Positions 1 to 64,000 of a stretch of 64,000 nucleotides of DNA are shown in pieces. Location of the stretch: contig NZ_JWMA01000076.1 of the NCBI RefSeq assembly GCF_000812465.1, positions 1-64,000 of the forward strand, written 5' to 3'. The notes under the pieces are model-generated. The model saw only the letters and a program-made list of their open reading frames with translations, was not told the DNA's origin and did no database searches. Within the stretch, counting starts at the first letter, position 1. Every line of letters begins with the position of its first letter. The DNA comes from Cupriavidus sp. IDO (GTDB lineage: Bacteria > Pseudomonadota > Gammaproteobacteria > Burkholderiales > Burkholderiaceae). The position numbers and the translations under genes were made by a program.

Positions 1-203
1 TCAATACCTCGCGCCGTCTCGTCCCAACGCGGCAGGCATCGTAGCTATGCCCTGAAGCCCATACCCGTACAAAAACCGTCGAACACTACGATAAGACTGG
101 CCGTCCGCCGAGGACAGAAGGCGCTTTTTGCTTCCTTTTTGGCGCCGTCAAAAAGGAAGTCGCCCGGTAGGGCGAAATCGGGCCGTCGACCTACGACAGC
201 GCC
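1..203 (+). repeat. Intergenic repeat, copy A
   Basis: This stretch recurs almost unchanged, in inverted orientation, at 39091-39295 (copy B), and in part in the same orientation at 39490-39624 (copy C). Shared blocks include GCTATGCCCTGAAGC, ACCCGTACAAAAACCGT and CTACGATAAGACT, followed by a strong hairpin and, in copies A and B, a GTCGACCTACGACA block. It carries no convincing reading frame and lies downstream of the patatin gene, which runs toward it. The left end may extend beyond the window. It looks like a dispersed non-coding repeat of Cupriavidus/Ralstonia type that also supplies a terminator; the family name is not known to me. Confidence 0.85.
131..159 (+). terminator. Hairpin of repeat copy A, probable terminator
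   Basis: CTTCCTTTTTG pairs perfectly with CAAAAAGGAAG around a 7-nt loop, an 11-bp stem. It sits about 140 bp past the patatin stop codon and is read by transcripts from either side. The T-rich arms could supply a U tract in either direction. The same stem position in copy B has three changed base pairs that still pair. Confidence 0.6.
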
Positions 204-296
204 AAACCGCAGCCACCAACCTCAGACCCACCAGCAGCAGCGGCCCCTCCAAGACCCCAGCCCCGCAAACCGGCGAAGAACCTCTAAAGTCCGGCG

Positions 297-2597
297 TTAC
301 GGCTTGCCCAGGTACAGATAGAAGCTATAGTGACCAGCCGCAGCCCGCCCATAGGCGAGGTATAGTGGCCCGACCGGCGTGTCCAGCGCTACAAACAGCG
401 ACCCGGATTTGAGCACGCCGGTGGGGCTCCCCGGCACCAGCGGCGCACCCATGCGGCCCGCTTCCAGCGAGAAGCCACCATATACGCCTTCGAGCAAGGA
501 CTGCCTGGCCAGCTTGTAGTAGTAGACGGCCCGCACGAATTCGAGATTGGCCCCTATCAACTGCCCGGTACTGTATCCCGACTGCTGCAGGAAGCCTCCC
601 CACTGGAACAGGTCATAGCGCGGCAGCGGATTGCCACCGATATTGCTACCCGCCTTGAAGCCGAAATTGAGCGTGTGCCGGCCTTCCGACCACGCGTAGC
701 TGCCGTCGGCATCGGCCTTGACGTACGCCTGGCTGGCGCCCAGGCCCGGCTCGGAAGCAAAGACATGTGCCGTGGCGGCGTAACCCGAGCGCGGGAAGCT
801 CGTGCTGTCCAGTTGGTCGAGCAGGAGCCGGCCCGTGATGGCGCCGCGCTTGACATAGTCGGGGCCCGGCGAGAGAAAAGCGGGTCCGGTACTAAGGCTT
901 ACGTTCTCGCGACCAAACAGCACGCCAAGCCTGGCTTCGCCGTACTTGGTGAACTGGCTGCCGACATCCAGGGCAATGTCATACTGGCGCAGGTCATACG
1001 TTGCGATACGGTCTGTGTCGCGGAACACGTAGACGGGACGGCGCTCGAGTTCCACGCGCGGTGCGACAAAGAGGGACTGCCGGGTGTTCAGCGGCTGGTA
1101 GAACTCGCTGGTCAGGCTGCTCGTCTGTCCTGCCTGCACATCGGTGCGCCATTCGGCGCCGAGCGAATTGATCCAGGTGCGGCGATGACTGGCCAGCAGG
1201 TTGAAATAGGACTCGCCGCGGAAGTCGGTGCTCAGTCCCAGACCAAAGCGCAGGTAGTTCGGCCCGTATGATTTTTCGATGGCGTCAACCGACAGGATCC
1301 GCTTGCCGGGCTCCTCGAGAATGCGGTAGTTGACGTATTCAAAATCCCCGGTGCCGAACAGCCGGCTCATATCCTGATCCAGCTCGGCCTGCTGGATGGG
1401 CAGGCCGGGCCTGGTCTCCATGGTGGCGGCAGCGAAGTCCGGATTGACGCGCTCCAATGGTGCGAAGCGAATCTCGTCGACTGGCCGCGGATCGGGCGGC
1501 GCAACATCCTGCTGGCGTTTGCGCAATGCGGCATAGGCCTGTGGCGGCAGGCCAAGCGGCGCCAGCCGGTCCTCCACCTTGCGTGCGGCGGCCTCGCCGA
1601 TGGGGATGGTCTTTGGCAGGTGGTCAAAGTCGGTTGCCGAGAAATCGCCCAGCTCGGGCAAGATCAGGATGTCTTCGGGCCTGAGCCGGGCCAGCGAGGC
1701 ACGCACGTTCTGTTCGGTGAGGATATTAAGCATCTGCCCGGTCACCCCGAGCAGGGAGCCCAATTCTTCGCGCCGCATGAGCGGCGTACCGAGGTTGACG
1801 GCAATGATGATGTCGGCGCCCATGGCGCGCGCCACATCCACGGGCAGGTTGTTTGTCAGCCCCCCGTCGACCAGCAGGTGCCCCTCGTAGTCGATCGGCG
1901 CGACGACCCCGGGCACCGACATGCTGGCGCGCATGACACTGGCCAGCTCGCCCTCGCTGAATACAACGGCGGTGCCTGTCACCAGGTCGGTCGCTACCGC
2001 GCGGTATGGAATCGGCAGGGCGTCGAAATTGCGATACCCCGGCGCACGCGCCAGCCCGCGCAGCACCTTCTCGAGTTGCACGCCGGTGATGGCGCCCTTG
2101 GGCAGCACCAGGCTGCCGTCCTTGACGCCAACTTCGGGGGTGAAGAGATTGGTGCGGTCTTCCAGCTTGCGCCGGATGGCAAGATCCTGCCGTGGGGGCC
2201 GCTCCCTGAACAGCTCCTTGCTGGACAAGCCGGACACCAGCGCCTCCATCTCGTCCGCGGTGACGCCGGTGGCATAAGCCGCACCGACCAGCGAACCCAT
2301 GCTGGTGCCCGTGATGCAGTCAACCGGCACGCGCAGCGATTCCAGGACCTTCAACACGCCGATATGGGCAGCGCCACGAGCACCGCCGCCGGACAGCACC
2401 AGGCAGATACGGGGCCGGCCGAGGGGAGCGGCAGGAGACTGCGCTGCCGCAAAAGTCGGTGAAAGGAGCGTGATGAATGCGGCGGCCAGTGCACACCCAA
2501 GGCGCCTGGGGTGCGCGCGCCTTGACGGGCACGCATCTTCTCGGTGGACTATCCATGCCGGGCACCGATGCTTTCTTGATATCGCTTCGGCATTCAT
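297..2597 (-). CDS. Patatin-like phospholipase with POTRA and outer-membrane barrel (type Vd-like autotransporter)
   Basis: Predicted lipid acyl hydrolase carried to the cell surface. A hydrophobic signal at residues about 33-53 is followed by the patatin domain: the glycine-rich oxyanion motif GGGARG (70-75), nucleophile Ser99 in GTSMG and Asp244 in DGG, the Ser-Asp dyad of the family. Residues about 360-430 fit a POTRA domain, and the rest, rich in alternating aromatic strands and ending near an aromatic-rich terminus, fits a surface-antigen (BamA-like) barrel. The 766 aa length resembles PlpD of Pseudomonas, the type Vd prototype. The N terminus before the signal is unusually long (about 32 residues, basic), so the true start may lie further in. 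Secretion of the passenger is inferred. Confidence 0.85.
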   Translation of the reverse strand: MNAEAISRKHRCPAWIVHREDACPSRRAHPRRLGCALAAAFITLLSPTFAAAQSPAAPLGRPRICLVLSGGGARGAAHIGVLKVLESLRVPVDCITGTSMGSLVGAAYATGVTADEMEALVSGLSSKELFRERPPRQDLAIRRKLEDRTNLFTPEVGVKDGSLVLPKGAITGVQLEKVLRGLARAPGYRNFDALPIPYRAVATDLVTGTAVVFSEGELASVMRASMSVPGVVAPIDYEGHLLVDGGLTNNLPVDVARAMGADIIIAVNLGTPLMRREELGSLLGVTGQMLNILTEQNVRASLARLRPEDILILPELGDFSATDFDHLPKTIPIGEAAARKVEDRLAPLGLPPQAYAALRKRQQDVAPPDPRPVDEIRFAPLERVNPDFAAATMETRPGLPIQQAELDQDMSRLFGTGDFEYVNYRILEEPGKRILSVDAIEKSYGPNYLRFGLGLSTDFRGESYFNLLASHRRTWINSLGAEWRTDVQAGQTSSLTSEFYQPLNTRQSLFVAPRVELERRPVYVFRDTDRIATYDLRQYDIALDVGSQFTKYGEARLGVLFGRENVSLSTGPAFLSPGPDYVKRGAITGRLLLDQLDSTSFPRSGYAATAHVFASEPGLGASQAYVKADADGSYAWSEGRHTLNFGFKAGSNIGGNPLPRYDLFQWGGFLQQSGYSTGQLIGANLEFVRAVYYYKLARQSLLEGVYGGFSLEAGRMGAPLVPGSPTGVLKSGSLFVALDTPVGPLYLAYGRAAAGHYSFYLYLGKP

Positions 2598-2747
2598 GGG
2601 CGGGATTCAAGGAAGCAGATTGCTTCAGGCTAGACCGTAAAACGCCGGGCCGATAGTGGACCAAAGTTGGACCATTGCCACCGGTCTGCGTGGCCGAATG
2701 TCAGTCCGTCCTGGATCTGCTGCCGCCTTTTCCCGTCGGCAACGCGA

Positions 2748-4079
2748 TCAGGACGGCCGGATCTTGCGGGTGTGCCTTGCCCTCTTGACCTTGGGAGCCG
2801 CTGGTGGCGGCAGGTCCGGCGGCGCCGCAAGTAGTTCGGCCTGCCCCGGCAGGCGCTCGGAACTGGCGCCAGACTGCGCACGGTCAGGCGGCATGACCTG
2901 GTGCTTCAAGCTCTCGAGCTGCTCCCACAGTGCGCGCGCCAGCCGGTTCTGCTCCAGCGCGATGGCGCGTACGGCGTCGGGATCGGCAGGAAGATCGGAG
3001 GGGGCCAGGACGGCGGGCACGCCGCCAGCGTTTCCGATGCCAAATGACGCATTTGTGCCTGAATCCTGGGGTGCCGCCACATTACCCTTTCTGCTACGCC
3101 ACTTCGAAACGCTGCACCCGAAGCGGCTCCCGAACCAGCGGGAAAATGCGCTCAAGGATGAGAAGCCCACCAGCGTCGCGACTTCAGACAGCGACCGATC
3201 ATCGCTATCGATATACCGCTTCACCAGGTCCTCCCGCACGCCGTCGACGATAGCCAGGTAACTGTCGCCGTGCTGCGCGAGGCGGTTATATACGGTCCTG
3301 CGACCGACGCCCAGATGCTGCGCCACGCGATCCACTGAACAGGTGCCCGACGGCAGTAGCGTGATGACGAGCTTCCTTACCTTGTCGGACATCGTCGCGT
3401 TGGACTGAGCCAGCATCGCATCCAGGTAACGGCGCACCTGCTGCGCCATGACCGGATCGTAAGCCGGGATCGCGACTTCAAGATCGGCCGCCTGGCACAC
3501 AAGACCATCAAAATCCTGCCTGAACAGAACCGGGGCCCCAAACACCCGCGCGTACATGGCGAGGCTGGCGGGAGCGGAATGCGTGAAGCAGATAGTACGA
3601 GGCCGCCACGCGGCGCCGAGAAGCGTGCTCAGCGTTCTGTGCAAGACGCCCAGCACCAGTTGCATTGCCTGCCGCATGGAGCCGGCGTAGCCGGCGAGCA
3701 GGTCCTCGCGGATGATGACGATGCCCTCCGCTTCCTCGATGCGCATGTGGAGCGCTTCATTCTGCAGCCGCAGGTAGTGCGACACCGAGTCGAGCGCCTT
3801 GCGTAGCGTAGGCTGCTCCTGCATCACAAAACCGAGCGGCCCAAGGTTGGAGAGCTGCCGGGTCTCCGCCATGCGCAGGCCAAGATCCTCGATGCCCGCG
3901 GCCTCGGCCGATGCCTCCAGCAGGCGCCCCGCCGCCTCGGCCGGAATCATGGTGTCCGGGGCCAATAACGCGGACCGGTCAATGCCGGCGTCACGCAAGT
4001 GCCGATAGGGGTCGATCCCAACGGATCGCGCCACCTTGACGTAGTCGGTCAGGGCGGCGCTGCGAACCAAGTAGGCCAT
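2748..4079 (-). CDS. AraC-family transcriptional regulator with arabinose-binding-like N domain and C-terminal extension
   Basis: Likely regulator of the divergent catabolic operon that begins at 4222. The N-terminal half fits the Arabinose_bd (OruR/ArgR-type) ligand domain, and a double helix-turn-helix of AraC type follows (VAQHLGVGRRTVYNRL, then VATLVGFSSLSAFSRWF). I chose the ATG at 4079 because the family starts right before such a sequence; the frame is open to 4229 but that would run over the divergent promoter. About 100 proline- and charge-rich residues follow the HTH, whereas relatives normally end there at around 340 aa. The ligand is unknown; a beta-keto acid or its precursor is the natural guess from the neighbours. 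Confidence 0.85.
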   Translation of the reverse strand: MAYLVRSAALTDYVKVARSVGIDPYRHLRDAGIDRSALLAPDTMIPAEAAGRLLEASAEAAGIEDLGLRMAETRQLSNLGPLGFVMQEQPTLRKALDSVSHYLRLQNEALHMRIEEAEGIVIIREDLLAGYAGSMRQAMQLVLGVLHRTLSTLLGAAWRPRTICFTHSAPASLAMYARVFGAPVLFRQDFDGLVCQAADLEVAIPAYDPVMAQQVRRYLDAMLAQSNATMSDKVRKLVITLLPSGTCSVDRVAQHLGVGRRTVYNRLAQHGDSYLAIVDGVREDLVKRYIDSDDRSLSEVATLVGFSSLSAFSRWFGSRFGCSVSKWRSRKGNVAAPQDSGTNASFGIGNAGGVPAVLAPSDLPADPDAVRAIALEQNRLARALWEQLESLKHQVMPPDRAQSGASSERLPGQAELLAAPPDLPPPAAPKVKRARHTRKIRPS

Positions 4080-4221
4080 AAGGTTTTCCCGTACTACCCA
4101 ATATGTAAATTCAAACTCCCGGGATGTCAAATTGCCAATCCGCCCGTCTCCGATACTTGCCTCCAGACACACGAGGCGCGCATACGCAGCACGCCATCCG
4201 AGACAGTCAAGGAGACGAGTC
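4080..4221. promoter_or_regulatory. Divergent control region between AraC gene and catabolic operon
   Basis: A 142-bp, comparatively AT-rich gap separates two diverging genes. It holds two loosely similar blocks, ATGTAAATTCAAA (from about 4103) and ATGTCAAATTGCC (from about 4124), spaced by about two helical turns, which could be AraC half-sites. The operon side ends in AAGGAGA, a good ribosome-binding site for the gene at 4222. No clean sigma70 promoter stands out. Role inferred from position. Confidence 0.5.
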
Positions 4222-4629
4222 ATGAGCAATAAGACGAGCGGTACCGCTACGCCGGTCTGCGATCACCTGCGCGCAACCGGCCACTGGAATCCGGCCTGGG
4301 ATCCCGTCGCGGAACTGGATCCCGCCTGGACAGAGAAATTCATGGCAATGGGCGCGCACACGGTGATGTCGGGCGTGCTGGAGCCGAAGGTGCTCGAATT
4401 CATCGCCATCGCGGTGGACGCGTCCTGCACCCATATGTACGCACCGGGCACGCGCCGTCATATCCGCAAGGCGCTCGAACTGGGCGCCACCGGGGCAGAA
4501 ATTGCTGCCGTGCTGCAGGCGGTGAGTGTGCTTGGCATCCATACCAGCAGCCTGGGGGCACCAATCCTTCTGGAGGAACTGGCGGCCATCGAGCAGGCCA
4601 GGACGACCAGCACCCAGGCTGCCGCCTGA
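4222..4629 (+). CDS. Carboxymuconolactone decarboxylase / AhpD-like family protein
   Basis: A 135-aa protein of the all-helical CMD/AhpD fold. The core reads LEPKVLEFIAIAVDASCTHMYAPG followed within a few residues by RRHIRKALELGAT. AhpD enzymes carry a CxxC plus a His in this place; here there is a single Cys (SCTHMY), so thiol-disulfide peroxidase chemistry is unlikely and a decarboxylase, hydrolase or ring-opening role is more plausible. The ATG at 4222 is preceded by AAGGAGA. It is first in an operon with BKACE, MFS and SDR genes and probably handles an early or side intermediate of the same substrate. Confidence 0.8.
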   Translation: MSNKTSGTATPVCDHLRATGHWNPAWDPVAELDPAWTEKFMAMGAHTVMSGVLEPKVLEFIAIAVDASCTHMYAPGTRRHIRKALELGATGAEIAAVLQAVSVLGIHTSSLGAPILLEELAAIEQARTTSTQAAA

Positions 4630-4696
4630 GTGCCAATCCGCGATCCCCCAATCCCCCAATCACTTCACTCACGAACATCATCGAGGACGACAAGCC

Positions 4697-5752
4697 ATGC
4701 ATTTCCCAGACGACTCCCTGCTGCCCGAAAACCAGGAAAAACTCGTGATCCAGGTCGCGCCGTACGGGCCGCAGTGGATCCCCGGCGACTCGGACGATAT
4801 CCCGGTCACGATGGACGAGCAGATCCAGAAGGCGGTCGACTGCTACAACGCCGGCGCCACCGTGCTGCACGTGCATGTGCGCGAGGCCGACGGCAAGGGC
4901 AGCAAGCGCTTGTCCATGTTCAACGAGATGCTGGCCCGCCTGCGCGAAGCCGTGCCCGGGATGGTGCTGCAAGTCGGCGGTTCGATTTCGTTCGCGCCGG
5001 AAGACGAAGGCCAGGCGGCCAGGTGGATGAATGACGACACGCGTCACATGCTGGCTGAACTGGATCCCCGTCCAGACCAGGTGACGGTCGCGATCAACAC
5101 CAGCCAGATGAACGTGATGGAGTTGATGACCGAGGCCGATATTGCCGGCACCTCGCTCACCAGCCCGGCGCTCCAGGCCGCCTACCGCGACATGATCGTG
5201 CCGTCCAATCCGTCCTGGCACGAGGAGCACATCCGGCGATTGGTTGCCAGCGGCATCCAGCCGCATTTCATGCTGGGCCATATTGCTTCATTGGAGACGG
5301 TCCAGCGCCTGATCCGTCGGGGCATCTACACGGGCCCGTTGATCCTCAACTACGTGGCCATCGGCGGCGGTGCTGCCGGCTTGCATCCAGCCGACATGCT
5401 GGAGTTCGCGCGGCGCACGCCCGATGGGGCCGTGCTCACGCTGGAAACCCTGAATCGCAACGTAGTGCCAATGAACACCATGGCCATCGCGCTGGGCCTG
5501 CACGTGCGCGTCGGCATCGAGGACACGCTGTTCGGCCCGGACGGGGAACGCGCGACCTCGGTGCAGCAGATCGAGAAGATGGTGCGCATTGCGCGTGAGC
5601 TCAATCGCGACATCGCCACTGGCGAAGATGCCCACCGCATCTATCAGATCGGCACCCAGTGGAAATCCACGGATGACACGCTGAAAGCCCTGGGCATGGC
5701 GCCCAACCGTGCGCCAGCGCAGCGCGGTGTTCCTGTGCGCAAGGTAGCGTAA
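4697..5752 (+). CDS. BKACE-family beta-keto acid cleavage enzyme (DUF849)
   Basis: Predicted to condense a beta-keto acid with acetyl-CoA, releasing an acetoacetate product and a new acyl-CoA, as known for 3-keto-5-aminohexanoate cleavage enzyme (Kce). The metal ligands of the family are in place: His58 and His60 in LHVHVRE, and Glu275 in RVGIED. Arg271 and Asp276, matching the catalytic Arg and Asp of Kce, are also kept. At 351 aa it is longer than Kce (about 275 aa), with insertions before and after the barrel core. The start is the ATG at 4697 behind GAGGA. The specific substrate cannot be read from sequence; BKACE subgroups act on carnitine-, lysine- and other keto acids. Confidence 0.88.
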   Translation: MHFPDDSLLPENQEKLVIQVAPYGPQWIPGDSDDIPVTMDEQIQKAVDCYNAGATVLHVHVREADGKGSKRLSMFNEMLARLREAVPGMVLQVGGSISFAPEDEGQAARWMNDDTRHMLAELDPRPDQVTVAINTSQMNVMELMTEADIAGTSLTSPALQAAYRDMIVPSNPSWHEEHIRRLVASGIQPHFMLGHIASLETVQRLIRRGIYTGPLILNYVAIGGGAAGLHPADMLEFARRTPDGAVLTLETLNRNVVPMNTMAIALGLHVRVGIEDTLFGPDGERATSVQQIEKMVRIARELNRDIATGEDAHRIYQIGTQWKSTDDTLKALGMAPNRAPAQRGVPVRKVA

Positions 5753-5836
5753 GCCGGTGAGTCCCGGACGGACTGCGGCAGCGTACCGTATTTCGTCCGG
5801 CACACGACAAATGATCCTGCGGCCTGGAGACCTCTG

Positions 5837-7111
5837 ATGTTCTGGAAAAAAAGCCCCTCTGCCGTTCTGGCAACGTTGTTGACGATCCACCTGCTTGCGC
5901 ATATCGACCGCAACATGCTGCTGGGCTTCTCGCCGCAAATCATCAAGGATCTGGCGATCAACAATGCGCAATATGGATTCCTGGTCGGCGCGGTCTGGGT
6001 GCTGAGCTTCGGCGTCATGGCAATGTTCATGGGCACGCTCGCGGATCGCTTCAGCCGGACGCGGATCATCGCGGCCGGCGTGCTGATCTGGAGCGCCTGC
6101 ACCTGGGCGTCTGGCCACGCCCAGACCTTCGAGCAAATGGCGATCGCGCGCTTCTTTGTCGCCAGCGGCGAGGCGGCCCTCGTGCCAGCCGCGGTGGGAT
6201 TGCTGGCCGAGCTGTTCTCCGAGAAGCGTCGCGGCACGGCGATGGGCTTGTTCTTCATGGGCATCCCCCTGGGTATCGGCTGCAGCTTCCTGCTGGCCGG
6301 CACCATTGGTGCCGCGCACGGCTGGCGCACAACCTTTTATGCCCTGGGCGTGATCGGTGTCGCCATTGCCGTACCGCTGGCCTTGCTGAAGGAAGATCGC
6401 GGCCAGCTCGCACCGCAGGAGGTGGGTGCCCCCGCCCTCAAACAAGTGCTTGCAGTACTTCGACTGATCAGGGGGCATCGCGCGCTTCGCTTCACCATCG
6501 TTGGCTTCGTGCTGACGCACATCGCCTTCGCCGGCCTCTCCTTTACGCAACTGTGGATGGTGAACGAGCGCGGCATGGATGCCGCCGGCATCGCCACCCG
6601 CATCGGCGCGCTGCAACTGGTGTTCGGCACGCTGGGCTCGGTGGTGGGTGGCGTCCTCAGCGACCGCGTGGCGCGCAAACTACCTGGCGGACATGCCACG
6701 TTCATGACGTTGCTGATCGTCATCTGCGCACCATTGGTCATCGCCTATCGTTTCGCCCCTGCCGGCTCCGCCCTGTTCTACATCGGCATGTGCGTGGGCT
6801 TCTTCCTGCCGCTGGCACTTTACGGCCCGGCCAATGCAGCTATCACGAGCATGGCGCCGCAGAAGATGCGCTCGACGATCTCTGGCTTCACGATGCTATG
6901 CATCAATGTCTTCGCGATCGCGATTGGCACCGTGGCCGTCGGCGCTGCGACAGATTATCTCGTCGCGAATGGCAGCACTGCGCCGCTGACACGCGTACTG
7001 CTGACCACCGACGTGCTCGCTATCGCTTCAGCACTCTTCTTCGCGCTGGCCGCGCGCGCGTCGTGTAAGCAGCCGGCCATCGACATTCACCCCCTGCAAG
7101 CCACAAGGTAA
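5837..7111 (+). CDS. MFS transporter (sugar-acid/organic-anion symporter type)
   Basis: A 424-aa integral membrane protein with about 12 hydrophobic segments and the MFS loop 2-3 signature near GTLADRFSRTR (residues about 66-76). It is probably the importer for the compound degraded by the flanking genes: the next gene starts 6 bp after its stop. The start ATG follows GGAGACCTCTG. An exporter role is possible but less likely within a catabolic operon. Confidence 0.85.
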   Translation: MFWKKSPSAVLATLLTIHLLAHIDRNMLLGFSPQIIKDLAINNAQYGFLVGAVWVLSFGVMAMFMGTLADRFSRTRIIAAGVLIWSACTWASGHAQTFEQMAIARFFVASGEAALVPAAVGLLAELFSEKRRGTAMGLFFMGIPLGIGCSFLLAGTIGAAHGWRTTFYALGVIGVAIAVPLALLKEDRGQLAPQEVGAPALKQVLAVLRLIRGHRALRFTIVGFVLTHIAFAGLSFTQLWMVNERGMDAAGIATRIGALQLVFGTLGSVVGGVLSDRVARKLPGGHATFMTLLIVICAPLVIAYRFAPAGSALFYIGMCVGFFLPLALYGPANAAITSMAPQKMRSTISGFTMLCINVFAIAIGTVAVGAATDYLVANGSTAPLTRVLLTTDVLAIASALFFALAARASCKQPAIDIHPLQATR

Positions 7112-7117
7112 GGAATC

Positions 7118-7957
7118 ATGAAGCAGAATCAAGGGAAAAATCTCCAAGGGCGAGTCGCCCTGGTCACTGGCGCCGGTCGCGGCATGGGTGGCGCTATCGC
7201 GATCGACCTCGCCGGGGCGGGTGCGCACGTCGTGATCTGTGACATCGACATGCCCGCACTCGAGCAAACGCGCGTGGCGGTGGAAGCGGCCGGTGCACAG
7301 TGCCTCGCGCTGCGCTGCGACGTGTCATCGAGGATTGAAGTCGACAGCATGTTCGCCGCTATCGTCAAACGCTTCGGCACATTGCACATCCTGGTCAATA
7401 ACGCTGCGCTCGTGCCAAACCGGCCAATCGACATCGAGCGCCGCAACAAGCATTACGCCTATATCACCTCCCCGGTGCCACGCCAGTCTCTGAGCTTTAC
7501 CAGCAATATGAGTGACGAAGACTGGCATCGTTACTGGGACGTCAACGTGCATGGCCTGTTCTATTGCACGCGCGAAGCGCTCACGCTGATGGAACCTCAG
7601 CGAAACGGCAAGATCATCAACATCGCATCGATTGCCGGCTTCTCGGCGATGAGCGCGCACAGCCCGAATTACTGCGCGACCAAAGGCGCGGTAATCGCCT
7701 TCACCAAATCGGTAGCCGCTGAAGTGGCCGGTGCCAATATTTTTGTCAATGCGATGGCTCCAGGGGGTGTGGCAACCCCAGAATTTACGGAGTATTTCGA
7801 GAGCATGGATGAGGCAAAGCGCAACCAATTCTGGCAAGTATGTCCGGCCGGACGTCTGGGGTCGATGCATGAATACGCATCAACCGTAACCTACCTGGCC
7901 GGCGATCATTATCTGATCGGCCAAGTGATCAGCCCCAACGGTGGAGTTGTGATCTGA
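7118..7957 (+). CDS. SDR-family NAD(P)-dependent oxidoreductase
   Basis: Classical short-chain dehydrogenase of 279 aa. It has the cofactor motif TGAGRGMG (residues 17-24), NNAA, and the catalytic YCATK. CDID after beta-2, with an acidic residue at its tip, favours NAD. An insertion of about 25 residues between the NNAA motif and the next helix (around NKHYAYITSPVPRQ) is unusual and may shape substrate choice. It closes the AraC-controlled operon and would oxidise a hydroxy acid to the keto acid fed to the BKACE enzyme, or reduce a product; the direction is inferred. An AAGGAATC ribosome-binding site precedes the ATG. Confidence 0.87.
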   Translation: MKQNQGKNLQGRVALVTGAGRGMGGAIAIDLAGAGAHVVICDIDMPALEQTRVAVEAAGAQCLALRCDVSSRIEVDSMFAAIVKRFGTLHILVNNAALVPNRPIDIERRNKHYAYITSPVPRQSLSFTSNMSDEDWHRYWDVNVHGLFYCTREALTLMEPQRNGKIINIASIAGFSAMSAHSPNYCATKGAVIAFTKSVAAEVAGANIFVNAMAPGGVATPEFTEYFESMDEAKRNQFWQVCPAGRLGSMHEYASTVTYLAGDHYLIGQVISPNGGVVI

Positions 7958-8361
7958 CCGCACGCGCCGCACGTCGCGGCACGATCTGCGGCGTGTCGAG
8001 CAGACTGGTCAGACTATATGGCGGAGCCTTCCGCGTTTCCCGAAGGATCTGGCCAAAGCAGAATAACGAGCCTCAGAAAAAATGGGACAGACATCATCGC
8101 GAGCCCTCAAGTCGGCAAATGCCGTGGTGGATGAGGAGTTCCCGAGAACGCGACAGTAAGTAAGAACCACAACACCGACAGCGGAGGCAGGCAAAGCGAA
8201 GCGGCACAAAGCAGCCGGACCTTTCAGCACTAAAACGGCAGAAGCTCCGCAATTTGAACCGTTCGCGCTTGTGCCCCTGTGCGATCCGAAGCGCAACACT
8301 GCCCGTGGTACGACTACGGGTTCAAGATTGCGCTGCGAGGAATCCGTGATGATTGCCCCGC
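7958..8361. other. 404-bp gap between convergent SDR genes
   Basis: Lies between a plus-strand and a minus-strand SDR gene. Near its left end, CGCCGCA (around 7966) can pair with TGCGGCG (around 7987), a possible terminator. The rest has lower GC than the flanks and no frame with protein-like composition; the one open frame on the minus strand (8009-8299) has no recognisable features. Confidence 0.5.
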
Positions 8362-9138
8362 TCAGCCGTCCCTGTATTGGGCTCCACCATCGGCGTCAAC
8401 CACGACACCGCTCAGATAAGAGGCACGATCAGACGCCAGGTAAACGACCAGATCTGCGATTTCCTCCGGTCGGGCGGCACGTCCGAACGGCAGGTGCTGG
8501 AGCATTTCCTCCCACCGCGACTCGTCCCCGAACTTCTGGAGCGCGCGCGCCTTGTAGAGCGAGATCAGACGATCTGTCCTTGTTGGGCCGGGATTCACCC
8601 CAACGACTCGCACGCCCCGCGTCGTGGCGAAAGCGCCGACCGCACGCGTGAATGTGGAAAGTGCGGCATTACCGACCGATCCGCAAAGGTAGTCATAGCG
8701 CGGCATCCTGGCGGCAATGCCGATTACGTTCACGATGACGCCCCGACCGCGCGCCATCATTTCCGGAAGGGCCTGGCGCGTCGTATCAATGTAACCATGG
8801 ACCTTGAGATCCCAAGCGGTGCGCCACTGCTCGTCGCTTAGCGAAGTCAATCCCCCGCCGGGGATCGCCCCGGCGTTGTTGACGAGGATGTCGGCGCCTC
8901 GGAGCTGCTCGGCGAGCGCTTGCCGCCCCTCGGGGCGCGACAGATCTGCGCAAAGCGCCTTTACGCCGATGCCTTCCCTGTCCCGCAATGCAATTCGCGC
9001 TTCGTCCACGGAAGCTTGGGTACTGCCGGCGACGATGACCTGGGCACCTTCGACGACAAATGCCCTGGCGCAGGCCAGACCGATGCCACGTGTACCGCCG
9101 GTGATGAGTACCGATTTTCCCGCGAGGTGTAGGTCCAT
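8362..9138 (-). CDS. SDR-fold protein lacking the Ser-Tyr-Lys catalytic triad
   Basis: A 258-aa Rossmann protein with an intact cofactor motif TGGTRGIG (13-20), the NNAG motif (87-90) and the C-terminal SGVVVDADGG typical of classical SDRs. Where the active-site YxxxKAAL should be, the sequence reads GSVGNAAL (153-160), so Tyr is Gly153 and Lys is Asn157, and the Ser about 13 residues earlier is missing too. It still looks well conserved and full length, so it is probably not decaying; it may use other residues (Tyr148 or Tyr150 are close) or act as a non-classical enzyme or binding protein. Second gene of a two-gene operon behind a cupin (54-bp gap). Confidence 0.85.
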   Translation of the reverse strand: MDLHLAGKSVLITGGTRGIGLACARAFVVEGAQVIVAGSTQASVDEARIALRDREGIGVKALCADLSRPEGRQALAEQLRGADILVNNAGAIPGGGLTSLSDEQWRTAWDLKVHGYIDTTRQALPEMMARGRGVIVNVIGIAARMPRYDYLCGSVGNAALSTFTRAVGAFATTRGVRVVGVNPGPTRTDRLISLYKARALQKFGDESRWEEMLQHLPFGRAARPEEIADLVVYLASDRASYLSGVVVDADGGAQYRDG

Positions 9139-9192
9139 TTCTCTTGTCCCCGACGCTGGCGTTCAACCGCAGAGAGGAAGTCAAACACAGTC

Positions 9193-9594
9193 TCATTGAT
9201 CGTTGACCGTCTCGATCTTCGCCGGCATATGAATCTCGATCAGCTCGCAGTCATCCGACCACCCCACGACTGTGTGTCGTATGCCGGGTGGCTGCACCCA
9301 ACTCGATCCCGCGACGAGGCGGTGACGCCCAACGCCCTCAAATTCGGTCTCGAACCAGCCCTTGAGGCAGTAGACCATCTGGAACTTCAGGTTGTGGTGG
9401 TGTTGCAGGCTCAGCTCGGGGCGGAAGGGAGCAATCATTCGGATCACATGGGCCTCTACCATTCCGCCTGACGCATCAGCGACTCCCAAATCCCGATAGG
9501 CGGAGTAGCCGCGCAGGCCTCCGGTCTTGAAGTCCGCCTCCTTCAGGTGACTGACGACAAAGCGCTGCTGACTTGATTGCAGTTCGGTTGCCAT
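9193..9594 (-). CDS. Small cupin-domain protein
   Basis: A 133-aa single cupin. Motif 1 is visible as QHHHNLKFQMVYCLKG and motif 2 as SWVQPPGIRHTVVG; the His cluster and the later His can form a metal site. Such proteins act as isomerases, dioxygenases or sensors of small acids. It starts at an ATG with GAGGG upstream and is probably co-transcribed with the SDR downstream. The partner hydrolase gene diverges about 550 bp away, which suggests a small degradation or detoxification module; the substrate is unknown. Confidence 0.8.
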   Translation of the reverse strand: MATELQSSQQRFVVSHLKEADFKTGGLRGYSAYRDLGVADASGGMVEAHVIRMIAPFRPELSLQHHHNLKFQMVYCLKGWFETEFEGVGRHRLVAGSSWVQPPGIRHTVVGWSDDCELIEIHMPAKIETVNDQ

Positions 9595-10144
9595 GCTGCC
9601 CTCGCCAAGTTATGTGTTTGGAACACAACGGAACGCGCATTTCTGATTGAGATAAGGTGCCACCTGTGCCGAAAAGCCGAGACCCGGAAGCCCGGCAAGA
9701 AAGGCTAACTTCCGGCGCCCCCTACTGGCTCGCGATCGTCGCCCCGTACAAGAGATGGCATTCCGCTGCCGGCGGAACCCGCCAACAGCAAGCCGAATAT
9801 GACCATCAGGGCGGCGACCTTGGCCCCTGAATTCGATATGGTCACGCCCCTCGTATCGAGACTGCGACGACGACTATGATCCTGCTTCAGGATTACTCAG
9901 TACGCCATCGCACAGACAGGCGAGCACCATGGTAGCGGGGCGACATTCGCTCGGGGCACGACTTGACGCGAACCCTGAGTCGGACGGCCCGCTTCCGCGG
10001 CTATCTGATCCGAAGTGGAGGAGGTTTGCCTGCCGCACTGCTGACGCTCGTCACGCCCGCCTGGCGGCGCTAATATCAATCTCGACGGCGCGATCGTCGA
10101 CGCGTTCGACGTCTCCTTCATTGCTCTGAACCCGGAGAAGCAAA
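9595..10144. other. 550-bp gap between divergent cupin and hydrolase genes
   Basis: Should hold the promoters of both transcription units. No strong palindrome or promoter stands out. Just before the hydrolase, a frame from about 10045 to 10141 encodes a protein-like stretch (NINLDGAIVDAFDVSFIALN) that has no start or end of its own and overlaps the next gene; it may be a remnant of a lost gene. Confidence 0.4.
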
Positions 10145-10939
10145 GTGCCATACGTAACGTCCGACGGTGTTTCGATCCACTACGAGCTCAAGGGCCAGGG
10201 TTCGCCCGTGCTTCTTCTGGCGGGGCTTGCGGGTGTGGGCGCGTCCTGGGGCCCACAGATCAATCTCTTCGCCCAGCATCACCAGGTGATCGTACCTGAT
10301 CACCGCGGTACGGGCGCTTCCGAGCACACTGCACACGACATGACGATTGCGCAACACGCGCGGGACATGGCGCGGGTCATCGAGGCGGTCGGACGCGGGC
10401 CAGTCCACGTGGTCGGCTCCTCAACCGGGGGCGCCATCGCACAGTTGCTGGCGATCCATCACCGCGAACTATTGCGTAGCGCGACGATTGTCTCTTCGAT
10501 TGCACGCGCGGACGCGTTCTACCGTCGACAATTCGACATGCGGCGACGCATGCTGACCGATTCCGGCCTGCGCGCGTCCACCGAGGCAAACGCACTGTTC
10601 CTCTTCGATCCGAAGTTCATTCGCGAGTACCCGGAGCAGGTCCAGGCTTGGGTGAACACTTCATCGGCTCGCACATTCGAACCTGAGATCGGCTTTGCCC
10701 GGATCGACATGATCGTGGAGCACGACGCCTTCGATGATCTTCCGTCGATCGCGACGCCGACGCTGGTGCTGGTGGGCGAGCGCGACTTCTGCGCCCCGCC
10801 GTACTTCTCCTCGGAGCTTGCAGAGCGGATTCCGGGAGCCGAGTTTGCCATCCTGGACGGTGGTCACTTCATCTTCCTGGAGAAGCCCGAACTACTGCAC
10901 GATACCGTTGAGGGCTTCATCGCCAAGCACGAGCGATGA
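10145..10939 (+). CDS. Alpha/beta hydrolase
   Basis: A 264-aa alpha/beta-fold hydrolase with the full triad visible: Ser93 in GSSTGG, Asp214 in GERDFCAP and His241 in GGHFIF. The oxyanion-hole region is LLLAGLAGVGASW. The start is a GTG preceded by GGAGAAG at good spacing. Esters, lactones or C-C bonds of ring-cleavage products are typical substrates; the neighbouring cupin and SDR genes fit a catabolic module, but nothing in the sequence fixes the substrate. Confidence 0.85.
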   Translation: MPYVTSDGVSIHYELKGQGSPVLLLAGLAGVGASWGPQINLFAQHHQVIVPDHRGTGASEHTAHDMTIAQHARDMARVIEAVGRGPVHVVGSSTGGAIAQLLAIHHRELLRSATIVSSIARADAFYRRQFDMRRRMLTDSGLRASTEANALFLFDPKFIREYPEQVQAWVNTSSARTFEPEIGFARIDMIVEHDAFDDLPSIATPTLVLVGERDFCAPPYFSSELAERIPGAEFAILDGGHFIFLEKPELLHDTVEGFIAKHER

Positions 10940-11010
10940 TCAGCTCGGCTCGGAAGGCCGGTGCTTCCCGTTAGGGCCGGTGCGAGCTGGCCGTTATCCG
11001 GCCGCGCGCT

Positions 11011-12405
11011 TCAGGAAAGATCCTCCACCCGGTCCCGTTGCGAGCGGATCTCCTCCGGACTCAGGACGATATAGCCCAGTGCCTTCAGCAACTGCACCGC
11101 CTCGAGCTCCGCGTCGAGATACACCGTACGTTCCGGATGGCGCGAGCGTGGTGCAGGTGGCAGCCACGAGGCACCGGTGTGCGGCTCGGACGCCAGCTTG
11201 CTGTCGGACCAACGGGTGGTCAGGATGCGGCAATGCTCCAGGTTGGGCTTCCAGGAGACATCCACGGCGGCATTGAACCTGGCTGTACAGAGCCGCAACT
11301 GCTTCAGCGCTCTCAGCCAGTTGACGAATGCATCGCGCTCCGATGGCTGGTAACCCTTCAGCAAGGTATTGAGATGATCCTGCGCGGTGGCTCCCCCGGC
11401 TGCGCGGTCATCTTCGAGCAGGGCAATCTCGAGCGCCACGCGTTGGCGGCCGTCCTGGTCATAGATCGCGCAATCGCTGTCCAGCACGCCTTCGCGCAGC
11501 AGTTCGCACAGCAATGCCCAGGCCCTTGGATTCTTGTCGAGCCGGCCATCGAGGGTCGGATCGATCTGGCTGAGGATGTCCGGGATGGAACGCTCCTGAT
11601 CCAGGTGGACGGCCAGTGCGAATGCCATGGCGTTGGCCGATGGCCTGCCATTGCGTGCCAGCATCTGCAAGGATGCCTCCCGGAGCTCACGGATTTCCGC
11701 CGCGGTATCCACGGCATGCGTCCATGCATAGTCCTCCAGGCTTGCGCACAGCTTGCGAGCGGCCCTGGCCATCTGGCCGGCCAGCGTCTGGATAAAGCCA
11801 GTGCAAAGGGCGCAGTGGCACTCCTGGCGGCCAGCATGCAGGAAGCCGGCGTATAGCCGTTCCTGATGCCCGCAGTGCCCGCATTCAAGCGAAAATCCGC
11901 CTTGCCGCGCGGGCCGCTGCGTGGCGAGCAGTCCATCGACCTGGTAGTGCGCCTGTCCGTCGCAGCACGGGCAGATCCATCGCAGCTTGTGCGCGCCGTC
12001 GCGAGGTGCCACCGCGCGGTCGAACTGGCGCTCCATGACGCTGCGGGGAATGCCCTGCGCCCGCCCGACCACGTCCGCGCAATAGCGCCAGTAGCAGTAT
12101 GAGTGGGCCGCGGCGGCCGCCTCCGGTGTGAGGCGCTGCAACTCCGGCAGCAAGCGGGAGCTGCGCCGGATATCGTCCGTCATCCCGTCGATCAGCGCCT
12201 GGCCGCCGGGCATGACTGCCTCAAGGGCGGCGCGGCTCTGTTCCAGGAAATCCGGTACGTAGACGCGGCGGATGAAATCTTCGTTCTCGAGCCAGAACAG
12301 ATGCCCGGGGAGGGTTTCCAGGGCCTCAACCCCTTCCCTGACATCGGACATGCCCGGGCAGGCGAGAAACGTGAACGGCTTACTGAACAGGAAGGTGTCT
12401 GTCAT
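11011..12405 (-). CDS. Unknown protein with three CxxC motifs
   Basis: A 464-aa protein that I do not recognise. Cysteine pairs at 145/148 (CPCC), 175/178 (CGHC) and 198/201 (CALC), together with His180 and His197, suggest a zinc-ribbon or treble-clef module in the middle, between an N-terminal helical part and a C-terminal helical part ending in a charged tail. I placed the start at the ATG at 12405 (MTDTFLF); the upstream extension to 12618 is basic, unlike the rest. It stands alone, with no operon partner. There is no signal peptide or membrane segment, so it is probably cytoplasmic, perhaps nucleic-acid associated. Confidence 0.7.
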   Translation of the reverse strand: MTDTFLFSKPFTFLACPGMSDVREGVEALETLPGHLFWLENEDFIRRVYVPDFLEQSRAALEAVMPGGQALIDGMTDDIRRSSRLLPELQRLTPEAAAAAHSYCYWRYCADVVGRAQGIPRSVMERQFDRAVAPRDGAHKLRWICPCCDGQAHYQVDGLLATQRPARQGGFSLECGHCGHQERLYAGFLHAGRQECHCALCTGFIQTLAGQMARAARKLCASLEDYAWTHAVDTAAEIRELREASLQMLARNGRPSANAMAFALAVHLDQERSIPDILSQIDPTLDGRLDKNPRAWALLCELLREGVLDSDCAIYDQDGRQRVALEIALLEDDRAAGGATAQDHLNTLLKGYQPSERDAFVNWLRALKQLRLCTARFNAAVDVSWKPNLEHCRILTTRWSDSKLASEPHTGASWLPPAPRSRHPERTVYLDAELEAVQLLKALGYIVLSPEEIRSQRDRVEDLS

Positions 12406-12796
12406 GTTGTCGTCAACGGAGTATCCCGCCCACGAGCGTCCAACACGCCCCGTGTGCGATGGTCTCACCCCGTGACTCAGCCAAGGCAAACACACGGCCG
12501 GCGCAATGCCGCTGGCGCGATCCGTGCCGGGGACTTTCCCCTTCTTTTTTTCAGATCGGACGAGATCTGGGGCAGATTTGCATCTGCCACATGGACAGCA
12601 TAGGCGACGCTGCCGCATCCTTACAAAGGAATCGAGGTGGGCCTAATGATGAGAGGGTTTTGCCCTGATGCCTCGACGCCATCGTGCCGGCTGCCTCAGG
12701 CCCGTTCAATAAGATTAATGTCAGATCTAAAAATGTTTGCGAGCCTCGGGCGCCAGCTGCAGCGCCATGTTCGCCGCCATGGCCGATTCGCCGACC
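12406..12796. other. 391-bp gap between two minus-strand genes
   Basis: Promoter region for the CxxC protein and 3' region of the diguanylate cyclase gene. Short open frames here have no protein-like features. No hairpin with a T tract was found. Confidence 0.4.
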
Positions 12797-14335
12797 TTAT
12801 ACGGCCGCGACGGCTGCACCACTGACGGCAGACTCCGCCACACGGTTTCTGCCGGCGCGCTTCGCCTGGTATAGCGCCTCGTCTCCCGCCCGCAGGAGCG
12901 CGCGCAGCTCGCCGAATGTCCGGTTGCCGCCCGCGTCGGGCGTATCCGTCACCACGCCGATGCTGATCGTCAGTTCACCCAGGGCGCTGTCGGGATTCTC
13001 GATGTGCAGGTTCTGGACGGCCGCACGAATGGTATCCGCGACGGCTGCCGCGCCCGCGGCGTCGGTGTTCGGCAGCAGCACGGCAAACTCCTCGCCGCCA
13101 TAGCGGCCGGCAAAATCGCCCGGGCGGCGGATATGCCGCTGGATGCAGTCGGCCACCGACGCCAGCGCGTCGTCGCCGGCCAGGTGGCCGTAGCGGTCGT
13201 TGAACTGTTTGAAGTGGTCGACGTCGAGCATCAGCAGCGAGAAGGGCTGGCCATGGCGCCGCGCGCGCCGCCATTCGACATCGGCGGCGTCATCCAGCGC
13301 GCGGCGGCTGCCCAGGCCGGTCAGGCCATCGGTGTTCACCATCAGGCGCAGGTGGCGCTCCATGTCCATGCGGCGGCGCCATTGGCGCGAAAGCAGCACC
13401 GACAATGCGATGACCAGGATATCCACGACCGCAATCAGCGAAGAGAACAGCCATGCGCGCGTTTTCCACGCCGCCAGCACGTCGTCGAGCGACAGGCCCA
13501 CCACGACGATCAGCGGGTAGCCTGGCATCCGCCGGAAGCTGTACAGCCGCTGCACGCCGTCAAGCGCGGCCATGCCAACGAAGGAACCGCGCTCGCCATG
13601 AAGCAGCGGCGTAAACGAGTCGCTGTGCGAGATGTCGCGCCCGATCGACGCATCTTCATATGGCCGGCGCATGACGATGATGCCGTCGGTGCGCACCAGC
13701 GTGAGGGTGCCGCCCGAGCCCAGGCTCATGCCGTCGAAGAGCTTGCGGAAATAGTTGACCCGCAGTGTCCCGACGACGATGCCGGCAAAGCTGCCGTCCG
13801 GCGTCGAAATCCGGCGGCTGATGCCGATGGACTTGCTTTCCGGCGTCATGCGCGGCTGGAACGGACGGCTGACAAACACGCCGGCATTCGGGGAGGTGAG
13901 GTGTACCTGGAAGTAATCGCGGTCCGCCACGTTCACCGGCCGGGGCGGCCACACGCGGGAATCCAGCACGAGATTGCCGAGGGCGTCCGTGGCGAGCAGC
14001 GACCCCATATCCTCGGCATTGCTGGACCGGTCGAACAGCACCCGTTGCCGCACAGACGGCGCCAGCGCCATGATCCGCGGATCCTGCATGGCGTCCATGA
14101 CGCCGAGGATGGACAGCTCATAGACCTGCAGGTTGCGCGTGATGCTGCGTTCCAGGGTCAGGGCGAGGTTGGACGAGGCTTCACTGGCATTCTCGAGGGC
14201 ATCGCGCCGCATCTGCAGGAGGGCGAAGGCCCCTAGCCCCGCGATGGCGGCAGCCAGCATGATGCTGGCCGCGACGATCATCGCAGGCGGATTGAAGCTG
14301 GCGCGAAGGCCTGTTCCTCGTGCGGGGTGGGGCAT
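12797..14335 (-). CDS. Membrane diguanylate cyclase with extracytoplasmic Cache sensor
   Basis: Makes c-di-GMP from two GTP in response to a periplasmic signal. It has a transmembrane helix at about residues 19-41, a PDC/Cache-like sensory domain to about 285 (with DRDYFQVH and the KSIGISRRI region), a second helix at about 293-315, then a GGDEF domain. The active site is GGEEF (about residues 412-416), and RPGD nine residues earlier is the product-inhibition I-site, so the enzyme should be active and feedback-controlled. No EAL domain is present. It is a single gene; the ligand is unknown. Confidence 0.9.
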   Translation of the reverse strand: MPHPARGTGLRASFNPPAMIVAASIMLAAAIAGLGAFALLQMRRDALENASEASSNLALTLERSITRNLQVYELSILGVMDAMQDPRIMALAPSVRQRVLFDRSSNAEDMGSLLATDALGNLVLDSRVWPPRPVNVADRDYFQVHLTSPNAGVFVSRPFQPRMTPESKSIGISRRISTPDGSFAGIVVGTLRVNYFRKLFDGMSLGSGGTLTLVRTDGIIVMRRPYEDASIGRDISHSDSFTPLLHGERGSFVGMAALDGVQRLYSFRRMPGYPLIVVVGLSLDDVLAAWKTRAWLFSSLIAVVDILVIALSVLLSRQWRRRMDMERHLRLMVNTDGLTGLGSRRALDDAADVEWRRARRHGQPFSLLMLDVDHFKQFNDRYGHLAGDDALASVADCIQRHIRRPGDFAGRYGGEEFAVLLPNTDAAGAAAVADTIRAAVQNLHIENPDSALGELTISIGVVTDTPDAGGNRTFGELRALLRAGDEALYQAKRAGRNRVAESAVSGAAVAAV

Positions 14336-14419
14336 CTGTTGCGGGCTGCCGTTTCGATAGCGCGTATTGTAGTTCCTGCGCTCATGGCCGGACGGCTGTC
14401 GGGGGGAAGGTCCGCCTGG

Positions 14420-14686
14420 CTATGGCAAATGTCTGCCGGGTAGCGTCGGCGCCGGCCCGCGCGCGCCGAGCGGGCGCGGGCTTCGCGCAGTTTCCTTGCC
14501 GGGCCTTGCCGCCATGGTGCGACTGTCGCGCAGCCCCGGGTAGCCCTTGCCGCGCGGCGCAGTGGCGAATGCGCCGATCCTGACTTCCTCGCCCATCCCT
14601 CCTGCAACCTGCTGGCCCTGAGCGGCTCCCGATGCGGTAGCCAGCACGGCCATTGCCATCAGGGAGAACGAGAGGATCTGTTTCAT
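14420..14686 (-). CDS. Small exported protein, unknown function
   Basis: An 88-aa frame starting with a clear signal peptide (MKQILSFSLMAMAVLATASG, cleavage likely after AQG). The remainder is rich in Arg, Pro and Gly, and its last 30 residues look like non-coding translation, so the gene may be frameshifted near its end. No recognised family. The ribosome-binding site is weak. Confidence 0.45.
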   Translation of the reverse strand: MKQILSFSLMAMAVLATASGAAQGQQVAGGMGEEVRIGAFATAPRGKGYPGLRDSRTMAARPGKETARSPRPLGARGPAPTLPGRHLP

Positions 14687-15169
14687 GGACGTTTCTGCTT
14701 TTTGTGTTGTAGGACGCGCGGCGGCGTTGGCGCCGCGGCGTCAGTCAGGTGGGGGAGGATAGTTCAACCGAATTTCCATGAATGTAATCGATTGTTAATG
14801 GCCGAGCATAAAGCGTGCTACGCCCGCCGCGGGCGCTGTCGCGGCGTTGCGCGGTCCCCGCTGACAGAGACCGCACTGCCATCTCTGTCTTAACGAGGCT
14901 GGGGCTGGAAAACCTGACCCGGGAAATAGCCGTAGTGGCAAGCCGAACGCCGACGTCACCGGCGTCATTCCGGGGCTCCCCGGGGTTGGCTGGTGGCTAC
15001 CCGGCTAAAATGTAGGTGTGTGAACCCAGATCGGCTTGCCTTGATGGAACGGCAGGTCGAATGCATCTTCGCGCAAGATATGTCAGCGGTTGTCTGATGC
15101 AGACCGGCGAAACGAACGCCGCCACGCTGCCAGCCGGCTGCCTGTCTCGCGCACTAATCTGGAACTGGA
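14687..15169. other. 483-bp gap
   Basis: Separates a minus-strand and a plus-strand small exported protein gene, so it should contain divergent promoters. It includes an AT-rich patch around 14760-14815 (GAATGTAATCGATTGTTAAT) that is a plausible promoter area. No gene or RNA is recognisable. Confidence 0.4.
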
Positions 15170-15421
15170 ATGATGAAGACGACAATCTCGATCATCGCGT
15201 TCGTCCTGGCTGCCCTCAGTTTGTCGGCGCACGCGAGCCTGAGCGCCGATGCCCATGCCTTCAAGGAAAACGTGAAGTCGGCGGGGAAGCAGGGCGGGCA
15301 TGCCGTGCGCGATGGCGCGAAGGCGATTGGCCACGGCGCCAAGGAGGCCGGCCACGCCGTTGCTGATGCAACCAGGCACGGCTATCACGCGACGAAGAAG
15401 GCGGTAACCGGGCACGAATAG
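15170..15421 (+). CDS. Small periplasmic protein with amphipathic Ala/Gly/Lys/His repeats
   Basis: An 83-aa protein: signal peptide (residues 1-23, ending AHA), then a mature part made of loosely repeating segments such as KSAGKQGGHAV, KAIGHGAKEAGHAV and ADATRHGYHATKKAV. The 11- to 14-residue periodicity resembles LEA-like or apolipoprotein-like helices, and the regularly spaced His could bind metal or respond to pH. An alternative ATG lies one codon downstream. No recognised family; envelope stress is a guess from the composition only. Confidence 0.65.
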   Translation: MMKTTISIIAFVLAALSLSAHASLSADAHAFKENVKSAGKQGGHAVRDGAKAIGHGAKEAGHAVADATRHGYHATKKAVTGHE

Positions 15422-15545
15422 GTCATCAGACAACTTATGAGATGGGTGTCGGGGGAAGGAGGACGAAGGATTCAGCGCTTGCCGGAGCGAGGGGTGCCAT
15501 TGCTGCACGTAGATTGAAGCAATGGACTTCCATCAGGAGGCAATC

Positions 15546-15815
15546 ATGAAACACAGCTGCTATCTCATTGCCATCGCAGCCGGCGCCGCGGCGTTATCGG
15601 TTGCGCAAGGGGCACTCGCCCGGGAATACGTGGAAGGGCAGGCGCCAGCCTATGTCGAGCCGGCGCATCGTCCGCCCCCGCCGCGTCATGTGCCGACCGG
15701 TTGGCATGGGGATCGCTACTACGACGGCCATCGTTGGTGGGAACGCGAGGAATGGAATAAGCGCCATCACCACCACGACGATAATCATCGCCATGATGAT
15801 GATCATCATCATTAA
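15546..15815 (+). CDS. Exported protein with His/Asp-rich C-terminal tail
   Basis: An 89-aa exported protein. The start is the ATG at 15546, directly behind an ideal AGGAGG; the frame is open a little further upstream but without such a site. The signal peptide ends near ALA-RE (residue 25). The mature part has a proline patch (HRPPPPRH), a WHGDRYYDGHRWWEREEW block, and ends in HHHHDDNHRHDDDHHH, with 9 His and 5 Asp in 16 residues, a likely binding site for Ni, Zn, Co or Cu. Related YXWWDGHxW-type proteins are found in the periplasm of metal-tolerant Burkholderiales. Function as metal buffer is inference. Confidence 0.75.
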   Translation: MKHSCYLIAIAAGAAALSVAQGALAREYVEGQAPAYVEPAHRPPPPRHVPTGWHGDRYYDGHRWWEREEWNKRHHHHDDNHRHDDDHHH

Positions 15816-16187
15816 GCCGACTGAATCGGCGTAGCTGCGAGCCGCGGATAACAGCCACGAGTGTGCGTCCCGGATTGACCTCCCGGGGCGGCTTTTCCGG
15901 TTCCTGAGCGGTCGTTCGTCCCCTGCGGAGGCGGAAGCTTCAAATGAAGGGGGATCACGAATGGCCGCTTATGCGGTTGTCTCTGCTTTACCCCTGACCG
16001 GGTATCAAGAGGTGCGCGCGAGTAAGCGAATGCATCGGAAAGGTGCGTTGGCTTCGATGGGGCATGCCTCGGCACACCAGATCCCGTTTTTTACCTACGC
16101 TAACAGTAGCGTCGGCTTACTGGCGCCATTTGGGCGGCTCTCGAGAAGCCGGCTACCGCGCAACCCACTGAACCGCTTGCTACGAAA
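15816..16187. other. 372-bp gap upstream of MFS gene
   Basis: Nothing coding is recognisable. It presumably contains the promoter for the transporter at 16188. No strong hairpin or operator was identified. Confidence 0.35.
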
Positions 16188-17495
16188 ATGCCGGCCGCTT
16201 CTGGTAACGGTTCCGAGGGCAGCGACCGAACCCTGCTGTATTTCGGTTGGCTGACCCTGCTCATCGCTCTGGCAACGCCGGCCGGTGCCCTGGTTGATAT
16301 ACAGACGTCGTACCTGCTCAAGAACCAGTTGCAGGCGACAGCGACGCAGATTTCGGTATTCCGGCTGGTGACGGGCATCCCCGTCTACGTTGCGTTCGTT
16401 TTTGGCCTCGCCCGCGACCAGTGGAACCCGCTGGGATTGCGGGATCGCGGCTTCTTCCTGATTTTCGCTCCGGTGACCGCATTGGCATTCATCTGGATGG
16501 CGTTTTCAGGCTTCTCATACGCGGCACTGGTCACCGGGATGCTGCTGGCCATGCTGTCGTCCCGATTTGTCGCCGCAGCCTATCAGGGCTTGATCGCTCT
16601 GGTGGGCCAGGAGAAGCTCATGTCCGGGCGCCTGAGCGCCCTGTTGAACGTGGTCGGCTCCGTCCCGGTTGTTATGGGCGCGTTCGCCTCCGGGTATATC
16701 TCCGATCATCTTGCCGCGAAGGAAGCCTTCTTCCTGGTGGCGATGGCCGCTTCACTGATTGCCGTGTTTGGGCTCTGGAAGCCCGTTTCCGTCTTCGGCC
16801 ATATCTACGAAAAGCCGCGAGCCAGGGGCACGGATCTGGTTGGGAATGTCAGGCGGCTGGTGAAGCATAAGGCTGTCTATCCGGCGGTTCTGATCTGCTT
16901 TCTGTGGAACTTTGCGCCAGGAGCGGCCACGCCGCTGCAGTTCTATCTGACCAATACGCTGCATGCATCGGATTCCGTTTACTCGTACTACAACGGGATC
17001 TTTGCCGCTGCGTTCATCCCGACATTCTTGCTGTATGGCGTTCTGTGCAAGAAAGTAGCGCTGAACAAGTTGCTGTGGTGGGGAACGATCGTCGCAGTGC
17101 CGCAGATGATTCCGCTGGCATTCATCCACTCAGCCAATCTCGCGCTTGTCTTGGCGGCACCGATCGGGCTGATGGGCGGTGTCGCCACGGCCGCATACTT
17201 CGATCTGGCGATGCGCTCCTGTCCGCCAGGCTTGCAAGGAACCCTGATGATGCTGGTGGATGGCGTTCTCGCGCTCTCGGCGCGTGCGGGCGATCTGTTG
17301 GGCTCATGGATCTATAACAGCAGCCCGACGCACGGTTTCACATATTGTGTGATCGCGACGACCGTGGTGTACGCGCTGATCCTGGCACTGATCCCGCTGA
17401 CGCCGAAAGCAGTGATCGCTACCAGGGATGGAGAACCAAATCCGGAGGTCGACGCCGCGGTGCTGAGCGAGATCCGGGAACCTGAGCGTACATAG
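16188..17495 (+). CDS. MFS-type transporter, possibly BT1-like
   Basis: A 435-aa membrane protein with about 12 hydrophobic segments. The first helix region (GALVDIQTSYLLKNQLQ) and the charged cytoplasmic loop in the middle (EKPRARGTDLVGNVRRLVKH) resemble the folate-biopterin transporter (BT1) branch of the MFS more than sugar or drug porters, but this is from memory and tentative. It stands alone. The ribosome-binding site is weak, so the start (16188) is not certain. Confidence 0.75.
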   Translation: MPAASGNGSEGSDRTLLYFGWLTLLIALATPAGALVDIQTSYLLKNQLQATATQISVFRLVTGIPVYVAFVFGLARDQWNPLGLRDRGFFLIFAPVTALAFIWMAFSGFSYAALVTGMLLAMLSSRFVAAAYQGLIALVGQEKLMSGRLSALLNVVGSVPVVMGAFASGYISDHLAAKEAFFLVAMAASLIAVFGLWKPVSVFGHIYEKPRARGTDLVGNVRRLVKHKAVYPAVLICFLWNFAPGAATPLQFYLTNTLHASDSVYSYYNGIFAAAFIPTFLLYGVLCKKVALNKLLWWGTIVAVPQMIPLAFIHSANLALVLAAPIGLMGGVATAAYFDLAMRSCPPGLQGTLMMLVDGVLALSARAGDLLGSWIYNSSPTHGFTYCVIATTVVYALILALIPLTPKAVIATRDGEPNPEVDAAVLSEIREPERT

Positions 17496-17527
17496 ACCCC
17501 GCGACCCGGGCGGGAGCGGCCCGGTTG

Positions 17528-17653
17528 ATGGCCAGCCCCGAGGAGGCCAAGCTCCTCGGCAAACTCGAGGAGTTTATCGTCTACCTCGACAACAACCGGC
17601 ACTTCATCGTGAACTACGGTGACCGCTACTGCCTTCCAGTTTCGACGGAGTGA
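17528..17653 (+). pseudogene. C-terminal remnant of a transposase (ISKra4-like)
   Basis: A 41-codon frame reads KLEEFIVYLDNNRHFIVNYG followed by DRYCLPVSTE. This matches the pattern of the last conserved segment of ISKra4-type transposases (YL...N...NYG.RY...LPVST.ES). It lacks everything upstream and ends in a stop where the family continues. No terminal inverted repeats were found nearby. It marks the site of a lost insertion sequence; the remaining bases to 17899 carry nothing recognisable. Confidence 0.55.
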
Positions 17654-17899
17654 CGGGAAATACCGAGAGGGGAAATGGGAAGTGACCCCTGGGATGTCTG
17701 TCTCTTCGATGGCCTTCTCACTGCCCCGTTCAGCGCCCGCTTCAACCCTCCCCGACTTGTGCTTCCTAGCCGAACGCAGCGTCAGGCCCGCCAGCACTAC
17801 GACGACTGCGGGGGTCTCGACCGTGATGAAAAGATTATGGATCAGCAGGAGTTGGAGAGGCGCGAGGCATGGCAGAGGGCTAGCGGAGGCCTGCCCGGC

Positions 17900-18331
17900 T
17901 CAGCGGCTGGCCAGGCGGTTCTGCACTTCGCGCGCCCCCAGCCTGGACATGTCCTCATTGATCTCCTCGAAGACCACCTTCTGTACTTCTTTGCCCAGAT
18001 GCTCGCGCAGCATGCCCAGGAACTTTGGCGAGGCGGCGAGCCGCAGTTTGTCATAGCGCTGTTCGGTGCGCGCCTGCTCGAGATACTGTGTCAGCATGCG
18101 GGCGAACTCGTCACGCTCCTTATCGGCCTGATCGACCCGCGTCGCCATCGAATGCATGGGCTCGCCCTTGCCGGCAAAGCGCCCCTGCGCATCGTCGCGC
18201 AGCTCGCCGTCCTTGGCCCGGCCAAGCGGATTGACAAAGTCCTGAATTTCTTCCATGTCCCTTTCCATTCCATGCGCCTGGAAGATCCGTGCATGGGTGC
18301 TATCTGCGGCTAGCGTCCAGATTGTCGTCAT
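17900..18331 (-). CDS. Host attachment family protein
   Basis: A 143-aa cytoplasmic protein of the family annotated as required for attachment to host cells (eRF1-like baeRF fold). Visible traits are the opening TTIWTLAADSTHARIFQA, the central GKGEPMHSM and the C-terminal YDKLRLAASPKFLGMLREHLGKEVQKVV block. The start ATG at 18331 has AGGAG eight bases upstream; the open frame continues further but is not protein-like. Despite the name, the fold suggests an RNA- or ribosome-related role in stress. Single gene. Confidence 0.88.
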   Translation of the reverse strand: MTTIWTLAADSTHARIFQAHGMERDMEEIQDFVNPLGRAKDGELRDDAQGRFAGKGEPMHSMATRVDQADKERDEFARMLTQYLEQARTEQRYDKLRLAASPKFLGMLREHLGKEVQKVVFEEINEDMSRLGAREVQNRLASR

Positions 18332-18669
18332 CGTTTGCTCCTTTTGTGGCGGCAGTAGCGATGTAACAAGGATAGGCCTGGGCCTTACGATCGTCCCGGC
18401 AGTTTTGTAACGCCGCGTCGGGGCAGGCAGCGGCATGGATCGTTGCGCCCGCCGTGGCGCAGGTGATGTGTCGGAGAGAGGGCTCGAAAAATCCGCTTCT
18501 GAGCAGGGCGTTACCTGGGGGACACTAAGATTCGCCCTTATGCGCTGCAGCGGGGAGCCGCGGCGGCCGCCGGGTTCGCCGCTTGCCGCTGCCCGCGTAT
18601 TCCGGAGCACCTCCCTTGCGCTATCATCCGGCCCATCTGGTCCACAGCAAACGACAGGAGCAGCCCATC
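18332..18669. other. 338-bp divergent promoter region
   Basis: Between the host-attachment gene and the dienelactone hydrolase pseudogene, which diverge. It contains a good AGGAG for the former and ACAGGAG for the latter. No operator is evident. Confidence 0.4.
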
Positions 18670-19373
18670 ATGCGACACATCGGTCAAACCGTCTCATTCA
18701 CCCGTCCCGACGGCCAGTCGGTCAACGGATACCTTGCCAGGCCGGATCTCACCGACGGCGCGCCGGCCATCATCGTCGTCCAGGAGTGGTGGGGCCTGAA
18801 CAACCAGATTCGCGGCGTGGCGGACCGCCTTGCGCGTGCCGGCTACTACGCGCTGGTGCCTGACCTCTACCGCGGCGCCAGCACGGTCGCGCAGGAAGAG
18901 GCCCACCACCTGATGTCCAAGCTGAACTTCGGCGATGCCGTGGCGCAGGACATTCGCGGCGCCGTGCAGTACCTCGGCACCCTGAGCAGCCGCATCGGCA
19001 TCACCGGCTTCTGCTGGGTGGCGCGCTGACGCTGCTGTCGCTGAACGCCATCCCCGAACTGAAGGCAGGTGTGCCGTTCTACGGCATGCCGCCACTGGAA
19101 GCCATCGACCCCGCCAATATCAAGGCGCCGGTGCTCGTCCACTCGGCCACGCAGGACGCGTTCTTTGCGGCCGAGGACTTTGACAAGCTCGAGGAGAAGC
19201 TGCGCGCCGGCGGCGTCGACGCGACGTTCCACCGTTACCTCGCGCACCATGCTTTTGCCAACGAGGAAGCCATCGGCGACGGACGCATCGCCGGCACCCA
19301 GTACGACGCCGCCTGGGCGCAGGTCGCCTGGGACCGCACGCTGACGTTCTTCGCGCGCCACCTCTGGCGCTGA
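18670..19373 (+). pseudogene. Dienelactone hydrolase gene with one-base frameshift
   Basis: Dienelactone hydrolases open the lactone ring in chloroaromatic and related pathways. The first part (115 residues to GFC) is in one frame and stops shortly after in GFCWVAR; the second part, containing the Asp (SATQDAFF) and His (LAHHAFAN) of the triad, continues in the next frame to 19373. Inserting one A between 19014 and 19015 restores GFCMGGALTLLSLNAIPEL, the normal family sequence around the nucleophile Cys115. This is either a genuine recent mutation or a sequencing error, because no other damage is visible. Confidence 0.85.
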
Positions 19374-19382
19374 TCATCGCCA

Positions 19383-19400
19383 GCCGGGAAGCATCCCGGC
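19383..19400 (+). terminator. Hairpin after the hydrolase gene
   Basis: GCCGGGA pairs with TCCCGGC around the tetraloop AGCA, 9 bp after the stop codon at 19373. There is no T tract, so it may be a weak terminator or an mRNA-end stabiliser. Confidence 0.45.
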
Positions 19401-19571
19401 CGCGGCCAGGGCGACTCCGGATTTTCCATCATCGAGTCACTGGATCGCGTTGCGGACAGTGCCGCCAGGGCCTCCGTAGGCCGATGTGTGACCGGGAGGC
19501 AAACAGCCGCTCTGAGGAGCGCCAGATAGAGAGGGGACACTCGGGTTTCCTCTGCCGGAGCCAGTCCCTGC

Positions 19572-20630
19572 CTACATCACGCGCCCGAACCACCACAACG
19601 ACAGCAGCCCCGCGCACGTGGCCAGCAACGCCCCCAGCGCGGCAAAGAACGCAGTAATTTCAACCTGTTCGCTCTTGCCAAGCGCCAGCCGCGTATTGAG
19701 CGTCCGGTACACCTTCTTCAGTTGCGCGGCATCCTTAAGCCGGAAATACTCTGCCCCCGTCGCATCGGCGACTTCCTTCAACACCTTCTCATCCAGCCTG
19801 ACGCGCGCCGACCAGCCATCGACCGAAAGCACCACACCCTCGGTCGTGCCAACCCCGACGGTATAAACGCGCACGCCGTGCGCGGCGGCAAGTTGCGCCG
19901 CCTGTGTCGCGGCCGGGCCGGTGTTGCTTTCACCGTCGGAGAACAGGACGATTGCCCCGGAGGGATAAGAGCCGGGCGTCACGGCTTCGCCACTGCGGGA
20001 AGCGTCCGGCTGTTGCAGCGGCGTAGTGTCGCCGTTCATGAGGCGCTCGGCGTCACCAGCCGTCTGCGGCAGCAGCGTCGTCAGCGCGACGAGCAGGCCA
20101 TTGCCCAGCGCGGTGCCGCCTTGCGGCTTGAGACGGTCGATCGCAGTGGCCGCGGCATCCTTGCTGCGGCTGGGCGCCTGTGCCACGGCGGCAGTGCCGG
20201 CCATCGCGACTACCCCCACGCTGACGCCCGCGGGCAGTGCGTCGAGCAGAACCTTGGCCACTTGCTGAGCGGCGCGCAAGCGGCTGGGCTGGATATCCTG
20301 CGCGCGCATGCTGCCGGACAGATCGATGACCAGGACCACGGTCTCGATCCGCGACGGCAGCGGCATCACCGCCTGGGGTCGTGCGATGGCGAAGATCAGC
20401 GCGGCCAGGGCCAGCAGGAGCAGCATGGGCGACACGTGGCGGCGCCAGGTCGCGCCGCCCTTGATGGCGACGCCGACGGTTTTCAGGGTGGGGTAGTGCA
20501 CCGTCGCGTGGCGCCGGCGCCGATCGAGCCATACGTAGCCAGCGGACAGCACGAGGACGAGCGCGAGCAACCACAACATGCCTGGCCACAGGAAGCTGAA
20601 GACGGGTAGCCGGCTGATGGCATCGGTCAT
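19572..20630 (-). CDS. VWA-domain membrane protein (BatA/BatB-like)
   Basis: A 352-aa membrane-anchored von Willebrand A protein. Two N-terminal helices (about 13-33 and 68-84) precede the VWA domain with the MIDAS motif DLSGSM (Asp103, Ser105, Ser107), and a third helix lies at the C terminus. Its ATG overlaps the stop of the upstream DUF58 gene (ATGA), showing translational coupling. It is the last gene of a MoxR-DUF58-VWA cluster; MoxR ATPases act as chaperones on VWA partners, in envelope or stress functions. The start at 20630 replaces a longer frame that would run inside the DUF58 gene. Confidence 0.85.
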   Translation of the reverse strand: MTDAISRLPVFSFLWPGMLWLLALVLVLSAGYVWLDRRRRHATVHYPTLKTVGVAIKGGATWRRHVSPMLLLLALAALIFAIARPQAVMPLPSRIETVVLVIDLSGSMRAQDIQPSRLRAAQQVAKVLLDALPAGVSVGVVAMAGTAAVAQAPSRSKDAAATAIDRLKPQGGTALGNGLLVALTTLLPQTAGDAERLMNGDTTPLQQPDASRSGEAVTPGSYPSGAIVLFSDGESNTGPAATQAAQLAAAHGVRVYTVGVGTTEGVVLSVDGWSARVRLDEKVLKEVADATGAEYFRLKDAAQLKKVYRTLNTRLALGKSEQVEITAFFAALGALLATCAGLLSLWWFGRVM

Positions 20631-21650
20631 GCTGCCCCCTTTGGCCCGCTCTCCTGTTTTGCTACCGCGGCGGCCCCTTGACGGTGGCGGCGCCGTCGGG
20701 TGAAGTCCAGCAGGGCGAGGTCCAGGCGGGCGTAGGTCGACAGCGTCAGGCACGCCACGCCAGCCTGGGTGAAGGCCAGGCGCAACTCGGCCTCGCGCGC
20801 CTCGGCGGCGGCGGCGAAGCGTTTGCGGAAGGCCGGGTCGTGCGTGTCGACGAACATCTGCTCCGCGGTTTCGGCATCCTGCAGCACGACCAGGCCCAGG
20901 TCGGGCAAGGCCATCTCCAGCGGGTCGACCAGCCGCACGGCGACGACCTCATGGCGCCGGGCCAGCATTCCGAGCGATGCCTGCCAGCCCGGGGCGCTGA
21001 TGAAGTCGGAGACCACGAACAGCACCGATCGGTGTTTCGCGACCGCCCGCGCGCGCTCCAGCAGGTCGCGCAAGCGGGTGTCGCCCGGCAACGCGGCGGG
21101 TGTGGCATGCATGCGGTCGAGCAGGTGCAGCAGATGCCGGCGCCCCGAGCGCGCCGGCACCACCGAAGCGCCCGCGTCTGTGGCGCCGCCGTAGAGCAGG
21201 GCGCCGACCCGGTTGCCATAGCGCGTCAGCAGCAGCGCCATGACGGTGGTGAAGTCGCTCAGCAGGTCGCGCTTGCTCACGCTGCCGGAACCGAAACCGA
21301 CCGATCCGCTCAGGTCCAGCAGGAACCAGACGGAGACCTCCCGGTCTTCCTGGTACTCACGCACGTACGGCGTCTGCAGCCGCGCCGTCACGTTCCAGTC
21401 GATGTGCCGCACGTCGTCGCCGGGGCGGTACTCGCGCAGGTCGGCAAGATCCAGCCCGAAGCCGCGGAACAGCGTGCGGTAGTCGCCCTGCAGCAGGCCA
21501 TCGAGGCGGCGCACCACGGTCCATTCCAGGTGCCGCAGCAAGGCCTCGGCCTGCCTTGCGTCGACGCTGGTCAGCGCCGTGCCGGCAGGCGTGCCGGCGG
21601 GTGCGCTATCGGGTGCGCTACCGGGTGCGGCTTCCGGGCCGCTCCGGCGC

Positions 21651-21673
<23 letters not shown>
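20627..21673 (-). CDS. DUF58-domain protein
   Basis: A 348-aa protein. The signature FRGFGLDLADLREYRPGDDVRHIDWN is typical of DUF58, and a degenerate VWA fold follows with DLSGSV. There is no membrane segment, so it is likely a soluble partner of the adjacent MoxR ATPase. Its first 23 bp overlap the end of the MoxR gene and its end overlaps the VWA gene, so the three are one unit. The N terminus (first 30 residues) is Ala/Gly/Pro-rich and may be mis-started. Confidence 0.87.
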
Positions 21674-22664
<991 letters not shown>

Positions 22665-22676
22665 ATGCCCCCGCGT

Positions 22677-23624
22677 CTAGAAAGGAGAGGATCCGATGGC
22701 AACGCCGGCGCTTTCGATCGTGACAGCAAAGCCGATGCCGAGGAAAGTGCCGCTCTCGTTGGGGTTGAGGATGGCGGTAACGATCCCTACCACCTCGCCA
22801 TCCAGATTCACCAGCGGTCCGCCGGAGTTGCCCGGATTGGCGGCGGCGTCGAACTGGATGAGCTTGTCCAGGTCCTGCTTGCCGTCCGGCGAAACGAACC
22901 TGCGGTCGAGCCCCGACACCACGCCGGCGGACACCGACGGGCCGATGCCGAACGGGAAGCCGACCGCGATGACTTCGGTGCCGGGCGCGAGGTTCCGGCT
23001 GGAACCGAGCGTCGCCGGCGGCAGGTCGTCGGGGATGGAACTGGGCCGGATCACGGCGAGGTCTTTCTCCGGGAACGCCTGCACCACCGAGGCCTCGGCC
23101 GTGTGGCCGTCGTGGAACATGACCTCCAGGCGCAGGGCGTCGGCGACGACGTGGTAGCTGGTGAGAATGATGCCGCTTTCGGTCACGACCACGCCCGAAC
23201 CTATGTGGCGGGCTTTGCGCTTGCCGTCGGACTCGGCCTTGCCGCCCGATGGGTCGCCTTTTGCGAGTTCATCGCGAGAGGGCGGCGGGGATGGCGGGTG
23301 CGATTCGGGAAGCGCTTTGGGGCGTGTGGCACGGGAATCACGCCTGGCGTGGCGGGCGGCTGCCGCTTCCGTCGGCTTGTCCGCCGCCTTTTCCGCCGGC
23401 GCATAGCTGCGAACTTCCACCACCGACTCGCGGACCGCCTCTGCCGCCCTCGCTGTGCGCGAAGGCAGGCGCATGGTTTCCAGCGTGTGCAGCACGGCCG
23501 AGTCGATGTCGGCTTGCTTGAGGACGCGCGGCGTCGGCCGCAACAGCCAGGCAGAGCCCACGACCGCGGCGAGAACCAGCGCGACCGCTGCCGAGACCCA
23601 TCCGTAGATCGTTACCCGTTTCAT
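22677..23624 (-). CDS. S1C (DegP/HtrA-like) membrane-anchored serine protease without PDZ
   Basis: A 315-aa trypsin-like protease with an N-terminal transmembrane helix (about residues 8-27), a long charged and proline-rich linker to about 135, and the protease domain with His158 (TSYHVVAD), Asp188 (EKDLAVI) and Ser267 (GNSGGP). The family normally carries one or two PDZ domains after the catalytic domain; here the protein ends shortly after it. It heads the MoxR-DUF58-VWA cluster, which suggests envelope protein quality control. I chose the ATG at 23624; the frame is open much further upstream but only across the divergent gene. Confidence 0.87.
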   Translation of the reverse strand: MKRVTIYGWVSAAVALVLAAVVGSAWLLRPTPRVLKQADIDSAVLHTLETMRLPSRTARAAEAVRESVVEVRSYAPAEKAADKPTEAAAARHARRDSRATRPKALPESHPPSPPPSRDELAKGDPSGGKAESDGKRKARHIGSGVVVTESGIILTSYHVVADALRLEVMFHDGHTAEASVVQAFPEKDLAVIRPSSIPDDLPPATLGSSRNLAPGTEVIAVGFPFGIGPSVSAGVVSGLDRRFVSPDGKQDLDKLIQFDAAANPGNSGGPLVNLDGEVVGIVTAILNPNESGTFLGIGFAVTIESAGVAIGSSPF

Positions 23625-23699
23625 TGCCGCCCCCGAGGTCCCGTCCCGCCGTGGAAAATACAGTACCATCGTCTTACCCACGCGCCAAGGAGCAGGGGT

Positions 23700-24764
23700 A
23701 TGCAGTTTCTCTGGCCGCAAATGCTCTGGCTGCTGCTCATGCTGCCCCTGCTGGCAGCCGTTTACCTGTACCTGATTGCGCGGCGCAAGAAAATCGCCCT
23801 GTTGTATGCCAGCCTTGCGCTGCCGCGCGCCGCCCTGGGTCCCGGCCAACGACTGCGGCGTCACATCCCGCCGCTGATCTTCCTGCTCGCGCTGGGCATG
23901 GCCCTGCTGGCTTGCGCCCGTCCTACTGCGACGATCACGCTGCCGTCCGACACCATCACCCTGGTACTGGCCATGGACACCTCCCGCAGCATGGCGGCAA
24001 CCGACGTTGCGCCCACCCGGATCGGCGCATCCCAGCAGGCCGCCCGGGATCTCATCGTCGGGCTGCCGGCCAGCGTGCGCCTGGGCATTGTCTCTTTTGC
24101 CGCCACGGCGACCGTGGTGCTGCCCCCAACCGACAACCGGCGGGACATGCTCGACGCAATCGGTCGCTTCCAGCTCCAGCACGGCACGGCGACCGGCAGC
24201 GGGCTGATCCAGGCACTGGCAGTGTTGTTCCCCGACGATGGTATCGACCTGGAAGCGATCCTTTTCAGCGGCGAATCGCTCGCACCCGGGCCCGGCGGCA
24301 GATCGCTGACAGAGGCCGCCGCGGCGGACGCCGTCCGCAAGCGCGAACAGGAACGGCCGGCGGCGCAGCCCGGCTCGTATCGGCACGGTGCGGTGATCCT
24401 GCTCAGCGATGGCCGCCGCACCACCGGCCCGGACCCGCTGGACGCCGCGCGCATGGCCGCCCAGCGCGGCGTGCGCGTCTATACGGTGGGCTTCGGTACG
24501 CCGCAGGGCGCAGCCGCGATAGAGTCGGGCCTGTCTTACTATATGCAGCTCGATGAACCCGCCTTGCGGGCGGTAGCGGCGATAACGGACGGCGAGTACT
24601 TCCAGGCAGGCTCGGCTGCGGACCTGAGCCAGGTGTATCGCCAGCTCAGCGCCCGCTTCGCGCTCGAGCGCAAGGAAACCGAGCTCAGTGCATTGTTCTC
24701 GGCAGCAGCGGTCCTGCTGCTGGGGGTGGCGTGCGGGCTCTCGATGTTGTGGTTCCGGCGGTGA
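23700..24764 (+). CDS. VWA-domain membrane protein (BatA-like), divergent from the MoxR cluster
   Basis: A 354-aa membrane protein with the same layout as the VWA protein at 19572: short N-terminal helix (about 8-26), second helix (about 57-74), VWA domain with MIDAS DTSRSM (Asp93, Ser95, Ser97), and a C-terminal helix. The start ATG has AAGGAGCAGGGG upstream. The gap to the divergent protease start is only 75 bp, so they share a control region. A much longer open frame runs through this locus from 21579 but covers the opposite-strand genes; only this C-terminal part is real. Confidence 0.87.
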   Translation: MQFLWPQMLWLLLMLPLLAAVYLYLIARRKKIALLYASLALPRAALGPGQRLRRHIPPLIFLLALGMALLACARPTATITLPSDTITLVLAMDTSRSMAATDVAPTRIGASQQAARDLIVGLPASVRLGIVSFAATATVVLPPTDNRRDMLDAIGRFQLQHGTATGSGLIQALAVLFPDDGIDLEAILFSGESLAPGPGGRSLTEAAAADAVRKREQERPAAQPGSYRHGAVILLSDGRRTTGPDPLDAARMAAQRGVRVYTVGFGTPQGAAAIESGLSYYMQLDEPALRAVAAITDGEYFQAGSAADLSQVYRQLSARFALERKETELSALFSAAAVLLLGVACGLSMLWFRR

Positions 24765-25010
24765 CCAAGCAGCTCCACCTCGCCCATTCTGAGTGCATAG
24801 GCGACCGTGATCGAGTCCCTATGGACATCCAACCCGGCATATAAGTGCTATCGTGTTCCATGCTGGCTTCCGCGCTGGCAATCGCCGGGTGTGGCACTGT
24901 CCATACCGTGCGGCTCTGGCAGGCATGCTAACCCGCGTTTGATTCCTCGCGGCGGGCCAGCCTCTGCCTCACGGAGTCATATACTGACTAATCGGCGTGA
25001 CTCCGCCCGT

Positions 25011-26546
25011 TCACCTGGGCGAGCCTGGACGGGATGTACCCCGGAACTGCTTCCACAGCTTCCGTTGATTATCACGATCGTCTGCCACGCGTGCCGCCAG
25101 GAAGCCGCGCGCGTAGCTGGCACCGTCGGAGGCCTTGCGATGGTGCTGCTGCAGATGGCCTAGCAGGCCATCTGCGACCGCCATGTCGTTGCCCCAACCC
25201 AAATCATCCTGCAATTTCGCCAGCACCTGTCGATACGGCTTCAGGCGCCGCTGCTTGAAGAGGTCGCCGAAAAATTCAGCCGCGTAGCGCAGTTTCTTTG
25301 CCGCGATCCGCGCGCGGTGGCGATGATGCGCATCGAGCTTGTGCAGGCCTCGTCCACGGCGGACGAGCGTGCGATGGCGTTTGCGCAGGACCCGATCGGC
25401 AAGCACACCGACACATTTCTTCAGCAATTTGCGCGTTTCATCAGATGAATCGCGCCATGAACTCGTCGTGATCCAGTGATCGAGCGCAAGCGCCACGCGT
25501 GCATAGCGCGGCGACTGTACCGCCGCCGTTGCCTTGGCGTGGCGGGCCTTCGCGATCTCGGCGGCCGCCGCTCTGGTTTCCGCCATGCGGTCGCGCTTGT
25601 CGTCGCCTGCATCAACCTGCAACAGTGTGGAATGCGCCAGCACGTACCAGTCATGGGATTGGCCGAGTTCGTCGGCAATCCACTTCACTTCTTCCTCGAG
25701 GGCAGGCGGCATTGTGACTATGTCCTCGAACATATCGAGCGCGGAACGGAAGCGGCGCAGTCCCACGCGCATCTGATGCACGCCCTCGGGCGAATGTCCG
25801 GTGGCTACCAGCGGCGCATTGGCATGTACCTGGGCCAGGCAGTTGTGCAATATCTTGCAGAGGGCCTCTTCCACGGTGTCTTTCTTCCTTAGCGTGATGG
25901 GCTGGGCCCTGGCTGCCGAGCGGTTCTCAGTTAGCAGCAGGTCGTAGCCCCGGTCGCTCTTGCTCTGCATGCTCAGGCTCAACGGCACCTTGTCGATGAG
26001 CCGTAGCCCGATTTCGCCAAGGTGGCGCGGATCGCCATGTTTGAGTTCCAGTTCAAGCTCGGAGAACGGGCGAGCCTGCTCCGCTGCCGTGACTTTTCCT
26101 GTGTCCAGTGCGACTTCGATCTCCTCGCCGCTGGCCAGCTTCAGTGTCCACAGTTTGCGTGTAACCGTGCTACGGAAAACCGGGACCAGCCGATCCGCCA
26201 GCGCGCCGTTCTTGAGAAGCTGGGAAAGCGGCGAAGACCTTGGCACGATCGCGCGTAAGGCGTCGAGATCGGGCTTTGCCCCTTGCAGCGCGCACTCATA
26301 CTCTTCCCGCTCGAACAGCCCGCCGCGCTGGTCGCCGGACGACTTCAGAGTCTGAACGAACTGGTCGCCATTGCGGCGGACGCGCAAAGCGGCGCCATTT
26401 CGGCGCAGCAGAAAGTCCGTATCGAAGTATTCGCTTTCCAGGGCCTGTTCCTGTGGCGAATCCAGTTCCACATCCAGTAGCCTCGGCAATTCACGCAAGG
26501 CGGCATCCTGCGCTTCCGCCAGTTCAAACTTCAACTCTCTTTCCAT
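25011..26546 (-). CDS. CYTH and CHAD domain protein
   Basis: A 511-aa two-domain protein. The N-terminal CYTH (triphosphate tunnel) domain starts with ERELKFEL, the ExExK motif of the family, and ends near residue 200; the C-terminal CHAD domain is a helical, His- and Arg-rich polyphosphate-binding unit (for example VHQMRVGLRRFRSAL and HHRHRARIAAKKLRYAAEFFG). CHAD proteins bind polyphosphate, and some localise to PHA granules. The start at 26546 was chosen because the CYTH motif follows at once. The product is probably linked to polyphosphate metabolism; enzymatic activity of the CYTH part is not assured. Confidence 0.93.
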   Translation of the reverse strand: MERELKFELAEAQDAALRELPRLLDVELDSPQEQALESEYFDTDFLLRRNGAALRVRRNGDQFVQTLKSSGDQRGGLFEREEYECALQGAKPDLDALRAIVPRSSPLSQLLKNGALADRLVPVFRSTVTRKLWTLKLASGEEIEVALDTGKVTAAEQARPFSELELELKHGDPRHLGEIGLRLIDKVPLSLSMQSKSDRGYDLLLTENRSAARAQPITLRKKDTVEEALCKILHNCLAQVHANAPLVATGHSPEGVHQMRVGLRRFRSALDMFEDIVTMPPALEEEVKWIADELGQSHDWYVLAHSTLLQVDAGDDKRDRMAETRAAAAEIAKARHAKATAAVQSPRYARVALALDHWITTSSWRDSSDETRKLLKKCVGVLADRVLRKRHRTLVRRGRGLHKLDAHHRHRARIAAKKLRYAAEFFGDLFKQRRLKPYRQVLAKLQDDLGWGNDMAVADGLLGHLQQHHRKASDGASYARGFLAARVADDRDNQRKLWKQFRGTSRPGSPR

Positions 26547-26944
26547 GACATTGTTCCGTCTTTGAAGACCGCGGGGCATTTTTACGGTAAAGGTCGCCGG
26601 TCAGTTCCTACAGCGGAGCCCCCGGATTTACCCGTCGCTGGCTGCGAAAGCGGGGACTCCGGCACGTCGCGTGTGCGATAGCGTGGAAACCTGCAAGAGA
26701 CGTGCCGTGGCCGGGCCGGGAGATGTCGGAGAAGTGTCAAAGTTTCTGCATATTTTGCAGGGATTTGTGCAATGCAGTAGCCGAAGCGCCTGAATCATCG
26801 TGGCTCGCCGGAGCGCAGGCTCTTCAACGAACAAGGAGTCGAGCGAACGCATCAGCTTTGCACCTTGCTCGCCAGCCGTAGTGTTCGCCGATCCGCCCGA
26901 TGCCCAGAAGGTGTCGTAGAAGAAGCAGTAAGCGCCGAGTGTCT
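26547..26944. other. 398-bp gap
   Basis: Upstream region of the CYTH-CHAD gene. Contains an AT-richer patch near 26740-26775 with TGCA-rich short repeats (CTGCATATTTTGCAG and TGCAATGCAG) that could be regulatory. No gene recognised. Confidence 0.35.
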
Positions 26945-27148
26945 CTAGACGCCAGGCGGGAAGACATACCAGGCACCGTCGCCGTGGCGGAAGAAAGCCA
27001 TGGAGAGGCCGGTCGATTCAACGCAGACAAAACTGCCTTTGCGAAGAGCTTGATGTCCAAAGCAGGTCACCCGCACAGGGCTGCCCTCCGTCGGCGCCAG
27101 CCATTTATCCACCAGCCGGCGTAGGGAATATTCGGAGTCACGCATCAT
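26945..27148 (-). CDS. Small conserved-looking protein, unknown
   Basis: A 67-aa protein. The composition and pattern (SLRRLVDKWLAPTEGSPVRV at the start; MAFFRHGDGAWYVFPP near the end) look like a real, compact beta-rich protein, and I recall similar small hypothetical proteins in Burkholderiales. It has no signal peptide. The start could be the ATG at 27148 or the next one, one codon on. Function unknown. Confidence 0.55.
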   Translation of the reverse strand: MMRDSEYSLRRLVDKWLAPTEGSPVRVTCFGHQALRKGSFVCVESTGLSMAFFRHGDGAWYVFPPGV

Positions 27149-27685
27149 GTCACTCTATCTGAGCCAGGCTCCTGGTGCCGAACAGGCATCACTGGTGCCT
27201 CCATGATTCCATGCTAGGTGCAGCGCCGCACTTTTGGTTTCGGCCGAAGCCGACAGCACGCATCAGGACATGCTGAAACGGTTGTAGGACCTGCCTTACA
27301 GGAAGGAGCGCAGCGCGGCGAGCGCTATTTGAGATCTGGGCCGAGAAAAAGCCACACCGGGTTCGAAGGGGGGCGGCGCTCGCCGTTTCCTACCCCTATC
27401 CATCTGGGGGTTTGTCGGACGGTCGCCTGCCGTGGGGCATTGGATGCCTCTGAACGACCCCTTCACGGTCATTCGTACCTCTTTCATTGAATGGACGATG
27501 TTCCGCTGGACGCAGACGTTGGCCTGCTGGTTCCCCCTGAGCTAAACTTGCTCGCACCATGCCAGCTCTGCCGCCCCCTTAAATCGCCTGAAAGCATGCA
27601 ATCCAGCAAAAGGGGCGCGACATCAAAATGCATCCGGCACCCCCGATTAGGGTTGGCAACACTATTGGTGAATGGAGTGCGAGCG
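27149..27685. other. 537-bp gap
   Basis: Between a small minus-strand gene and the cytochrome b561 gene. The short frames inside are Arg- and Pro-rich and not protein-like. GGAGTGCGAGCG directly before 27686 is the ribosome-binding region of the next gene. Confidence 0.4.
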
Positions 27686-28237
27686 ATGACCCCGATCGAG
27701 AACACCGAAGACCGCTATGGTGTTGTCGCGATCATGCTTCACTGGTCGATGGCCCTTCTTATGATCGGGCTTGCGGCATTGGGGCTTTACATGGTCACAC
27801 TGCCGGATGCGGGCTTCGATACGAAAAAGATCACGCTGATTCTCTACCACAAGGAACTCGGGCTACTGGCCTTCGTCTTGTTCGCTTTGCGCTTGAGCTG
27901 GCGTGTCACTCAGGTAATCCCGAAACTCGCTGATCATCTGCCTGAATGGCAGATGATCGCCGCCCGGTTTGTCCACCTCTGCTTCTATGGCCTGATGTTT
28001 GCCTTGCCGATGTCAGGCTGGCTGATGTCCTCGGCTGCCGGCATTCCGGTATCGTTTCTTGGGCTCTTTACGCTGCCCGATCTCATCCACCGCAACGATC
28101 ATCTGTTTGCCCTGTTCATCGACATCCACAAATGGCTGGGATACGCGCTCGTTCCCTTACTCGCTCTCCATATGGGCGCCGCCCTGCGGCATCATATTGT
28201 GTACAAGGACGACACCTTGCGAAAAATGCTGCCTTAG
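27686..28237 (+). CDS. Cytochrome b561 family membrane protein
   Basis: A 183-aa four-helix di-haem b protein, CybB type. Candidate haem ligands are seen as LHWSMA in helix 1, YHKELG before helix 2, FVHLCFYG in helix 3, and IHKWLGY / ALHMGAAL in helix 4. It transfers electrons from quinol, in E. coli CybB as a superoxide:ubiquinone oxidoreductase. The start is the ATG at 27686 behind GGAG. The frame is open back to 27491 without protein-like content. It converges on the lipoprotein gene with 17 bp between stops. Confidence 0.88.
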   Translation: MTPIENTEDRYGVVAIMLHWSMALLMIGLAALGLYMVTLPDAGFDTKKITLILYHKELGLLAFVLFALRLSWRVTQVIPKLADHLPEWQMIAARFVHLCFYGLMFALPMSGWLMSSAAGIPVSFLGLFTLPDLIHRNDHLFALFIDIHKWLGYALVPLLALHMGAALRHHIVYKDDTLRKMLP

Positions 28238-28254
28238 CACCGATGCCTGGGTTG

Positions 28255-28854
28255 TTAGTGGGCATTCTCGATCACAAATCTGGAGAGCTCCCGCAACAAT
28301 CGTCCTGCGGCCTCATTCGCCGCCACAACTCCCGCGTAGGGAGTCCTATCGGCGAGCCGTACCTGCACCGAAAGTTCCTTCGCTGCGATCAGCCGGTTAG
28401 TCGTTTCCTGCCTGAGATCGAAGCGTGCCGTGAGCCGCAGCACCGCGGGATCTGACATGAAATCCTGACTCAGTTCGATGATCTCAGTGTGAAGCATGAA
28501 AGTCTGCCGCCCAAAATCGGGAGGGGAGAGAACCGCGCTGAAGTAGTGGGTGCGCCGAAGTGTTTCCACGATCAACGGCAGCATCATTTGCGCAGGTGTT
28601 TCCACCCATTCGTTCTGACTGAAGTAGGCGATCTGATATTTCCGGGTCGTATAAGCCATGCGAGACGTCGCATAGGCCGGCGCGGTTTCCGGAACGAGCA
28701 CCAGCAGCGTGGCAGGATGTGTCCTTTCGATGGGAAGATCGTCCGGGATCGTGCTTAGCGCATACTTTTTTGTATCGATGTCGACCGGCGTGAACAGAGT
28801 GCACGCGGAAAGTGAAAGGATGCACAGTGCGCCGATTGTCGCGGCCACAGTCAT
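28255..28854 (-). CDS. ABC-type transport auxiliary lipoprotein (PqiC/Mla type)
   Basis: A 199-aa lipoprotein with a lipobox LSAC (Cys18) after a short signal. It fits the ABC-transport auxiliary family (PqiC), whose members sit on the outer membrane and assist MCE-based lipid traffic. Typical features are VPETAPAYATSRMAYTTRKYQIAYFSQNEW and the C-terminal FVIENAH. It overlaps the MCE gene by 4 bp, hence translational coupling. Confidence 0.87.
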   Translation of the reverse strand: MTVAATIGALCILSLSACTLFTPVDIDTKKYALSTIPDDLPIERTHPATLLVLVPETAPAYATSRMAYTTRKYQIAYFSQNEWVETPAQMMLPLIVETLRRTHYFSAVLSPPDFGRQTFMLHTEIIELSQDFMSDPAVLRLTARFDLRQETTNRLIAAKELSVQVRLADRTPYAGVVAANEAAGRLLRELSRFVIENAH

Positions 28855-29678
28855 GGCTTTTCCCCCGGCCCGGGCGATGGCGCCGCCGTGCCGCGGATCA
28901 GGATTGACGGGTCGCGGTTGATCCTGTTCGTGACGGCAGCGAGGGAAGTCGACAAGTTATCGAGGTCGGTGAGCACCCTGTAGGACTCGGGCAGGACTTG
29001 CGCTTGAAGCGCTATCACCGTCTCGTGGGTCGATTCCATGAGCGGCTCGAACCGGTGACTGGCCCGCTCGGTATTGGCCACAATGGCCTCCAACCTCTTA
29101 GTATCTTCCGCCATCGCCTGAGTGATTTTTTGCAGACTCTCGGCGGATTGCTTCAGGGATGCGATGGTCTGCTCGTCGAGAATCGATGTCAGCAGCGCGG
29201 TAACGGCCTGGAAATTGTCGTTGAGCTGACTGATGGCTGTGTCGAGCGTCACGAGTTTCGAAGGCGCGTCCGGGATTGTGGGATAGCGGTCGCCGGGTCG
29301 TAGGACCGGTTGCCTGGAATCGGCGCCGACGTTTTCAAGCGCAATGAACACATATCCGGTGAATCCTCGTGTTGCCAGCCCACGGGAAGTAATCGTGGCT
29401 ACGGTTGCGGCAGTCACTGGGGCGGTCTTGTCGATGGACACCAGGATGTCCACCGTCTGCGCGTTGACGAGCCTGATGCTTTCGACTTTCCCCACTTCGA
29501 TCCCGTGGAATTCGACCGGCGCGTCGGCCATGAGCCCCGAGACAGGCTCCCGCGTATAAACGTGATAAGTCGCGTATCGGCTGACCGAGAACAAGTACCA
29601 GATGGCTCCGGCGATCGTCGCGACAAGCAAGCACGCCGCGAAAAGGAGCTTTGCCTTCGTGTCGATGCCAGATTTCAT
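28851..29678 (-). CDS. MCE-domain (MlaD-like) lipid transport protein
   Basis: A 275-aa protein with one transmembrane helix (about 10-30) and a single MCE domain, including PVSGLMADAPVEFHGIEVG and a following KVESI. The C-terminal part is helical and coiled-coil-like (about 150-245), as in MlaD relatives that form hexameric rings or tunnels for phospholipids. The ATG at 29678 has GGAGGG before it. In the usual operon a permease (MlaE) and an ATPase (MlaF) precede this gene; none is present here, so the pair must work with subunits coded elsewhere or be a relic. Confidence 0.88.
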   Translation of the reverse strand: MKSGIDTKAKLLFAACLLVATIAGAIWYLFSVSRYATYHVYTREPVSGLMADAPVEFHGIEVGKVESIRLVNAQTVDILVSIDKTAPVTAATVATITSRGLATRGFTGYVFIALENVGADSRQPVLRPGDRYPTIPDAPSKLVTLDTAISQLNDNFQAVTALLTSILDEQTIASLKQSAESLQKITQAMAEDTKRLEAIVANTERASHRFEPLMESTHETVIALQAQVLPESYRVLTDLDNLSTSLAAVTNRINRDPSILIRGTAAPSPGPGEKP

Positions 29679-30323
29679 GGCGAAACCCTCCAGGCAGACA
29701 AGTTGGTTTGATCACCCTCACGGAAGCCCGATTTGACAGGCTTGCCCGCGCAGCGACGCGGGCATTTTCCCTTGCGTCAATGGATTTGACGATTCGCCAG
29801 AGCGCTCAGGGAACGTACCCTTGCGGTGATGGCGGCGGGGAGTAGGGCCTGTAATTGGCAGGTAGCGTCGCAGGCGGGAACGCAAGCGTCTGGTCGTAGA
29901 CCGCGATCCGGTGTCCGCTGGCGTACATGCACGAATGTGGGCTGTCATTCTGGTTTGTCTGGATACTCCGCGCACCTATCTCCGACCCGGCTGCGTCTTG
30001 CCTGCAAGGGCTCTGCGCTTTTTCTGTAAACGGTGGAAAGGTCGGATTTATTCCATTCTCCAGTCCCCGAGTTCCTAAAGAAGTATCTCGAAAGATCCTT
30101 CCGGAACAGCGTGTTTCCACCGTGATGCTCACAGGCTGCATGGCTCAAATCTCAAACTGCGTACCTCGACAGTCCGTCTCCAGGCCGTGGGTAGCGTGCG
30201 CCGAATCCTGACGTGTGTCTCTCAGGCCAGCGGTGTCTTATCGCGGGCGTCAGAACGCAACGGGCACAATAGCAGCCCCTCTCCGCTAGAATCGACCACA
30301 AGCCGTTTCCCAAACTTCTCAAC
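29679..30323. other. 645-bp gap between divergent MCE and DNA polymerase II genes
   Basis: No complete gene is recognised. On the minus strand, a frame ending at 29806 reads MYASGHRIAVYDQTLAFPPA and then a proline-rich tail, which is protein-like but short and without a family; it could be the 3' remnant of a lost gene. The expected MlaE/MlaF genes are not here. The right end should contain the polB promoter. Confidence 0.4.
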
Positions 30324-32690
30324 GTGGCACTTCAGCAGGGTTTCATCCTGACCCGACACTGGCGCGATACGGCGGCTGGCACCGAAGTCGAATTCTGGCT
30401 GGCGACCGATGATGGACCGCGCCGGCTGCGCCTGTCCTGTCAGCCGTCAATCGCGTTTATTCCCGAGACACAGCGTGAGCGTGCCGAGGCGCTGCTGCGC
30501 CCGGAGCGCAATGTCGAACTGCGCCCGCTCGGGCTTCAGGATTTCCAGCGCAGGCCCGTACTGGGCCTGTACTGCCACCAGCATCGGCAACTGATCCAGC
30601 TCGGCCGCTCTTTGCGCGACGCCGGGGTGGATGTCTACGAGGCCGATATCCGCCCGCCCGAGCGCTACCTGATGGAGCGCTTCATTACCGCCCCCGTCTG
30701 GTTCGACGGCGAGCCGGATGCCAGCGACGTGCTGCGCAATGCCCAGATGAAGCCTTCGGCGGAGTACCGGCCCACGCTGCGCGTGGTCTCGCTCGACATC
30801 GAAACCAACGCATTCGGCGACCTCTATTCGATTGCGCTGGAAGGCTGCGGCGAGCGCCAGGCCTACATGTTGGGCCCGGCGCCGCAGATGCCCGTCGACG
30901 TCGATTTCTCGCTCGAATACTGCGCAACGCGGCCCGAGTTGCTGGAGAAGTTGAACCGGTGGCTGGCCGATCACGATCCCGATGCGATCATTGGCTGGAA
31001 TCTGGTCCAGTTCGACCTGCGCGTGTTGCACGAGCATGCACGCCGGTTCGACATTTCGCTGCGCCTCGGCCGGGGCGGTGCGGAGATGGAATGGCGCGAG
31101 CACAACGCCCAGCAGCACTATTTCGCCAGTGCGCCAGGCCGGCTGATCATCGACGGCATCGAGGCGCTGCGTTCCGCCACGTGGAGCTTTCCGTCGTTCA
31201 GCCTCGAATCGGTGGCGCAGGCGCTGCTCGGCGAAGGCAAGGCGATCGACGACCCGTATGACCGCATGGACGCCATCGATCGCATGTTTGCGCAGGACAA
31301 GCCGGCGTTGGCCCGCTATAACCTGCGCGATTGCGAGCTGGTGACGCGGATCTTCGGGAAGACGGAGCTGCTGCCTTTCCTGCTGGAGCGCGCCACGGTC
31401 ACGGGCCTGCCGGCCGACCGGAGCGGCGGTTCGGTCGCCGCCTTCACGCATCTCTACATGCCGCTGATGCACCGGCAGGGTTATGTCGCGCCCAACCTCG
31501 GCGAGAAGGCACCCGAGGCCAGCCCTGGCGGCTTCGTCATGGATTCGCGGCCGGGGCTCTACGAATCGGTGCTCGTGCTGGACTACAAGAGCCTCTATCC
31601 GTCAATCATCCGTACCTTCCTGATCGACCCGATCGGCCTGGTCGAGGGCCTGGCGCATCCGGACGATGCCGATTCGGTGCCTGGCTTTCGCGGTGCGCGG
31701 TTTTCCAGGACGAAGCACTGTCTGCCGGCGATCGTCGCCAGGGTCTGGCAAGGCCGCGAGGCCGCCAAGCGCGACGGGAACAAGCCGCTCGCGCAAGCGC
31801 TCAAGATCATCATGAACGCGTTCTACGGCGTGCTCGGGTCCAGTGGCTGCCGGTTCTTCGATTCGCGGCTGGCGTCGTCGATCACCATGCGTGGACACGA
31901 GATCATGCGGCAGACCCGGGCGCTGATCGAGGCCCGCGGCTATGAGGTGATCTATGGCGACACGGATTCCACGTTCGTCTGGCTGCGCCGCGCCCGCACG
32001 CAATCCGACGCGAACCAGATCGGCCGCAGCCTCGTCGCATACGTCAACGACTGGTGGCGAGACCACCTCTGGCAGACCTATGGCCTCGACAGTGCGCTGG
32101 AACTCCAGTTCGAAACGCACTTCCGGCGCTTCCTGATGCCGACGATCCGCGGCACGGATCTTGGCAGCAAGAAGCGCTATGCCGGCCAGGCGGAACGGCC
32201 CGACGGCAAGGTCGAAATGGTGTTCAAGGGGCTCGAGACGGTGCGTACAGACTGGTCACCGCTCGCCCAGCGCTTCCAGCAGACCCTCTACGAAAAGATC
32301 TTCAACTGCGAACCGTACGCGGATTATGTGCGGGACATCGTGCGTCGCACCCTGGCCGGCGAGCTCGACGAGCAACTGGTCTATCGCAAGCGGCTGCGCC
32401 GCAAGCTCGATGAATACCAGCGTAACGTGCCGCCGCACGTCCGGGCCGCCCGTATCGCCGATGCCTATAACGAGCGCCACGGGCGGCCGCGCCAGTATCA
32501 GCACGGCGGCTGGATCAGCTATGTGATGACCGTGGCAGGGCCGGAGCCGCTTGAGGCCCGGTCGGCGCCGATCGACTATGGCCACTACGTTACCAAGCAG
32601 CTCCAGCCGATTGCCGATGCGATCCTGCCATTCCTGGACGACGGTTTCGAGACGCTGCTCACTGGCCAGATGGCGCTCTTTCCGCCGTAG
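30324..32690 (+). CDS. polB: DNA polymerase II (family B)
   Basis: A 788-aa family B polymerase used in DNA repair and replication restart, SOS-controlled in E. coli. The 3'-5' exonuclease motif DIE (Asp158, Glu160), the exo III YNLRD and the polymerase motifs [10 protein letters not shown] (about 420) and YGDTDS (about 543) are intact. The length matches E. coli PolB (783 aa). The start is a GTG. No LexA-like CTGT-N8-ACAG box was seen upstream, so SOS control is not supported by this sequence. Single gene. Confidence 0.95.
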
Positions 32691-32718
32691 CAGCGGCAGC
32701 GCGCCACAGCGGTTGGTT

Positions 32719-32739
32719 GACGGCGGCTAATCCGCCGTC
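32719..32739. terminator. Hairpin between polB and the Bug gene
   Basis: GACGGCGG pairs perfectly with CCGCCGTC around the loop CTAAT, in the gap between two convergent genes and overlapping the last codons of the Bug gene. There is no T tract on either side; it may slow converging polymerases. Confidence 0.5.
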
Positions 32740-33686
32740 GCTCCCGACCGCTTCACCACCGTCGCCCATTTCCGAATCTCGCTATCCACGAACTTTCCCG
32801 TCTCGGCCGGCGTCATCGGGATCGGCTCCGACCCGCGGTCGGTAATGAACTTGTGCAGGTCGGGCGATTGCAGCGCCTTCACCGTCTCCGCATTGAGCTG
32901 ATTGACGATGGCCGGCGGCGTGCCCGCGGGCGCCATCATCACCGCCCATCCAAGCGCTTCGAAACCCGGCACGCCTTCTTCACGCACGGTCGGCACCGAC
33001 GGCAACTGCGGCACACGCTTTGACGTTGTCACGGCCAGCGGCACAGCCTTGCTGGTCTGGATCAGCGGCATGGCCGCGGTCACGGAATCGACCATCAGCG
33101 GAACCTGGTTGCCCAGGAAATCCGCCTGTGCGGGGCCGCTGCCCTTGTAGGGAATATGCACGATAAACACGCCGGTCTGTGCCTTGAGCATTTCGGCAGA
33201 CAGGTGCTGAGTGCCGCCGATGCCGGCGCTGGCATAGCTGTACCTGCCCGGTGCGGCCTTGGCCTTGGCGATCAGGTCGCGCAATGACCTGAAGCCCGAT
33301 TGCGGCGTGGCCAGGAAGACCAACGGCACCGAGAACACCCCCGAGACCGGCGCGAAGTCCTGGCGCGGATCGTAGTTGACCTTCTTGTAAAGCGTCTGGT
33401 TGATGGCCATCGCGCTGCCGCCCATGACCAGCGTATAGCCATCGGCCGGGGCTTTTGCGGCCACTTCCATGCCGATGTTGCCCCCGGCGCCGGCGCGGTT
33501 TTCCACCACGACCGGCTGACCGAGCTGCTTGCCGAGCTTTTCGGCCAGGGCGCGCGCGAAGATGTCGGTGGCCTGTCCGGGCGGGAACGGCACGATCAGC
33601 TTGATGGGGTGGTCAGGATAGGCGGCGTGGGCGGTGCCGGCGACGGCCAGCAGCAGCGCGACAACATGGTTCCTCGACGGCTTCAA
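32727..33686 (-). CDS. Bug-family tripartite tricarboxylate transporter receptor
   Basis: A 319-aa periplasmic binding protein with a signal peptide (cleavage near AHA, residue 21) and the family blocks [31 protein letters not shown] and PYKGSGPAQ. Bug proteins bind carboxylates or other small acids for TctAB-type transporters, and are very numerous as orphans in Cupriavidus and Bordetella. No TctA or TctB gene is near. The ligand is not predictable. Confidence 0.93.
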
Positions 33687-33857
33687 CGGGATCTCCTCAG
33701 ATGATTGTCGATGACGTGACGTCTCTCGATGGCGTCTTCAGGCGAGATTCTACGCCTGCGCATTTCTGAATCGACGACACAATAGCGGGCCATACCGCTA
33801 TTGGTTAGGCCGCCCCAGCGGTTATACTCCGCGCTCCACAACTAACGGGAAATCAAC

Positions 33858-34280
33858 ATGGTCGCAGCAAACAAGGCAACTACTCAGGCAAACGCAGTCT
33901 CCAGGAAAAAGCCTGCCGCAAAGAAGACCGCGGTGCCGGCGAAGAAAGCCAGCGTGCTCGCACGTGAAGCCCAGGCAGCGAAGAAGGGCTTGCTGAAACT
34001 GCGCGCCGACACGAAGAAGGCCATCGAAGCGGCGAAGCGTGAGGTCGCCCAGGCAGTGGAAGCCGCAAAGTCCGCGCTGCGTTTTGAGAAGCAAGCCGCA
34101 AAGGACAAGCTCGCGGCGAAGAAGGCCAAGGCCGCCGCTACCAAGGCGGCCCCAAAGAAGGCTGTTCCCAATAAGGCCCCGGCGAAAACTGCTCCGAAGA
34201 AGGTGGCAGTGAAATCGGCTACGAAGAAACAGGCTCCGGCGAAGAAGGCGGTTTCGAAGGAAACGGTAGCAACCGCCTGA
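33858..34280 (+). CDS. Ala/Lys-rich histone H1-like protein
   Basis: A 140-aa, very basic protein composed mostly of Lys, Ala and Pro, with repeated KKA, PAKK and APKK motifs and a helical middle (LLKLRADTKKAIEAAKREVAQAVEAAK in several turns). This is the composition of bacterial histone H1-like nucleoid proteins. The start ATG has GGGAAATC upstream. It probably binds DNA, or in PHA producers possibly granule-associated DNA. PhaM is a different protein; the tails are similar only in composition. Confidence 0.8.
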   Translation: MVAANKATTQANAVSRKKPAAKKTAVPAKKASVLAREAQAAKKGLLKLRADTKKAIEAAKREVAQAVEAAKSALRFEKQAAKDKLAAKKAKAAATKAAPKKAVPNKAPAKTAPKKVAVKSATKKQAPAKKAVSKETVATA

Positions 34281-34463
34281 AGATTCGGCGTGATCTTTGC
34301 CTCGGCCGGTACGGTACGTCGCCAACCGGTCGATTGAAAGAAGACGGGCGCGCGGTTTGCGCCCGGACCCATGCCCGGCTTGAACCGTGCATCGAACCAA
34401 TCAGGCTCAGCACGGTGCCGGGATCGACAGACTATTGGTTCCACGACCAGTACGACGAGATTT

Positions 34464-34961
34464 ATGCACCAAACCGACGACTCCCTTTCGGAGCACGAAT
34501 CCTCTGCAATCCACGAGCCGCGGCTCTGGCGAGACAAGGGCTGGACCGCCCGGGTGATCAAGAACGAGGATGGTGAGGGCTGGGCGGTCGAAATGACCAG
34601 GGATGGCTGCGCCGAGCCGGCGCTTGTCGGGCCCTGGACCATGGGGCGAAACAAGGTCGATCCGAAGCCGCTCGATGCCACGGCCCACCAGACGCTGGTC
34701 AAGACTGCCTCGGAAGTCATCCGGCGGCATGAGCAGCAACTGCACGCTCAACTCAACAAGCAGTGCAGTATTGAGACTGACTCCGGAAGCGTGACTGTCA
34801 AGCTCGTCGTCACGCCAGATGAATTCGAACCCTACGGTACGCTCACGGCCGCGGATTCTCTCGGGGAAGTGATTGCAACCGTCAAAGTGCCGCCCGATTT
34901 TCGCCTGACGCGCGATGGCGCCGCCCGCTGGGCGGCTGATGGCTTCAACAAGATTCGTTAA
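34464..34961 (+). CDS. Conserved-looking hypothetical protein
   Basis: A 165-aa protein not assigned to a family. It has no signal or membrane segment. The sequence alternates beta-like blocks (WTARVIKNEDGEGWAVEMTR, VTVKLVVTPDEFEPYGTL) and ends in VPPDFRLTRDGAARWAADGF. The composition is balanced, with normal high-GC codon use. The start at 34464 (MHQTDD) was chosen because translation further upstream is low-complexity. It lies alone between the histone-like gene and a minus-strand gene. Confidence 0.65.
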   Translation: MHQTDDSLSEHESSAIHEPRLWRDKGWTARVIKNEDGEGWAVEMTRDGCAEPALVGPWTMGRNKVDPKPLDATAHQTLVKTASEVIRRHEQQLHAQLNKQCSIETDSGSVTVKLVVTPDEFEPYGTLTAADSLGEVIATVKVPPDFRLTRDGAARWAADGFNKIR

Positions 34962-35068
34962 TGCCGCACTCGGTGGACGCAGTTGATCCCGGCGGTTTCC
35001 TATTGCCGCTACGGACTGGCCGCATGGATCCGAGATAGGTGGTGATCCGGGTCTGGTGTGCGCCGGGC

Positions 35069-35332
35069 TCAGGCGTCAGTCGGAAACCGGGTGGGCAGAA
35101 CGGATTCAAAGTCAAAATGGGCGGCGGCATACACGGCGTTGCACGCCCAGACTTCTTCCCCGTCCTTATAGAAGGTGACCCATTTGCCGTCGCTGGTGCA
35201 CTGGGCGCCGGGAAACACCTCTTCATGGCCGTTTGGACCGTCCAGCGGGAAGGGCGCGTGCGGCGTGGCCCAGTAGTGGCCGTTCGGCAAGGCCGTAATC
35301 GATCTTCGGGACATTCTCTTCAGTACCGCCAT
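35069..35332 (-). CDS. Small hypothetical protein
   Basis: An 87-aa frame with protein-like features: NGHYWATPHAPFPLDGPNGH, EVFPGAQCTSDGKWVTFYKD and WACNAVYAAAHFDF. An internal ATG at residue 7 is an alternative start. It is not in a family I recognise; similar short proteins with WACN...HF occur in Burkholderiales as far as I recall. No neighbours suggest a role. Confidence 0.6.
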   Translation of the reverse strand: MAVLKRMSRRSITALPNGHYWATPHAPFPLDGPNGHEEVFPGAQCTSDGKWVTFYKDGEEVWACNAVYAAAHFDFESVLPTRFPTDA

Positions 35333-35874
35333 GCGCGGTCACGCAACGCGCGAACCGGCCCGCCGCGGCGAACCGGTTTGTGTCAATCCTGCAACGGCGT
35401 GGCACCGTCCCAGGACAGCCTTGTGTAGCCTCACTGCCAATTACCTCACGCCATACGGTGCAAGTTCGTCATGGCGCGATACCCCAGATTGCGGTTCGAG
35501 CCCTGGCGACGGCGCCAACCTTGTGATCTTTGCCGTTGTCTCACCGCAAGTATATGTTGGCACGTAAGTGGCCAAGATGCCCCGCCCCAACATATGTGCA
35601 CCAATAGGCATTTAACTGTATTTATTTGCAAAGGTCGTGAGCGAAGCCGCAAAGTCTGTCGGCCCACTCGTCCAGGAGCGCTTGTGGCCCTTGTGCCGGA
35701 TTATGCGAGCGTCAGCGCCGGGACGGTTCAGAATGCGATTGACGCCCTTCGTGAGCGCGAGATCGTATGGAAAGAGTCATGAGGCTTGTAAGAGATCGAA
35801 GATCAAGCCTGGCTGAGTTGGCTCCGCGCCAAAGGTCTGACGTCCTGACGAGCGCGGCCATTTGAGGAATTGCG
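35333..35874. other. 542-bp gap with AT-rich patch and inverted repeat
   Basis: Upstream of the PHA synthase. Around 35540-35640 the GC content falls clearly. ATATGTTGG (35552-35560) is repeated in inverted form as CCAACATAT (35587-35595), possibly an operator. Past it lies a possible gene remnant (35675-35782). Confidence 0.45.
35675..35782 (+). pseudogene. Possible 3' remnant of an ATPase-type gene with winged-helix end
   Basis: The last 35 codons of a plus-strand frame read GALVALVPDYASVSAGTVQN, then AIDALREREIVWKES and a stop. The S-x-x-TVQ-x-A-x-x-AL-x-x-x-EIV pattern resembles the winged-helix tail of prokaryotic AAA/archaeal-ATPase proteins. Upstream the frame loses protein character, so at most a fragment remains. 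Confidence 0.3.
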
Positions 35875-37680
35875 ATGACCGGGACTGCGCCCGAACCTGC
35901 CGACAAACCGCACCGGGTGGCGATTGCGGCCGAGTCGCCAACTGGCTCCGATTGTCCGCAGGCACTTGACGGCGGGTCGCTCAGCGCGTCGGCCGAGCGC
36001 ATCGATCGACGCTTGCATGCAGCGCTGGCTCAGGTCACGCGCGGTGTCTCGCCCGCTGCGCTGGGCTTGGCATGGCTGGACTGGGCCTGGCATTTGGCCA
36101 TTTCACCTGGCAGGCAGGTGGCGCTAGCGCAACAGTTGATGCAACACTGGCGCGGCCGGTCGCCGGACTTGCCCACCCCTCGCATGGAAATCGGCGACCC
36201 CCGCTTTGCCGATCCGGACTGGGAGCGATGGCCGTATGGCCTTTTTCGTGACATGTTCGTGCGCACCGAAGCGTTCTGGCAAGCCGCCACCACCGGTCTG
36301 CGCGGGGTTTCGCCACACCATGAGCAGGTAATCAGTTTTGCGGCCCGGCAATGGACGGACTTGCTCTCGCCGAGCAACTGCTGGTGGCTGAATCCTGAGG
36401 TGCTGCGCGTGACAATGGAGACGGGCGGACGAAACTTTCTCGCCGGCGGAGCGCATTGGCTGGAACACCAGCAAGAGATCTGGTCCGGGTACGTCCCCGG
36501 CGCTTCGCGTCGGCGTTGTGCCCCGTCTCGGGTCGGCCAGAGCATCGCCGTCACGCCCGGCAAGGTGGTCTATCGCAATGCCTTGATGGAACTGATCCAG
36601 TACGCGCCGCAAACGCCGGAAGTCTGGCGGGAGCCCGTGTTGGTCGTGCCCTCCTGGATCCTGAAGTATTACATCCTGGACCTGGCGCCTCACAGTTCGC
36701 TCGTGCGCTATCTGGTGGAACGCGGTCACACCGTCTTCATGATTTCCTGGAAGAACCCGGGTGAAGAGGCACGCGACCTGGGTCTGAACGACTATCTTGC
36801 GTCCGGCCTGTTCGATGCGCTCGCCCAACTGCGTCACATTGCCGGCCCGAGCCCGGTCCATGCTGCCGGCTATTGCCTTGGCGGCACGCTGCTGGCGATT
36901 GGTGCCGCTGTGCTCGAGCGCGACGCAGGGCGAGAGCCCGCTTCGCTTCTATCGGTCACCTTGTTCGCGGCACAGACGGATTTCAGCGAGCCGGGCGAAC
37001 TGGGCCTGTTCATCGACGCGAGCGAGCTCGGGTATCTCGATGCCTTGATGTGGGAACAAGGCTATCTGGATGGCGCACAGATGGCCGGCGCCTTTCAGCT
37101 GCTGCACTCGCGCGATCTGGTCTGGTCTCGACTGATGCGCGAGTACTTGCTGGGCGAGCACCCTGAGCCGACCGATCTGATGGCCTGGAACGCCGACACC
37201 ACGCGCTTGCCTTACCGCATGCATAGCGAGAATTTACAACGTCTGTATCTGCGTAACGATCTGGCGGAGGGCCGATATTGCGTGGAGGATCGGCCGGTCG
37301 CCCTGGCCGATCTCAAGTTGCCCATGTTCGTGGTCGGCACCGAACGCGACCACGTATCGCCTTGGCGTTCCGTCTACAAGCTTCACCTGCTGACCAGCAC
37401 CGAAATCAGCTTCCTGCTCACCTCGGGCGGGCACAATGCGGGCATCATCTCGGAGCCAGGCCATCCCGGACGGCATTTTCGTTTCGGCACGCGGCCCGGG
37501 GGCGGACCCTATTTCAGTCCGGATGAGTGGTTCGCCCGCACACCGGTATGTGACGGATCGTGGTGGCCGCGGTGGCAACAATGGCTCGCCGATCATTCCA
37601 GCGAGAAGACGACTCCGCCCGCCCTGGGTGGTGGTTCCGTATTGGCCGATGCCCCTGGCACCTATGTATTCGAACCCTGA
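35875..37680 (+). CDS. phaC: Poly(3-hydroxyalkanoate) synthase (PhaC family, class I-like)
   Basis: Polymerises 3-hydroxyacyl-CoA into PHA at the granule surface. A 601-aa protein with an N-terminal PhaC_N domain and an alpha/beta-hydrolase core. The triad is visible: Cys334 in GYCLGG, Asp492 in ERDHVSPW and His520 in GGHNAGI; the 28-residue Asp-His distance equals that in the R. eutropha H16 enzyme (Asp480/His508). It is probably a second, divergent synthase (PhaC2 type) because no phaA or phaB is adjacent. It converges on a depolymerase gene 65 bp away. Confidence 0.92.
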   Translation: MTGTAPEPADKPHRVAIAAESPTGSDCPQALDGGSLSASAERIDRRLHAALAQVTRGVSPAALGLAWLDWAWHLAISPGRQVALAQQLMQHWRGRSPDLPTPRMEIGDPRFADPDWERWPYGLFRDMFVRTEAFWQAATTGLRGVSPHHEQVISFAARQWTDLLSPSNCWWLNPEVLRVTMETGGRNFLAGGAHWLEHQQEIWSGYVPGASRRRCAPSRVGQSIAVTPGKVVYRNALMELIQYAPQTPEVWREPVLVVPSWILKYYILDLAPHSSLVRYLVERGHTVFMISWKNPGEEARDLGLNDYLASGLFDALAQLRHIAGPSPVHAAGYCLGGTLLAIGAAVLERDAGREPASLLSVTLFAAQTDFSEPGELGLFIDASELGYLDALMWEQGYLDGAQMAGAFQLLHSRDLVWSRLMREYLLGEHPEPTDLMAWNADTTRLPYRMHSENLQRLYLRNDLAEGRYCVEDRPVALADLKLPMFVVGTERDHVSPWRSVYKLHLLTSTEISFLLTSGGHNAGIISEPGHPGRHFRFGTRPGGGPYFSPDEWFARTPVCDGSWWPRWQQWLADHSSEKTTPPALGGGSVLADAPGTYVFEP

Positions 37681-37745
37681 TCGCGTGCCGGTGGCGCACC
37701 CGAATCGAGAGTATCTCGGGAAACCCGCGGCCGCGATCGCAATGC

Positions 37746-39002
37746 TTACGGACGCGGCGTCCTTGTCAGCCATCGGATCTGGTCGCGGACGATGGGATAA
37801 ATCTCGGTACGCCAGCGTGGCCCGGAAAACAGATCGTAGTGACCACACTGGTGGACCGTGACGTGCCGCTTGTGGCATGCGGCAATGCCGTGACACAGAT
37901 CGTGCGCGGCTTGGGTCTGGCCGCGGCCGGTGATGTCATCCAGTTCGCCTTCGATGGTGAGCAGGGCGGTGGTGTGGATGTCTTGCGGGCGCACTGGCTG
38001 GTCCCGCACGCGCCAACTGCCGCGGGCCAGCCGAAATTCCTGAAATACGATCCGGACGGTGTCCAGATAAAACTCGGCCGCCATATCAAGCACCGCGTTA
38101 TACGCGTCGCACACGCGCCGTTGCACTTCGGCGCGCGGGACGTCACCCCGAATGAGATTGAAGTAGTGGTCCCAGTGCGATCCGACCAGATGGTCGGGCT
38201 GTGCCGCCACCAGATCGGCCACTTGCAGGAAACTCGGATACACCTTGCGACCGGCGCCGGGGTAGGGGGCTGGCACGGCGTGGATGAGGTTCTGTTGAAA
38301 CCAGGCAAGCGGCCGGCGCGCCGCCAGCTTGTTGAGCCCGGTGGGGCTGCGGCGGGCATCGATCGGGCCGCCCATCATGATCAGGCTCCGGGGCGTCGGC
38401 TCGCCCGCGCTCGCCATCAGGGAAATGGCCGCCAGCGCGGGCACGGTTGCCTGGCAAATTGCAAGCACGTGCAAGCGGTCGGTGCCGATCTGGCGGATGC
38501 ACGCCTGCACTAGCGCCACATCCTCATCCAGGTCGAACGGCCCGTCAGCCAACGGCACGCGGCGGGCATCGGTCCAGTCGGTCACGTACACCTCGTGGTC
38601 CGGCAGCAACGTTGTCACGGCCTCCCGCAGCATGACGGCATGGTGACCCGCGAGCGGGGCGCAGAGCAGCACCGCTGGCCTCTCCTCGCGGCCGGCGACG
38701 CCGCCAACCGCGGCCACCTCGGGCGCAAAGCGCCGCAGGCGGCAGAATGGCCTGTCGAGCAGCGTCTTCTCGACCACCGGGATTGTGCGACCCTCCTGTT
38801 CGACCGCCCCGATGTTGAACTCGGGCTTCTCATTGGCTTTGCCGAGCCGGTAGAGAAATTCGTAGCCTGCAGCTAGGTATGGCGCACCCGGAAGCCAGGC
38901 CAACGGGCTGTCAGCATCGGCAAAGGCGTGCGCGGCGCCTGCTGCCCACATCGTCAACGGATGCAGGAGCGCGCGCTGATATTCAACGAACTGGTACAGC
39001 AT
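37746..39002 (-). CDS. phaZ: Intracellular PHB depolymerase
   Basis: Mobilises stored polyhydroxybutyrate. The 418-aa protein starts at the ATG at 39002, with GGGAGG just upstream; from this start the triad falls at Cys183 (AICQAT), Asp355 (ELDDIT) and His388 (CGHYDLF), which to my knowledge are exactly the positions in PhaZa1 of R. eutropha H16. Cytoplasmic, no signal peptide. Convergent with the PHA synthase, so synthesis and degradation are separately controlled. Confidence 0.93.
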   Translation of the reverse strand: MLYQFVEYQRALLHPLTMWAAGAAHAFADADSPLAWLPGAPYLAAGYEFLYRLGKANEKPEFNIGAVEQEGRTIPVVEKTLLDRPFCRLRRFAPEVAAVGGVAGREERPAVLLCAPLAGHHAVMLREAVTTLLPDHEVYVTDWTDARRVPLADGPFDLDEDVALVQACIRQIGTDRLHVLAICQATVPALAAISLMASAGEPTPRSLIMMGGPIDARRSPTGLNKLAARRPLAWFQQNLIHAVPAPYPGAGRKVYPSFLQVADLVAAQPDHLVGSHWDHYFNLIRGDVPRAEVQRRVCDAYNAVLDMAAEFYLDTVRIVFQEFRLARGSWRVRDQPVRPQDIHTTALLTIEGELDDITGRGQTQAAHDLCHGIAACHKRHVTVHQCGHYDLFSGPRWRTEIYPIVRDQIRWLTRTPRP

Positions 39003-39090
39003 TGGGCCTCCCGCGAGCAGGCCAGACGTTCCGGACATCACCGTCAGATGCGGCGCCAGGTTCTTACTATAGGGCAGGGACTGTCGGTTG

Positions 39091-39295
39091 GGCGTTGTCG
39101 TAGGTCGACGGCCTCAGGTTTCGCCCCTGAAGGGGCTACCTACTTTTGGACGGCCCAAAAGTAGGCAAAAGGCGCCGTCTGCCCTAGACTGGCGGCCAGT
39201 CTTATCGTAGTGAGCTACGGTTTTTGTACGGGTATTTGCTTCAGGGCATAGCTACGATGCCTGCCGCGTTGGGACGAGATGGCGCGAGGCATTGA
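39091..39295 (-). repeat. Intergenic repeat, copy B (inverted relative to copy A)
   Basis: The reverse complement matches 1-203 nearly throughout, from ATTGA at 39291-39295 (start of copy A) to the GTCGACCTACGACA block (39091-39113). It sits upstream of phaZ. The hairpin region differs in sequence but not in pairing. Confidence 0.85.
39139..39165. terminator. Hairpin of repeat copy B
   Basis: CCTACTTTTGG pairs with CCAAAAGTAGG around a 5-nt loop, 11 perfect pairs. Compared with copy A, three pairs have changed on both arms. Confidence 0.6.
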
Positions 39296-39301
39296 CAGTC
39301 C

Positions 39302-39456
39302 GTCCTCCCGACCTCGTGAGAGCGGAGTGGTACGCAGCTTGATGTCCGTCAGGATATGCAGCGCGAATCGCGCACCACGGTTGTCGGCCAAAAACTCTTG
39401 CCGCAGGCACGCCACTTGATCACGGTGCCACTCCGCTCTCACGAGGTCGGGAGGAC
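39302..39456. repeat. 155-bp unit with perfect 29-bp terminal inverted repeats
   Basis: Bases 39302-39330 and 39428-39456 are exact reverse complements over 29 bp (key core CTCGTGAGAGCGGAGTGG). The 97-bp interior codes for nothing recognisable; a minus-strand frame across it is interrupted in meaning by the repeat arms. No target duplication flanks it. It lies between inverted repeat copies B and C. It could be a MITE-like element, or a large cruciform/RNA hairpin. Confidence 0.75.
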
Positions 39457-39489
39457 AGCGCTGTTCCCGGCGTTGCCCCTGGCGATCTG

Positions 39490-39624
39490 CGCGGCAGGCA
39501 GTCCAGCTATGCCCTGAAGCGAATACCCGTACAAAAACCGTCGAACACTACGATAAGACTCCCGCCCGGCGGGCAAGAAGGCGCTTTTTGCTTCCTTTTT
39601 GGCGCAGTCAAAAAGGGAGTCGCC
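39490..39624 (+). repeat. Intergenic repeat, copy C (partial)
   Basis: Direct-orientation partial match to copy A: GCGGCAGGCA, AGCTATGCCCTGAAGC, ACCCGTACAAAAACCGTCGAACACTACGATAAGACT (in two blocks) and the hairpin. Its left end begins later than in copies A and B and is replaced by other sequence. Confidence 0.8.
39591..39619. terminator. Hairpin of repeat copy C
   Basis: CTTCCTTTTTG pairs with CAAAAAGGGAG around a 7-nt loop; the stem has 10 Watson-Crick pairs and one T-G wobble. It lies just past the stop of the coiled-coil gene at 39732, for which it may serve as terminator. Confidence 0.6.
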
Positions 39625-39731
39625 GGCTACGCCGGCGAAACAGCAGCGCATCCAAGAACACAGACCCGAAATCCGGCGAAGAACCAAAAAAAGCCCGCGC
39701 AAAGGCGGCCGTCGCAAATGTCGAGTCGGCG

Positions 39732-40046
39732 TCAATATGCACCGGGGCGGGACATGACGACAGCGGCAGCGGCTTTTCCTCGCGCGGCAGGATCCGCTAT
39801 CCCTGCCGATAGGTAATAGCAATGCACAATAAGCGCGCGGTGCTTGATGAGTTCCTTGAGGCTGTCACACATATTGGCTCGAATCTGCTCGGCGGTCTCG
39901 CTGTCAACGCCGTCTTTCTTCAGGTGCGCAATCCGCTGTTCCTGCGCTTCAATGCGCTTCCTAAGGCGCTCGATGGCCTGATCCGTTTCGTCCAGGTCTT
40001 CGAGATCTTCCTCTATGTTGCGCGTGACCTCTAATCCCGGTTGCAT
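39732..40046 (-). CDS. Small coiled-coil protein, unknown
   Basis: A 104-aa protein with a clear coiled coil (about residues 10-70: EEDLEDLDETDQAIERLRKR and EAQEQRIAHLKKD), then a short helical region with CYYLSAG. I placed the start at 40046 because GGAG lies six bases upstream; ATGs at 40058 and 40100 are also in frame. No recognised family. Confidence 0.55.
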   Translation of the reverse strand: MQPGLEVTRNIEEDLEDLDETDQAIERLRKRIEAQEQRIAHLKKDGVDSETAEQIRANMCDSLKELIKHRALIVHCYYLSAGIADPAARGKAAAAVVMSRPGAY

Positions 40047-40195
40047 GATGGGCTCCATGCTGATGACCATGCTTCTGTGATAGGTCAGGGGCGAGAGCAC
40101 AGGTATCAGGCGTGGTCCTACAACCCGCTGCTGGCGATGAATGGCGCATCAACCAGGGATGTCGCGTGGGTCATTGTCACCGGCTTACCCGGCGT

Positions 40196-40396
40196 TCAGC
40201 GCCGGAAGATCCAGATCACGACCGACACCACCACTGACACCAGAACGCAGGTCGTGATCGGAAAGTAGAAGCTGAACCCGTCCCGGACGATATGGATATC
40301 GCCGGGCAGCCGCCCGAGCGGCAGCTTCGACAGCCAGGGCCAGAAAGCGGCGGCGGCGATCAGCAGGCCACCTAGGATGAGAAGCAGGCGTTGCAT
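40196..40396 (-). CDS. DUF2905 family membrane protein
   Basis: A 66-aa protein with two transmembrane helices and the family core LGRLPGDIHIVRDGFSFYFP between them, followed by ITTCVLVSVVVSV. Widespread small inner-membrane protein of unknown function; the match is complete in length. Confidence 0.9.
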   Translation of the reverse strand: MQRLLLILGGLLIAAAAFWPWLSKLPLGRLPGDIHIVRDGFSFYFPITTCVLVSVVVSVVIWIFRR

Positions 40397-40446
40397 GAGT
40401 GGGATCGGTCAGGTTCTGCCATGTTCTGATGCGTTGGACCGGGCGA

Positions 40447-42417
40447 TCATGGCACGTTCATCGGGAGCAGCACCATCTGTTTGCCCCGCATGTGCAGGCG
40501 CGCCTGCAGTTCTACCGGCGTCTGGTTGTGCAGCCATGCCGTCAGGAAATTGACCTGTCGAAAGATAAGTTTGCTGGCGAAGCAGACGCTGTTTGGATAT
40601 TCCTCCAGCACGGCTTCGGCCAGCCTCACGAATTCGCGTACGGGGTCCGTGCCGAACGCCACCCGGGAATCCGCGGCAAGACCGTGGCGGTGACAATGGC
40701 CGATGTAGTAGTGCAATGATGCGCCAATCGCATTCTGCAGGCGATGCAGAGTTTCCTGCCCTTCATAGCTCTGGGCATCGACTTCCCCCACCGCCAGGAA
40801 GATCACGTTCTTGAAATGGCCGGGGAAGAGCCGTTCGACCCACAGCAAGGCATGCATGCTGACGCCGCGATGCTTGCCCACCAGCACGACGGCTGTGGGT
40901 TGGGCCGGATCAAGCGGCCGGATCTGGCTGGCATCGACGGGCGGCGGCCCGCCCGCAAACAGTTCATCTTCGCGCGCGAGCTCGGCGCGCGTCTCGGTGT
41001 AGTGGCGCTTGATGAGGAAGCACACGCCAACGACGGCGCTTGTGACCAGCACGGTGAGCCAGCCACCGGCGGTAAACTTCTCGACCAGGGTAATGACAAG
41101 CACGGTCGCGGTTACGGTGAAGCCCAGCATCGAGAGGGCGAACCGGACGATCCATTGGCCACCCTCATGGCGGTGGCGCCACCAATAGATGCACAAGCCA
41201 AGCAGCGACAGGCTGAAGGTCAGGAAGACGTTGATGCTGTAGAGCACCACCAGCACCGCGACCTGGCCGTGTGTCCACAGCAGGATCAAAAGACTGGCGA
41301 TCCCCATCACGATGATGCCGTTTTGCCGGACCAGCCGGGTCGAGAGGTCCCGAAAGTGCCGCGGGACCCAGTAATCCGCCGCCATATTGGACAGCACCGC
41401 GGGCCCGTCCAGGAAACCGGTCTGGGCCCCGACCAGCAGGAGTCCCGCTTCGAATGCGAGCACGGAGGCCAGCAGCGCATGGCGGGCAAAATCCGATCCC
41501 AGCCCGAGGTTGTCGATGATGTTGGCGAATACGACGGCGTTCAGTGTCTGACCTTCGGCTGGCCTGGCGTTCCAGAGCATGTAGAGGAGGATGATTCCCC
41601 CTGCCGTGAAGGCGAGCGACGTTGCCATATAAAGCATCGTCCACTTTCCATTGGGAACGCGGGGCTCGGCCAGCATGTTGACATTGTTCGATACGGCCTC
41701 CAGGCCCGTATAAGTGCCGCCACCCAGGGAGAATGCACGCATCAGGATGGCGACTACCGCCATGGGCCCGAGAACCTGCGAAAGCTTCGACGCTTCGCCC
41801 ACAGCGTTCGGAACTACGGCACCGAGATGATCGGCGTGGGCAACGATGCCATAAGAAATCAATCCCAGGTGCAGCACGACGAAGCCAAGAAAGATCGGCA
41901 TCAGGATCAGGATCGACTCCTTCATCCCGCGAAAGTTGAGGCCGGTCATCCCTGCCACCAACACCAGCTCCGTGGCCAGCTTGAACGCCTGCGCCCCAAC
42001 CGGCAGCAGGCTGAAGAAGGCGTCGACGCCGCTGGCCAGCGAGGTGGCGACCGTCAGCACATAGTCGACCAGCAATGCCGCGCCGGACACCAGCCCTGGC
42101 CGCGGCCCCAGCAGCGCCGTGGCCACCCGATAGCCGCCGCCGCCGGTAGGGAAGAGTTCAATGACCTGGTTGTATCCGACGGCAATGATGAAGACCGTCG
42201 CGGCAGTGGCAAACGCGAGGAACACTGCCAGCGGGGTATGCGCGCCCAAGGCGAGAAAGGCCTCCTCGGGGCCGTAGCAGGACGACGAGAGACCGTCCGC
42301 GCCGAGTCCGACCCAGGCAAGAACCGGTGCGACAGCGATCGCGTGACGGGTCCCTGGGTCGAGCGGATCGAGCGGCTTGCCGGCCAGGACCTTCCACCAC
42401 TTCGATAATTCCGCCAT
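40447..42417 (-). CDS. APC-superfamily permease with C-terminal cytosolic domain, KimA-like candidate
   Basis: A 656-aa permease with about 12 transmembrane helices (to about residue 475) and a cytosolic tail of about 180 residues with a universal-stress-like beginning (TAVVLVGKHRGVSMHALLWV). The N-terminal GADGLSSSCYGPEEAF and helix motif GYRVATALLGPRPG are typical of the APC branch that includes the B. subtilis K+ importer KimA (YdaO). Its closeness to a universal stress gene and kdp supports potassium, but amino acid transport is not excluded. The start at 42417 is an ATG; an in-frame GTG lies 9 bp upstream. Confidence 0.8.
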   Translation of the reverse strand: MAELSKWWKVLAGKPLDPLDPGTRHAIAVAPVLAWVGLGADGLSSSCYGPEEAFLALGAHTPLAVFLAFATAATVFIIAVGYNQVIELFPTGGGGYRVATALLGPRPGLVSGAALLVDYVLTVATSLASGVDAFFSLLPVGAQAFKLATELVLVAGMTGLNFRGMKESILILMPIFLGFVVLHLGLISYGIVAHADHLGAVVPNAVGEASKLSQVLGPMAVVAILMRAFSLGGGTYTGLEAVSNNVNMLAEPRVPNGKWTMLYMATSLAFTAGGIILLYMLWNARPAEGQTLNAVVFANIIDNLGLGSDFARHALLASVLAFEAGLLLVGAQTGFLDGPAVLSNMAADYWVPRHFRDLSTRLVRQNGIIVMGIASLLILLWTHGQVAVLVVLYSINVFLTFSLSLLGLCIYWWRHRHEGGQWIVRFALSMLGFTVTATVLVITLVEKFTAGGWLTVLVTSAVVGVCFLIKRHYTETRAELAREDELFAGGPPPVDASQIRPLDPAQPTAVVLVGKHRGVSMHALLWVERLFPGHFKNVIFLAVGEVDAQSYEGQETLHRLQNAIGASLHYYIGHCHRHGLAADSRVAFGTDPVREFVRLAEAVLEEYPNSVCFASKLIFRQVNFLTAWLHNQTPVELQARLHMRGKQMVLLPMNVP

Positions 42418-42577
42418 CGTCGCCACCCGGCACGCTATTGCAGCGCAGCACGCGAGGCGCCGCGCACGGACTCATGGCTGGCGGCGTCGATACGCAGGCG
42501 CCGGCTTGCCTGGACCGGCCAGGCGATGGCATCCGGCCCGGTTCGGGGGACAGGCCGTTGGGTGATCGAGGGGTGTG

Positions 42578-42799
42578 TCACGCTATCCATCCCGCAAGCG
42601 AGGTACCGAAGTCGTATCGAGAGATCTCGTTGCCGTCGCGATCGAATGTGACGAGGATCGCGCCATCGCGCCTGGCCTGAGCGGTCGCCGCCGCCACCGC
42701 AGCCTCGCGGGCGGGATGGTGCGATTCAGCGTTTCGCGCGCTCTCGTAGATGACATCCCATCCGTCACGGTAGGGGACGACCTGGAGTTCGGCGGACAT
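42578..42799 (-). CDS. DUF2188 family protein
   Basis: A 73-aa protein matching DUF2188: QVVPYRDGWDVIYESARNAE, a stretch of alternate alanines, then AILVTFDRDGNE. Small cytoplasmic protein of unknown role, often found near stress genes. It ends 150 bp before the permease gene on the same strand. Confidence 0.85.
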   Translation of the reverse strand: MSAELQVVPYRDGWDVIYESARNAESHHPAREAAVAAATAQARRDGAILVTFDRDGNEISRYDFGTSLAGWIA

Positions 42800-42920
42800 G
42801 GGGCTCCTTTACCGATCAACGCATCTCCCTTGCGAGCATTGATCGCGCATTGTTAGCTGGACCTGCTTTGGGCTGCTTCCATAGAGAACGCCCGGGGGGC
42901 GAACACACCCCGGCGGGGCC

Positions 42921-43469
42921 TCAGTGGGCAAGACTGTCAACGCACGGGGGTTGGAACGCGGCCGGATAGACGACAAGCGCAGGGCGTGCATGAGCCGTGC
43001 GTGGGCGGTACACCGTGAACTCCGACGGGATCTGCGCGCGCGGGGCATTGACCAGCGTAACGGGCACACGGGCGCGTCGCATGATCCTGGCCGGAATGCC
43101 GGCGCCTGCCAGTGCCAGGAGCCGCGACCAGGCCGACAGGCCAAGGACAATACCGTCGCATTGGCAGGCCTGCGTGGCGTTCAATATCGTACTCGCGGGC
43201 GACCCGATGCCTATCTGTGCCACATAGTCCACGCCGGAATCGTCAAGAATTTCGCCTGCACGTGCCAGTGCGGCTTCCCCTTCCTTGCGTTCGCGCTCTC
43301 GCAGCCTGGCGACGGAGTGGTAGGCGCACGCCTTTCCCTGCTCAATCGGGGTTTGCACGTTGAGCAGCACGATCTGCGAAACGCTTCCCTCTCTATAGAG
43401 GAATGCTGCATGCCGGACAGCCCATAACGAACTGTCCGAGCCGTCAACGGCGACGAGGAGCTTGATCAT
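42921..43469 (-). CDS. Universal stress protein (UspA family)
   Basis: A 182-aa single Usp domain. The opening LLVAVDGSDSS and the nucleotide-binding-like GLSAWSRLLALAGAGIPARI, followed by MRRARVPVTLVN, are typical; the canonical ATP motif G-2x-G-9x-G(S/T) is only partly kept. A tail of about 40 residues after the domain is unusual and low in complexity. Divergent from kdp. Confidence 0.88.
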   Translation of the reverse strand: MIKLLVAVDGSDSSLWAVRHAAFLYREGSVSQIVLLNVQTPIEQGKACAYHSVARLRERERKEGEAALARAGEILDDSGVDYVAQIGIGSPASTILNATQACQCDGIVLGLSAWSRLLALAGAGIPARIMRRARVPVTLVNAPRAQIPSEFTVYRPRTAHARPALVVYPAAFQPPCVDSLAH

Positions 43470-43881
43470 GGCGGTTCAACACGGGTAGCGGCACCGCGCC
43501 GGCGGCGATTTGTCGGCGAGGCAAGTCCTATGCAACCAGCGTATGCGAGGACGCGTTTACCGTGCATCAATATATGGCGGCAGCGCATAAAAATTCGATA
43601 AAGAAGCGCCAGCCGACCCGGCAGGTTCTTGCTCGACGACGCTGCAGCAGCAAGACGCATTGGTGCGACCAGCTCCGGGTGCTCTCGTCCAAGCCGAAAC
43701 CGGTGTGTTTTCCACTACTGATCAAGCCGCCAGCAGGCGGCGAAGTGCTTTTCCATTCGCTTGGCTGGTCCGTTCATGCTGATCTTTATGTGTTCTTTAT
43801 ACGTACCGATCACCTTTCTACCCAGTTTTTACTACCCCGTCGCTAAGCTGCAAGCCGAAAACCACTCAAGGGTGTTTGGTC
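43470..43881. promoter_or_regulatory. 412-bp divergent region between usp and kdp
   Basis: Should contain the kdp promoter and KdpE site. A possible sigma70 promoter is TTCATG (43773-43778) and TTTATA (43796-43801) with 17-bp spacing, weak as expected of an activated promoter. AAGGGTG before 43882 is the ribosome-binding site of the first small gene. No KdpE operator is certain. Confidence 0.45.
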
Positions 43882-44046
43882 ATGGACGGGATCTTTCTGA
43901 TCGTATTGATTGGCTTCGCCGTGCTGAGCGCGGCCCTGCTGGGGCTTTGCGTCATGCTTGCCCCGCATTCTTCGGCGGGCACCGGGCACGGCGCTCCGCA
44001 TAACCAGGTGCTGTCAAAGAACAGCGCGTCGGACAGGGGGCTGTGA
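43882..44046 (+). CDS. Small membrane protein heading the kdp operon
   Basis: A 54-aa protein with one N-terminal transmembrane helix (residues 4-27, [20 protein letters not shown]) and a polar tail of about 27 residues. It is too short for usual gene calls. It has a good ribosome-binding site (AAGGGTG) and its stop overlaps the kdpF start in TGATGA, so it is translationally coupled to kdpF and likely part of the K+-ATPase module. KdpF is also a single-helix peptide, so this could be a second accessory peptide. No known homologue name. Confidence 0.65.
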
Positions 44047-44135
44047 TGAGCTGGACCGATATGTTGAGCGGCGTGCTGGCAGCTGCCATTTTTGTTTACC
44101 TCCTTATTGCGCTGTTCCGGCCGGAGAAATTCTGA
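44046..44135 (+). CDS. kdpF: Potassium-transporting ATPase subunit F
   Basis: A 29-aa single-helix peptide (ATG at 44046, stop 44133-44135) of KdpF type: [22 protein letters not shown], including the family ending LLxALxRPExF. It stabilises the KdpABC complex. Its stop overlaps the kdpA start (TGATG). Confidence 0.9.
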
Positions 44136-45955
44136 TGTCCTCGCAATTCGTGGGCCTGCTGGTCCTGTATCTCGTCATTCTCCTGGCATGCGCACCATTC
44201 CTCGGGCGCTATCTCAGGCGTGCCGTGGAGGATGGCCGCTACGCGCTGACCGCGTGGGGCCGCCCGCTGGAGCGGCTGCTGTATCGCCTGGGCGGCGTGC
44301 GTGCCGAGGCCGAGATGGGGTGGAAGCAATACACCATCGCGGTCCTCGCCTTCAACCTGCTTGGCGTGGTAGCGGTCTACGCGCTGCAGCGCCTGCAGGG
44401 CATGTTGCCGCTGAATCCGCAAGGTTTTGGTGCTGTCACGCCGGACTCGGCCTTCAACACAGCCATCAGCTTTGTCACCAATACCAACTGGCAAGGCTAT
44501 TCCGGTGAGTCGACCATGGGCTATCTGACACAGATGCTCGCGCTCACCGTGCAGAACTTCTTTTCCGCCGCAACCGGCATCGCCGTGGTCTTCGCGCTGA
44601 TTCGGGGCTTCGCGCGCCAGAGCGCGGCCACCATTGGCAACTTCTGGGTCGATATGACCCGGACCACCCTGTATGTATTGGCGCCGATCGCCACGGTGAT
44701 CGCGCTGGCGATGGTCAGCCAGGGCGTGATTCAGAATTTCGATGCCTACAAGGAAGTCAGCCTCGTCACGCCGGTCGAGTACAGCCAGCCCAAGGTCGAT
44801 GCGGCCGGGCAGCCGGTGCTCGATGCGCAGGGCAAGCCGGTGACGGAAGACCTGAAGACGGACAAGCAGACACTGGCGATGGGTCCGGTCGCCTCGCAAG
44901 AGGCCATCAAGATGCTTGGCACCAACGGCGGCGGCTTCTTCAATGCCAACTCGGCGCATCCGTTCGAGAACCCGAACTCCCTGGCCAACTTCATCCAGAT
45001 GCTTGCGATCTTCCTGATCCCGGCCGCTCTGTGCTTTACGTTCGGCGAGATGGTGGGGGACAGGCGACAGGGGGTGGCGGTGCTGGCCTCCATGACGGTG
45101 ATCTTTGTCGCCATGGCTTGCGTCGCCGCAATGTCCGAGCAAATGGTCAACCCTGCCTTGTCCGGCTTGCCGGTCGACCATGCCAGTTCCCTGTTGCAGG
45201 CTGGCGGCAATATGGAAGGCAAGGAAACGCGCTTCGGCATGGCGGCGTCGGCGCTGTTCGCCACCATCACGACGGCGGCATCGTGCGGCGCGGTCAATGC
45301 GATGCATGACTCGTTCACCGCCATCGGCGGGCTGGTGCCGATGCTGCTGATCCAGCTGGGCGAAGTGGTGTTCGGCGGCGTCGGCTCGGGGCTGTACGGC
45401 ATGCTCGTCTATGCGGTGCTTGCTGTCTTCATCGCCGGCCTGATGATCGGGCGCACGCCGGAGTACCTTGGCAAGAAGATCGAAGCCTACGAAATGAAGA
45501 TGGCCGCCGTGGCGATCCTGGTCACGCCGCTGCTGGTGCTGCTCGGCACCTCGGTGGCGGTCATGGCCGAAGCAGGGCGCGCGGGCGTCTTCAATCCCGG
45601 CACGCACGGCTTCTCGGAGATCCTTTACGCGCTCTCGTCGGCCGCCAACAACAACGGCAGTGCCTTTGCGGGCCTCTCCGCCAACACGCCGTTCTACAAC
45701 ACGCTGCTGGCAGCGGCCATGTGGTTCGGCCGGTTCTGGATCATCATTCCGGTCCTTGCGCTGGCGGGCTCGCTCGCGGCCAAGAAGCGCGTGCCGCCGA
45801 GCGGCGGCACGATGCCGACGCACGGCCCGCTGTTCGTGGTCCTGCTGGTGGGCACGGTGCTGATGGTTGGCGCGCTGACCTATGTGCCGGCACTGGCGCT
45901 CGGGCCGGTTGCCGAGCAGCTCCAGGGCGCGGTGACGGCAACCGCGGCCAAGTAA
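44135..45955 (+). CDS. kdpA: Potassium-transporting ATPase subunit A
   Basis: A 606-aa channel-like subunit that binds and carries K+. It has about 10 transmembrane helices and selectivity-filter-like motifs of the family such as [11 protein letters not shown] and [20 protein letters not shown]. It starts at 44135, one base into the kdpF stop. Followed by kdpB after 102 bp. Confidence 0.96.
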
Positions 45956-46057
45956 AGCGACTACTGACGAAGAGATATCGGGCATTCCTACACGTTCGGC
46001 ACCTGCGCTGGATGGCATCGCAGGCGCCGGATGTCCCTAGTGGATTGCGGAGAAACC

Positions 46058-48283
46058 ATGCAACATGATTCGATGGCCCCAGCGGCCAAGCGCGGCGGCA
46101 AGACGCACGACGCGACTTCCACCAACACAGTCCAGGCGCAGAGCGTGCCGGTGTCCGGGCGGCAACGCGGTTCCCACCATCATCGCCCGCCGGCGCGAAG
46201 CATGTTCGCGCCGGAACTGGTGAAGCCCGCGATCGTCGCGGCCTTCAGGAAACTGTCGCCGCGGGACCAGCTGCGTAACCCGGTAATGTTCGTGGTCTAC
46301 GTGGGCAGCATCCTGACGACCATCCTGTTCCTGCGGGCGATGTTCGTGCCCTCGGCAGCGCCTGGCGGGGAAAGCGCGGCCTTCATCCTGGCGGTATCGG
46401 TATGGCTGTGGTTCACGGTGCTGTTCGCCAACTTTGCCGAGGCCTTGGCGGAAGGGCGGAGCAAGCAGCAGGCGGAAGCGCTGCGCGGTCTCAAGACGAC
46501 GGTCACCGCGCGCGTACTGAAGGACGGCAAGCGAGGTAGCGCCACGGAGGCCCGTGCCGCTACGGCGCTGCGGCGTGGCGACGTCGTGCTGGTGGAAGCC
46601 GGCGACATGATCCCCGGGGACGGAGAAGTGATCGACGGCGTGGCCTCGGTTGACGAAAGCGCCATCACCGGCGAATCGGCGCCGGTGATCCGCGAGTCGG
46701 GCGGCGACTTCTCCTCGGTGACCGGCGGCACGCGCGTGCTGTCTGACTGGATCGTGGTACGCATCACGACCAATCCCGGCGAGAGTTTCATCGACCGCAT
46801 GATCACGATGGTCGAAGGCGCCAAGCGGCAGAAGACTCCGAACGAGCTGGCCCTGACCATCCTGCTTGTCGGCCTGACCCTCGTACTGCTGCTGGCCACG
46901 GCCACGCTGCAGCCGTTTTCGCTCTACAGTGTCCTGGTGACAAAGGCCGGCGTGCCGGTGACGATCACCGTACTGGTGGCGCTCCTGGTCTGCCTGATTC
47001 CGACCACGATCGGCGGCCTGCTGTCGGCAATCGGTGTCGCCGGCATGAGCCGGATGATGGAAGCGAACGTGATCGCAACGTCGGGCCGTGCCGTCGAAGC
47101 CGCCGGTGACGTGGATGTGCTCCTGCTCGACAAGACCGGCACCATTACCCATGGCAACCGTCAGGCATCGCGCTTCATCCCGGCACCGGGCGTGTCGCTG
47201 TTGCAGCTCGCGGAAGCGGCCTGGATGTCGTCGCTGGCCGACGAGACGCCCGAAGGCCGCAGCATCGTCACGCTGGCCCGCCAGCAGGCGGGGTTGGCGG
47301 CGCCGGAGATCGCAATGCTGAAGCACGTATTCGTGCCGTTCAGCGCCCAGACCCGCATGAGTGGTGTCGACCTGGGCGACGAAGGCAACGAGCGGCACGT
47401 GCGCAAGGGCGCGGCCGAGGCCGTGCGCCACTATGTGACGGAGCGTGCCGGGAAATTCCCGGATGCCGTATCGCAGGCCGTGGATGAGGTCGCGCGCGTC
47501 GGCAGCACGCCGCTGGTGGTGGCCGACGGCAGCGGCGCTGCGGTGCGCGTGCTTGGCGTGATCGAACTGAAGGACATCGTCAAGACCGGCATTCGCGAGC
47601 GCTTCGGCGAGCTGCGCAAGATGGGCATCAGGACCGTGATGATCACCGGCGACAACCGGCTGACGGCGGCCTCGATTGCCGCTGAAGCCGGCGTCGATGA
47701 CTTCCTGGCCGAGGCTACGCCGGAAGCCAAGCTGAAGCTGATCCGGCAGTACCAGACCGAAGGGCGGCTCGTTGCGATGACCGGTGACGGCACCAACGAT
47801 GCACCGGCACTCGCGCAGGCCGACGTCGCCGTGGCGATGAACAGCGGCACGCAGGCGGCCAAGGAAGCCGGCAACATGGTGGACCTGGACAGCAACCCGA
47901 CCAAGCTGATCGAGATCGTCGAGATCGGCAAGCAGATGCTGATGACGCGCGGCTCGCTGACGACCTTCAGTGTCGCCAACGACATCGCCAAGTACTTCGC
48001 CATCATCCCGGCGGCGTTTGCCACCACGTATCCGCAGCTCAACCTGCTGAATGTGATGGGGCTCGCCACCCCGGCTTCGGCCATCATGTCGGCGGTGATC
48101 TTCAATGCGCTGATCATCGTCGTGCTGATTCCGCTTGCGCTGAAGGGCGTCGTCTACCGGCCGCTGGGCGCCGCGGTGCTGCTGCGCCGCAACCTGCTGA
48201 TCTACGGCCTTGGCGGCATCCTGGTGCCATTTGTCGGCATCAAGTTGATCGACATGATCCTTGCCGTGTTTGGCTGGGTCTGA
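46058..48283 (+). CDS. kdpB: Potassium-transporting ATPase subunit B (P-type ATPase)
   Basis: A 741-aa P-type ATPase, the catalytic subunit. The phosphorylation site DKTGT (followed by ITHGN), the TGES motif and [14 protein letters not shown] are intact. About 45 residues rich in His, Ser, Arg and Gln precede the usual N terminus ([17 protein letters not shown]); relatives such as the E. coli protein are about 680 aa. The start at 46058 has GGAG upstream; an alternative upstream ATG at 46031 exists. Confidence 0.96.
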
Positions 48284-48307
48284 TTTCCCCTACGATTCGG
48301 AGCATTC

Positions 48308-48934
48308 ATGAATACGCAAGTGCAGTCCCCGCAGCCGTCGCCTCCACCCGTGCAGGCGGGTCTTGTCAGGCCGATGCTGGTGGTGTTCATCACCCTGTCG
48401 CTGATTACCGGCCTGCTGTATCCCGGCGTGATTACAGCCATCTCGAAGGCCGTGTTCCCGCATCAGGCAGCCGGCTCGCTGATCGAAAAGGATGGGAAGG
48501 TGATTGGATCGGAACTGATCGGCCAGCCGTTCTCCGACCCGAAGTACTTCTGGGGGCGGTTGTCGGCGACGGCGCCGATGCCGTATAACCCCGCCGCGTC
48601 GGCAGGGTCGAACCTGGGCCCGACCAATCCGGCGCTGACCGACGCGGCCCGTGCGCGCATCGACGCGTTGCACGCCGCCGATCCCGGCAACCAGGCGCGG
48701 GTGCCCGTGGACCTGGTCACGGCATCCGGAAGCGGGCTGGATCCGCAAATCAGCCCTGCCGCGGCCGAATACCAGGCGGCGCGCGTCGCACGGACCAGGG
48801 GGATTCCGATCGAACAGGTGAAACAACTGATCGCCGCGAGTACCGAAGCGCCGCTGCTGTCGGTACTGGGTGACCCAGGCGTCAATGTGCTGAAGCTGAA
48901 CCTTGCATTGGATGGCATCGCGCCGAAGCAATGA
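48308..48934 (+). CDS. kdpC: Potassium-transporting ATPase subunit C
   Basis: A 208-aa subunit with one transmembrane helix (about 22-43) and a periplasmic domain with [19 protein letters not shown] and the typical [16 protein letters not shown] region. Completes the KdpFABC complex. It lies 24 bp after kdpB. Confidence 0.96.
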
Positions 48935-49048
48935 AGTCCCTGAAGGTTGGGCGATGTTGTCGGGCTGCACGCCCGGATCAGCGGCAGCGGTACCCGGATG
49001 CGGAACCGGATGGGTCCGCTCCTGCCGGGATTGGGGGGGAGCCATCCT

Positions 49049-51895
49049 ATGACTGATGCCGAATTTCGCGAGGCTGATGCGCGCCCCGACCCCGACGCGT
49101 TGCTCCAGCGCGTGCAGGCCGAGGGTGCGCGGGCATCGCGCGGCAAGCTCCGGGTCTACTTTGGCGCCTCGGCAGGGGTTGGCAAGACCTTTGCCATGCT
49201 CACTGCAGCGCGAGCGGCATCCGTGCAGGGTACGGATGTCCTCATTGGTATCGTGGAGACCCACGGCCGCGCGGAAACCGAGGCACTGATCGCCGGTGTC
49301 GAACGGCTGCCAATGAAGGATGTGCCGTACCGTGAGCGGGTGCTCAAGGAGTTCGACCTGGACGCGGCGCTGGCCCGGCATCCCTCGCTGATCCTGGTTG
49401 ACGAACTGGCACATTCCAACGCGCCGGGCAGCCGCCATCCCAAGCGGTGGCAGGATATACAGGAACTGCAAGCCGCCGGCATCGACGTCTGGACCACGGT
49501 CAATGTGCAGCACCTCGACAGCCTGAACGAGGCCGTGGGGGGCATCACGGGAATTCGCGTGTGGGAAACGGTGCCGGATACTGTCTTCGACAGCGCGGAC
49601 GAAGTCGTGCTTGTCGACCTGCCCGCCGATGAACTGCTGCGTCGGCTGAAGGAGGGCAAGGTCTATCTGCCGGAGCAGGCGCGACATGCGGCACGCAATT
49701 TCTTCCGCAAAGGCAACCTGATTGCCCTGCGAGAGTTGGCGCTGCGCCGGACCGCCGACCGCGTGGACTACGATGTCCGGGCATGGCGCCAGTCGGAATC
49801 CGTGCAGGCGGTCTGGCGGACCCGGGAGGCGGTGCTCGCTTGCGTCGGCAGCGGCGATGATGCGGAGCAGGTCGTCAAGAGCGCCCGCCGGCTTGCCGGC
49901 CAGCTCGATTGCGACTGGCATGTGGTGACCATCGCCACACCGAGACTGGCGCCGCCATCCAATGCCGCAAAGGTTCGCCTGCAGACGGCCATGGGTCTTG
50001 CCGAGGAGCTGGGCGCGCGCACCGAGACACTGGCTGGCAACGACATGGTCCAGGCAGTCGTCGGTTACGTGCGCCGCCACAACCTGACCAAGGTGGTGAT
50101 CGGCCGGGCGCCGGCAGACTGGCGCCGGGGTGGGACCTCGCTTGCAGAGCGGGCCCGCTCCCTGCTTGGCCTGGCCTTGTCGCCATTTGTCAACGCGCCG
50201 GCGTGGCTGTTCGGCCGCCGCAGCTTTGCCGATGCGCTGGCGATCGGGTGTCCGGAGATCGATATCATCCGCGTAGCCGCCGACACGACGCGGGCCGACA
50301 TTCGCCCGCGCCACGGCGCCGAGGAGCCGGAAGTCCCGGCGGCAAGCGACGGGGCGACGCGCAAAGATTACTTGTGGGCAGCAGTATGGTGCGCCGGTGC
50401 CACGGCACTGTCGGCGCTGGCCCACCCCTGGTTCGACCTCGTCAACATCGCCATGCTGTTTCTCGCGGCGGTGGTCGGGGTCGCGCTTCGTCACGGCCGC
50501 GGGCCGGCAGCGCTGGCTTCGGTACTGGCCGTGGCCGCGTTCGATTTCTTCTTCGTGCCACCGCGGCTGTCATTTGCCGTCAGCGACGTGCAGTATCTGC
50601 TGACATTCCTGGTGCTGCTCTCCGTCGGGCTGGTCATTGGACAACTGACAGCCGGTTTGCGCGAACAGGCGCAAGTGGCCGTGCAGCGGGAAGAAGACGC
50701 GCGTACGCTGTACGAGCTGGCCCGTGAATTGTCTGCCGCGCTGATGCCGGATCAGATCGTTTCGATTGGCAGCCGATTCCTGCGCGCTGCATTCGGTGCC
50801 AACTCGGCCTTCTTCCTGGTTTCACCGGAAGGGCGGTTGTTGCCACCAGTATCCGATGCCCGCCAGCATGACTCCGAGGCGCGAACCGACTCGATTGACC
50901 GTGTGCTGGCAGCGTGGGTATTCGACCACGGCCAGCCGGCCGGCACAGGCACGCATACATTGCCCGGCAGCACAGTACTGTATCTTCCGTTGAAGGCACC
51001 GATGCAGACGCGTGGCGTCCTGGCGGTGGAGCCGGCGGTCTCGCACGCCTTCGCGCAACCAGCGCTACGGCGTCAGGTCGACGTGTTCTGCACCCTGATC
51101 GCGATCGCAATAGAACGATTGCACTATGTCGAAGTGGCACAGGAGGCCTTGCTGTCGATGGAGTCCGAGCGTTTGCGCAGCTCATTGCTGGCCGCCGTAT
51201 CCCATGATCTGCGAACCCCGCTGACAAGCCTCATCGGCATGGCGGAAACCGTTCAGCGTAGCTATCCGGCGCTGGCGCCGCCGCTGGACGAGACAGTATC
51301 CGCCATGCTGGAGCAGGCAAAGCGGATGCGGACGATGGTGGTGAATCTGCTTGACATGGCTAAGTTGCAGAGTCGTGATGTCCGGACGAACAAGGAGTGG
51401 CAGTCGGTGGAGGAACTCGTAGGCGCCAGCCTTGCCGCCATGCGCGATGCACTCGGACGCCATCGCGTTGTCGTCGCCGACTTGTCCAAGGTACCTCTGG
51501 TCGAATGCGACGCCGTGCTGCTCGAACGCGTGCTGTGCAACCTGTTGGAGAATGCAGCCAAGTACACGCCGGCGGGTACTGAAATCCGGCTGTCGGCCGC
51601 GCCTGTCGAGGACGAAATCAGGATTGCAGTCGAGGATGACGGGCCGGGCGTGCCAAAGGGCAAGGAGCGGCAGATCTTCGAGAAATTCACGCGCGGTGAG
51701 CGCGAGTCCGCGACCGCGGGTGTCGGCCTGGGGCTCGCCGTATGCGAGGCAATCATGCAAGCGCATGGCGGGCGCATCTGGGTGGAGCCGGCCCAGCGGC
51801 CAGACCGGCCCGGCGGGCAGGCGGGCGCGCGCTTCATGGTCGCGTTGCCGCGCGGCAATCCGCCAGCGGTGGAGCCGGAGCCGGCTGATGCCTAG
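49049..51895 (+). CDS. kdpD: Osmosensitive K+ channel histidine kinase
   Basis: A 948-aa sensor kinase. N-terminal KdpD domain with the Walker A GASAGVGKT (39-47) and VDELAHSNAPGSRHPKRW, then a Usp-like domain (to about 380), four transmembrane helices (about 445-545), a GAF-like domain, and the kinase core with His719 in SHDLRTPL and NLLENAAKY. It senses low K+ and controls kdp through KdpE. Start at 49049 after GGGGGGAGCC. Confidence 0.96.
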   Translation: MTDAEFREADARPDPDALLQRVQAEGARASRGKLRVYFGASAGVGKTFAMLTAARAASVQGTDVLIGIVETHGRAETEALIAGVERLPMKDVPYRERVLKEFDLDAALARHPSLILVDELAHSNAPGSRHPKRWQDIQELQAAGIDVWTTVNVQHLDSLNEAVGGITGIRVWETVPDTVFDSADEVVLVDLPADELLRRLKEGKVYLPEQARHAARNFFRKGNLIALRELALRRTADRVDYDVRAWRQSESVQAVWRTREAVLACVGSGDDAEQVVKSARRLAGQLDCDWHVVTIATPRLAPPSNAAKVRLQTAMGLAEELGARTETLAGNDMVQAVVGYVRRHNLTKVVIGRAPADWRRGGTSLAERARSLLGLALSPFVNAPAWLFGRRSFADALAIGCPEIDIIRVAADTTRADIRPRHGAEEPEVPAASDGATRKDYLWAAVWCAGATALSALAHPWFDLVNIAMLFLAAVVGVALRHGRGPAALASVLAVAAFDFFFVPPRLSFAVSDVQYLLTFLVLLSVGLVIGQLTAGLREQAQVAVQREEDARTLYELARELSAALMPDQIVSIGSRFLRAAFGANSAFFLVSPEGRLLPPVSDARQHDSEARTDSIDRVLAAWVFDHGQPAGTGTHTLPGSTVLYLPLKAPMQTRGVLAVEPAVSHAFAQPALRRQVDVFCTLIAIAIERLHYVEVAQEALLSMESERLRSSLLAAVSHDLRTPLTSLIGMAETVQRSYPALAPPLDETVSAMLEQAKRMRTMVVNLLDMAKLQSRDVRTNKEWQSVEELVGASLAAMRDALGRHRVVVADLSKVPLVECDAVLLERVLCNLLENAAKYTPAGTEIRLSAAPVEDEIRIAVEDDGPGVPKGKERQIFEKFTRGERESATAGVGLGLAVCEAIMQAHGGRIWVEPAQRPDRPGGQAGARFMVALPRGNPPAVEPEPADA

Positions 51896-51927
51896 CAGGG
51901 TGCCATACACGCAAGGAGAGGAAGTTC

Positions 51928-52623
51928 ATGCCATTCGATTTTTCCCCGACGATTCTGCTCGTTGAGGATGAACCACATATCCGGCGCTTTGTCCGCTCGA
52001 CGCTGGAGTCCGAAGGCTGCACAGTGCATGAGGCTGAATCGCTCAAGCGCGGATTGATCGAGGCGGGTACCCGGCAGCCTGATCTTGTCGTGCTCGACCT
52101 CGGGCTGCCTGATGGCGACGGCGTGCAATTGATTCGCGAGATGCGTACGTGGACCGATGTGCCAATCCTTGTGCTGTCTGCGCGCAGTGGGGAAGCCGAC
52201 AAGATCGGCGCGCTGGATGCCGGCGCCGACGACTACCTGACCAAGCCCTTCGGCGTCGGGGAACTGATCGCACGCCTGCGCGTGCTGCTGCGACGGCATG
52301 CGAGGGCCAACCCTCAAGGCTCCCACCAGATCACGTTTGGCGACGTCCATGTCGACCTCGCGAGCCGTGTTGTCACCCGTTCCGGACAGGACGTGCATCT
52401 GACCCCGATCGAGTATCGCCTGTTGGCGGTGCTGCTCGCCCACCGTGGCAAGGTCATGACGCACCGGGAATTGCTGCGAGAGGTGTGGGGACCTTCACAG
52501 GCCGAAAGCAGCCAGTACCTGCGCGTCTACATGGGACATCTGCGGCACAAGCTTGAAGCGGACCCGGCGCAGCCCGCCCATCTGCTGACGGAAGTGGGCC
52601 TGGGCTACCGGTTTGCCGGATAG
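51928..52623 (+). CDS. kdpE: Kdp operon response regulator
   Basis: A 231-aa OmpR-type response regulator. Phospho-acceptor Asp57 (LVVLDLGLPDGDG), Lys in TKPFGV, and a C-terminal winged helix with LTPIEYRLL and HLRHKLEADP. It starts 32 bp after kdpD and completes the operon. No hairpin terminator with a T tract follows. Confidence 0.96.
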   Translation: MPFDFSPTILLVEDEPHIRRFVRSTLESEGCTVHEAESLKRGLIEAGTRQPDLVVLDLGLPDGDGVQLIREMRTWTDVPILVLSARSGEADKIGALDAGADDYLTKPFGVGELIARLRVLLRRHARANPQGSHQITFGDVHVDLASRVVTRSGQDVHLTPIEYRLLAVLLAHRGKVMTHRELLREVWGPSQAESSQYLRVYMGHLRHKLEADPAQPAHLLTEVGLGYRFAG

Positions 52624-52756
52624 CATCGAAAGCCCCCGATTCTTTATTGAATCTGCACACAGGCATTGCGGCTTTTGATACCGTTTTTAGGTGTCAGGCC
52701 ATATCGTGGCGAGGCTCCCTGCAACGGGGATTTCTTCAACTTTCGTCACAACAACA

Positions 52757-53584
52757 ATGACTGACTTGCGCCATACCGCAGCCGCGCTGCTTGCCTGTTC
52801 CGTACCTTCCATCCTCTTGTTCGCCACCATGCCCGCCATGGCGCAATCCCAGCCAGACGCCGGGGTGCCTGCAGCGGCTCCGGCCGCTGCCGCTGCCGAG
52901 CCGGCATCGCCGCATACGTTCACGGCCAACGTTTCGCTGGTCTCGGACTACCGCTATCGCGGCATCAGCCAGACCAACCTGCGTCCGGCGATCCAGGGTG
53001 GCTTCGACTACGTGCACGAGAGCGGCTTCTACGCGGGGAACTGGAACTCCAGCATCAGTTGGCTCGAGGATGCCAACCCGTCGGTGTCGGCGCCGGTTGA
53101 AATGGACTTCTACGGCGGCTTCAAGAACACCTTCAAGGTGTCTGGCCTCGAGTTCAACTATGACCTGGGCGTGCTCGAGTACTACTACCCGGGCGGCTAC
53201 AACAACCCGCGCCCGTACACCACGGAACTGTACGCCGGGATCGGCTGGGGCCCGGTGTTCCTGAAGTATTCGCATGCCGTGACCAACCTGTTCGGCTTCA
53301 ACGACAGCAAGAACAGCTACTACGTCGACCTGACGGCCAACGTGCCGCTGAATTTCTGGGACCTGACGCTGAATGCGCATGTGGGTTACCAGGGCGTGAC
53401 GCACAACAGCGACGCCTCGTATACCGACTGGAAGATCGGCCTGACCAAAGACCTGGGCAAGGGCTTTGCGCTGGCGGTGGCCTACGTGGACACCAACGCC
53501 AGGGAGTCGGTCTACACCAGCGCCAACCGGGGCCGCTACCTCGGCAAGGCCGCGGCCTGGGCTTCGCTGACGAAGACGTTCTGA
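52757..53584 (+). CDS. TorF-family putative outer-membrane porin (TIGR02001-type)
   Basis: A 275-aa outer-membrane protein: signal peptide (to about MAQ, residue 31), a low-complexity Ala/Pro linker, then a barrel of 12 or so strands beginning FTANVSLVSDYRYRGISQTN, the hallmark of the family, and ending in Phe (LTKTF). Family members are small-molecule porins without a fixed substrate. The start ATG at 52757 has a weak ribosome-binding site. Confidence 0.9.
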   Translation: MTDLRHTAAALLACSVPSILLFATMPAMAQSQPDAGVPAAAPAAAAAEPASPHTFTANVSLVSDYRYRGISQTNLRPAIQGGFDYVHESGFYAGNWNSSISWLEDANPSVSAPVEMDFYGGFKNTFKVSGLEFNYDLGVLEYYYPGGYNNPRPYTTELYAGIGWGPVFLKYSHAVTNLFGFNDSKNSYYVDLTANVPLNFWDLTLNAHVGYQGVTHNSDASYTDWKIGLTKDLGKGFALAVAYVDTNARESVYTSANRGRYLGKAAAWASLTKTF

Positions 53585-53684
53585 GCGCGAGCGCTGTGCC
53601 AGCGTCGCCGATCTTGATGCCGATTTAATGCCTCGGCCCAATATCCTTGCATCAAATTTAGACGGCGCTGGCTAGCATAAAGCC

Positions 53685-54083
53685 ATGTCCAACACGCGAC
53701 CCGCTACCGCGAGGGTCTACCAAATCATGCGACAGTCAAGCCTGGCCGTTGACAACGTTCCCCGACGTACCGCCTTGCGTAGTAGCGAAGGCACCATGAC
53801 CGCGCTGCGAGCGGTCCCACGGCAGGCGCCGGCCTGGATCCGTTTGAGTCTTGCGGTGGCATCCACCCAGGTGTTCGCTTTGCGGCAGACCATGCACAGG
53901 GCACTAGGCGACCTTGCCCGCGTCTATGTGGTGAAGGTGGACTACCGGCACGGCGAGACCATGATGTACGTGGAACTGGCCCGCACGGACCGCGACGAGG
54001 TCATGCACGCCATCATGATGACTTTTCCGGCCGCGCAGTTTGGGGTAACGACAGCCCTGGGGAATGAGCATGTGGCGCACTGA
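53685..54083 (+). CDS. Hypothetical protein overlapping the aldolase gene
   Basis: A 132-aa protein. The C-terminal 80 residues (IRLSLAVASTQVFALRQTMH, VYVVKVDYRHGE, EVMHAIMMTFPAAQFG) have the beta-alpha-beta feel of ACT-like small-ligand domains, but I cannot assign it. A second ATG at 53796 with GAAGG upstream could be the true start, giving 95 aa. Its end overlaps the next gene by 20 bp, suggesting co-expression. Confidence 0.6.
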   Translation: MSNTRPATARVYQIMRQSSLAVDNVPRRTALRSSEGTMTALRAVPRQAPAWIRLSLAVASTQVFALRQTMHRALGDLARVYVVKVDYRHGETMMYVELARTDRDEVMHAIMMTFPAAQFGVTTALGNEHVAH

Positions 54084-55038
54084 AGAAGAGAGCTTCTCCG
54101 GTCCTGCTGTCCGCGCCTGCAGCGGTATCGTAGCGATTTCCCGCAAGGCGCCGTGGGGTATCTGGGTGCCCATGGTGACGCCCATGCGCGCCGGGGCGCT
54201 GGATCTGTCGGCTGCAGGCAGGCTGGCTGAGAGCTATGTCAAGGCAGGCGTGAACGGCCTGATCATACTAGGCACGACGGGCGAGGGAGGCCTGCTTGAC
54301 ACCCGCGAGCGGCAAGTCTTCACAGCGGCAGTGCTCGAGGCTGTCCATGGCGAGCTGCCGGTGATGGCTGGCGCAGGCGCGGTGGATACCCGGACGGTGT
54401 GCGCGCAGATTGCTGAGCTGGACGCCTTTGACCTTGCCGGCTATCTTGTGCCACCGCCGTACTACCTGCGCCCCTCTGATGAGGGCATTGCGTGGCATTT
54501 CAACGAGGTGGCGCGTGCAACCGATCGTCCGTTGATGCTGTACAACGTTCCCAAGCGGACGGGATGTGGGTTGTCGCCGGGGCTCATACGATCGCTGCTT
54601 GCACATCCGCAGATCGCGGCGGTCAAGGAGTGCGACAGCGGAAATCTCGGCGCGCTTGCCGAGGATGCGCATGCCACCGTGCTGTGCGGAGAGGACGCCG
54701 CCATGCTGGATCACCTGCTTGCCGGCGGCGCCGGCGTGATAGCAGCGTCGTCGCATATCCGGCCGGATCTCTACGTGCGCCTGCTGCATCTGGCGCAGAC
54801 CGGCCATTTCGGCGCGGCGCGTGTATTGTTTGCCAGACTGGCTCCGATGATTTCCCTTATGTTCGCAGAGACGAATCCCGCGCCGGTGAAGGCCGCATTG
54901 GCACTTTACGGCGTGATCTCCCCGGAAACACGCCTGCCGCTGCAGCCGGCAAGTTCCGTGTTGTTGCAGCGGCTGGAGGAGGCCATGGCCCTTCTTCCGC
55001 CGCCTTGCACGGCACGGCACCAGCCTGTTGCGGCCTGA
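54064..55038 (+). CDS. Dihydrodipicolinate synthase-family aldolase
   Basis: A 324-aa class I aldolase. Schiff-base Lys188 (AVKEC), Tyr160 and Arg165 in YNVPKRTG, and GTTGEG (70-75) correspond to Lys161, Tyr133 and Arg138 of E. coli DapA, and the Tyr-Lys spacing of 28 is the same. Retention of the Arg means an alpha-keto acid such as pyruvate is likely the first substrate. It is longer at the N terminus by about 25 residues, so an internal start is possible. The product may be lysine-pathway or a catabolic keto acid; no other lys gene is near. Confidence 0.87.
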   Translation: MSMWRTEEESFSGPAVRACSGIVAISRKAPWGIWVPMVTPMRAGALDLSAAGRLAESYVKAGVNGLIILGTTGEGGLLDTRERQVFTAAVLEAVHGELPVMAGAGAVDTRTVCAQIAELDAFDLAGYLVPPPYYLRPSDEGIAWHFNEVARATDRPLMLYNVPKRTGCGLSPGLIRSLLAHPQIAAVKECDSGNLGALAEDAHATVLCGEDAAMLDHLLAGGAGVIAASSHIRPDLYVRLLHLAQTGHFGAARVLFARLAPMISLMFAETNPAPVKAALALYGVISPETRLPLQPASSVLLQRLEEAMALLPPPCTARHQPVAA

Positions 55039-55268
55039 TAGCCCGCCATCGCTGCCCGGCCGCCTCGCGACTGGCTGTCGGGCAGCTTCAGGCGACGGAT
55101 TTTATGCGTTGTTAATACCGCTGGCCAAGGTATTTACACCGGTTTTGCGATTGCGTTTGTAAATTGATATCAGGCCCCCGGGAGCCTGGGACTCCGTAAA
55201 TGCTGGTCTGGGGCGCCAGGGGCAGGGCCCTTGGCGGGCTACCCGCCGGCTCATTCGTCGAGGCGAAC

Positions 55269-55463
55269 ATGAAACTTCCCGTGCCGATCTTCCTCACCTG
55301 CACAGCATGCGGGCATATTCACTCGGAAACCCTGCAGGATCTGGTCTCAGGAACGGTGCCGCTGCCGTTGGCCTGCCCCGCCTGCCATCGGGAGCTCAGC
55401 GTCGACTGGGACTCGGTTGCCGGTCAGGCCGAACTCCTGGGGCTCATGGATACGGAGCGATAA
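55269..55463 (+). CDS. Small zinc-ribbon protein
   Basis: A 64-aa protein with two cysteine pairs, CTACGH (10-15) and CPACH (35-39), a zinc ribbon. The start ATG at 55269 has GAGGCGAAC upstream. No other domain. Similar short proteins are often annotated as hypothetical in Cupriavidus; possible transcription- or RNA-related role. Confidence 0.7.
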   Translation: MKLPVPIFLTCTACGHIHSETLQDLVSGTVPLPLACPACHRELSVDWDSVAGQAELLGLMDTER

Positions 55464-55528
55464 TTCGCCAACCGTGGGTGCCCTGGTCAAGCGGGTCTGG
55501 CAACCCCGCACGCAGTGGCACCCAAGTG

Positions 55529-56146
55529 TCATCGCACCTCCAGTGCGAAATCCCTGAGCAGCGTCTGCTGGCTTGCGTCCAGTATTTCCTGCCCGAGCTC
55601 GGGATTGGCGCCGGCTACCGCGCGCGACAGGATGAGCGCGCCCACCATCTCGCTGTAGAACGCGATTGCCTCCCGGCGCGCTTCCTGGCTGTCTGCGCCT
55701 TCGGCGCGCTGCTCCGCGACGAGCCTCGTCAAGGTTTCGATCATCTCCTGCAAGCCATTCGCAAAGCGCGCTTGCGCCTCGTGGCCTAGCCGGCGGATGT
55801 CCGCGGTGAGGCCGGCTACCGCGCAACCCTGCTCGATATCGCTGCAATGCGTGCCGGACAGGTAATAGTCGACCTGCCGCCGCAAACGGTTGCCGCCCGG
55901 GGCAATTGGTGCTGCGATGGCTTCCTTCAGATCGTGGTTGGCTTTGTCCATCGCAGTCGCCACGACTTCAGCCGCCAGCGCCTCCTTCGATTCGAAGTGG
56001 TTGTAGAAGCCACCCTGGGTAAAGCCCGCGGCCTTCATCAGCGCGCTCAGGCCGACACCATCGATTCCGTGCTCGCGGAACAGCTTCTCCGAAGCCGCAA
56101 TGATGGCCTTGCGGTTCTCTGCCGCCTGCTGTTTTGAGACGCCCAT
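55529..56146 (-). CDS. TetR/AcrR-family repressor
   Basis: A 205-aa regulator with an N-terminal HTH (GLSALMKAAGFTQGGFYNHF) followed by a helical ligand domain of the TetR_C type with GCAVAGL, a NemR/YxaF-like ending. Divergent from the SnoaL-SDR-MFS operon; an excellent palindrome at 56252-56271 lies between them. Cys residues at about 101 and 108 could sense electrophiles, by analogy with NemR; this is inference. Confidence 0.9.
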   Translation of the reverse strand: MGVSKQQAAENRKAIIAASEKLFREHGIDGVGLSALMKAAGFTQGGFYNHFESKEALAAEVVATAMDKANHDLKEAIAAPIAPGGNRLRRQVDYYLSGTHCSDIEQGCAVAGLTADIRRLGHEAQARFANGLQEMIETLTRLVAEQRAEGADSQEARREAIAFYSEMVGALILSRAVAGANPELGQEILDASQQTLLRDFALEVR

Positions 56147-56251
56147 CGCTCAATGCTCCTCTGTGCGGTTGTCACCTCAAGTATAGCCGCCCCTGACAAA
56201 GACAATGGCGATTGCCCTTGACTTTTCTGATGCGATCGCCAAAACTCAATG

Positions 56252-56271
56252 TCAATCACCATCGTGATTGA
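56252..56271. promoter_or_regulatory. Palindromic operator, probably of the TetR repressor
   Basis: TCAATCAC is repeated in inverted form as GTGATTGA with CATC between, a perfect 8+8 bp palindrome. A TTGACT -35-like element lies at 56218-56223, so the palindrome falls near the -10/start of the divergent operon. Confidence 0.7.
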
Positions 56272-56361
56272 GTGAGCGCACAACGCAGGGGCCTTCATGT
56301 ACATCGAACGTCACCAGGCCTTGCTCAAGCCGACCCGCCAACCACCCCCCGGAGCATCAAC

Positions 56362-56763
56362 TTGACCACTACCACCGAAGCCGCCAACAAGGCTCTTGTG
56401 CTCGAAGCGTTCGACACGCTCTTCAATCAACGCGACTACGCCGCCGCCGAACGATTCTGGTCACCCGGCTATATCCAGCACAGCGCGCATATCGAACCGG
56501 GCCGCGATGGCCTGTTCAACCTCATCAAGACCCTGCCGCCGACCTTGCGGTACGAGCCCGGCGTGATCGTGGCCGATGGCGACTACGTGATCATCCACGG
56601 GCGCTTTTCCGGCAATGGCCGTCCGCTCGCCTGGATTGCCGCCGACATCCTGCGGATTGCCGACGGCGTGCTCGCCGAGCATTGGGACGTGCTGCAGGAC
56701 GAAGCAACCGAGGCTGAATCGAAGAGCGGCCTGCCCATGTTCGGGAGCAGCTTCCCGCGCTGA
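56362..56763 (+). CDS. SnoaL-like / NTF2-fold protein
   Basis: A 133-aa small protein of the SnoaL/ester-cyclase type: NKALVLEAFDTLFNQRDY, FWSPGYIQHSAHIEPGRDG and IAADILRIADGVLAEHWDV. I chose a TTG start at 56362, with GGAG seven bases before it; no ATG lies in frame nearby (a GTG is at 56272, but it is within the operator area). First gene of the TetR-controlled operon. Confidence 0.8.
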   Translation: MTTTTEAANKALVLEAFDTLFNQRDYAAAERFWSPGYIQHSAHIEPGRDGLFNLIKTLPPTLRYEPGVIVADGDYVIIHGRFSGNGRPLAWIAADILRIADGVLAEHWDVLQDEATEAESKSGLPMFGSSFPR

Positions 56764-56802
56764 CTCCCTGATTCCAATCGTCATCTCCATCGGAGGCACA
56801 TC

Positions 56803-57549
56803 ATGAAACTCACAGGCAACACCGTATTCATCACGGGCGGCGGTTCGGGCATTGGCCGCGGTCTCGCCGAAGCGCTCCACAAACTCGGCAACCAGGTCAT
56901 CATCTCCGGCCGACGCGCGGAGCGTCTGCAAGCGACCATCGATGCGAACCCCGGCATGCAGGCGGTATCGCTCGACGTCACCGATCCGGCGGATGTCGCA
57001 AAGGTCGCTGCCAGGCTGATTGCCGATCATCCCGGGCTCAACGTGCTGATTAACAATGCGGGCATCATGTTGCCCGATGGCGCGGGAGGCCCGGTCGACG
57101 ACGACCTGCTGACCTCCACCGTCGAGACCAATCTGCTCGGGCCGATACGCATGACCTCGGCGCTGATCGAGCACCTGAAGACGCAGGAGGGCGCCGTCGT
57201 GGCCAATGTTACCTCGGTACTTGGCTTTGTGCCCCTGGCCATCACGGCCGTGTACAGCGCGACCAAGGCGGCCCTGCATTCCTACACGCTCTCCCAGCGC
57301 TATCTGCTTCGGGACAGCAAGGTCTCGGTCATCGAGATCGCGCCGCCCTGGGTCCGCACCGAACTGCTGAACAGCAGCGAGGAGGAGCGCGCGATGCCTC
57401 TGGAAGCATTCATTGCGGGCGCGATCGAACTACTGGGCACGGAAGCCACCGAAATACTGGTGGGCCCCGCCGTGGACATGCGCGCCAATCCGGGACCAAA
57501 CGAGCACGCCTGGGTCAACGACTTCAACGACACGATGGCTGCCGGTTGA
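56803..57549 (+). CDS. SDR-family oxidoreductase (DltE-like)
   Basis: A 248-aa classical SDR with TGGGSGIG (11-18), NNAG, and the active-site YSATK. Sequence blocks such as GRRAERLQATI and PPWVRTEL place it with DltE/YdfG-like reductases. The gene follows the SnoaL gene by 39 bp with GGAGGCAC as ribosome-binding site. Confidence 0.9.
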   Translation: MKLTGNTVFITGGGSGIGRGLAEALHKLGNQVIISGRRAERLQATIDANPGMQAVSLDVTDPADVAKVAARLIADHPGLNVLINNAGIMLPDGAGGPVDDDLLTSTVETNLLGPIRMTSALIEHLKTQEGAVVANVTSVLGFVPLAITAVYSATKAALHSYTLSQRYLLRDSKVSVIEIAPPWVRTELLNSSEEERAMPLEAFIAGAIELLGTEATEILVGPAVDMRANPGPNEHAWVNDFNDTMAAG

Positions 57550-57552
57550 CTC

Positions 57553-57582
57553 GGGATTGCCTGAAGGGAGCCAGGCAATCCC
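57553..57582 (+). terminator. 11-bp perfect hairpin after the SDR gene
   Basis: GGGATTGCCTG pairs with CAGGCAATCCC around an 8-nt loop, starting 4 bp after the stop codon. The downstream gene in the same direction starts 147 bp later, so it may attenuate or cut the transcript between SDR and MFS. There is only a short C/A-rich tail, no T tract. Confidence 0.6.
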
Positions 57583-57605
57583 CCCAATAACCCTACCCAA
57601 TTGCC

Positions 57606-57650
57606 ATGGACAGATTCGGATCCGTCGATGCCTTCGTGACAGCTGCGAGG
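57606..57650 (+). pseudogene. Possible N-terminal remnant of a LysR-type regulator gene
   Basis: The frame opens MDRFGSVDAFVTAA, the standard first 14 residues of many LysR proteins (MDRF..M.AFV.V.E), and then diverges into the transporter frame with no HTH. It may be the cut end of a LysR gene fused upstream of the MFS gene. Confidence 0.35.
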
Positions 57651-57728
57651 CTTCGGATTCTTGATGCATGGCATCCGGGGAATGATCACGATGCACCGAC
57701 CCCGGCAGTGCGCACCAAGGACCTCGAC

Positions 57729-58940
57729 ATGGTTACCGCAAGCAAGATTCCGAGTGCTGTCTACCTGCTCGCTCTCGGCGCCTTCGCCATCGGCACCGAA
57801 GGCTTCATGATTTCCCCGCTGCTTCCGGGCCTGGCCGCCGATTTCGGCGTGTCCATCGAGCGGGCCTGGCAACTCGTTTCCGTATTCGCGCTGGCCTACG
57901 GCATCAGCTCACCGGTGCTTACGGCTGCCACCGGGAACGTCAGGCGCCGCACGCTGCTGCTGGCAAGCATGATCGTATTCGCGCTGTCGAACCTGCTTGC
58001 CTGCCTTGCCCCCGGATTCTGGTGGCTGATGGGTGCGCGTGTACTGCTGGCCCTTTCGGCCGGGTTGTTCGTTCCGGGCGCGAACGCGCTGGCGGGTGCG
58101 ATCGCCCATCCGGCGCTGCGCGGCCGTGCGATCGCTCTCGTCAATGCCGGCATCACGGTGGCGCTGACGCTCGGCGTACCGATGGGCGCCGTCATCGGTC
58201 ACGCGCTTGGCTGGCGCATGACGTTCGCCGGCGTCGCCGTTCTGTCGGTGATTGCGGCGATCGGAGTATATGTCGGCGTGCCGCGCGAGATCGGGCAAGG
58301 TATTCCAACCGCGACATTGCGCGAGCGCGTCTCGGTCGCCGCGCGGCCAGCCGTGCTGGCAACCCTGTTGGCTACCACGCTGTGGGCGACCGGCTCGTAC
58401 ACGGTCTACACCTATCTGTCGCCGCTGGTCACCAGCATGACCACCGTGCACGATACGCAGATCAGGCTCGTGATGCTCACATGGGGAATTTCGGCTGCCG
58501 CAGGCGTGTTCCTTGGCGGCAGCCTGAGCGACCGGCTGGGGCCGCCGCGCGTGATCGTGCCGGCTGTAGCGATCATGGCAATGGCCTTCCTGAGCTTTTC
58601 CCTTGTCGCTCGGCTGGTGCCTCCGGAATACGCATTGGGCCCGGTGCTGGTCGCGCTGGTCATCTGGGGAGTGAGTGCGTGGGCGTTCTACCCCGCCCAG
58701 CAGGCGCGCCTGATCGAGCTGGCCGGCGTCAACGTCGCGTCGATCGTGCTGTCGCTCAATGCGTCGTTCATGTATATCGGCTTCTCCGTCGGCGCCGCGG
58801 TTGGCGGCCTGACGATGGCCCAGAGTCATGTCGGCAATCTGGGGCTGGTCGGCGGATTCTCTGAGCTGGCGTCGGTAGCGGTGACACTGGCGATCCTGGC
58901 CCGCAATGCCAGGGTCGTGGCGCCGGGCTCGGCCGCGTGA
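57729..58940 (+). CDS. MFS transporter (DHA1/AraJ-like exporter)
   Basis: A 403-aa protein with 12 predicted helices and the opening LLALGAFAIGTEGFMISPLLPGLA, typical of sugar-efflux and chloramphenicol-type DHA1 exporters. It is likely an exporter of the toxic compound that induces the TetR operon. The start at 57729 follows AAGGACC; the frame is open to 57606, but that part resembles a different protein. Confidence 0.88.
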   Translation: MVTASKIPSAVYLLALGAFAIGTEGFMISPLLPGLAADFGVSIERAWQLVSVFALAYGISSPVLTAATGNVRRRTLLLASMIVFALSNLLACLAPGFWWLMGARVLLALSAGLFVPGANALAGAIAHPALRGRAIALVNAGITVALTLGVPMGAVIGHALGWRMTFAGVAVLSVIAAIGVYVGVPREIGQGIPTATLRERVSVAARPAVLATLLATTLWATGSYTVYTYLSPLVTSMTTVHDTQIRLVMLTWGISAAAGVFLGGSLSDRLGPPRVIVPAVAIMAMAFLSFSLVARLVPPEYALGPVLVALVIWGVSAWAFYPAQQARLIELAGVNVASIVLSLNASFMYIGFSVGAAVGGLTMAQSHVGNLGLVGGFSELASVAVTLAILARNARVVAPGSAA

Positions 58941-58960
58941 TGGCCACCGTCGCCATATTT

Positions 58961-59902
58961 TCAGCCTACCCCGGTCCCCGCGCTCAAATAGGCCTCCAGG
59001 TCGCGTGATACCGTAGAGAAGCGCTCTATCAGAAAGTCGAGGAGCGCACGGACGCGCGGCGCCATGTACCGGCTACGTTGGTACAGGGCATGCACCGGGA
59101 CATCCGGAGACCGCCACTCGGGCATCAGGATATTCAGTTTTCCCGCGCGCAGATCCGCCCCTATGTCCCATACCGATTTCATCGCTATCCCGTAACCCGC
59201 CACTGCCCACTCACGCGCGAGCGCACCGTCATTCGTCTCCCGGGAACTTGCCAGTGGCACGGTATAACTCTCGACCTCGCCACCGCGCGTGAACCGCCAG
59301 TCGTTCGCAAGGCCAATTGCGGTTCCCAGGATAATGCAATCGAAGCGCGCCAGATCCCGCGGGTGCTCGGGCGTCCCGTGCGTCGCCACATACTCCGGCG
59401 ACGCACAAAGCACGCGTCGATTGGGCGCGAGCCGTCGCGCGACAAGGGAGCTATCGGGGGGCACGCCAAACCGGATGGCAAGGTCAATGTCGTCGAGCAA
59501 CAGATTCGACAGCGAATCGGACAGCACCAGGGCGAAAGTCACCTCGGGATATTGCACGTTGAACTCATCAAGCCAGCCCTTGAGGACGTGGCGGCCGAAA
59601 TCGGAGGTCGCCGAAATCCGCACCTTTCCGTGCACGACGCTGCGGCCGGCCTGTAGCGCGGCATGGGCATCTTCGAGGGCCTGAAGCGCCTGCTGGCAAT
59701 GGAGCAGGTAGATTCGCCCCTCCTCCGTGAGCCGCAACTGGCGTGTCGTGCGCTCAAAGAGCCGCGTCTTCAGGCTCGCCTCCAGCTTGACCAGACGTGC
59801 GCTCGCCGCCGCAGGGGAAAGTCCCAGCTTCCGTCCGGCAGCCGACAGCCCACCCAGGTTTGCCGCCTCAACAAAGAGCCGGATGTCGCCGAGGTTCTCC
59901 AC
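58961..59902 (-). CDS. LysR-family transcriptional regulator
   Basis: A 313-aa LysR regulator: winged HTH at residues 1-62 (LFVEAANLGGLSAAGRKLGL), linker helix, and the periplasmic-binding-like effector domain starting KVRISATSDFGR. It belongs to the group that controls adjacent reductases, and diverges from the OYE gene. The palindrome at 59918-59934 lies 15 bp before its start, suggesting autoregulation. Confidence 0.92.
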   Translation of the reverse strand: MENLGDIRLFVEAANLGGLSAAGRKLGLSPAAASARLVKLEASLKTRLFERTTRQLRLTEEGRIYLLHCQQALQALEDAHAALQAGRSVVHGKVRISATSDFGRHVLKGWLDEFNVQYPEVTFALVLSDSLSNLLLDDIDLAIRFGVPPDSSLVARRLAPNRRVLCASPEYVATHGTPEHPRDLARFDCIILGTAIGLANDWRFTRGGEVESYTVPLASSRETNDGALAREWAVAGYGIAMKSVWDIGADLRAGKLNILMPEWRSPDVPVHALYQRSRYMAPRVRALLDFLIERFSTVSRDLEAYLSAGTGVG

Positions 59903-59917
59903 GATATTTCCGTTCTT

Positions 59918-59934
59918 TTTGAAGATGATTCAAA
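59918..59934. promoter_or_regulatory. LysR-type operator
   Basis: TTTGAA and TTCAAA are inverted repeats spaced by GATGA; inside is the T-N11-A pattern typical of LysR sites. It lies in the 107-bp gap between the LysR gene and the OYE gene. Confidence 0.6.
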
Positions 59935-60009
59935 TGGTAGGTCAATTATCAAAGCCCAGCGGACTTTGCACAATGTGCCATGGTCAATCAGCTTCGGAGA
60001 TCCGCAATC

Positions 60010-61158
60010 ATGTCGACAACCGCTTCGCCACTTTTCACGCCGACCGTCCTCGCCGGCCACACACTTGCCCACCGTGTCGTCATGGCGCCCATGACGCGTG
60101 CGCGCAGCACCCAGCCCGGTGACATACCCAACGCGATGAACGCCCGCTACTACGCCCAGCGTGCCGGCGCCGCGCTGATCGTGACCGAGGCCACCCAGAT
60201 CTCGCCCCAAGGCAAGGGCTATTCCTTCACTCCCGGTATCTACAGCCCCGAGCAGGTCGCCGGATGGCGACTGGTGACGGACGCGGTTCACGCCGGCGGC
60301 GGCCGCATCTTCCTGCAGCTCTGGCACGTGGGCCGCATGTCCCACCCGGACTTTCACAACGGCGAGCTGCCGGTGGCGCCCTCGGCAGTCCCATTCGAAG
60401 GCCAGATCTGGAAGGTCGACCCGGCCACGGGCGTGGGCGCCATGGTGGCCAGCCCAACCCCGCGTGCCCTGACGCGCGACGAGATCAGCGGCGTCGTGGC
60501 CGATTTCCGCCGGGCCGCCCGCCATGCCATGGATGCGGGCTTCGACGGCGTGGAGATCCACGGCGCCAACGGCTACCTGATCGACCAGTTCCTGCGTACG
60601 ACGTCGAACGTCCGCACCGACGAGTACGGCGGTACGCGTGAGAACCGCCTGCGCTTTCTCAAGGAAGTCGTCAACGCGGTGGCGGACGAGGCCGGAGCCG
60701 ATCGCACCGCCATCCGCCTTGCCCCGTTCCTGACCGCACGTGGCATGGCCTGTCCCGACATCCTGCCGACCATTCTCGATGCTGCCGAATTTCTGCAGGC
60801 ACGCGGCATTGCCTATCTGCATCTGGTCGAGGCGGACTGGGACGATGCGCCGCAATTCACCGAGGCATTCCGCCAGTCCATCCGCGCCCGGTTCACGCGG
60901 CCGGTCATTGTCGCAGGGAACTACGACAAGGCACGTGCCGAATGGGTCCTGTCCAAAGGCTACGCCGACCTGGTTGCCTTCGGCCGGCCATTCGTGGCCA
61001 ATCCGGACTTGCCGCGCCGCCTTGCCGATGGCCTGCCGCTAGCTGCCTTCGACGGCAGCACGCTGTTCGGCGGGGGCGAGCGAGGCTATACCGACCATCC
61101 CGCTTCGCCGGCAGCGGATGTTCCCGACAGGGCTGTGGATGCCATCAGCCTTTCGTGA
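60010..61158 (+). CDS. Old yellow enzyme-type alkene reductase
   Basis: A 382-aa FMN-dependent ene-reductase of NemA type. The active-site His184 and Asn187 in IHGANGYL, Tyr189, and the FMN region VIVAGNYDKARAE are intact. It reduces activated alkenes, such as N-ethylmaleimide-like or nitro compounds, with NADPH. The ATG at 60010 has GGAG upstream; the frame is open from 59980. First gene of the LysR-linked set. Confidence 0.93.
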   Translation: MSTTASPLFTPTVLAGHTLAHRVVMAPMTRARSTQPGDIPNAMNARYYAQRAGAALIVTEATQISPQGKGYSFTPGIYSPEQVAGWRLVTDAVHAGGGRIFLQLWHVGRMSHPDFHNGELPVAPSAVPFEGQIWKVDPATGVGAMVASPTPRALTRDEISGVVADFRRAARHAMDAGFDGVEIHGANGYLIDQFLRTTSNVRTDEYGGTRENRLRFLKEVVNAVADEAGADRTAIRLAPFLTARGMACPDILPTILDAAEFLQARGIAYLHLVEADWDDAPQFTEAFRQSIRARFTRPVIVAGNYDKARAEWVLSKGYADLVAFGRPFVANPDLPRRLADGLPLAAFDGSTLFGGGERGYTDHPASPAADVPDRAVDAISLS

Positions 61159-61248
61159 GTGCCGCCGGCCGCAACGTGACCAGTCATCCGGGGTGGTTCA
61201 GTACATCCGCGCGCCAATGCAAGTTCATTTCGACACAAGGAAGAGAAA

Positions 61249-62043
61249 ATGTTTGCTTATCGTGGCTCGACCGCTCTGATTACCGGAGCATCAAAAGGAC
61301 TAGGGAAGGTCTTCGCGGAGACACTTGCGGCACGAGGCATGAACCTGGTGCTGGTGGCCCGGTCTGGTGACGCCTTGCGCGCCCTGGCGGAAGAACTTAC
61401 CGAGAAATACGGTGTGCAGTGCCTCCCGCTCAACGCCGACCTGGCCAATCCCGACGCAGCCATACGGATCGGTGAGGAACTCGAGCGCAGCGGCATCCAG
61501 GTAGACCTGCTGGTCAACAATGCGGGGCTCGGTCTGACCGGCAGCTTCCTCTCGCAGGATTTCACGAAGGTACAGTCGGAGATCCAGGTGAACGTTCAAG
61601 CGCTGGTCGCGCTGACCCACCTGCTTGGCAGCGGCATGGCGAAACGAGGCAGAGGCGGCATCATCAATCTCGCGTCCAACGCAAGCTTTCAGCCACTCCC
61701 CTATATGGCCACCTACGCTGCCACCAAGGCGTTCGTCCTTTTCTTCAGCGAGGCGCTGCAGTATGAGCTCGCTGGCACGGGCGTTCATGTGACGGCAGCT
61801 TGCCCGGGGCCAACGGCAACGAGCTTCTTTGACGGCGTGTCGACCGACGTGTCGCCCAAGGACATGGACAGCTCGGAATCGGTTGTTCAAAAAACACTCA
61901 AGGCTTTCGACCGAAGGAAAGCGGTCGCCTATCCGGGGCGGACAAGCGTGCGCGCGGCCACCTGGTTGTCGCGATTGTTTCCGCGAACGCTCGTTGTACG
62001 CCTCGCAGCAATGGCCACCGGAAAAATGGGGCTTCAAGGCTGA
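61249..62043 (+). CDS. SDR-family oxidoreductase
   Basis: A 264-aa SDR of the DltE/YqjQ type. Cofactor motif TGASKGLG (12-19), LVNNAG and the catalytic YAATK are clear. The C-terminal region (FDRRKAVAYPGRTSVRA) is longer than in small SDRs and resembles 3-ketoacyl reductase-like relatives. It follows the OYE gene by 90 bp, with AAGGAAGAG as ribosome-binding site. Confidence 0.9.
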   Translation: MFAYRGSTALITGASKGLGKVFAETLAARGMNLVLVARSGDALRALAEELTEKYGVQCLPLNADLANPDAAIRIGEELERSGIQVDLLVNNAGLGLTGSFLSQDFTKVQSEIQVNVQALVALTHLLGSGMAKRGRGGIINLASNASFQPLPYMATYAATKAFVLFFSEALQYELAGTGVHVTAACPGPTATSFFDGVSTDVSPKDMDSSESVVQKTLKAFDRRKAVAYPGRTSVRAATWLSRLFPRTLVVRLAAMATGKMGLQG

Positions 62044-62094
62044 AGCCAACGATTCGCCGGGTCCGGACGGCGGCTTTTAACGCTCAGATTATTT

Positions 62095-62130
62095 GGATAT
62101 GGATATGGATATGGATATGGATATGGATAT
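62095..62130. repeat. (GGATAT)6 microsatellite
   Basis: Six perfect GGATAT hexamers in a row, between the SDR stop (62043) and the epimerase start (62173), ending 42 bp before the start codon. The repeat is far poorer in GC than the surrounding DNA. Confidence 0.9.
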
Positions 62131-62172
62131 GAAATCTCAGGAAAGAACGCCAACGCGCCAGGGAGAATCGCA

Positions 62173-63141
62173 ATGAAGATTCTCGTGACCGGAGCGACCG
62201 GCTATATCGGTGGCGCCGCCGCCAAGGCACTCGTCAAACGTGGACACGAGGTCTTCGGCCTGGCGCGATCGGAAGAATCCGCCGGGCGGCTTCGCCTCGC
62301 CGGAATTACCCCCCTTGCCGGAGACTTTACCGACAGCGCGAGCCTGATCAGAGCGGCCAGCGGCGTCGACACGATCGTCAGTACGGCAAGCATCGGCTCA
62401 CTGGCGGGCAGCGCTGAATCGTTCGCGCAGGATCGGGACGCGATTCGCGCCATGCTTGGCGCTGCCGAGGGATCGGGCAAGACGCTGATCTTCACCAGCG
62501 GCTCGGCAGTCCTTGGCATCGTCAATGGCGGCGAGGCGACGCGCGACGTATTCGATGAAGACGTGAGCCTGCCTTTGCCGCCCTCGGTCTTCGCGCCTGC
62601 ATCGGCAAATGTGCCGCCTGTGCTGGTCGAGATGTTCGGCGCAGCCATGGGCGCACGCGTCGGGACGGAGAAGGAAGTGGCGAACGCCTCGGGAATCCGG
62701 GGGATCGTGATGCGCCCGGGTCTCGTCTATGGAAACGGCGGCAGCTACGACTTGCCCGCCCTCATCCGGATGGCCCGCGCTAAAGGCGTGGCTCCCCACC
62801 TCGGGTCAGGTGGCACGCTGCAGGGATATGTTCATGTGGATGATCTGGCCGAACTGTATTGTCTCGCCGTCGAGGGAGCGCCCGCTGGCGCGGTGCTGCA
62901 CGGCGTGGCCGGTGAAGTGAGCCAGCGGGAGCTGGCCGCGGCCGTCAGCCGCATGATCGGAGCCGGCGATCGCACAGCGAGTCTCCAGCTCGAGGAGATG
63001 TACGCTGCCGGCGGTCCGGTCGGCGTGAGTCTCTCGTTGAACAAGCGCATGTCGTCAGATAAGACACGACGTTTGCTGGGCTGGTCGCCAACCCGCACGG
63101 ACATCCTGCACGATATCGAGTTCGGGTCCTATGCCGCCTGA
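62173..63141 (+). CDS. NAD(P)-dependent epimerase/dehydratase-like (atypical SDR)
   Basis: A 322-aa extended-type SDR with GATGYIGG (7-14), VMRPGLVYGNGG and the GYVHVDDLAELY segment. The classical YxxxK is not evident: around the expected place the sequence reads PASANVPPVLVEM with no Tyr, so it may be a sugar-free reductase or NmrA-like sensor. Its start has AGGGAGAATCGC upstream. Last gene of the LysR-linked set. Confidence 0.85.
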   Translation: MKILVTGATGYIGGAAAKALVKRGHEVFGLARSEESAGRLRLAGITPLAGDFTDSASLIRAASGVDTIVSTASIGSLAGSAESFAQDRDAIRAMLGAAEGSGKTLIFTSGSAVLGIVNGGEATRDVFDEDVSLPLPPSVFAPASANVPPVLVEMFGAAMGARVGTEKEVANASGIRGIVMRPGLVYGNGGSYDLPALIRMARAKGVAPHLGSGGTLQGYVHVDDLAELYCLAVEGAPAGAVLHGVAGEVSQRELAAAVSRMIGAGDRTASLQLEEMYAAGGPVGVSLSLNKRMSSDKTRRLLGWSPTRTDILHDIEFGSYAA

Positions 63142-63347
63142 GCGCCAGTCTCAGTTGTATTCCGACTTCCCGGCTACTCACGGCGATGCTTACGAAGTGG
63201 TCAGCCCAATGAAGAGAGAGCCAGTTATCACTTGAAATGCGCTGGTTGCGACATAGGGCAGGTTGCTGCCCGTGAGTTCATAGACCATGCAAAGCGGAGA
63301 CCTCCAGACGTCCGGGCTGTCGCCGCTGCCTGGCTAGTCCGGCCCCC

Positions 63348-63983
63348 CTAGGAGCGGATGCCGAACAAGCCGTGCCAGAAGGAATCGAACGCACCTGCGT
63401 GACGCCTGGGCCGTTTCGCCTCGTCAGAATTTGACGCCGCGCCGGCGGGCGTCGGGCCAGCCTCGGCGCCGGGCGCGTCCGCGGCCGGCACACTGGCGCG
63501 CCGCGACTCCTCCAGGGCCCATACGCTGTCCGCGATGCGTGCGGCCAGTTCCGCTTCGCAGTCCCGGCCGAGCAGCACGCCGAAGATGACGTCGCGGTTG
63601 TGGCCGTCGTCCGCAAAGCGCATCGCAATGACGACCATCTTCTCGTAGCGTTCCTGCGCCGCGCGCTGGCTCTCGCGTTGCGCCTCGCGCTCCTGTTCTT
63701 CCTGCGCGTCGCGCTCGGCCTGCCAGCGTTGCATCTCCCGCTCGAATACCTCGTCGTAGATCTGGCGCTGCCCGGCATCGGAAAGAATGGCGTAGGCGTC
63801 ACGAATTTCCTGGAATGCCGCGTGCGCCTCCGCCTCGCGGCCGAGATTGCGGTCGGGGTGCCACTTCATGGCGGCGCGGCGGTAGGCGCGTTTGATCTCG
63901 TCCATGGTGGCGTCCGATTGCACGCCGAGGGTCGCGTAGAGGGTGGTCATGGGCCAAAGGGGCGACTGCTGGGGAGCGTTCAT
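63348..63983 (-). CDS. J-domain (DnaJ-like) protein
   Basis: A 211-aa co-chaperone-like protein. The J domain (residues about 14-75) holds the HPD motif in KWHPDRN, which stimulates Hsp70; a charged Gln/Glu/Arg-rich helical segment (80-115) and an unrelated C-terminal part follow. No zinc-finger or C-terminal DnaJ domain. The ATG at residue 12 (position 63950) is an alternative start. Confidence 0.9.
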   Translation of the reverse strand: MNAPQQSPLWPMTTLYATLGVQSDATMDEIKRAYRRAAMKWHPDRNLGREAEAHAAFQEIRDAYAILSDAGQRQIYDEVFEREMQRWQAERDAQEEQEREAQRESQRAAQERYEKMVVIAMRFADDGHNRDVIFGVLLGRDCEAELAARIADSVWALEESRRASVPAADAPGAEAGPTPAGAASNSDEAKRPRRHAGAFDSFWHGLFGIRS

Positions 63984-64000
63984 GCTAGCACGGGGTGACC

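What the first reader, a model, noticed from the sequence alone, without database searches (positions are those of the whole stretch)
4079..7957. AraC-controlled BKACE operon for an unidentified compound
A regulator, an AhpD-like protein with a single Cys, a BKACE enzyme with all metal and catalytic residues, an importer and an SDR with an unusual 25-residue insert form a compact pathway. BKACE substrates are known for only some subgroups, and this gene combination is not one I recognise.
Basis: partly seen in the sequence, partly recalled or inferred. Interest (0 to 1): 0.55.

Follow-up and report, generated by a model that had tools for sequence, protein, structure and literature searches.

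The report
Odd acid-degradation operon lacking canonical glutamate
A soil bacterium's gene set for importing and breaking down an unidentified organic acid recurs in many other bacteria under the same kind of switch, and its key enzyme belongs to a branch that has lost an amino acid its studied relative needs, so its exact reaction is open and testable.

Summary
The five genes are real, compactly arranged, and form a recurring module (AraC regulator, CMD-family protein, BKACE-family enzyme, transporter, SDR) seen from Cupriavidus to Nocardia. AraC control is supported by a new observation: a direct-repeat site of 21-bp period in the divergent promoter region (window 4097-4130), found also before other module-type genes of this genome. 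The claim that the BKACE has "all metal and catalytic residues" is wrong. Zinc ligands (H58, H60, E275) and R271/D276 are kept, but the glutamate proposed as catalytic base (E171 of a studied BKACE; its E171L mutant is inactive) is Met192. None of 118 aligned members of this ~350-residue clade (100/100 support) has it. The protein is only 26% identical to a BKACE beside carnitine dehydrogenase, 22% to BKACEs of deoxyribonate-like clusters, and far below NCBI cut-offs for three defined BKACE types. A glutamate on another strand (E250, 117 of 118) is a candidate replacement. The SDR insert is a constant subfamily feature; the CMD protein has two cysteines and no CxxC. Best reading: acetyl-CoA-dependent shortening of a beta-keto acid, releasing acetoacetate, by a rebuilt active site. 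Close rival: different chemistry, like DUF849 groups reported as "not BKACE". Substrate unknown.

The parts
2748..4079 (-). AraC-type regulator (443 aa; Arabinose_bd PF12625 + HTH_18), divergent from the operon; about 105-residue C-terminal tail not seen in the relatives compared
   Evidence: Pfam 154.6 and 52.9 bits; relatives' median 336 aa, next longest 367 (own gene calls)
4097..4130 (+). Putative AraC-type operator: direct repeat CCCN5GTNAA-N8-CCCN5GTNAA, period 21 bp
   Evidence: Paired site in 20 of 54 divergent intergenic regions (200 mononucleotide shuffles: mean 0.11, max 2); window site 41.9 bits with a matrix that includes it, next best place in the window 2.9; own genome 10 matches with up to 1 mismatch, 0 with the reversed control pattern
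4222..4629 (+). CMD (PF02627) family protein, 135 aa, no CxxC motif; E59, D66, T70, H71, P75, G76, H80, H107, E119 in all 55 rows
   Evidence: Pfam 32.6 bits, cut-off 23; 55-row alignment; nearest solved structure by sequence 2q0t, two-domain, E 9e-52
4697..5752 (+). DUF849/BKACE-family enzyme of the ~350-aa clade, 351 aa; predicted Zn ligands H58, H60, E275; R271, D276 kept
   Evidence: Pfam 214.9 bits; model pLDDT 87, DUF849 structures at Z about 33; tree
5270..5278 (+). Codons 192-194: Met192 and Gly194 stand where Paracoccus BKACE15 has Glu171 and Tyr173
   Evidence: Ungapped alignment over this stretch; Glu at this column in 0 of 118 clade rows and 9 of 10 other BKACE rows, 18 of 19 in a second set
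5444..5446 (+). Codon of Glu250 at the end of a predicted strand: clade-specific acid, candidate replacement base
   Evidence: Glu in 117 of 118 clade rows, 0 of 10 others; strand 246-250 in the model
5837..7111 (+). MFS transporter, presumed importer
   Evidence: PF07690 155.9 bits; weak similarity to aromatic-acid and galactonate symporters, far below their cut-offs
7118..7957 (+). SDR with about 25-residue insert; presumed hydroxy-acid dehydrogenase
   Evidence: PF00106 168.1 bits
7415..7504 (+). SDR segment (residues 100-129) that holds the insert; R109, P119, L125 (and W136, W140 just after) invariant in 45 of 45, Y113 in 44

Best explanation
An AraC-regulated catabolic operon for a hydroxylated organic acid. 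The MFS protein imports it (inferred). The SDR oxidises a hydroxyl to give a beta-keto acid (inferred). The Zn-dependent DUF849 enzyme then transfers the terminal two carbons to acetyl-CoA, releasing acetoacetate and a two-carbon-shorter acyl-CoA (inferred). The active site is rebuilt: the family's usual catalytic Glu is gone (shown by alignment) and a clade-specific Glu250 may do its work (inferred). The CMD protein performs a partner step that cannot yet be named; it lacks the CxxC pair of AhpD-type peroxidases. Regulation is probably through AraC binding the 21-bp direct repeat between the two divergent genes (site shown, binding inferred).
For: Zn ligands and R271/D276 in all 118 clade rows, all 111 when identical rows are merged; R271 matches R254 of BKACE15, earlier proposed as the base; DUF849 structures top the fold search. 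The residue matching the Arg that contacts CoA adenosine in BsfD (R226, here R254) is Arg in 103 of 118. Acetoacetate-CoA ligase (820 bits, cut-off 520.9) follows an 86%-identical relative and its MFS gene in L058; homologues lie at two further BKACE350 loci, L135 and a Streptomyces plasmid. SDR in 45 of 81 BKACE directons. The genetically supported deoxyribonate pathway uses the same SDR-BKACE-MFS logic (PMC6365646 passages). Operator.
Against: E171L abolished activity of Paracoccus BKACE15, E171D kept 5% (PMC11961710), and Met stands at that place here. DUF849 groups G6 and G7 and a subgroup of G3 are listed as 'not BKACE', G7 inactive on all tested substrates (PMC4922564); this clade may be one of them (not tested). 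A canonical ~310-aa BKACE lies in the same directon in L193 and L144 and on the same contig 7 kb away in L146, and within the loci L060, L063, L068, L069 of 100 stretches searched, so the two types may do different jobs. Acetoacetate-CoA ligase was found at only 3 distinct loci among 115 stretches plus the window at E 1e-60, none of them in the window. The position matching BsfD Lys254 is Asp in the window protein. The side-chain direction of E250 was not seen.
Confidence: 0.45

Rival explanations
1. The ~350-aa clade does not catalyse the BKACE reaction: having lost the catalytic Glu, the Zn enzyme decarboxylates or hydrolyses its beta-keto or beta-diketo acid, and a canonical 310-aa BKACE, where present, does the acetyl-CoA step.
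For: No Glu at column 192 in 118 of 118 rows; E171L inactive in BKACE15; DUF849 groups listed as 'not BKACE, presenting decarboxylation activity' (G6) and 'not BKACE' (G7, a G3 subgroup); relatives with other chemistry in the same fold, cis-epoxysuccinate hydrolase and ObcA, in the structure search; BKACE350 and BKACE310 in one directon in L193 and L144.
Against: Predicted CoA-contact Arg mostly kept, 103 of 118; acetoacetate-CoA ligase next to the 86% relative in L058, where no 310-type BKACE was found at E 1e-40 within the 21 kb held; conservation of R271/D276 in all rows.
Confidence: 0.35
2. Known pathway in disguise: deoxyribonate, carnitine/dehydrocarnitine or beta-ketoadipate breakdown.
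For: SDR + BKACE + MFS is the deoxyribonate gene set of Pseudomonas simiae, and the Paraburkholderia bryophila cluster also has an araC-family regulator beside it (PMC6365646).
Against: 26% identity to a BKACE beside L-carnitine dehydrogenase. Two Paraburkholderia/Caballeronia clusters (L215, L219) with an AraC - BKACE - MFS - SDR order like that reported for P. bryophila have ~310-aa BKACEs that keep Glu and Tyr and are 22% identical to the window's (that these are the deoxyribonate clusters is inferred from gene order). NCBIfam scores are far below the cut-offs. The word carboxymuconolactone does not occur in PMC6365646. The published deoxyribonate sequences themselves were not compared.
Confidence: 0.04
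3. The natural substrate carries sulfur: YeiH-type putative sulfate exporters belong to the module in other hosts, so a sulfonated or sulfated acid is broken down and the sulfur expelled.
For: A YeiH-type gene (PF03601; the one tested scores 118 bits, below the TIGR00698 cut-off of 232.6) in 16 of 81 BKACE directons; also annotated beside BKACE350 on Rhodococcus and Novosphingobium plasmids; TauD/TfdA dioxygenases in the sister module.
Against: No gene was labelled YeiH in the stretches of the window's own genome that I read or in the window's first 20 kb; no desulfonating enzyme is recognisable in the window operon; what YeiH moves is itself only putative.
Confidence: 0.1
4. The DUF849 protein is a degenerate or non-catalytic protein.
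For: Loss of Glu and Tyr.
Against: Zn ligands and GGS motif invariant and E250 nearly so across many genera.
Confidence: 0.03

Closest known systems
[quoted passage not shown]
   Same: Fold, predicted Zn site (two His, one Glu), Arg/Asp pair, partner gene classes
   Different: 22-27% identity to the 310-aa rows compared, N- and C-terminal extensions, catalytic Glu replaced by Met, Tyr by Gly, clade-specific Glu250
Deoxyribonate pathway of Pseudomonas simiae and Paraburkholderia (PMC6365646)
   Same: SDR oxidises, BKACE cleaves, MFS imports; araC-family regulator in the P. bryophila cluster
   Different: No CMD protein mentioned; GntR and lactonase in P. simiae; in clusters of the same gene order the BKACE is of the ~310-aa type with Glu
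Carnitine degradation (L-carnitine dehydrogenase + dehydrocarnitine BKACE)
   Same: Oxidation to a beta-keto acid followed by BKACE
   Different: Dehydrogenase is of the 3-hydroxyacyl-CoA type, not SDR; its BKACE keeps the Glu
BsfD of flavophos biosynthesis (PMC12871164) and DUF849 groups G6/G7 (PMC4922564)
   Same: DUF849 members reported to depart from BKACE chemistry
   Different: BsfD keeps the Glu (alignment) and has Phe for Tyr; whether this clade equals G6 or G7 was not testable
CMD structure 2q0t of Burkholderia xenovorans
   Same: Both of its halves match the window CMD protein
   Different: Two fused domains; title calls it putative, no function given (organism recalled)

Membership tests
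Pfam BKACE family PF05853 | Score above Pfam gathering cut-off over the whole domain | tested here: met
   214.9 bits, cut-off 24.8, profile 1-273 of 274
Functional BKACE (acetyl-CoA-dependent beta-keto acid cleavage) | Zn ligands two His and one Glu | tested here: met
   H58, H60, E275
Functional BKACE (acetyl-CoA-dependent beta-keto acid cleavage) | Catalytic Glu (E171 of BKACE15) | tested here: not met
   Met192; 0 of 118 clade rows have Glu; E171L inactive in BKACE15
Functional BKACE (acetyl-CoA-dependent beta-keto acid cleavage) | Tyr at 173 (said in PMC12871164 to be in all BKACEs) | tested here: not met
   Gly194; but a poor marker: of 19 other BKACE rows 9 have Tyr and 10 Phe, Phe also beside carnitine dehydrogenase
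Functional BKACE (acetyl-CoA-dependent beta-keto acid cleavage) | Forms acetoacetate from acetyl-CoA | not testable with these tools
   Only context: acetoacetate-CoA ligase homologues at 3 related loci
Dehydrocarnitine BKACE | Clusters with a BKACE next to carnitine dehydrogenase | tested here: not met
   26% identity; other side of a 100/100 branch; neighbour 663.7 bits, cut-off 414, tested for L164 only
KAH, 3,5-dioxohexanoate, 3-oxoadipate BKACE equivalogs | NCBIfam score above cut-off | tested here: not met
   133/382, 108/430, 76/350 bits
Deoxyribonate pathway | BKACE orthologous to PS417_07250 / H281DRAFT_00641 | tested here: inconclusive
   Those sequences were not obtained; BKACEs of clusters with the same gene order are 22% identical to the window's
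AhpD-type peroxidase | CxxC redox pair | tested here: not met
   No CxxC in P0005; C69 in 50 of 55, no Cys pair among conserved columns
AraC-regulated operon | Divergent AraC gene with a repeat site in the promoter region shared by relatives | tested here: met
   (site); binding itself not testable
DUF849 groups G6/G7 of Bastard 2014 | Active-site profile of the group | not testable with these tools
   Group profiles and member lists are not held; only the account in PMC4922564 was read

The most novel reading that the evidence does not exclude
A whole clade of DUF849 enzymes has moved its catalytic carboxylate from the strand of E171 to another strand (E250) and, together with a non-redox CMD protein and an insert-bearing SDR, runs a widespread, uncharacterised acid-degradation route from Proteobacteria to Actinobacteria under one conserved AraC operator; its reaction may be a new one in this fold.
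Probability: 0.35. Interest if true: 0.65.

Novelty: new variant of a known kind. Interest (0 to 1): 0.5.

Why it matters
Where the records seen carry an annotation, proteins of this clade are called '3-keto-5-aminohexanoate cleavage protein', yet they lack a residue shown to be needed in a studied relative. If the clade has relocated the base or changed reaction, that name is wrong in mechanism, and a common module for an unknown acid becomes identifiable: the operator gives a way to find the inducer and the regulon, and the active-site swap gives a one-mutant test.

Tried and rejected
Deoxyribonate, carnitine and beta-ketoadipate routes: see rivals. Substrate by name: among the NCBIfam families shown, no equivalog reached its cut-off for the BKACE, MFS, SDR or AraC protein and none was listed for the CMD protein (only the best 25 of 33 and of 219 were shown for the MFS and SDR). 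Literature, held PMC library only: '3-keto-5-aminohexanoate cleavage' with 'carboxymuconolactone decarboxylase' (0 papers), with 'Cupriavidus' (1 paper, passages on a catechol-linked COG3246 protein), 'DUF849' + 'short-chain dehydrogenase' + 'AraC' (0), and broad BKACE terms (18 and 39 papers): I saw no description of this module, but for most of those papers only title and start of abstract were seen. Passages of PMC12133276, PMC8963497 and PMC12393044 added nothing on this clade. VceA (vanilloyl acetate enzyme) was looked up as a possible aryl analogue: no family given, dropped; that it might be a BKACE is recalled only. PhaC/PhaZ/MaoC-like genes lie beside some loci (L054, L065, L067, L070, L096, L108, L142, L149) and suggested hydroxyalkanoate monomers as substrate; few and mostly not in the BKACE directon, not pursued. 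The next genes of the window (SDR 8362-9138 -, cupin-like 9193-9594 -, alpha/beta hydrolase 10145-10939 +) were considered as part of the pathway and left out: two on the other strand, none a recurring member. Sigma-70 and terminator scan: no promoter-like site, 6 terminator-like sites against 2.9 in shuffles, of no help. First ORF calling by length mis-picked antisense frames and was replaced by a codon-usage caller. Four further NCBIfam scans of 8 to 10 neighbour proteins named few genes. Absence of other folds from the pdb_via list was not used. Rows and limits: the 118-row count includes the window and near-duplicates; merged at identity, 95% and 90% it is 111, 88 and 66 rows, with no Glu at 192 in any. 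Two fragment rows (L015, L017) were left out of the 118. In the 44-row tree four 310-type rows are on long branches and the tool warns that joins of long branches, the 350 clade's own among them, may be false; the separation of the two types is firm, the position of the root is not. The 20-of-54 operator count uses a strict pattern; of the 34 regions that failed it I scored 14 with the matrix, which holds 15 sites including the window's. The gene names of the C103 operator neighbourhood come from weak similarity and from my own reading.
Full report
What is there. The window holds an AraC-type regulator (2748-4079, minus) divergent from four tightly spaced plus-strand genes: a CMD-family protein (4222-4629), a PF05853 (BKACE/DUF849) enzyme (4697-5752), an MFS transporter (5837-7111) and an SDR (7118-7957). 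All pass Pfam cut-offs; the gaps are 142, 67, 84 and 6 bp. The genome (7.9 Mb, 206 contigs) has 18 PF05853 matches, four of them fragments at contig ends. The closest named relative is Cupriavidus basilensis, BKACE 90% identical; the genome itself is unnamed.

It is a recurring module. Of 299 genomes of the family searched with the window enzyme, 120 match at E 1e-40, the window's own among them; 11 others have it at 84-89% identity and 8 at 70-76%. AraC and CMD homologues lie beside it in 10 of those 11, an MFS at least 65% identical in 9 of 11; L028 has none of these at such identity (the stretches were only 1.5 kb each side). With my own gene caller and clustering, the BKACE directons of these 80 loci plus the window contain single-domain CMD in 48 of 81, two-domain CMD in 16, SDR in 45, the window-type MFS in 25, a Bug binding protein in 19, an acyl-CoA ligase in 18, a YeiH-type putative sulfate exporter in 16.

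The catalytic claim fails. In Paracoccus BKACE15, E171 is proposed as the base; E171L is inactive and E171D keeps 5% (PMC11961710, passages seen). Tyr173 is called common to all BKACEs in the BsfD preprint (PMC12871164, passages and the whole of section 8 read). The alignments, ungapped here, place E171 on Met192 and Y173 on Gly194 of the window protein. Over 118 rows of the ~350-aa type, position 192 is Met 96, Gln 21, Val 1 and never Glu; in 10 rows of the ~310-aa type it is Glu 9, Ile 1, and in a second set of 19 it is Glu 18, Ile 1. Position 194 is Gly 85, Ala 17, Thr 12, Tyr 2, Val 1, Ser 1, against Tyr 6 and Phe 4. Of the 19, 9 have Tyr and 10 Phe, Phe being present beside carnitine dehydrogenase; so, against the preprint's statement, Tyr is a weak marker, and Glu a strong one. 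The Zn ligands H58, H60, E275 and R271, D276 are in 118 of 118. Merging near-identical rows leaves the picture unchanged. The clade has its own conserved residues, notably E250 (117 of 118, 0 of 10 outside). The model (pLDDT 87) puts 246-250 on a strand; that E250 points into the barrel is inferred from position only, since no coordinates could be read.

Where it stands in the family. In a 44-row tree the 25 rows of the ~350-aa type are one side of a 100/100 branch of length 2.64 (the tool warns about long branches, so only the split is used). Identity of the window protein to the 310-aa rows is 22-27% by BLASTP, including 26% to two identical BKACEs; the neighbour of one of them was tested and scores 663.7 bits (cut-off 414) as L-carnitine dehydrogenase. 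A MAFFT alignment gives 30% for that protein. NCBIfam scores are far below the cut-offs for the KAH, dioxohexanoate and oxoadipate enzymes. Structure searches find DUF849 proteins first (Z about 33), then cis-epoxysuccinate hydrolase (30) and ObcA (26). PMC4922564 (section 22 read whole) lists, for the seven groups of the 2014 family survey, G6 and G7 and a subgroup of G3 as 'not BKACE'; G7 was inactive on every substrate tested and G6 showed decarboxylation. Whether this clade is one of them I could not test; the 2014 paper itself was not seen.

The deoxyribonate route, checked late. On rechecking PMC6365646 I found that the Paraburkholderia bryophila deoxyribonate cluster has an araC-family regulator, which brings it nearer to the window than the GntR-controlled P. 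simiae cluster. I therefore read stretches of Paraburkholderia, Caballeronia and Pseudomonas genomes around ~310-aa BKACEs. L215 and L219 have an AraC gene (Arabinose_bd 134.7 and 128.6 bits), BKACE, MFS and SDR in that order, as reported for P. bryophila. Their BKACEs keep Glu and Tyr, are 72% identical (L215) to one of the window genome's other BKACEs (L004), and 22% identical to the window's. So the deoxyribonate enzyme is most likely of the ~310-aa type, and the window's module is not it; the published sequences themselves were not at hand.

Two subclasses. Residue 192 follows gene context. Among 85 BKACE350 rows in the 81 loci, of 77 with Met192 a single-domain CMD gene lies within 4.5 kb in 52, a two-domain one in 15, an SDR of any kind in 44, TauD in 6; of 7 with Gln192, TauD in 5, QOR in 4, CMD in 1; the one Val192 row has a two-domain CMD. 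The second subclass sits in a QOR-TauD/TfdA-BKACE-hydrolase cluster, usually with an MFS gene, also annotated so on plasmids of Novosphingobium, Rhodococcus, Azoarcus and Streptomyces. By analogy with gamma-butyrobetaine breakdown (recalled: hydroxylase, dehydrogenase, BKACE, thioesterase) that cluster could hydroxylate, oxidise, cleave and hydrolyse; this is inference.

Evidence on the product. An acetoacetate-CoA ligase (820 bits, cut-off 520.9) follows BKACE and MFS in Burkholderia catarinensis L058, whose BKACE is 86% identical to the window's; homologues lie in L135 (cut by the locus end) and on a Streptomyces plasmid, so at 3 distinct loci among 115 stretches plus the window. This favours acetoacetate release. 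The residue matching BsfD Arg226, which contacts CoA, is Arg in 103 of 118; the one matching Tyr251 is aromatic in 94 of 118 (Phe in the window); the one matching Lys254 is Asp in the window and Lys in 65 of 118. Against it stand the lost Glu and the presence of a canonical 310-aa BKACE in the same directon in Diaphorobacter (L193) and in the window's own genome (L144).

CMD and SDR. The CMD protein lacks CxxC; E59, D66, T70, H71, P75, G76, H80, H107 and E119 are in all 55 rows, C69 in 50, C13 in 27. So it is not an AhpD-like CxxC enzyme; its step is unknown. The SDR insert occurs in 45 of 45 SDRs at least 50% identical to the window's; of 16 other SDRs in the loci 15 lack it and one, at 49%, has it.

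Operator. Between the AraC and CMD genes lies CCCAATATGTAAA-N8-CCCGGGATGTCAA (4097-4130). A strict paired pattern occurs in 20 of 54 divergent intergenic regions, 17 of 21 pairs at exactly 21 bp, against a mean of 0.11 and a maximum of 2 in 200 mononucleotide shuffles. A matrix from 15 sites, the window's included, gives the window site 41.9 bits and the next place in the 64 kb 2.9. Of 14 loci taken from the 34 that failed the strict pattern, 11 score above 22, L086 22.0, L075 10.5, and L077 has none. In the whole genome 10 places match with up to one mismatch, none with the reversed pattern. Seven lie by module-type genes: the window; C111 and C194 (BKACE350); C135 (AraC/QOR); C111 again and C150 (MFS8); C103 (read by me as aldehyde dehydrogenase, Bug protein, acyl-CoA dehydrogenase, ligase). 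C104, C148 and C168 look like chance.

Verdict. A real, AraC-linked, widespread module whose central enzyme is not a textbook BKACE. The most likely reaction is still acetyl-CoA-dependent shortening of a beta-keto acid (0.45), with different chemistry close behind (0.35).

Noticed in passing
window 2748-3071 (-): The AraC-type regulator has a ~105-residue Pro/Arg-rich C-terminal tail; the next longest of its relatives is 367 aa, median 336.
   Followed up: partly
G000 contig C29 (L144, L145): Four PF05853 genes (two ~310-aa, two ~350-aa type) within about 10 kb, with TauD, QOR, SDR, AraC and porin-like genes.
   Followed up: partly
G000 C111/C194 ends and C135/C161 starts: Contigs break inside a BKACE350 gene, with nearly identical halves at each pair of ends (258 of 260 and 472 of 480 bases), so at least two near-identical copies probably exist.
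   Followed up: partly
L075, L105, L190, L189 and others: YeiH-type putative sulfate exporters in 16 of 81 BKACE350 directons hint at a sulfur-bearing substrate in some hosts.
   Followed up: partly
L054, L096, L108, L142, L149: PhaC-, MaoC- and PhaZ-like genes beside BKACE350 modules.
   Followed up: no
window 8362-10939: SDR (-), cupin-like protein (-) and PcaD/RutD-like alpha/beta hydrolase (+) next to the operon; not part of the recurring module.
   Followed up: partly
window 297-2543 (-): Patatin-like phospholipase fused to an Omp85 domain.
   Followed up: no
G000 C103 around 11635: Exact operator match in front of a run read as aldehyde dehydrogenase, Bug protein, acyl-CoA dehydrogenase and acyl-CoA ligase, a possible further part of the regulon.
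   Followed up: partly
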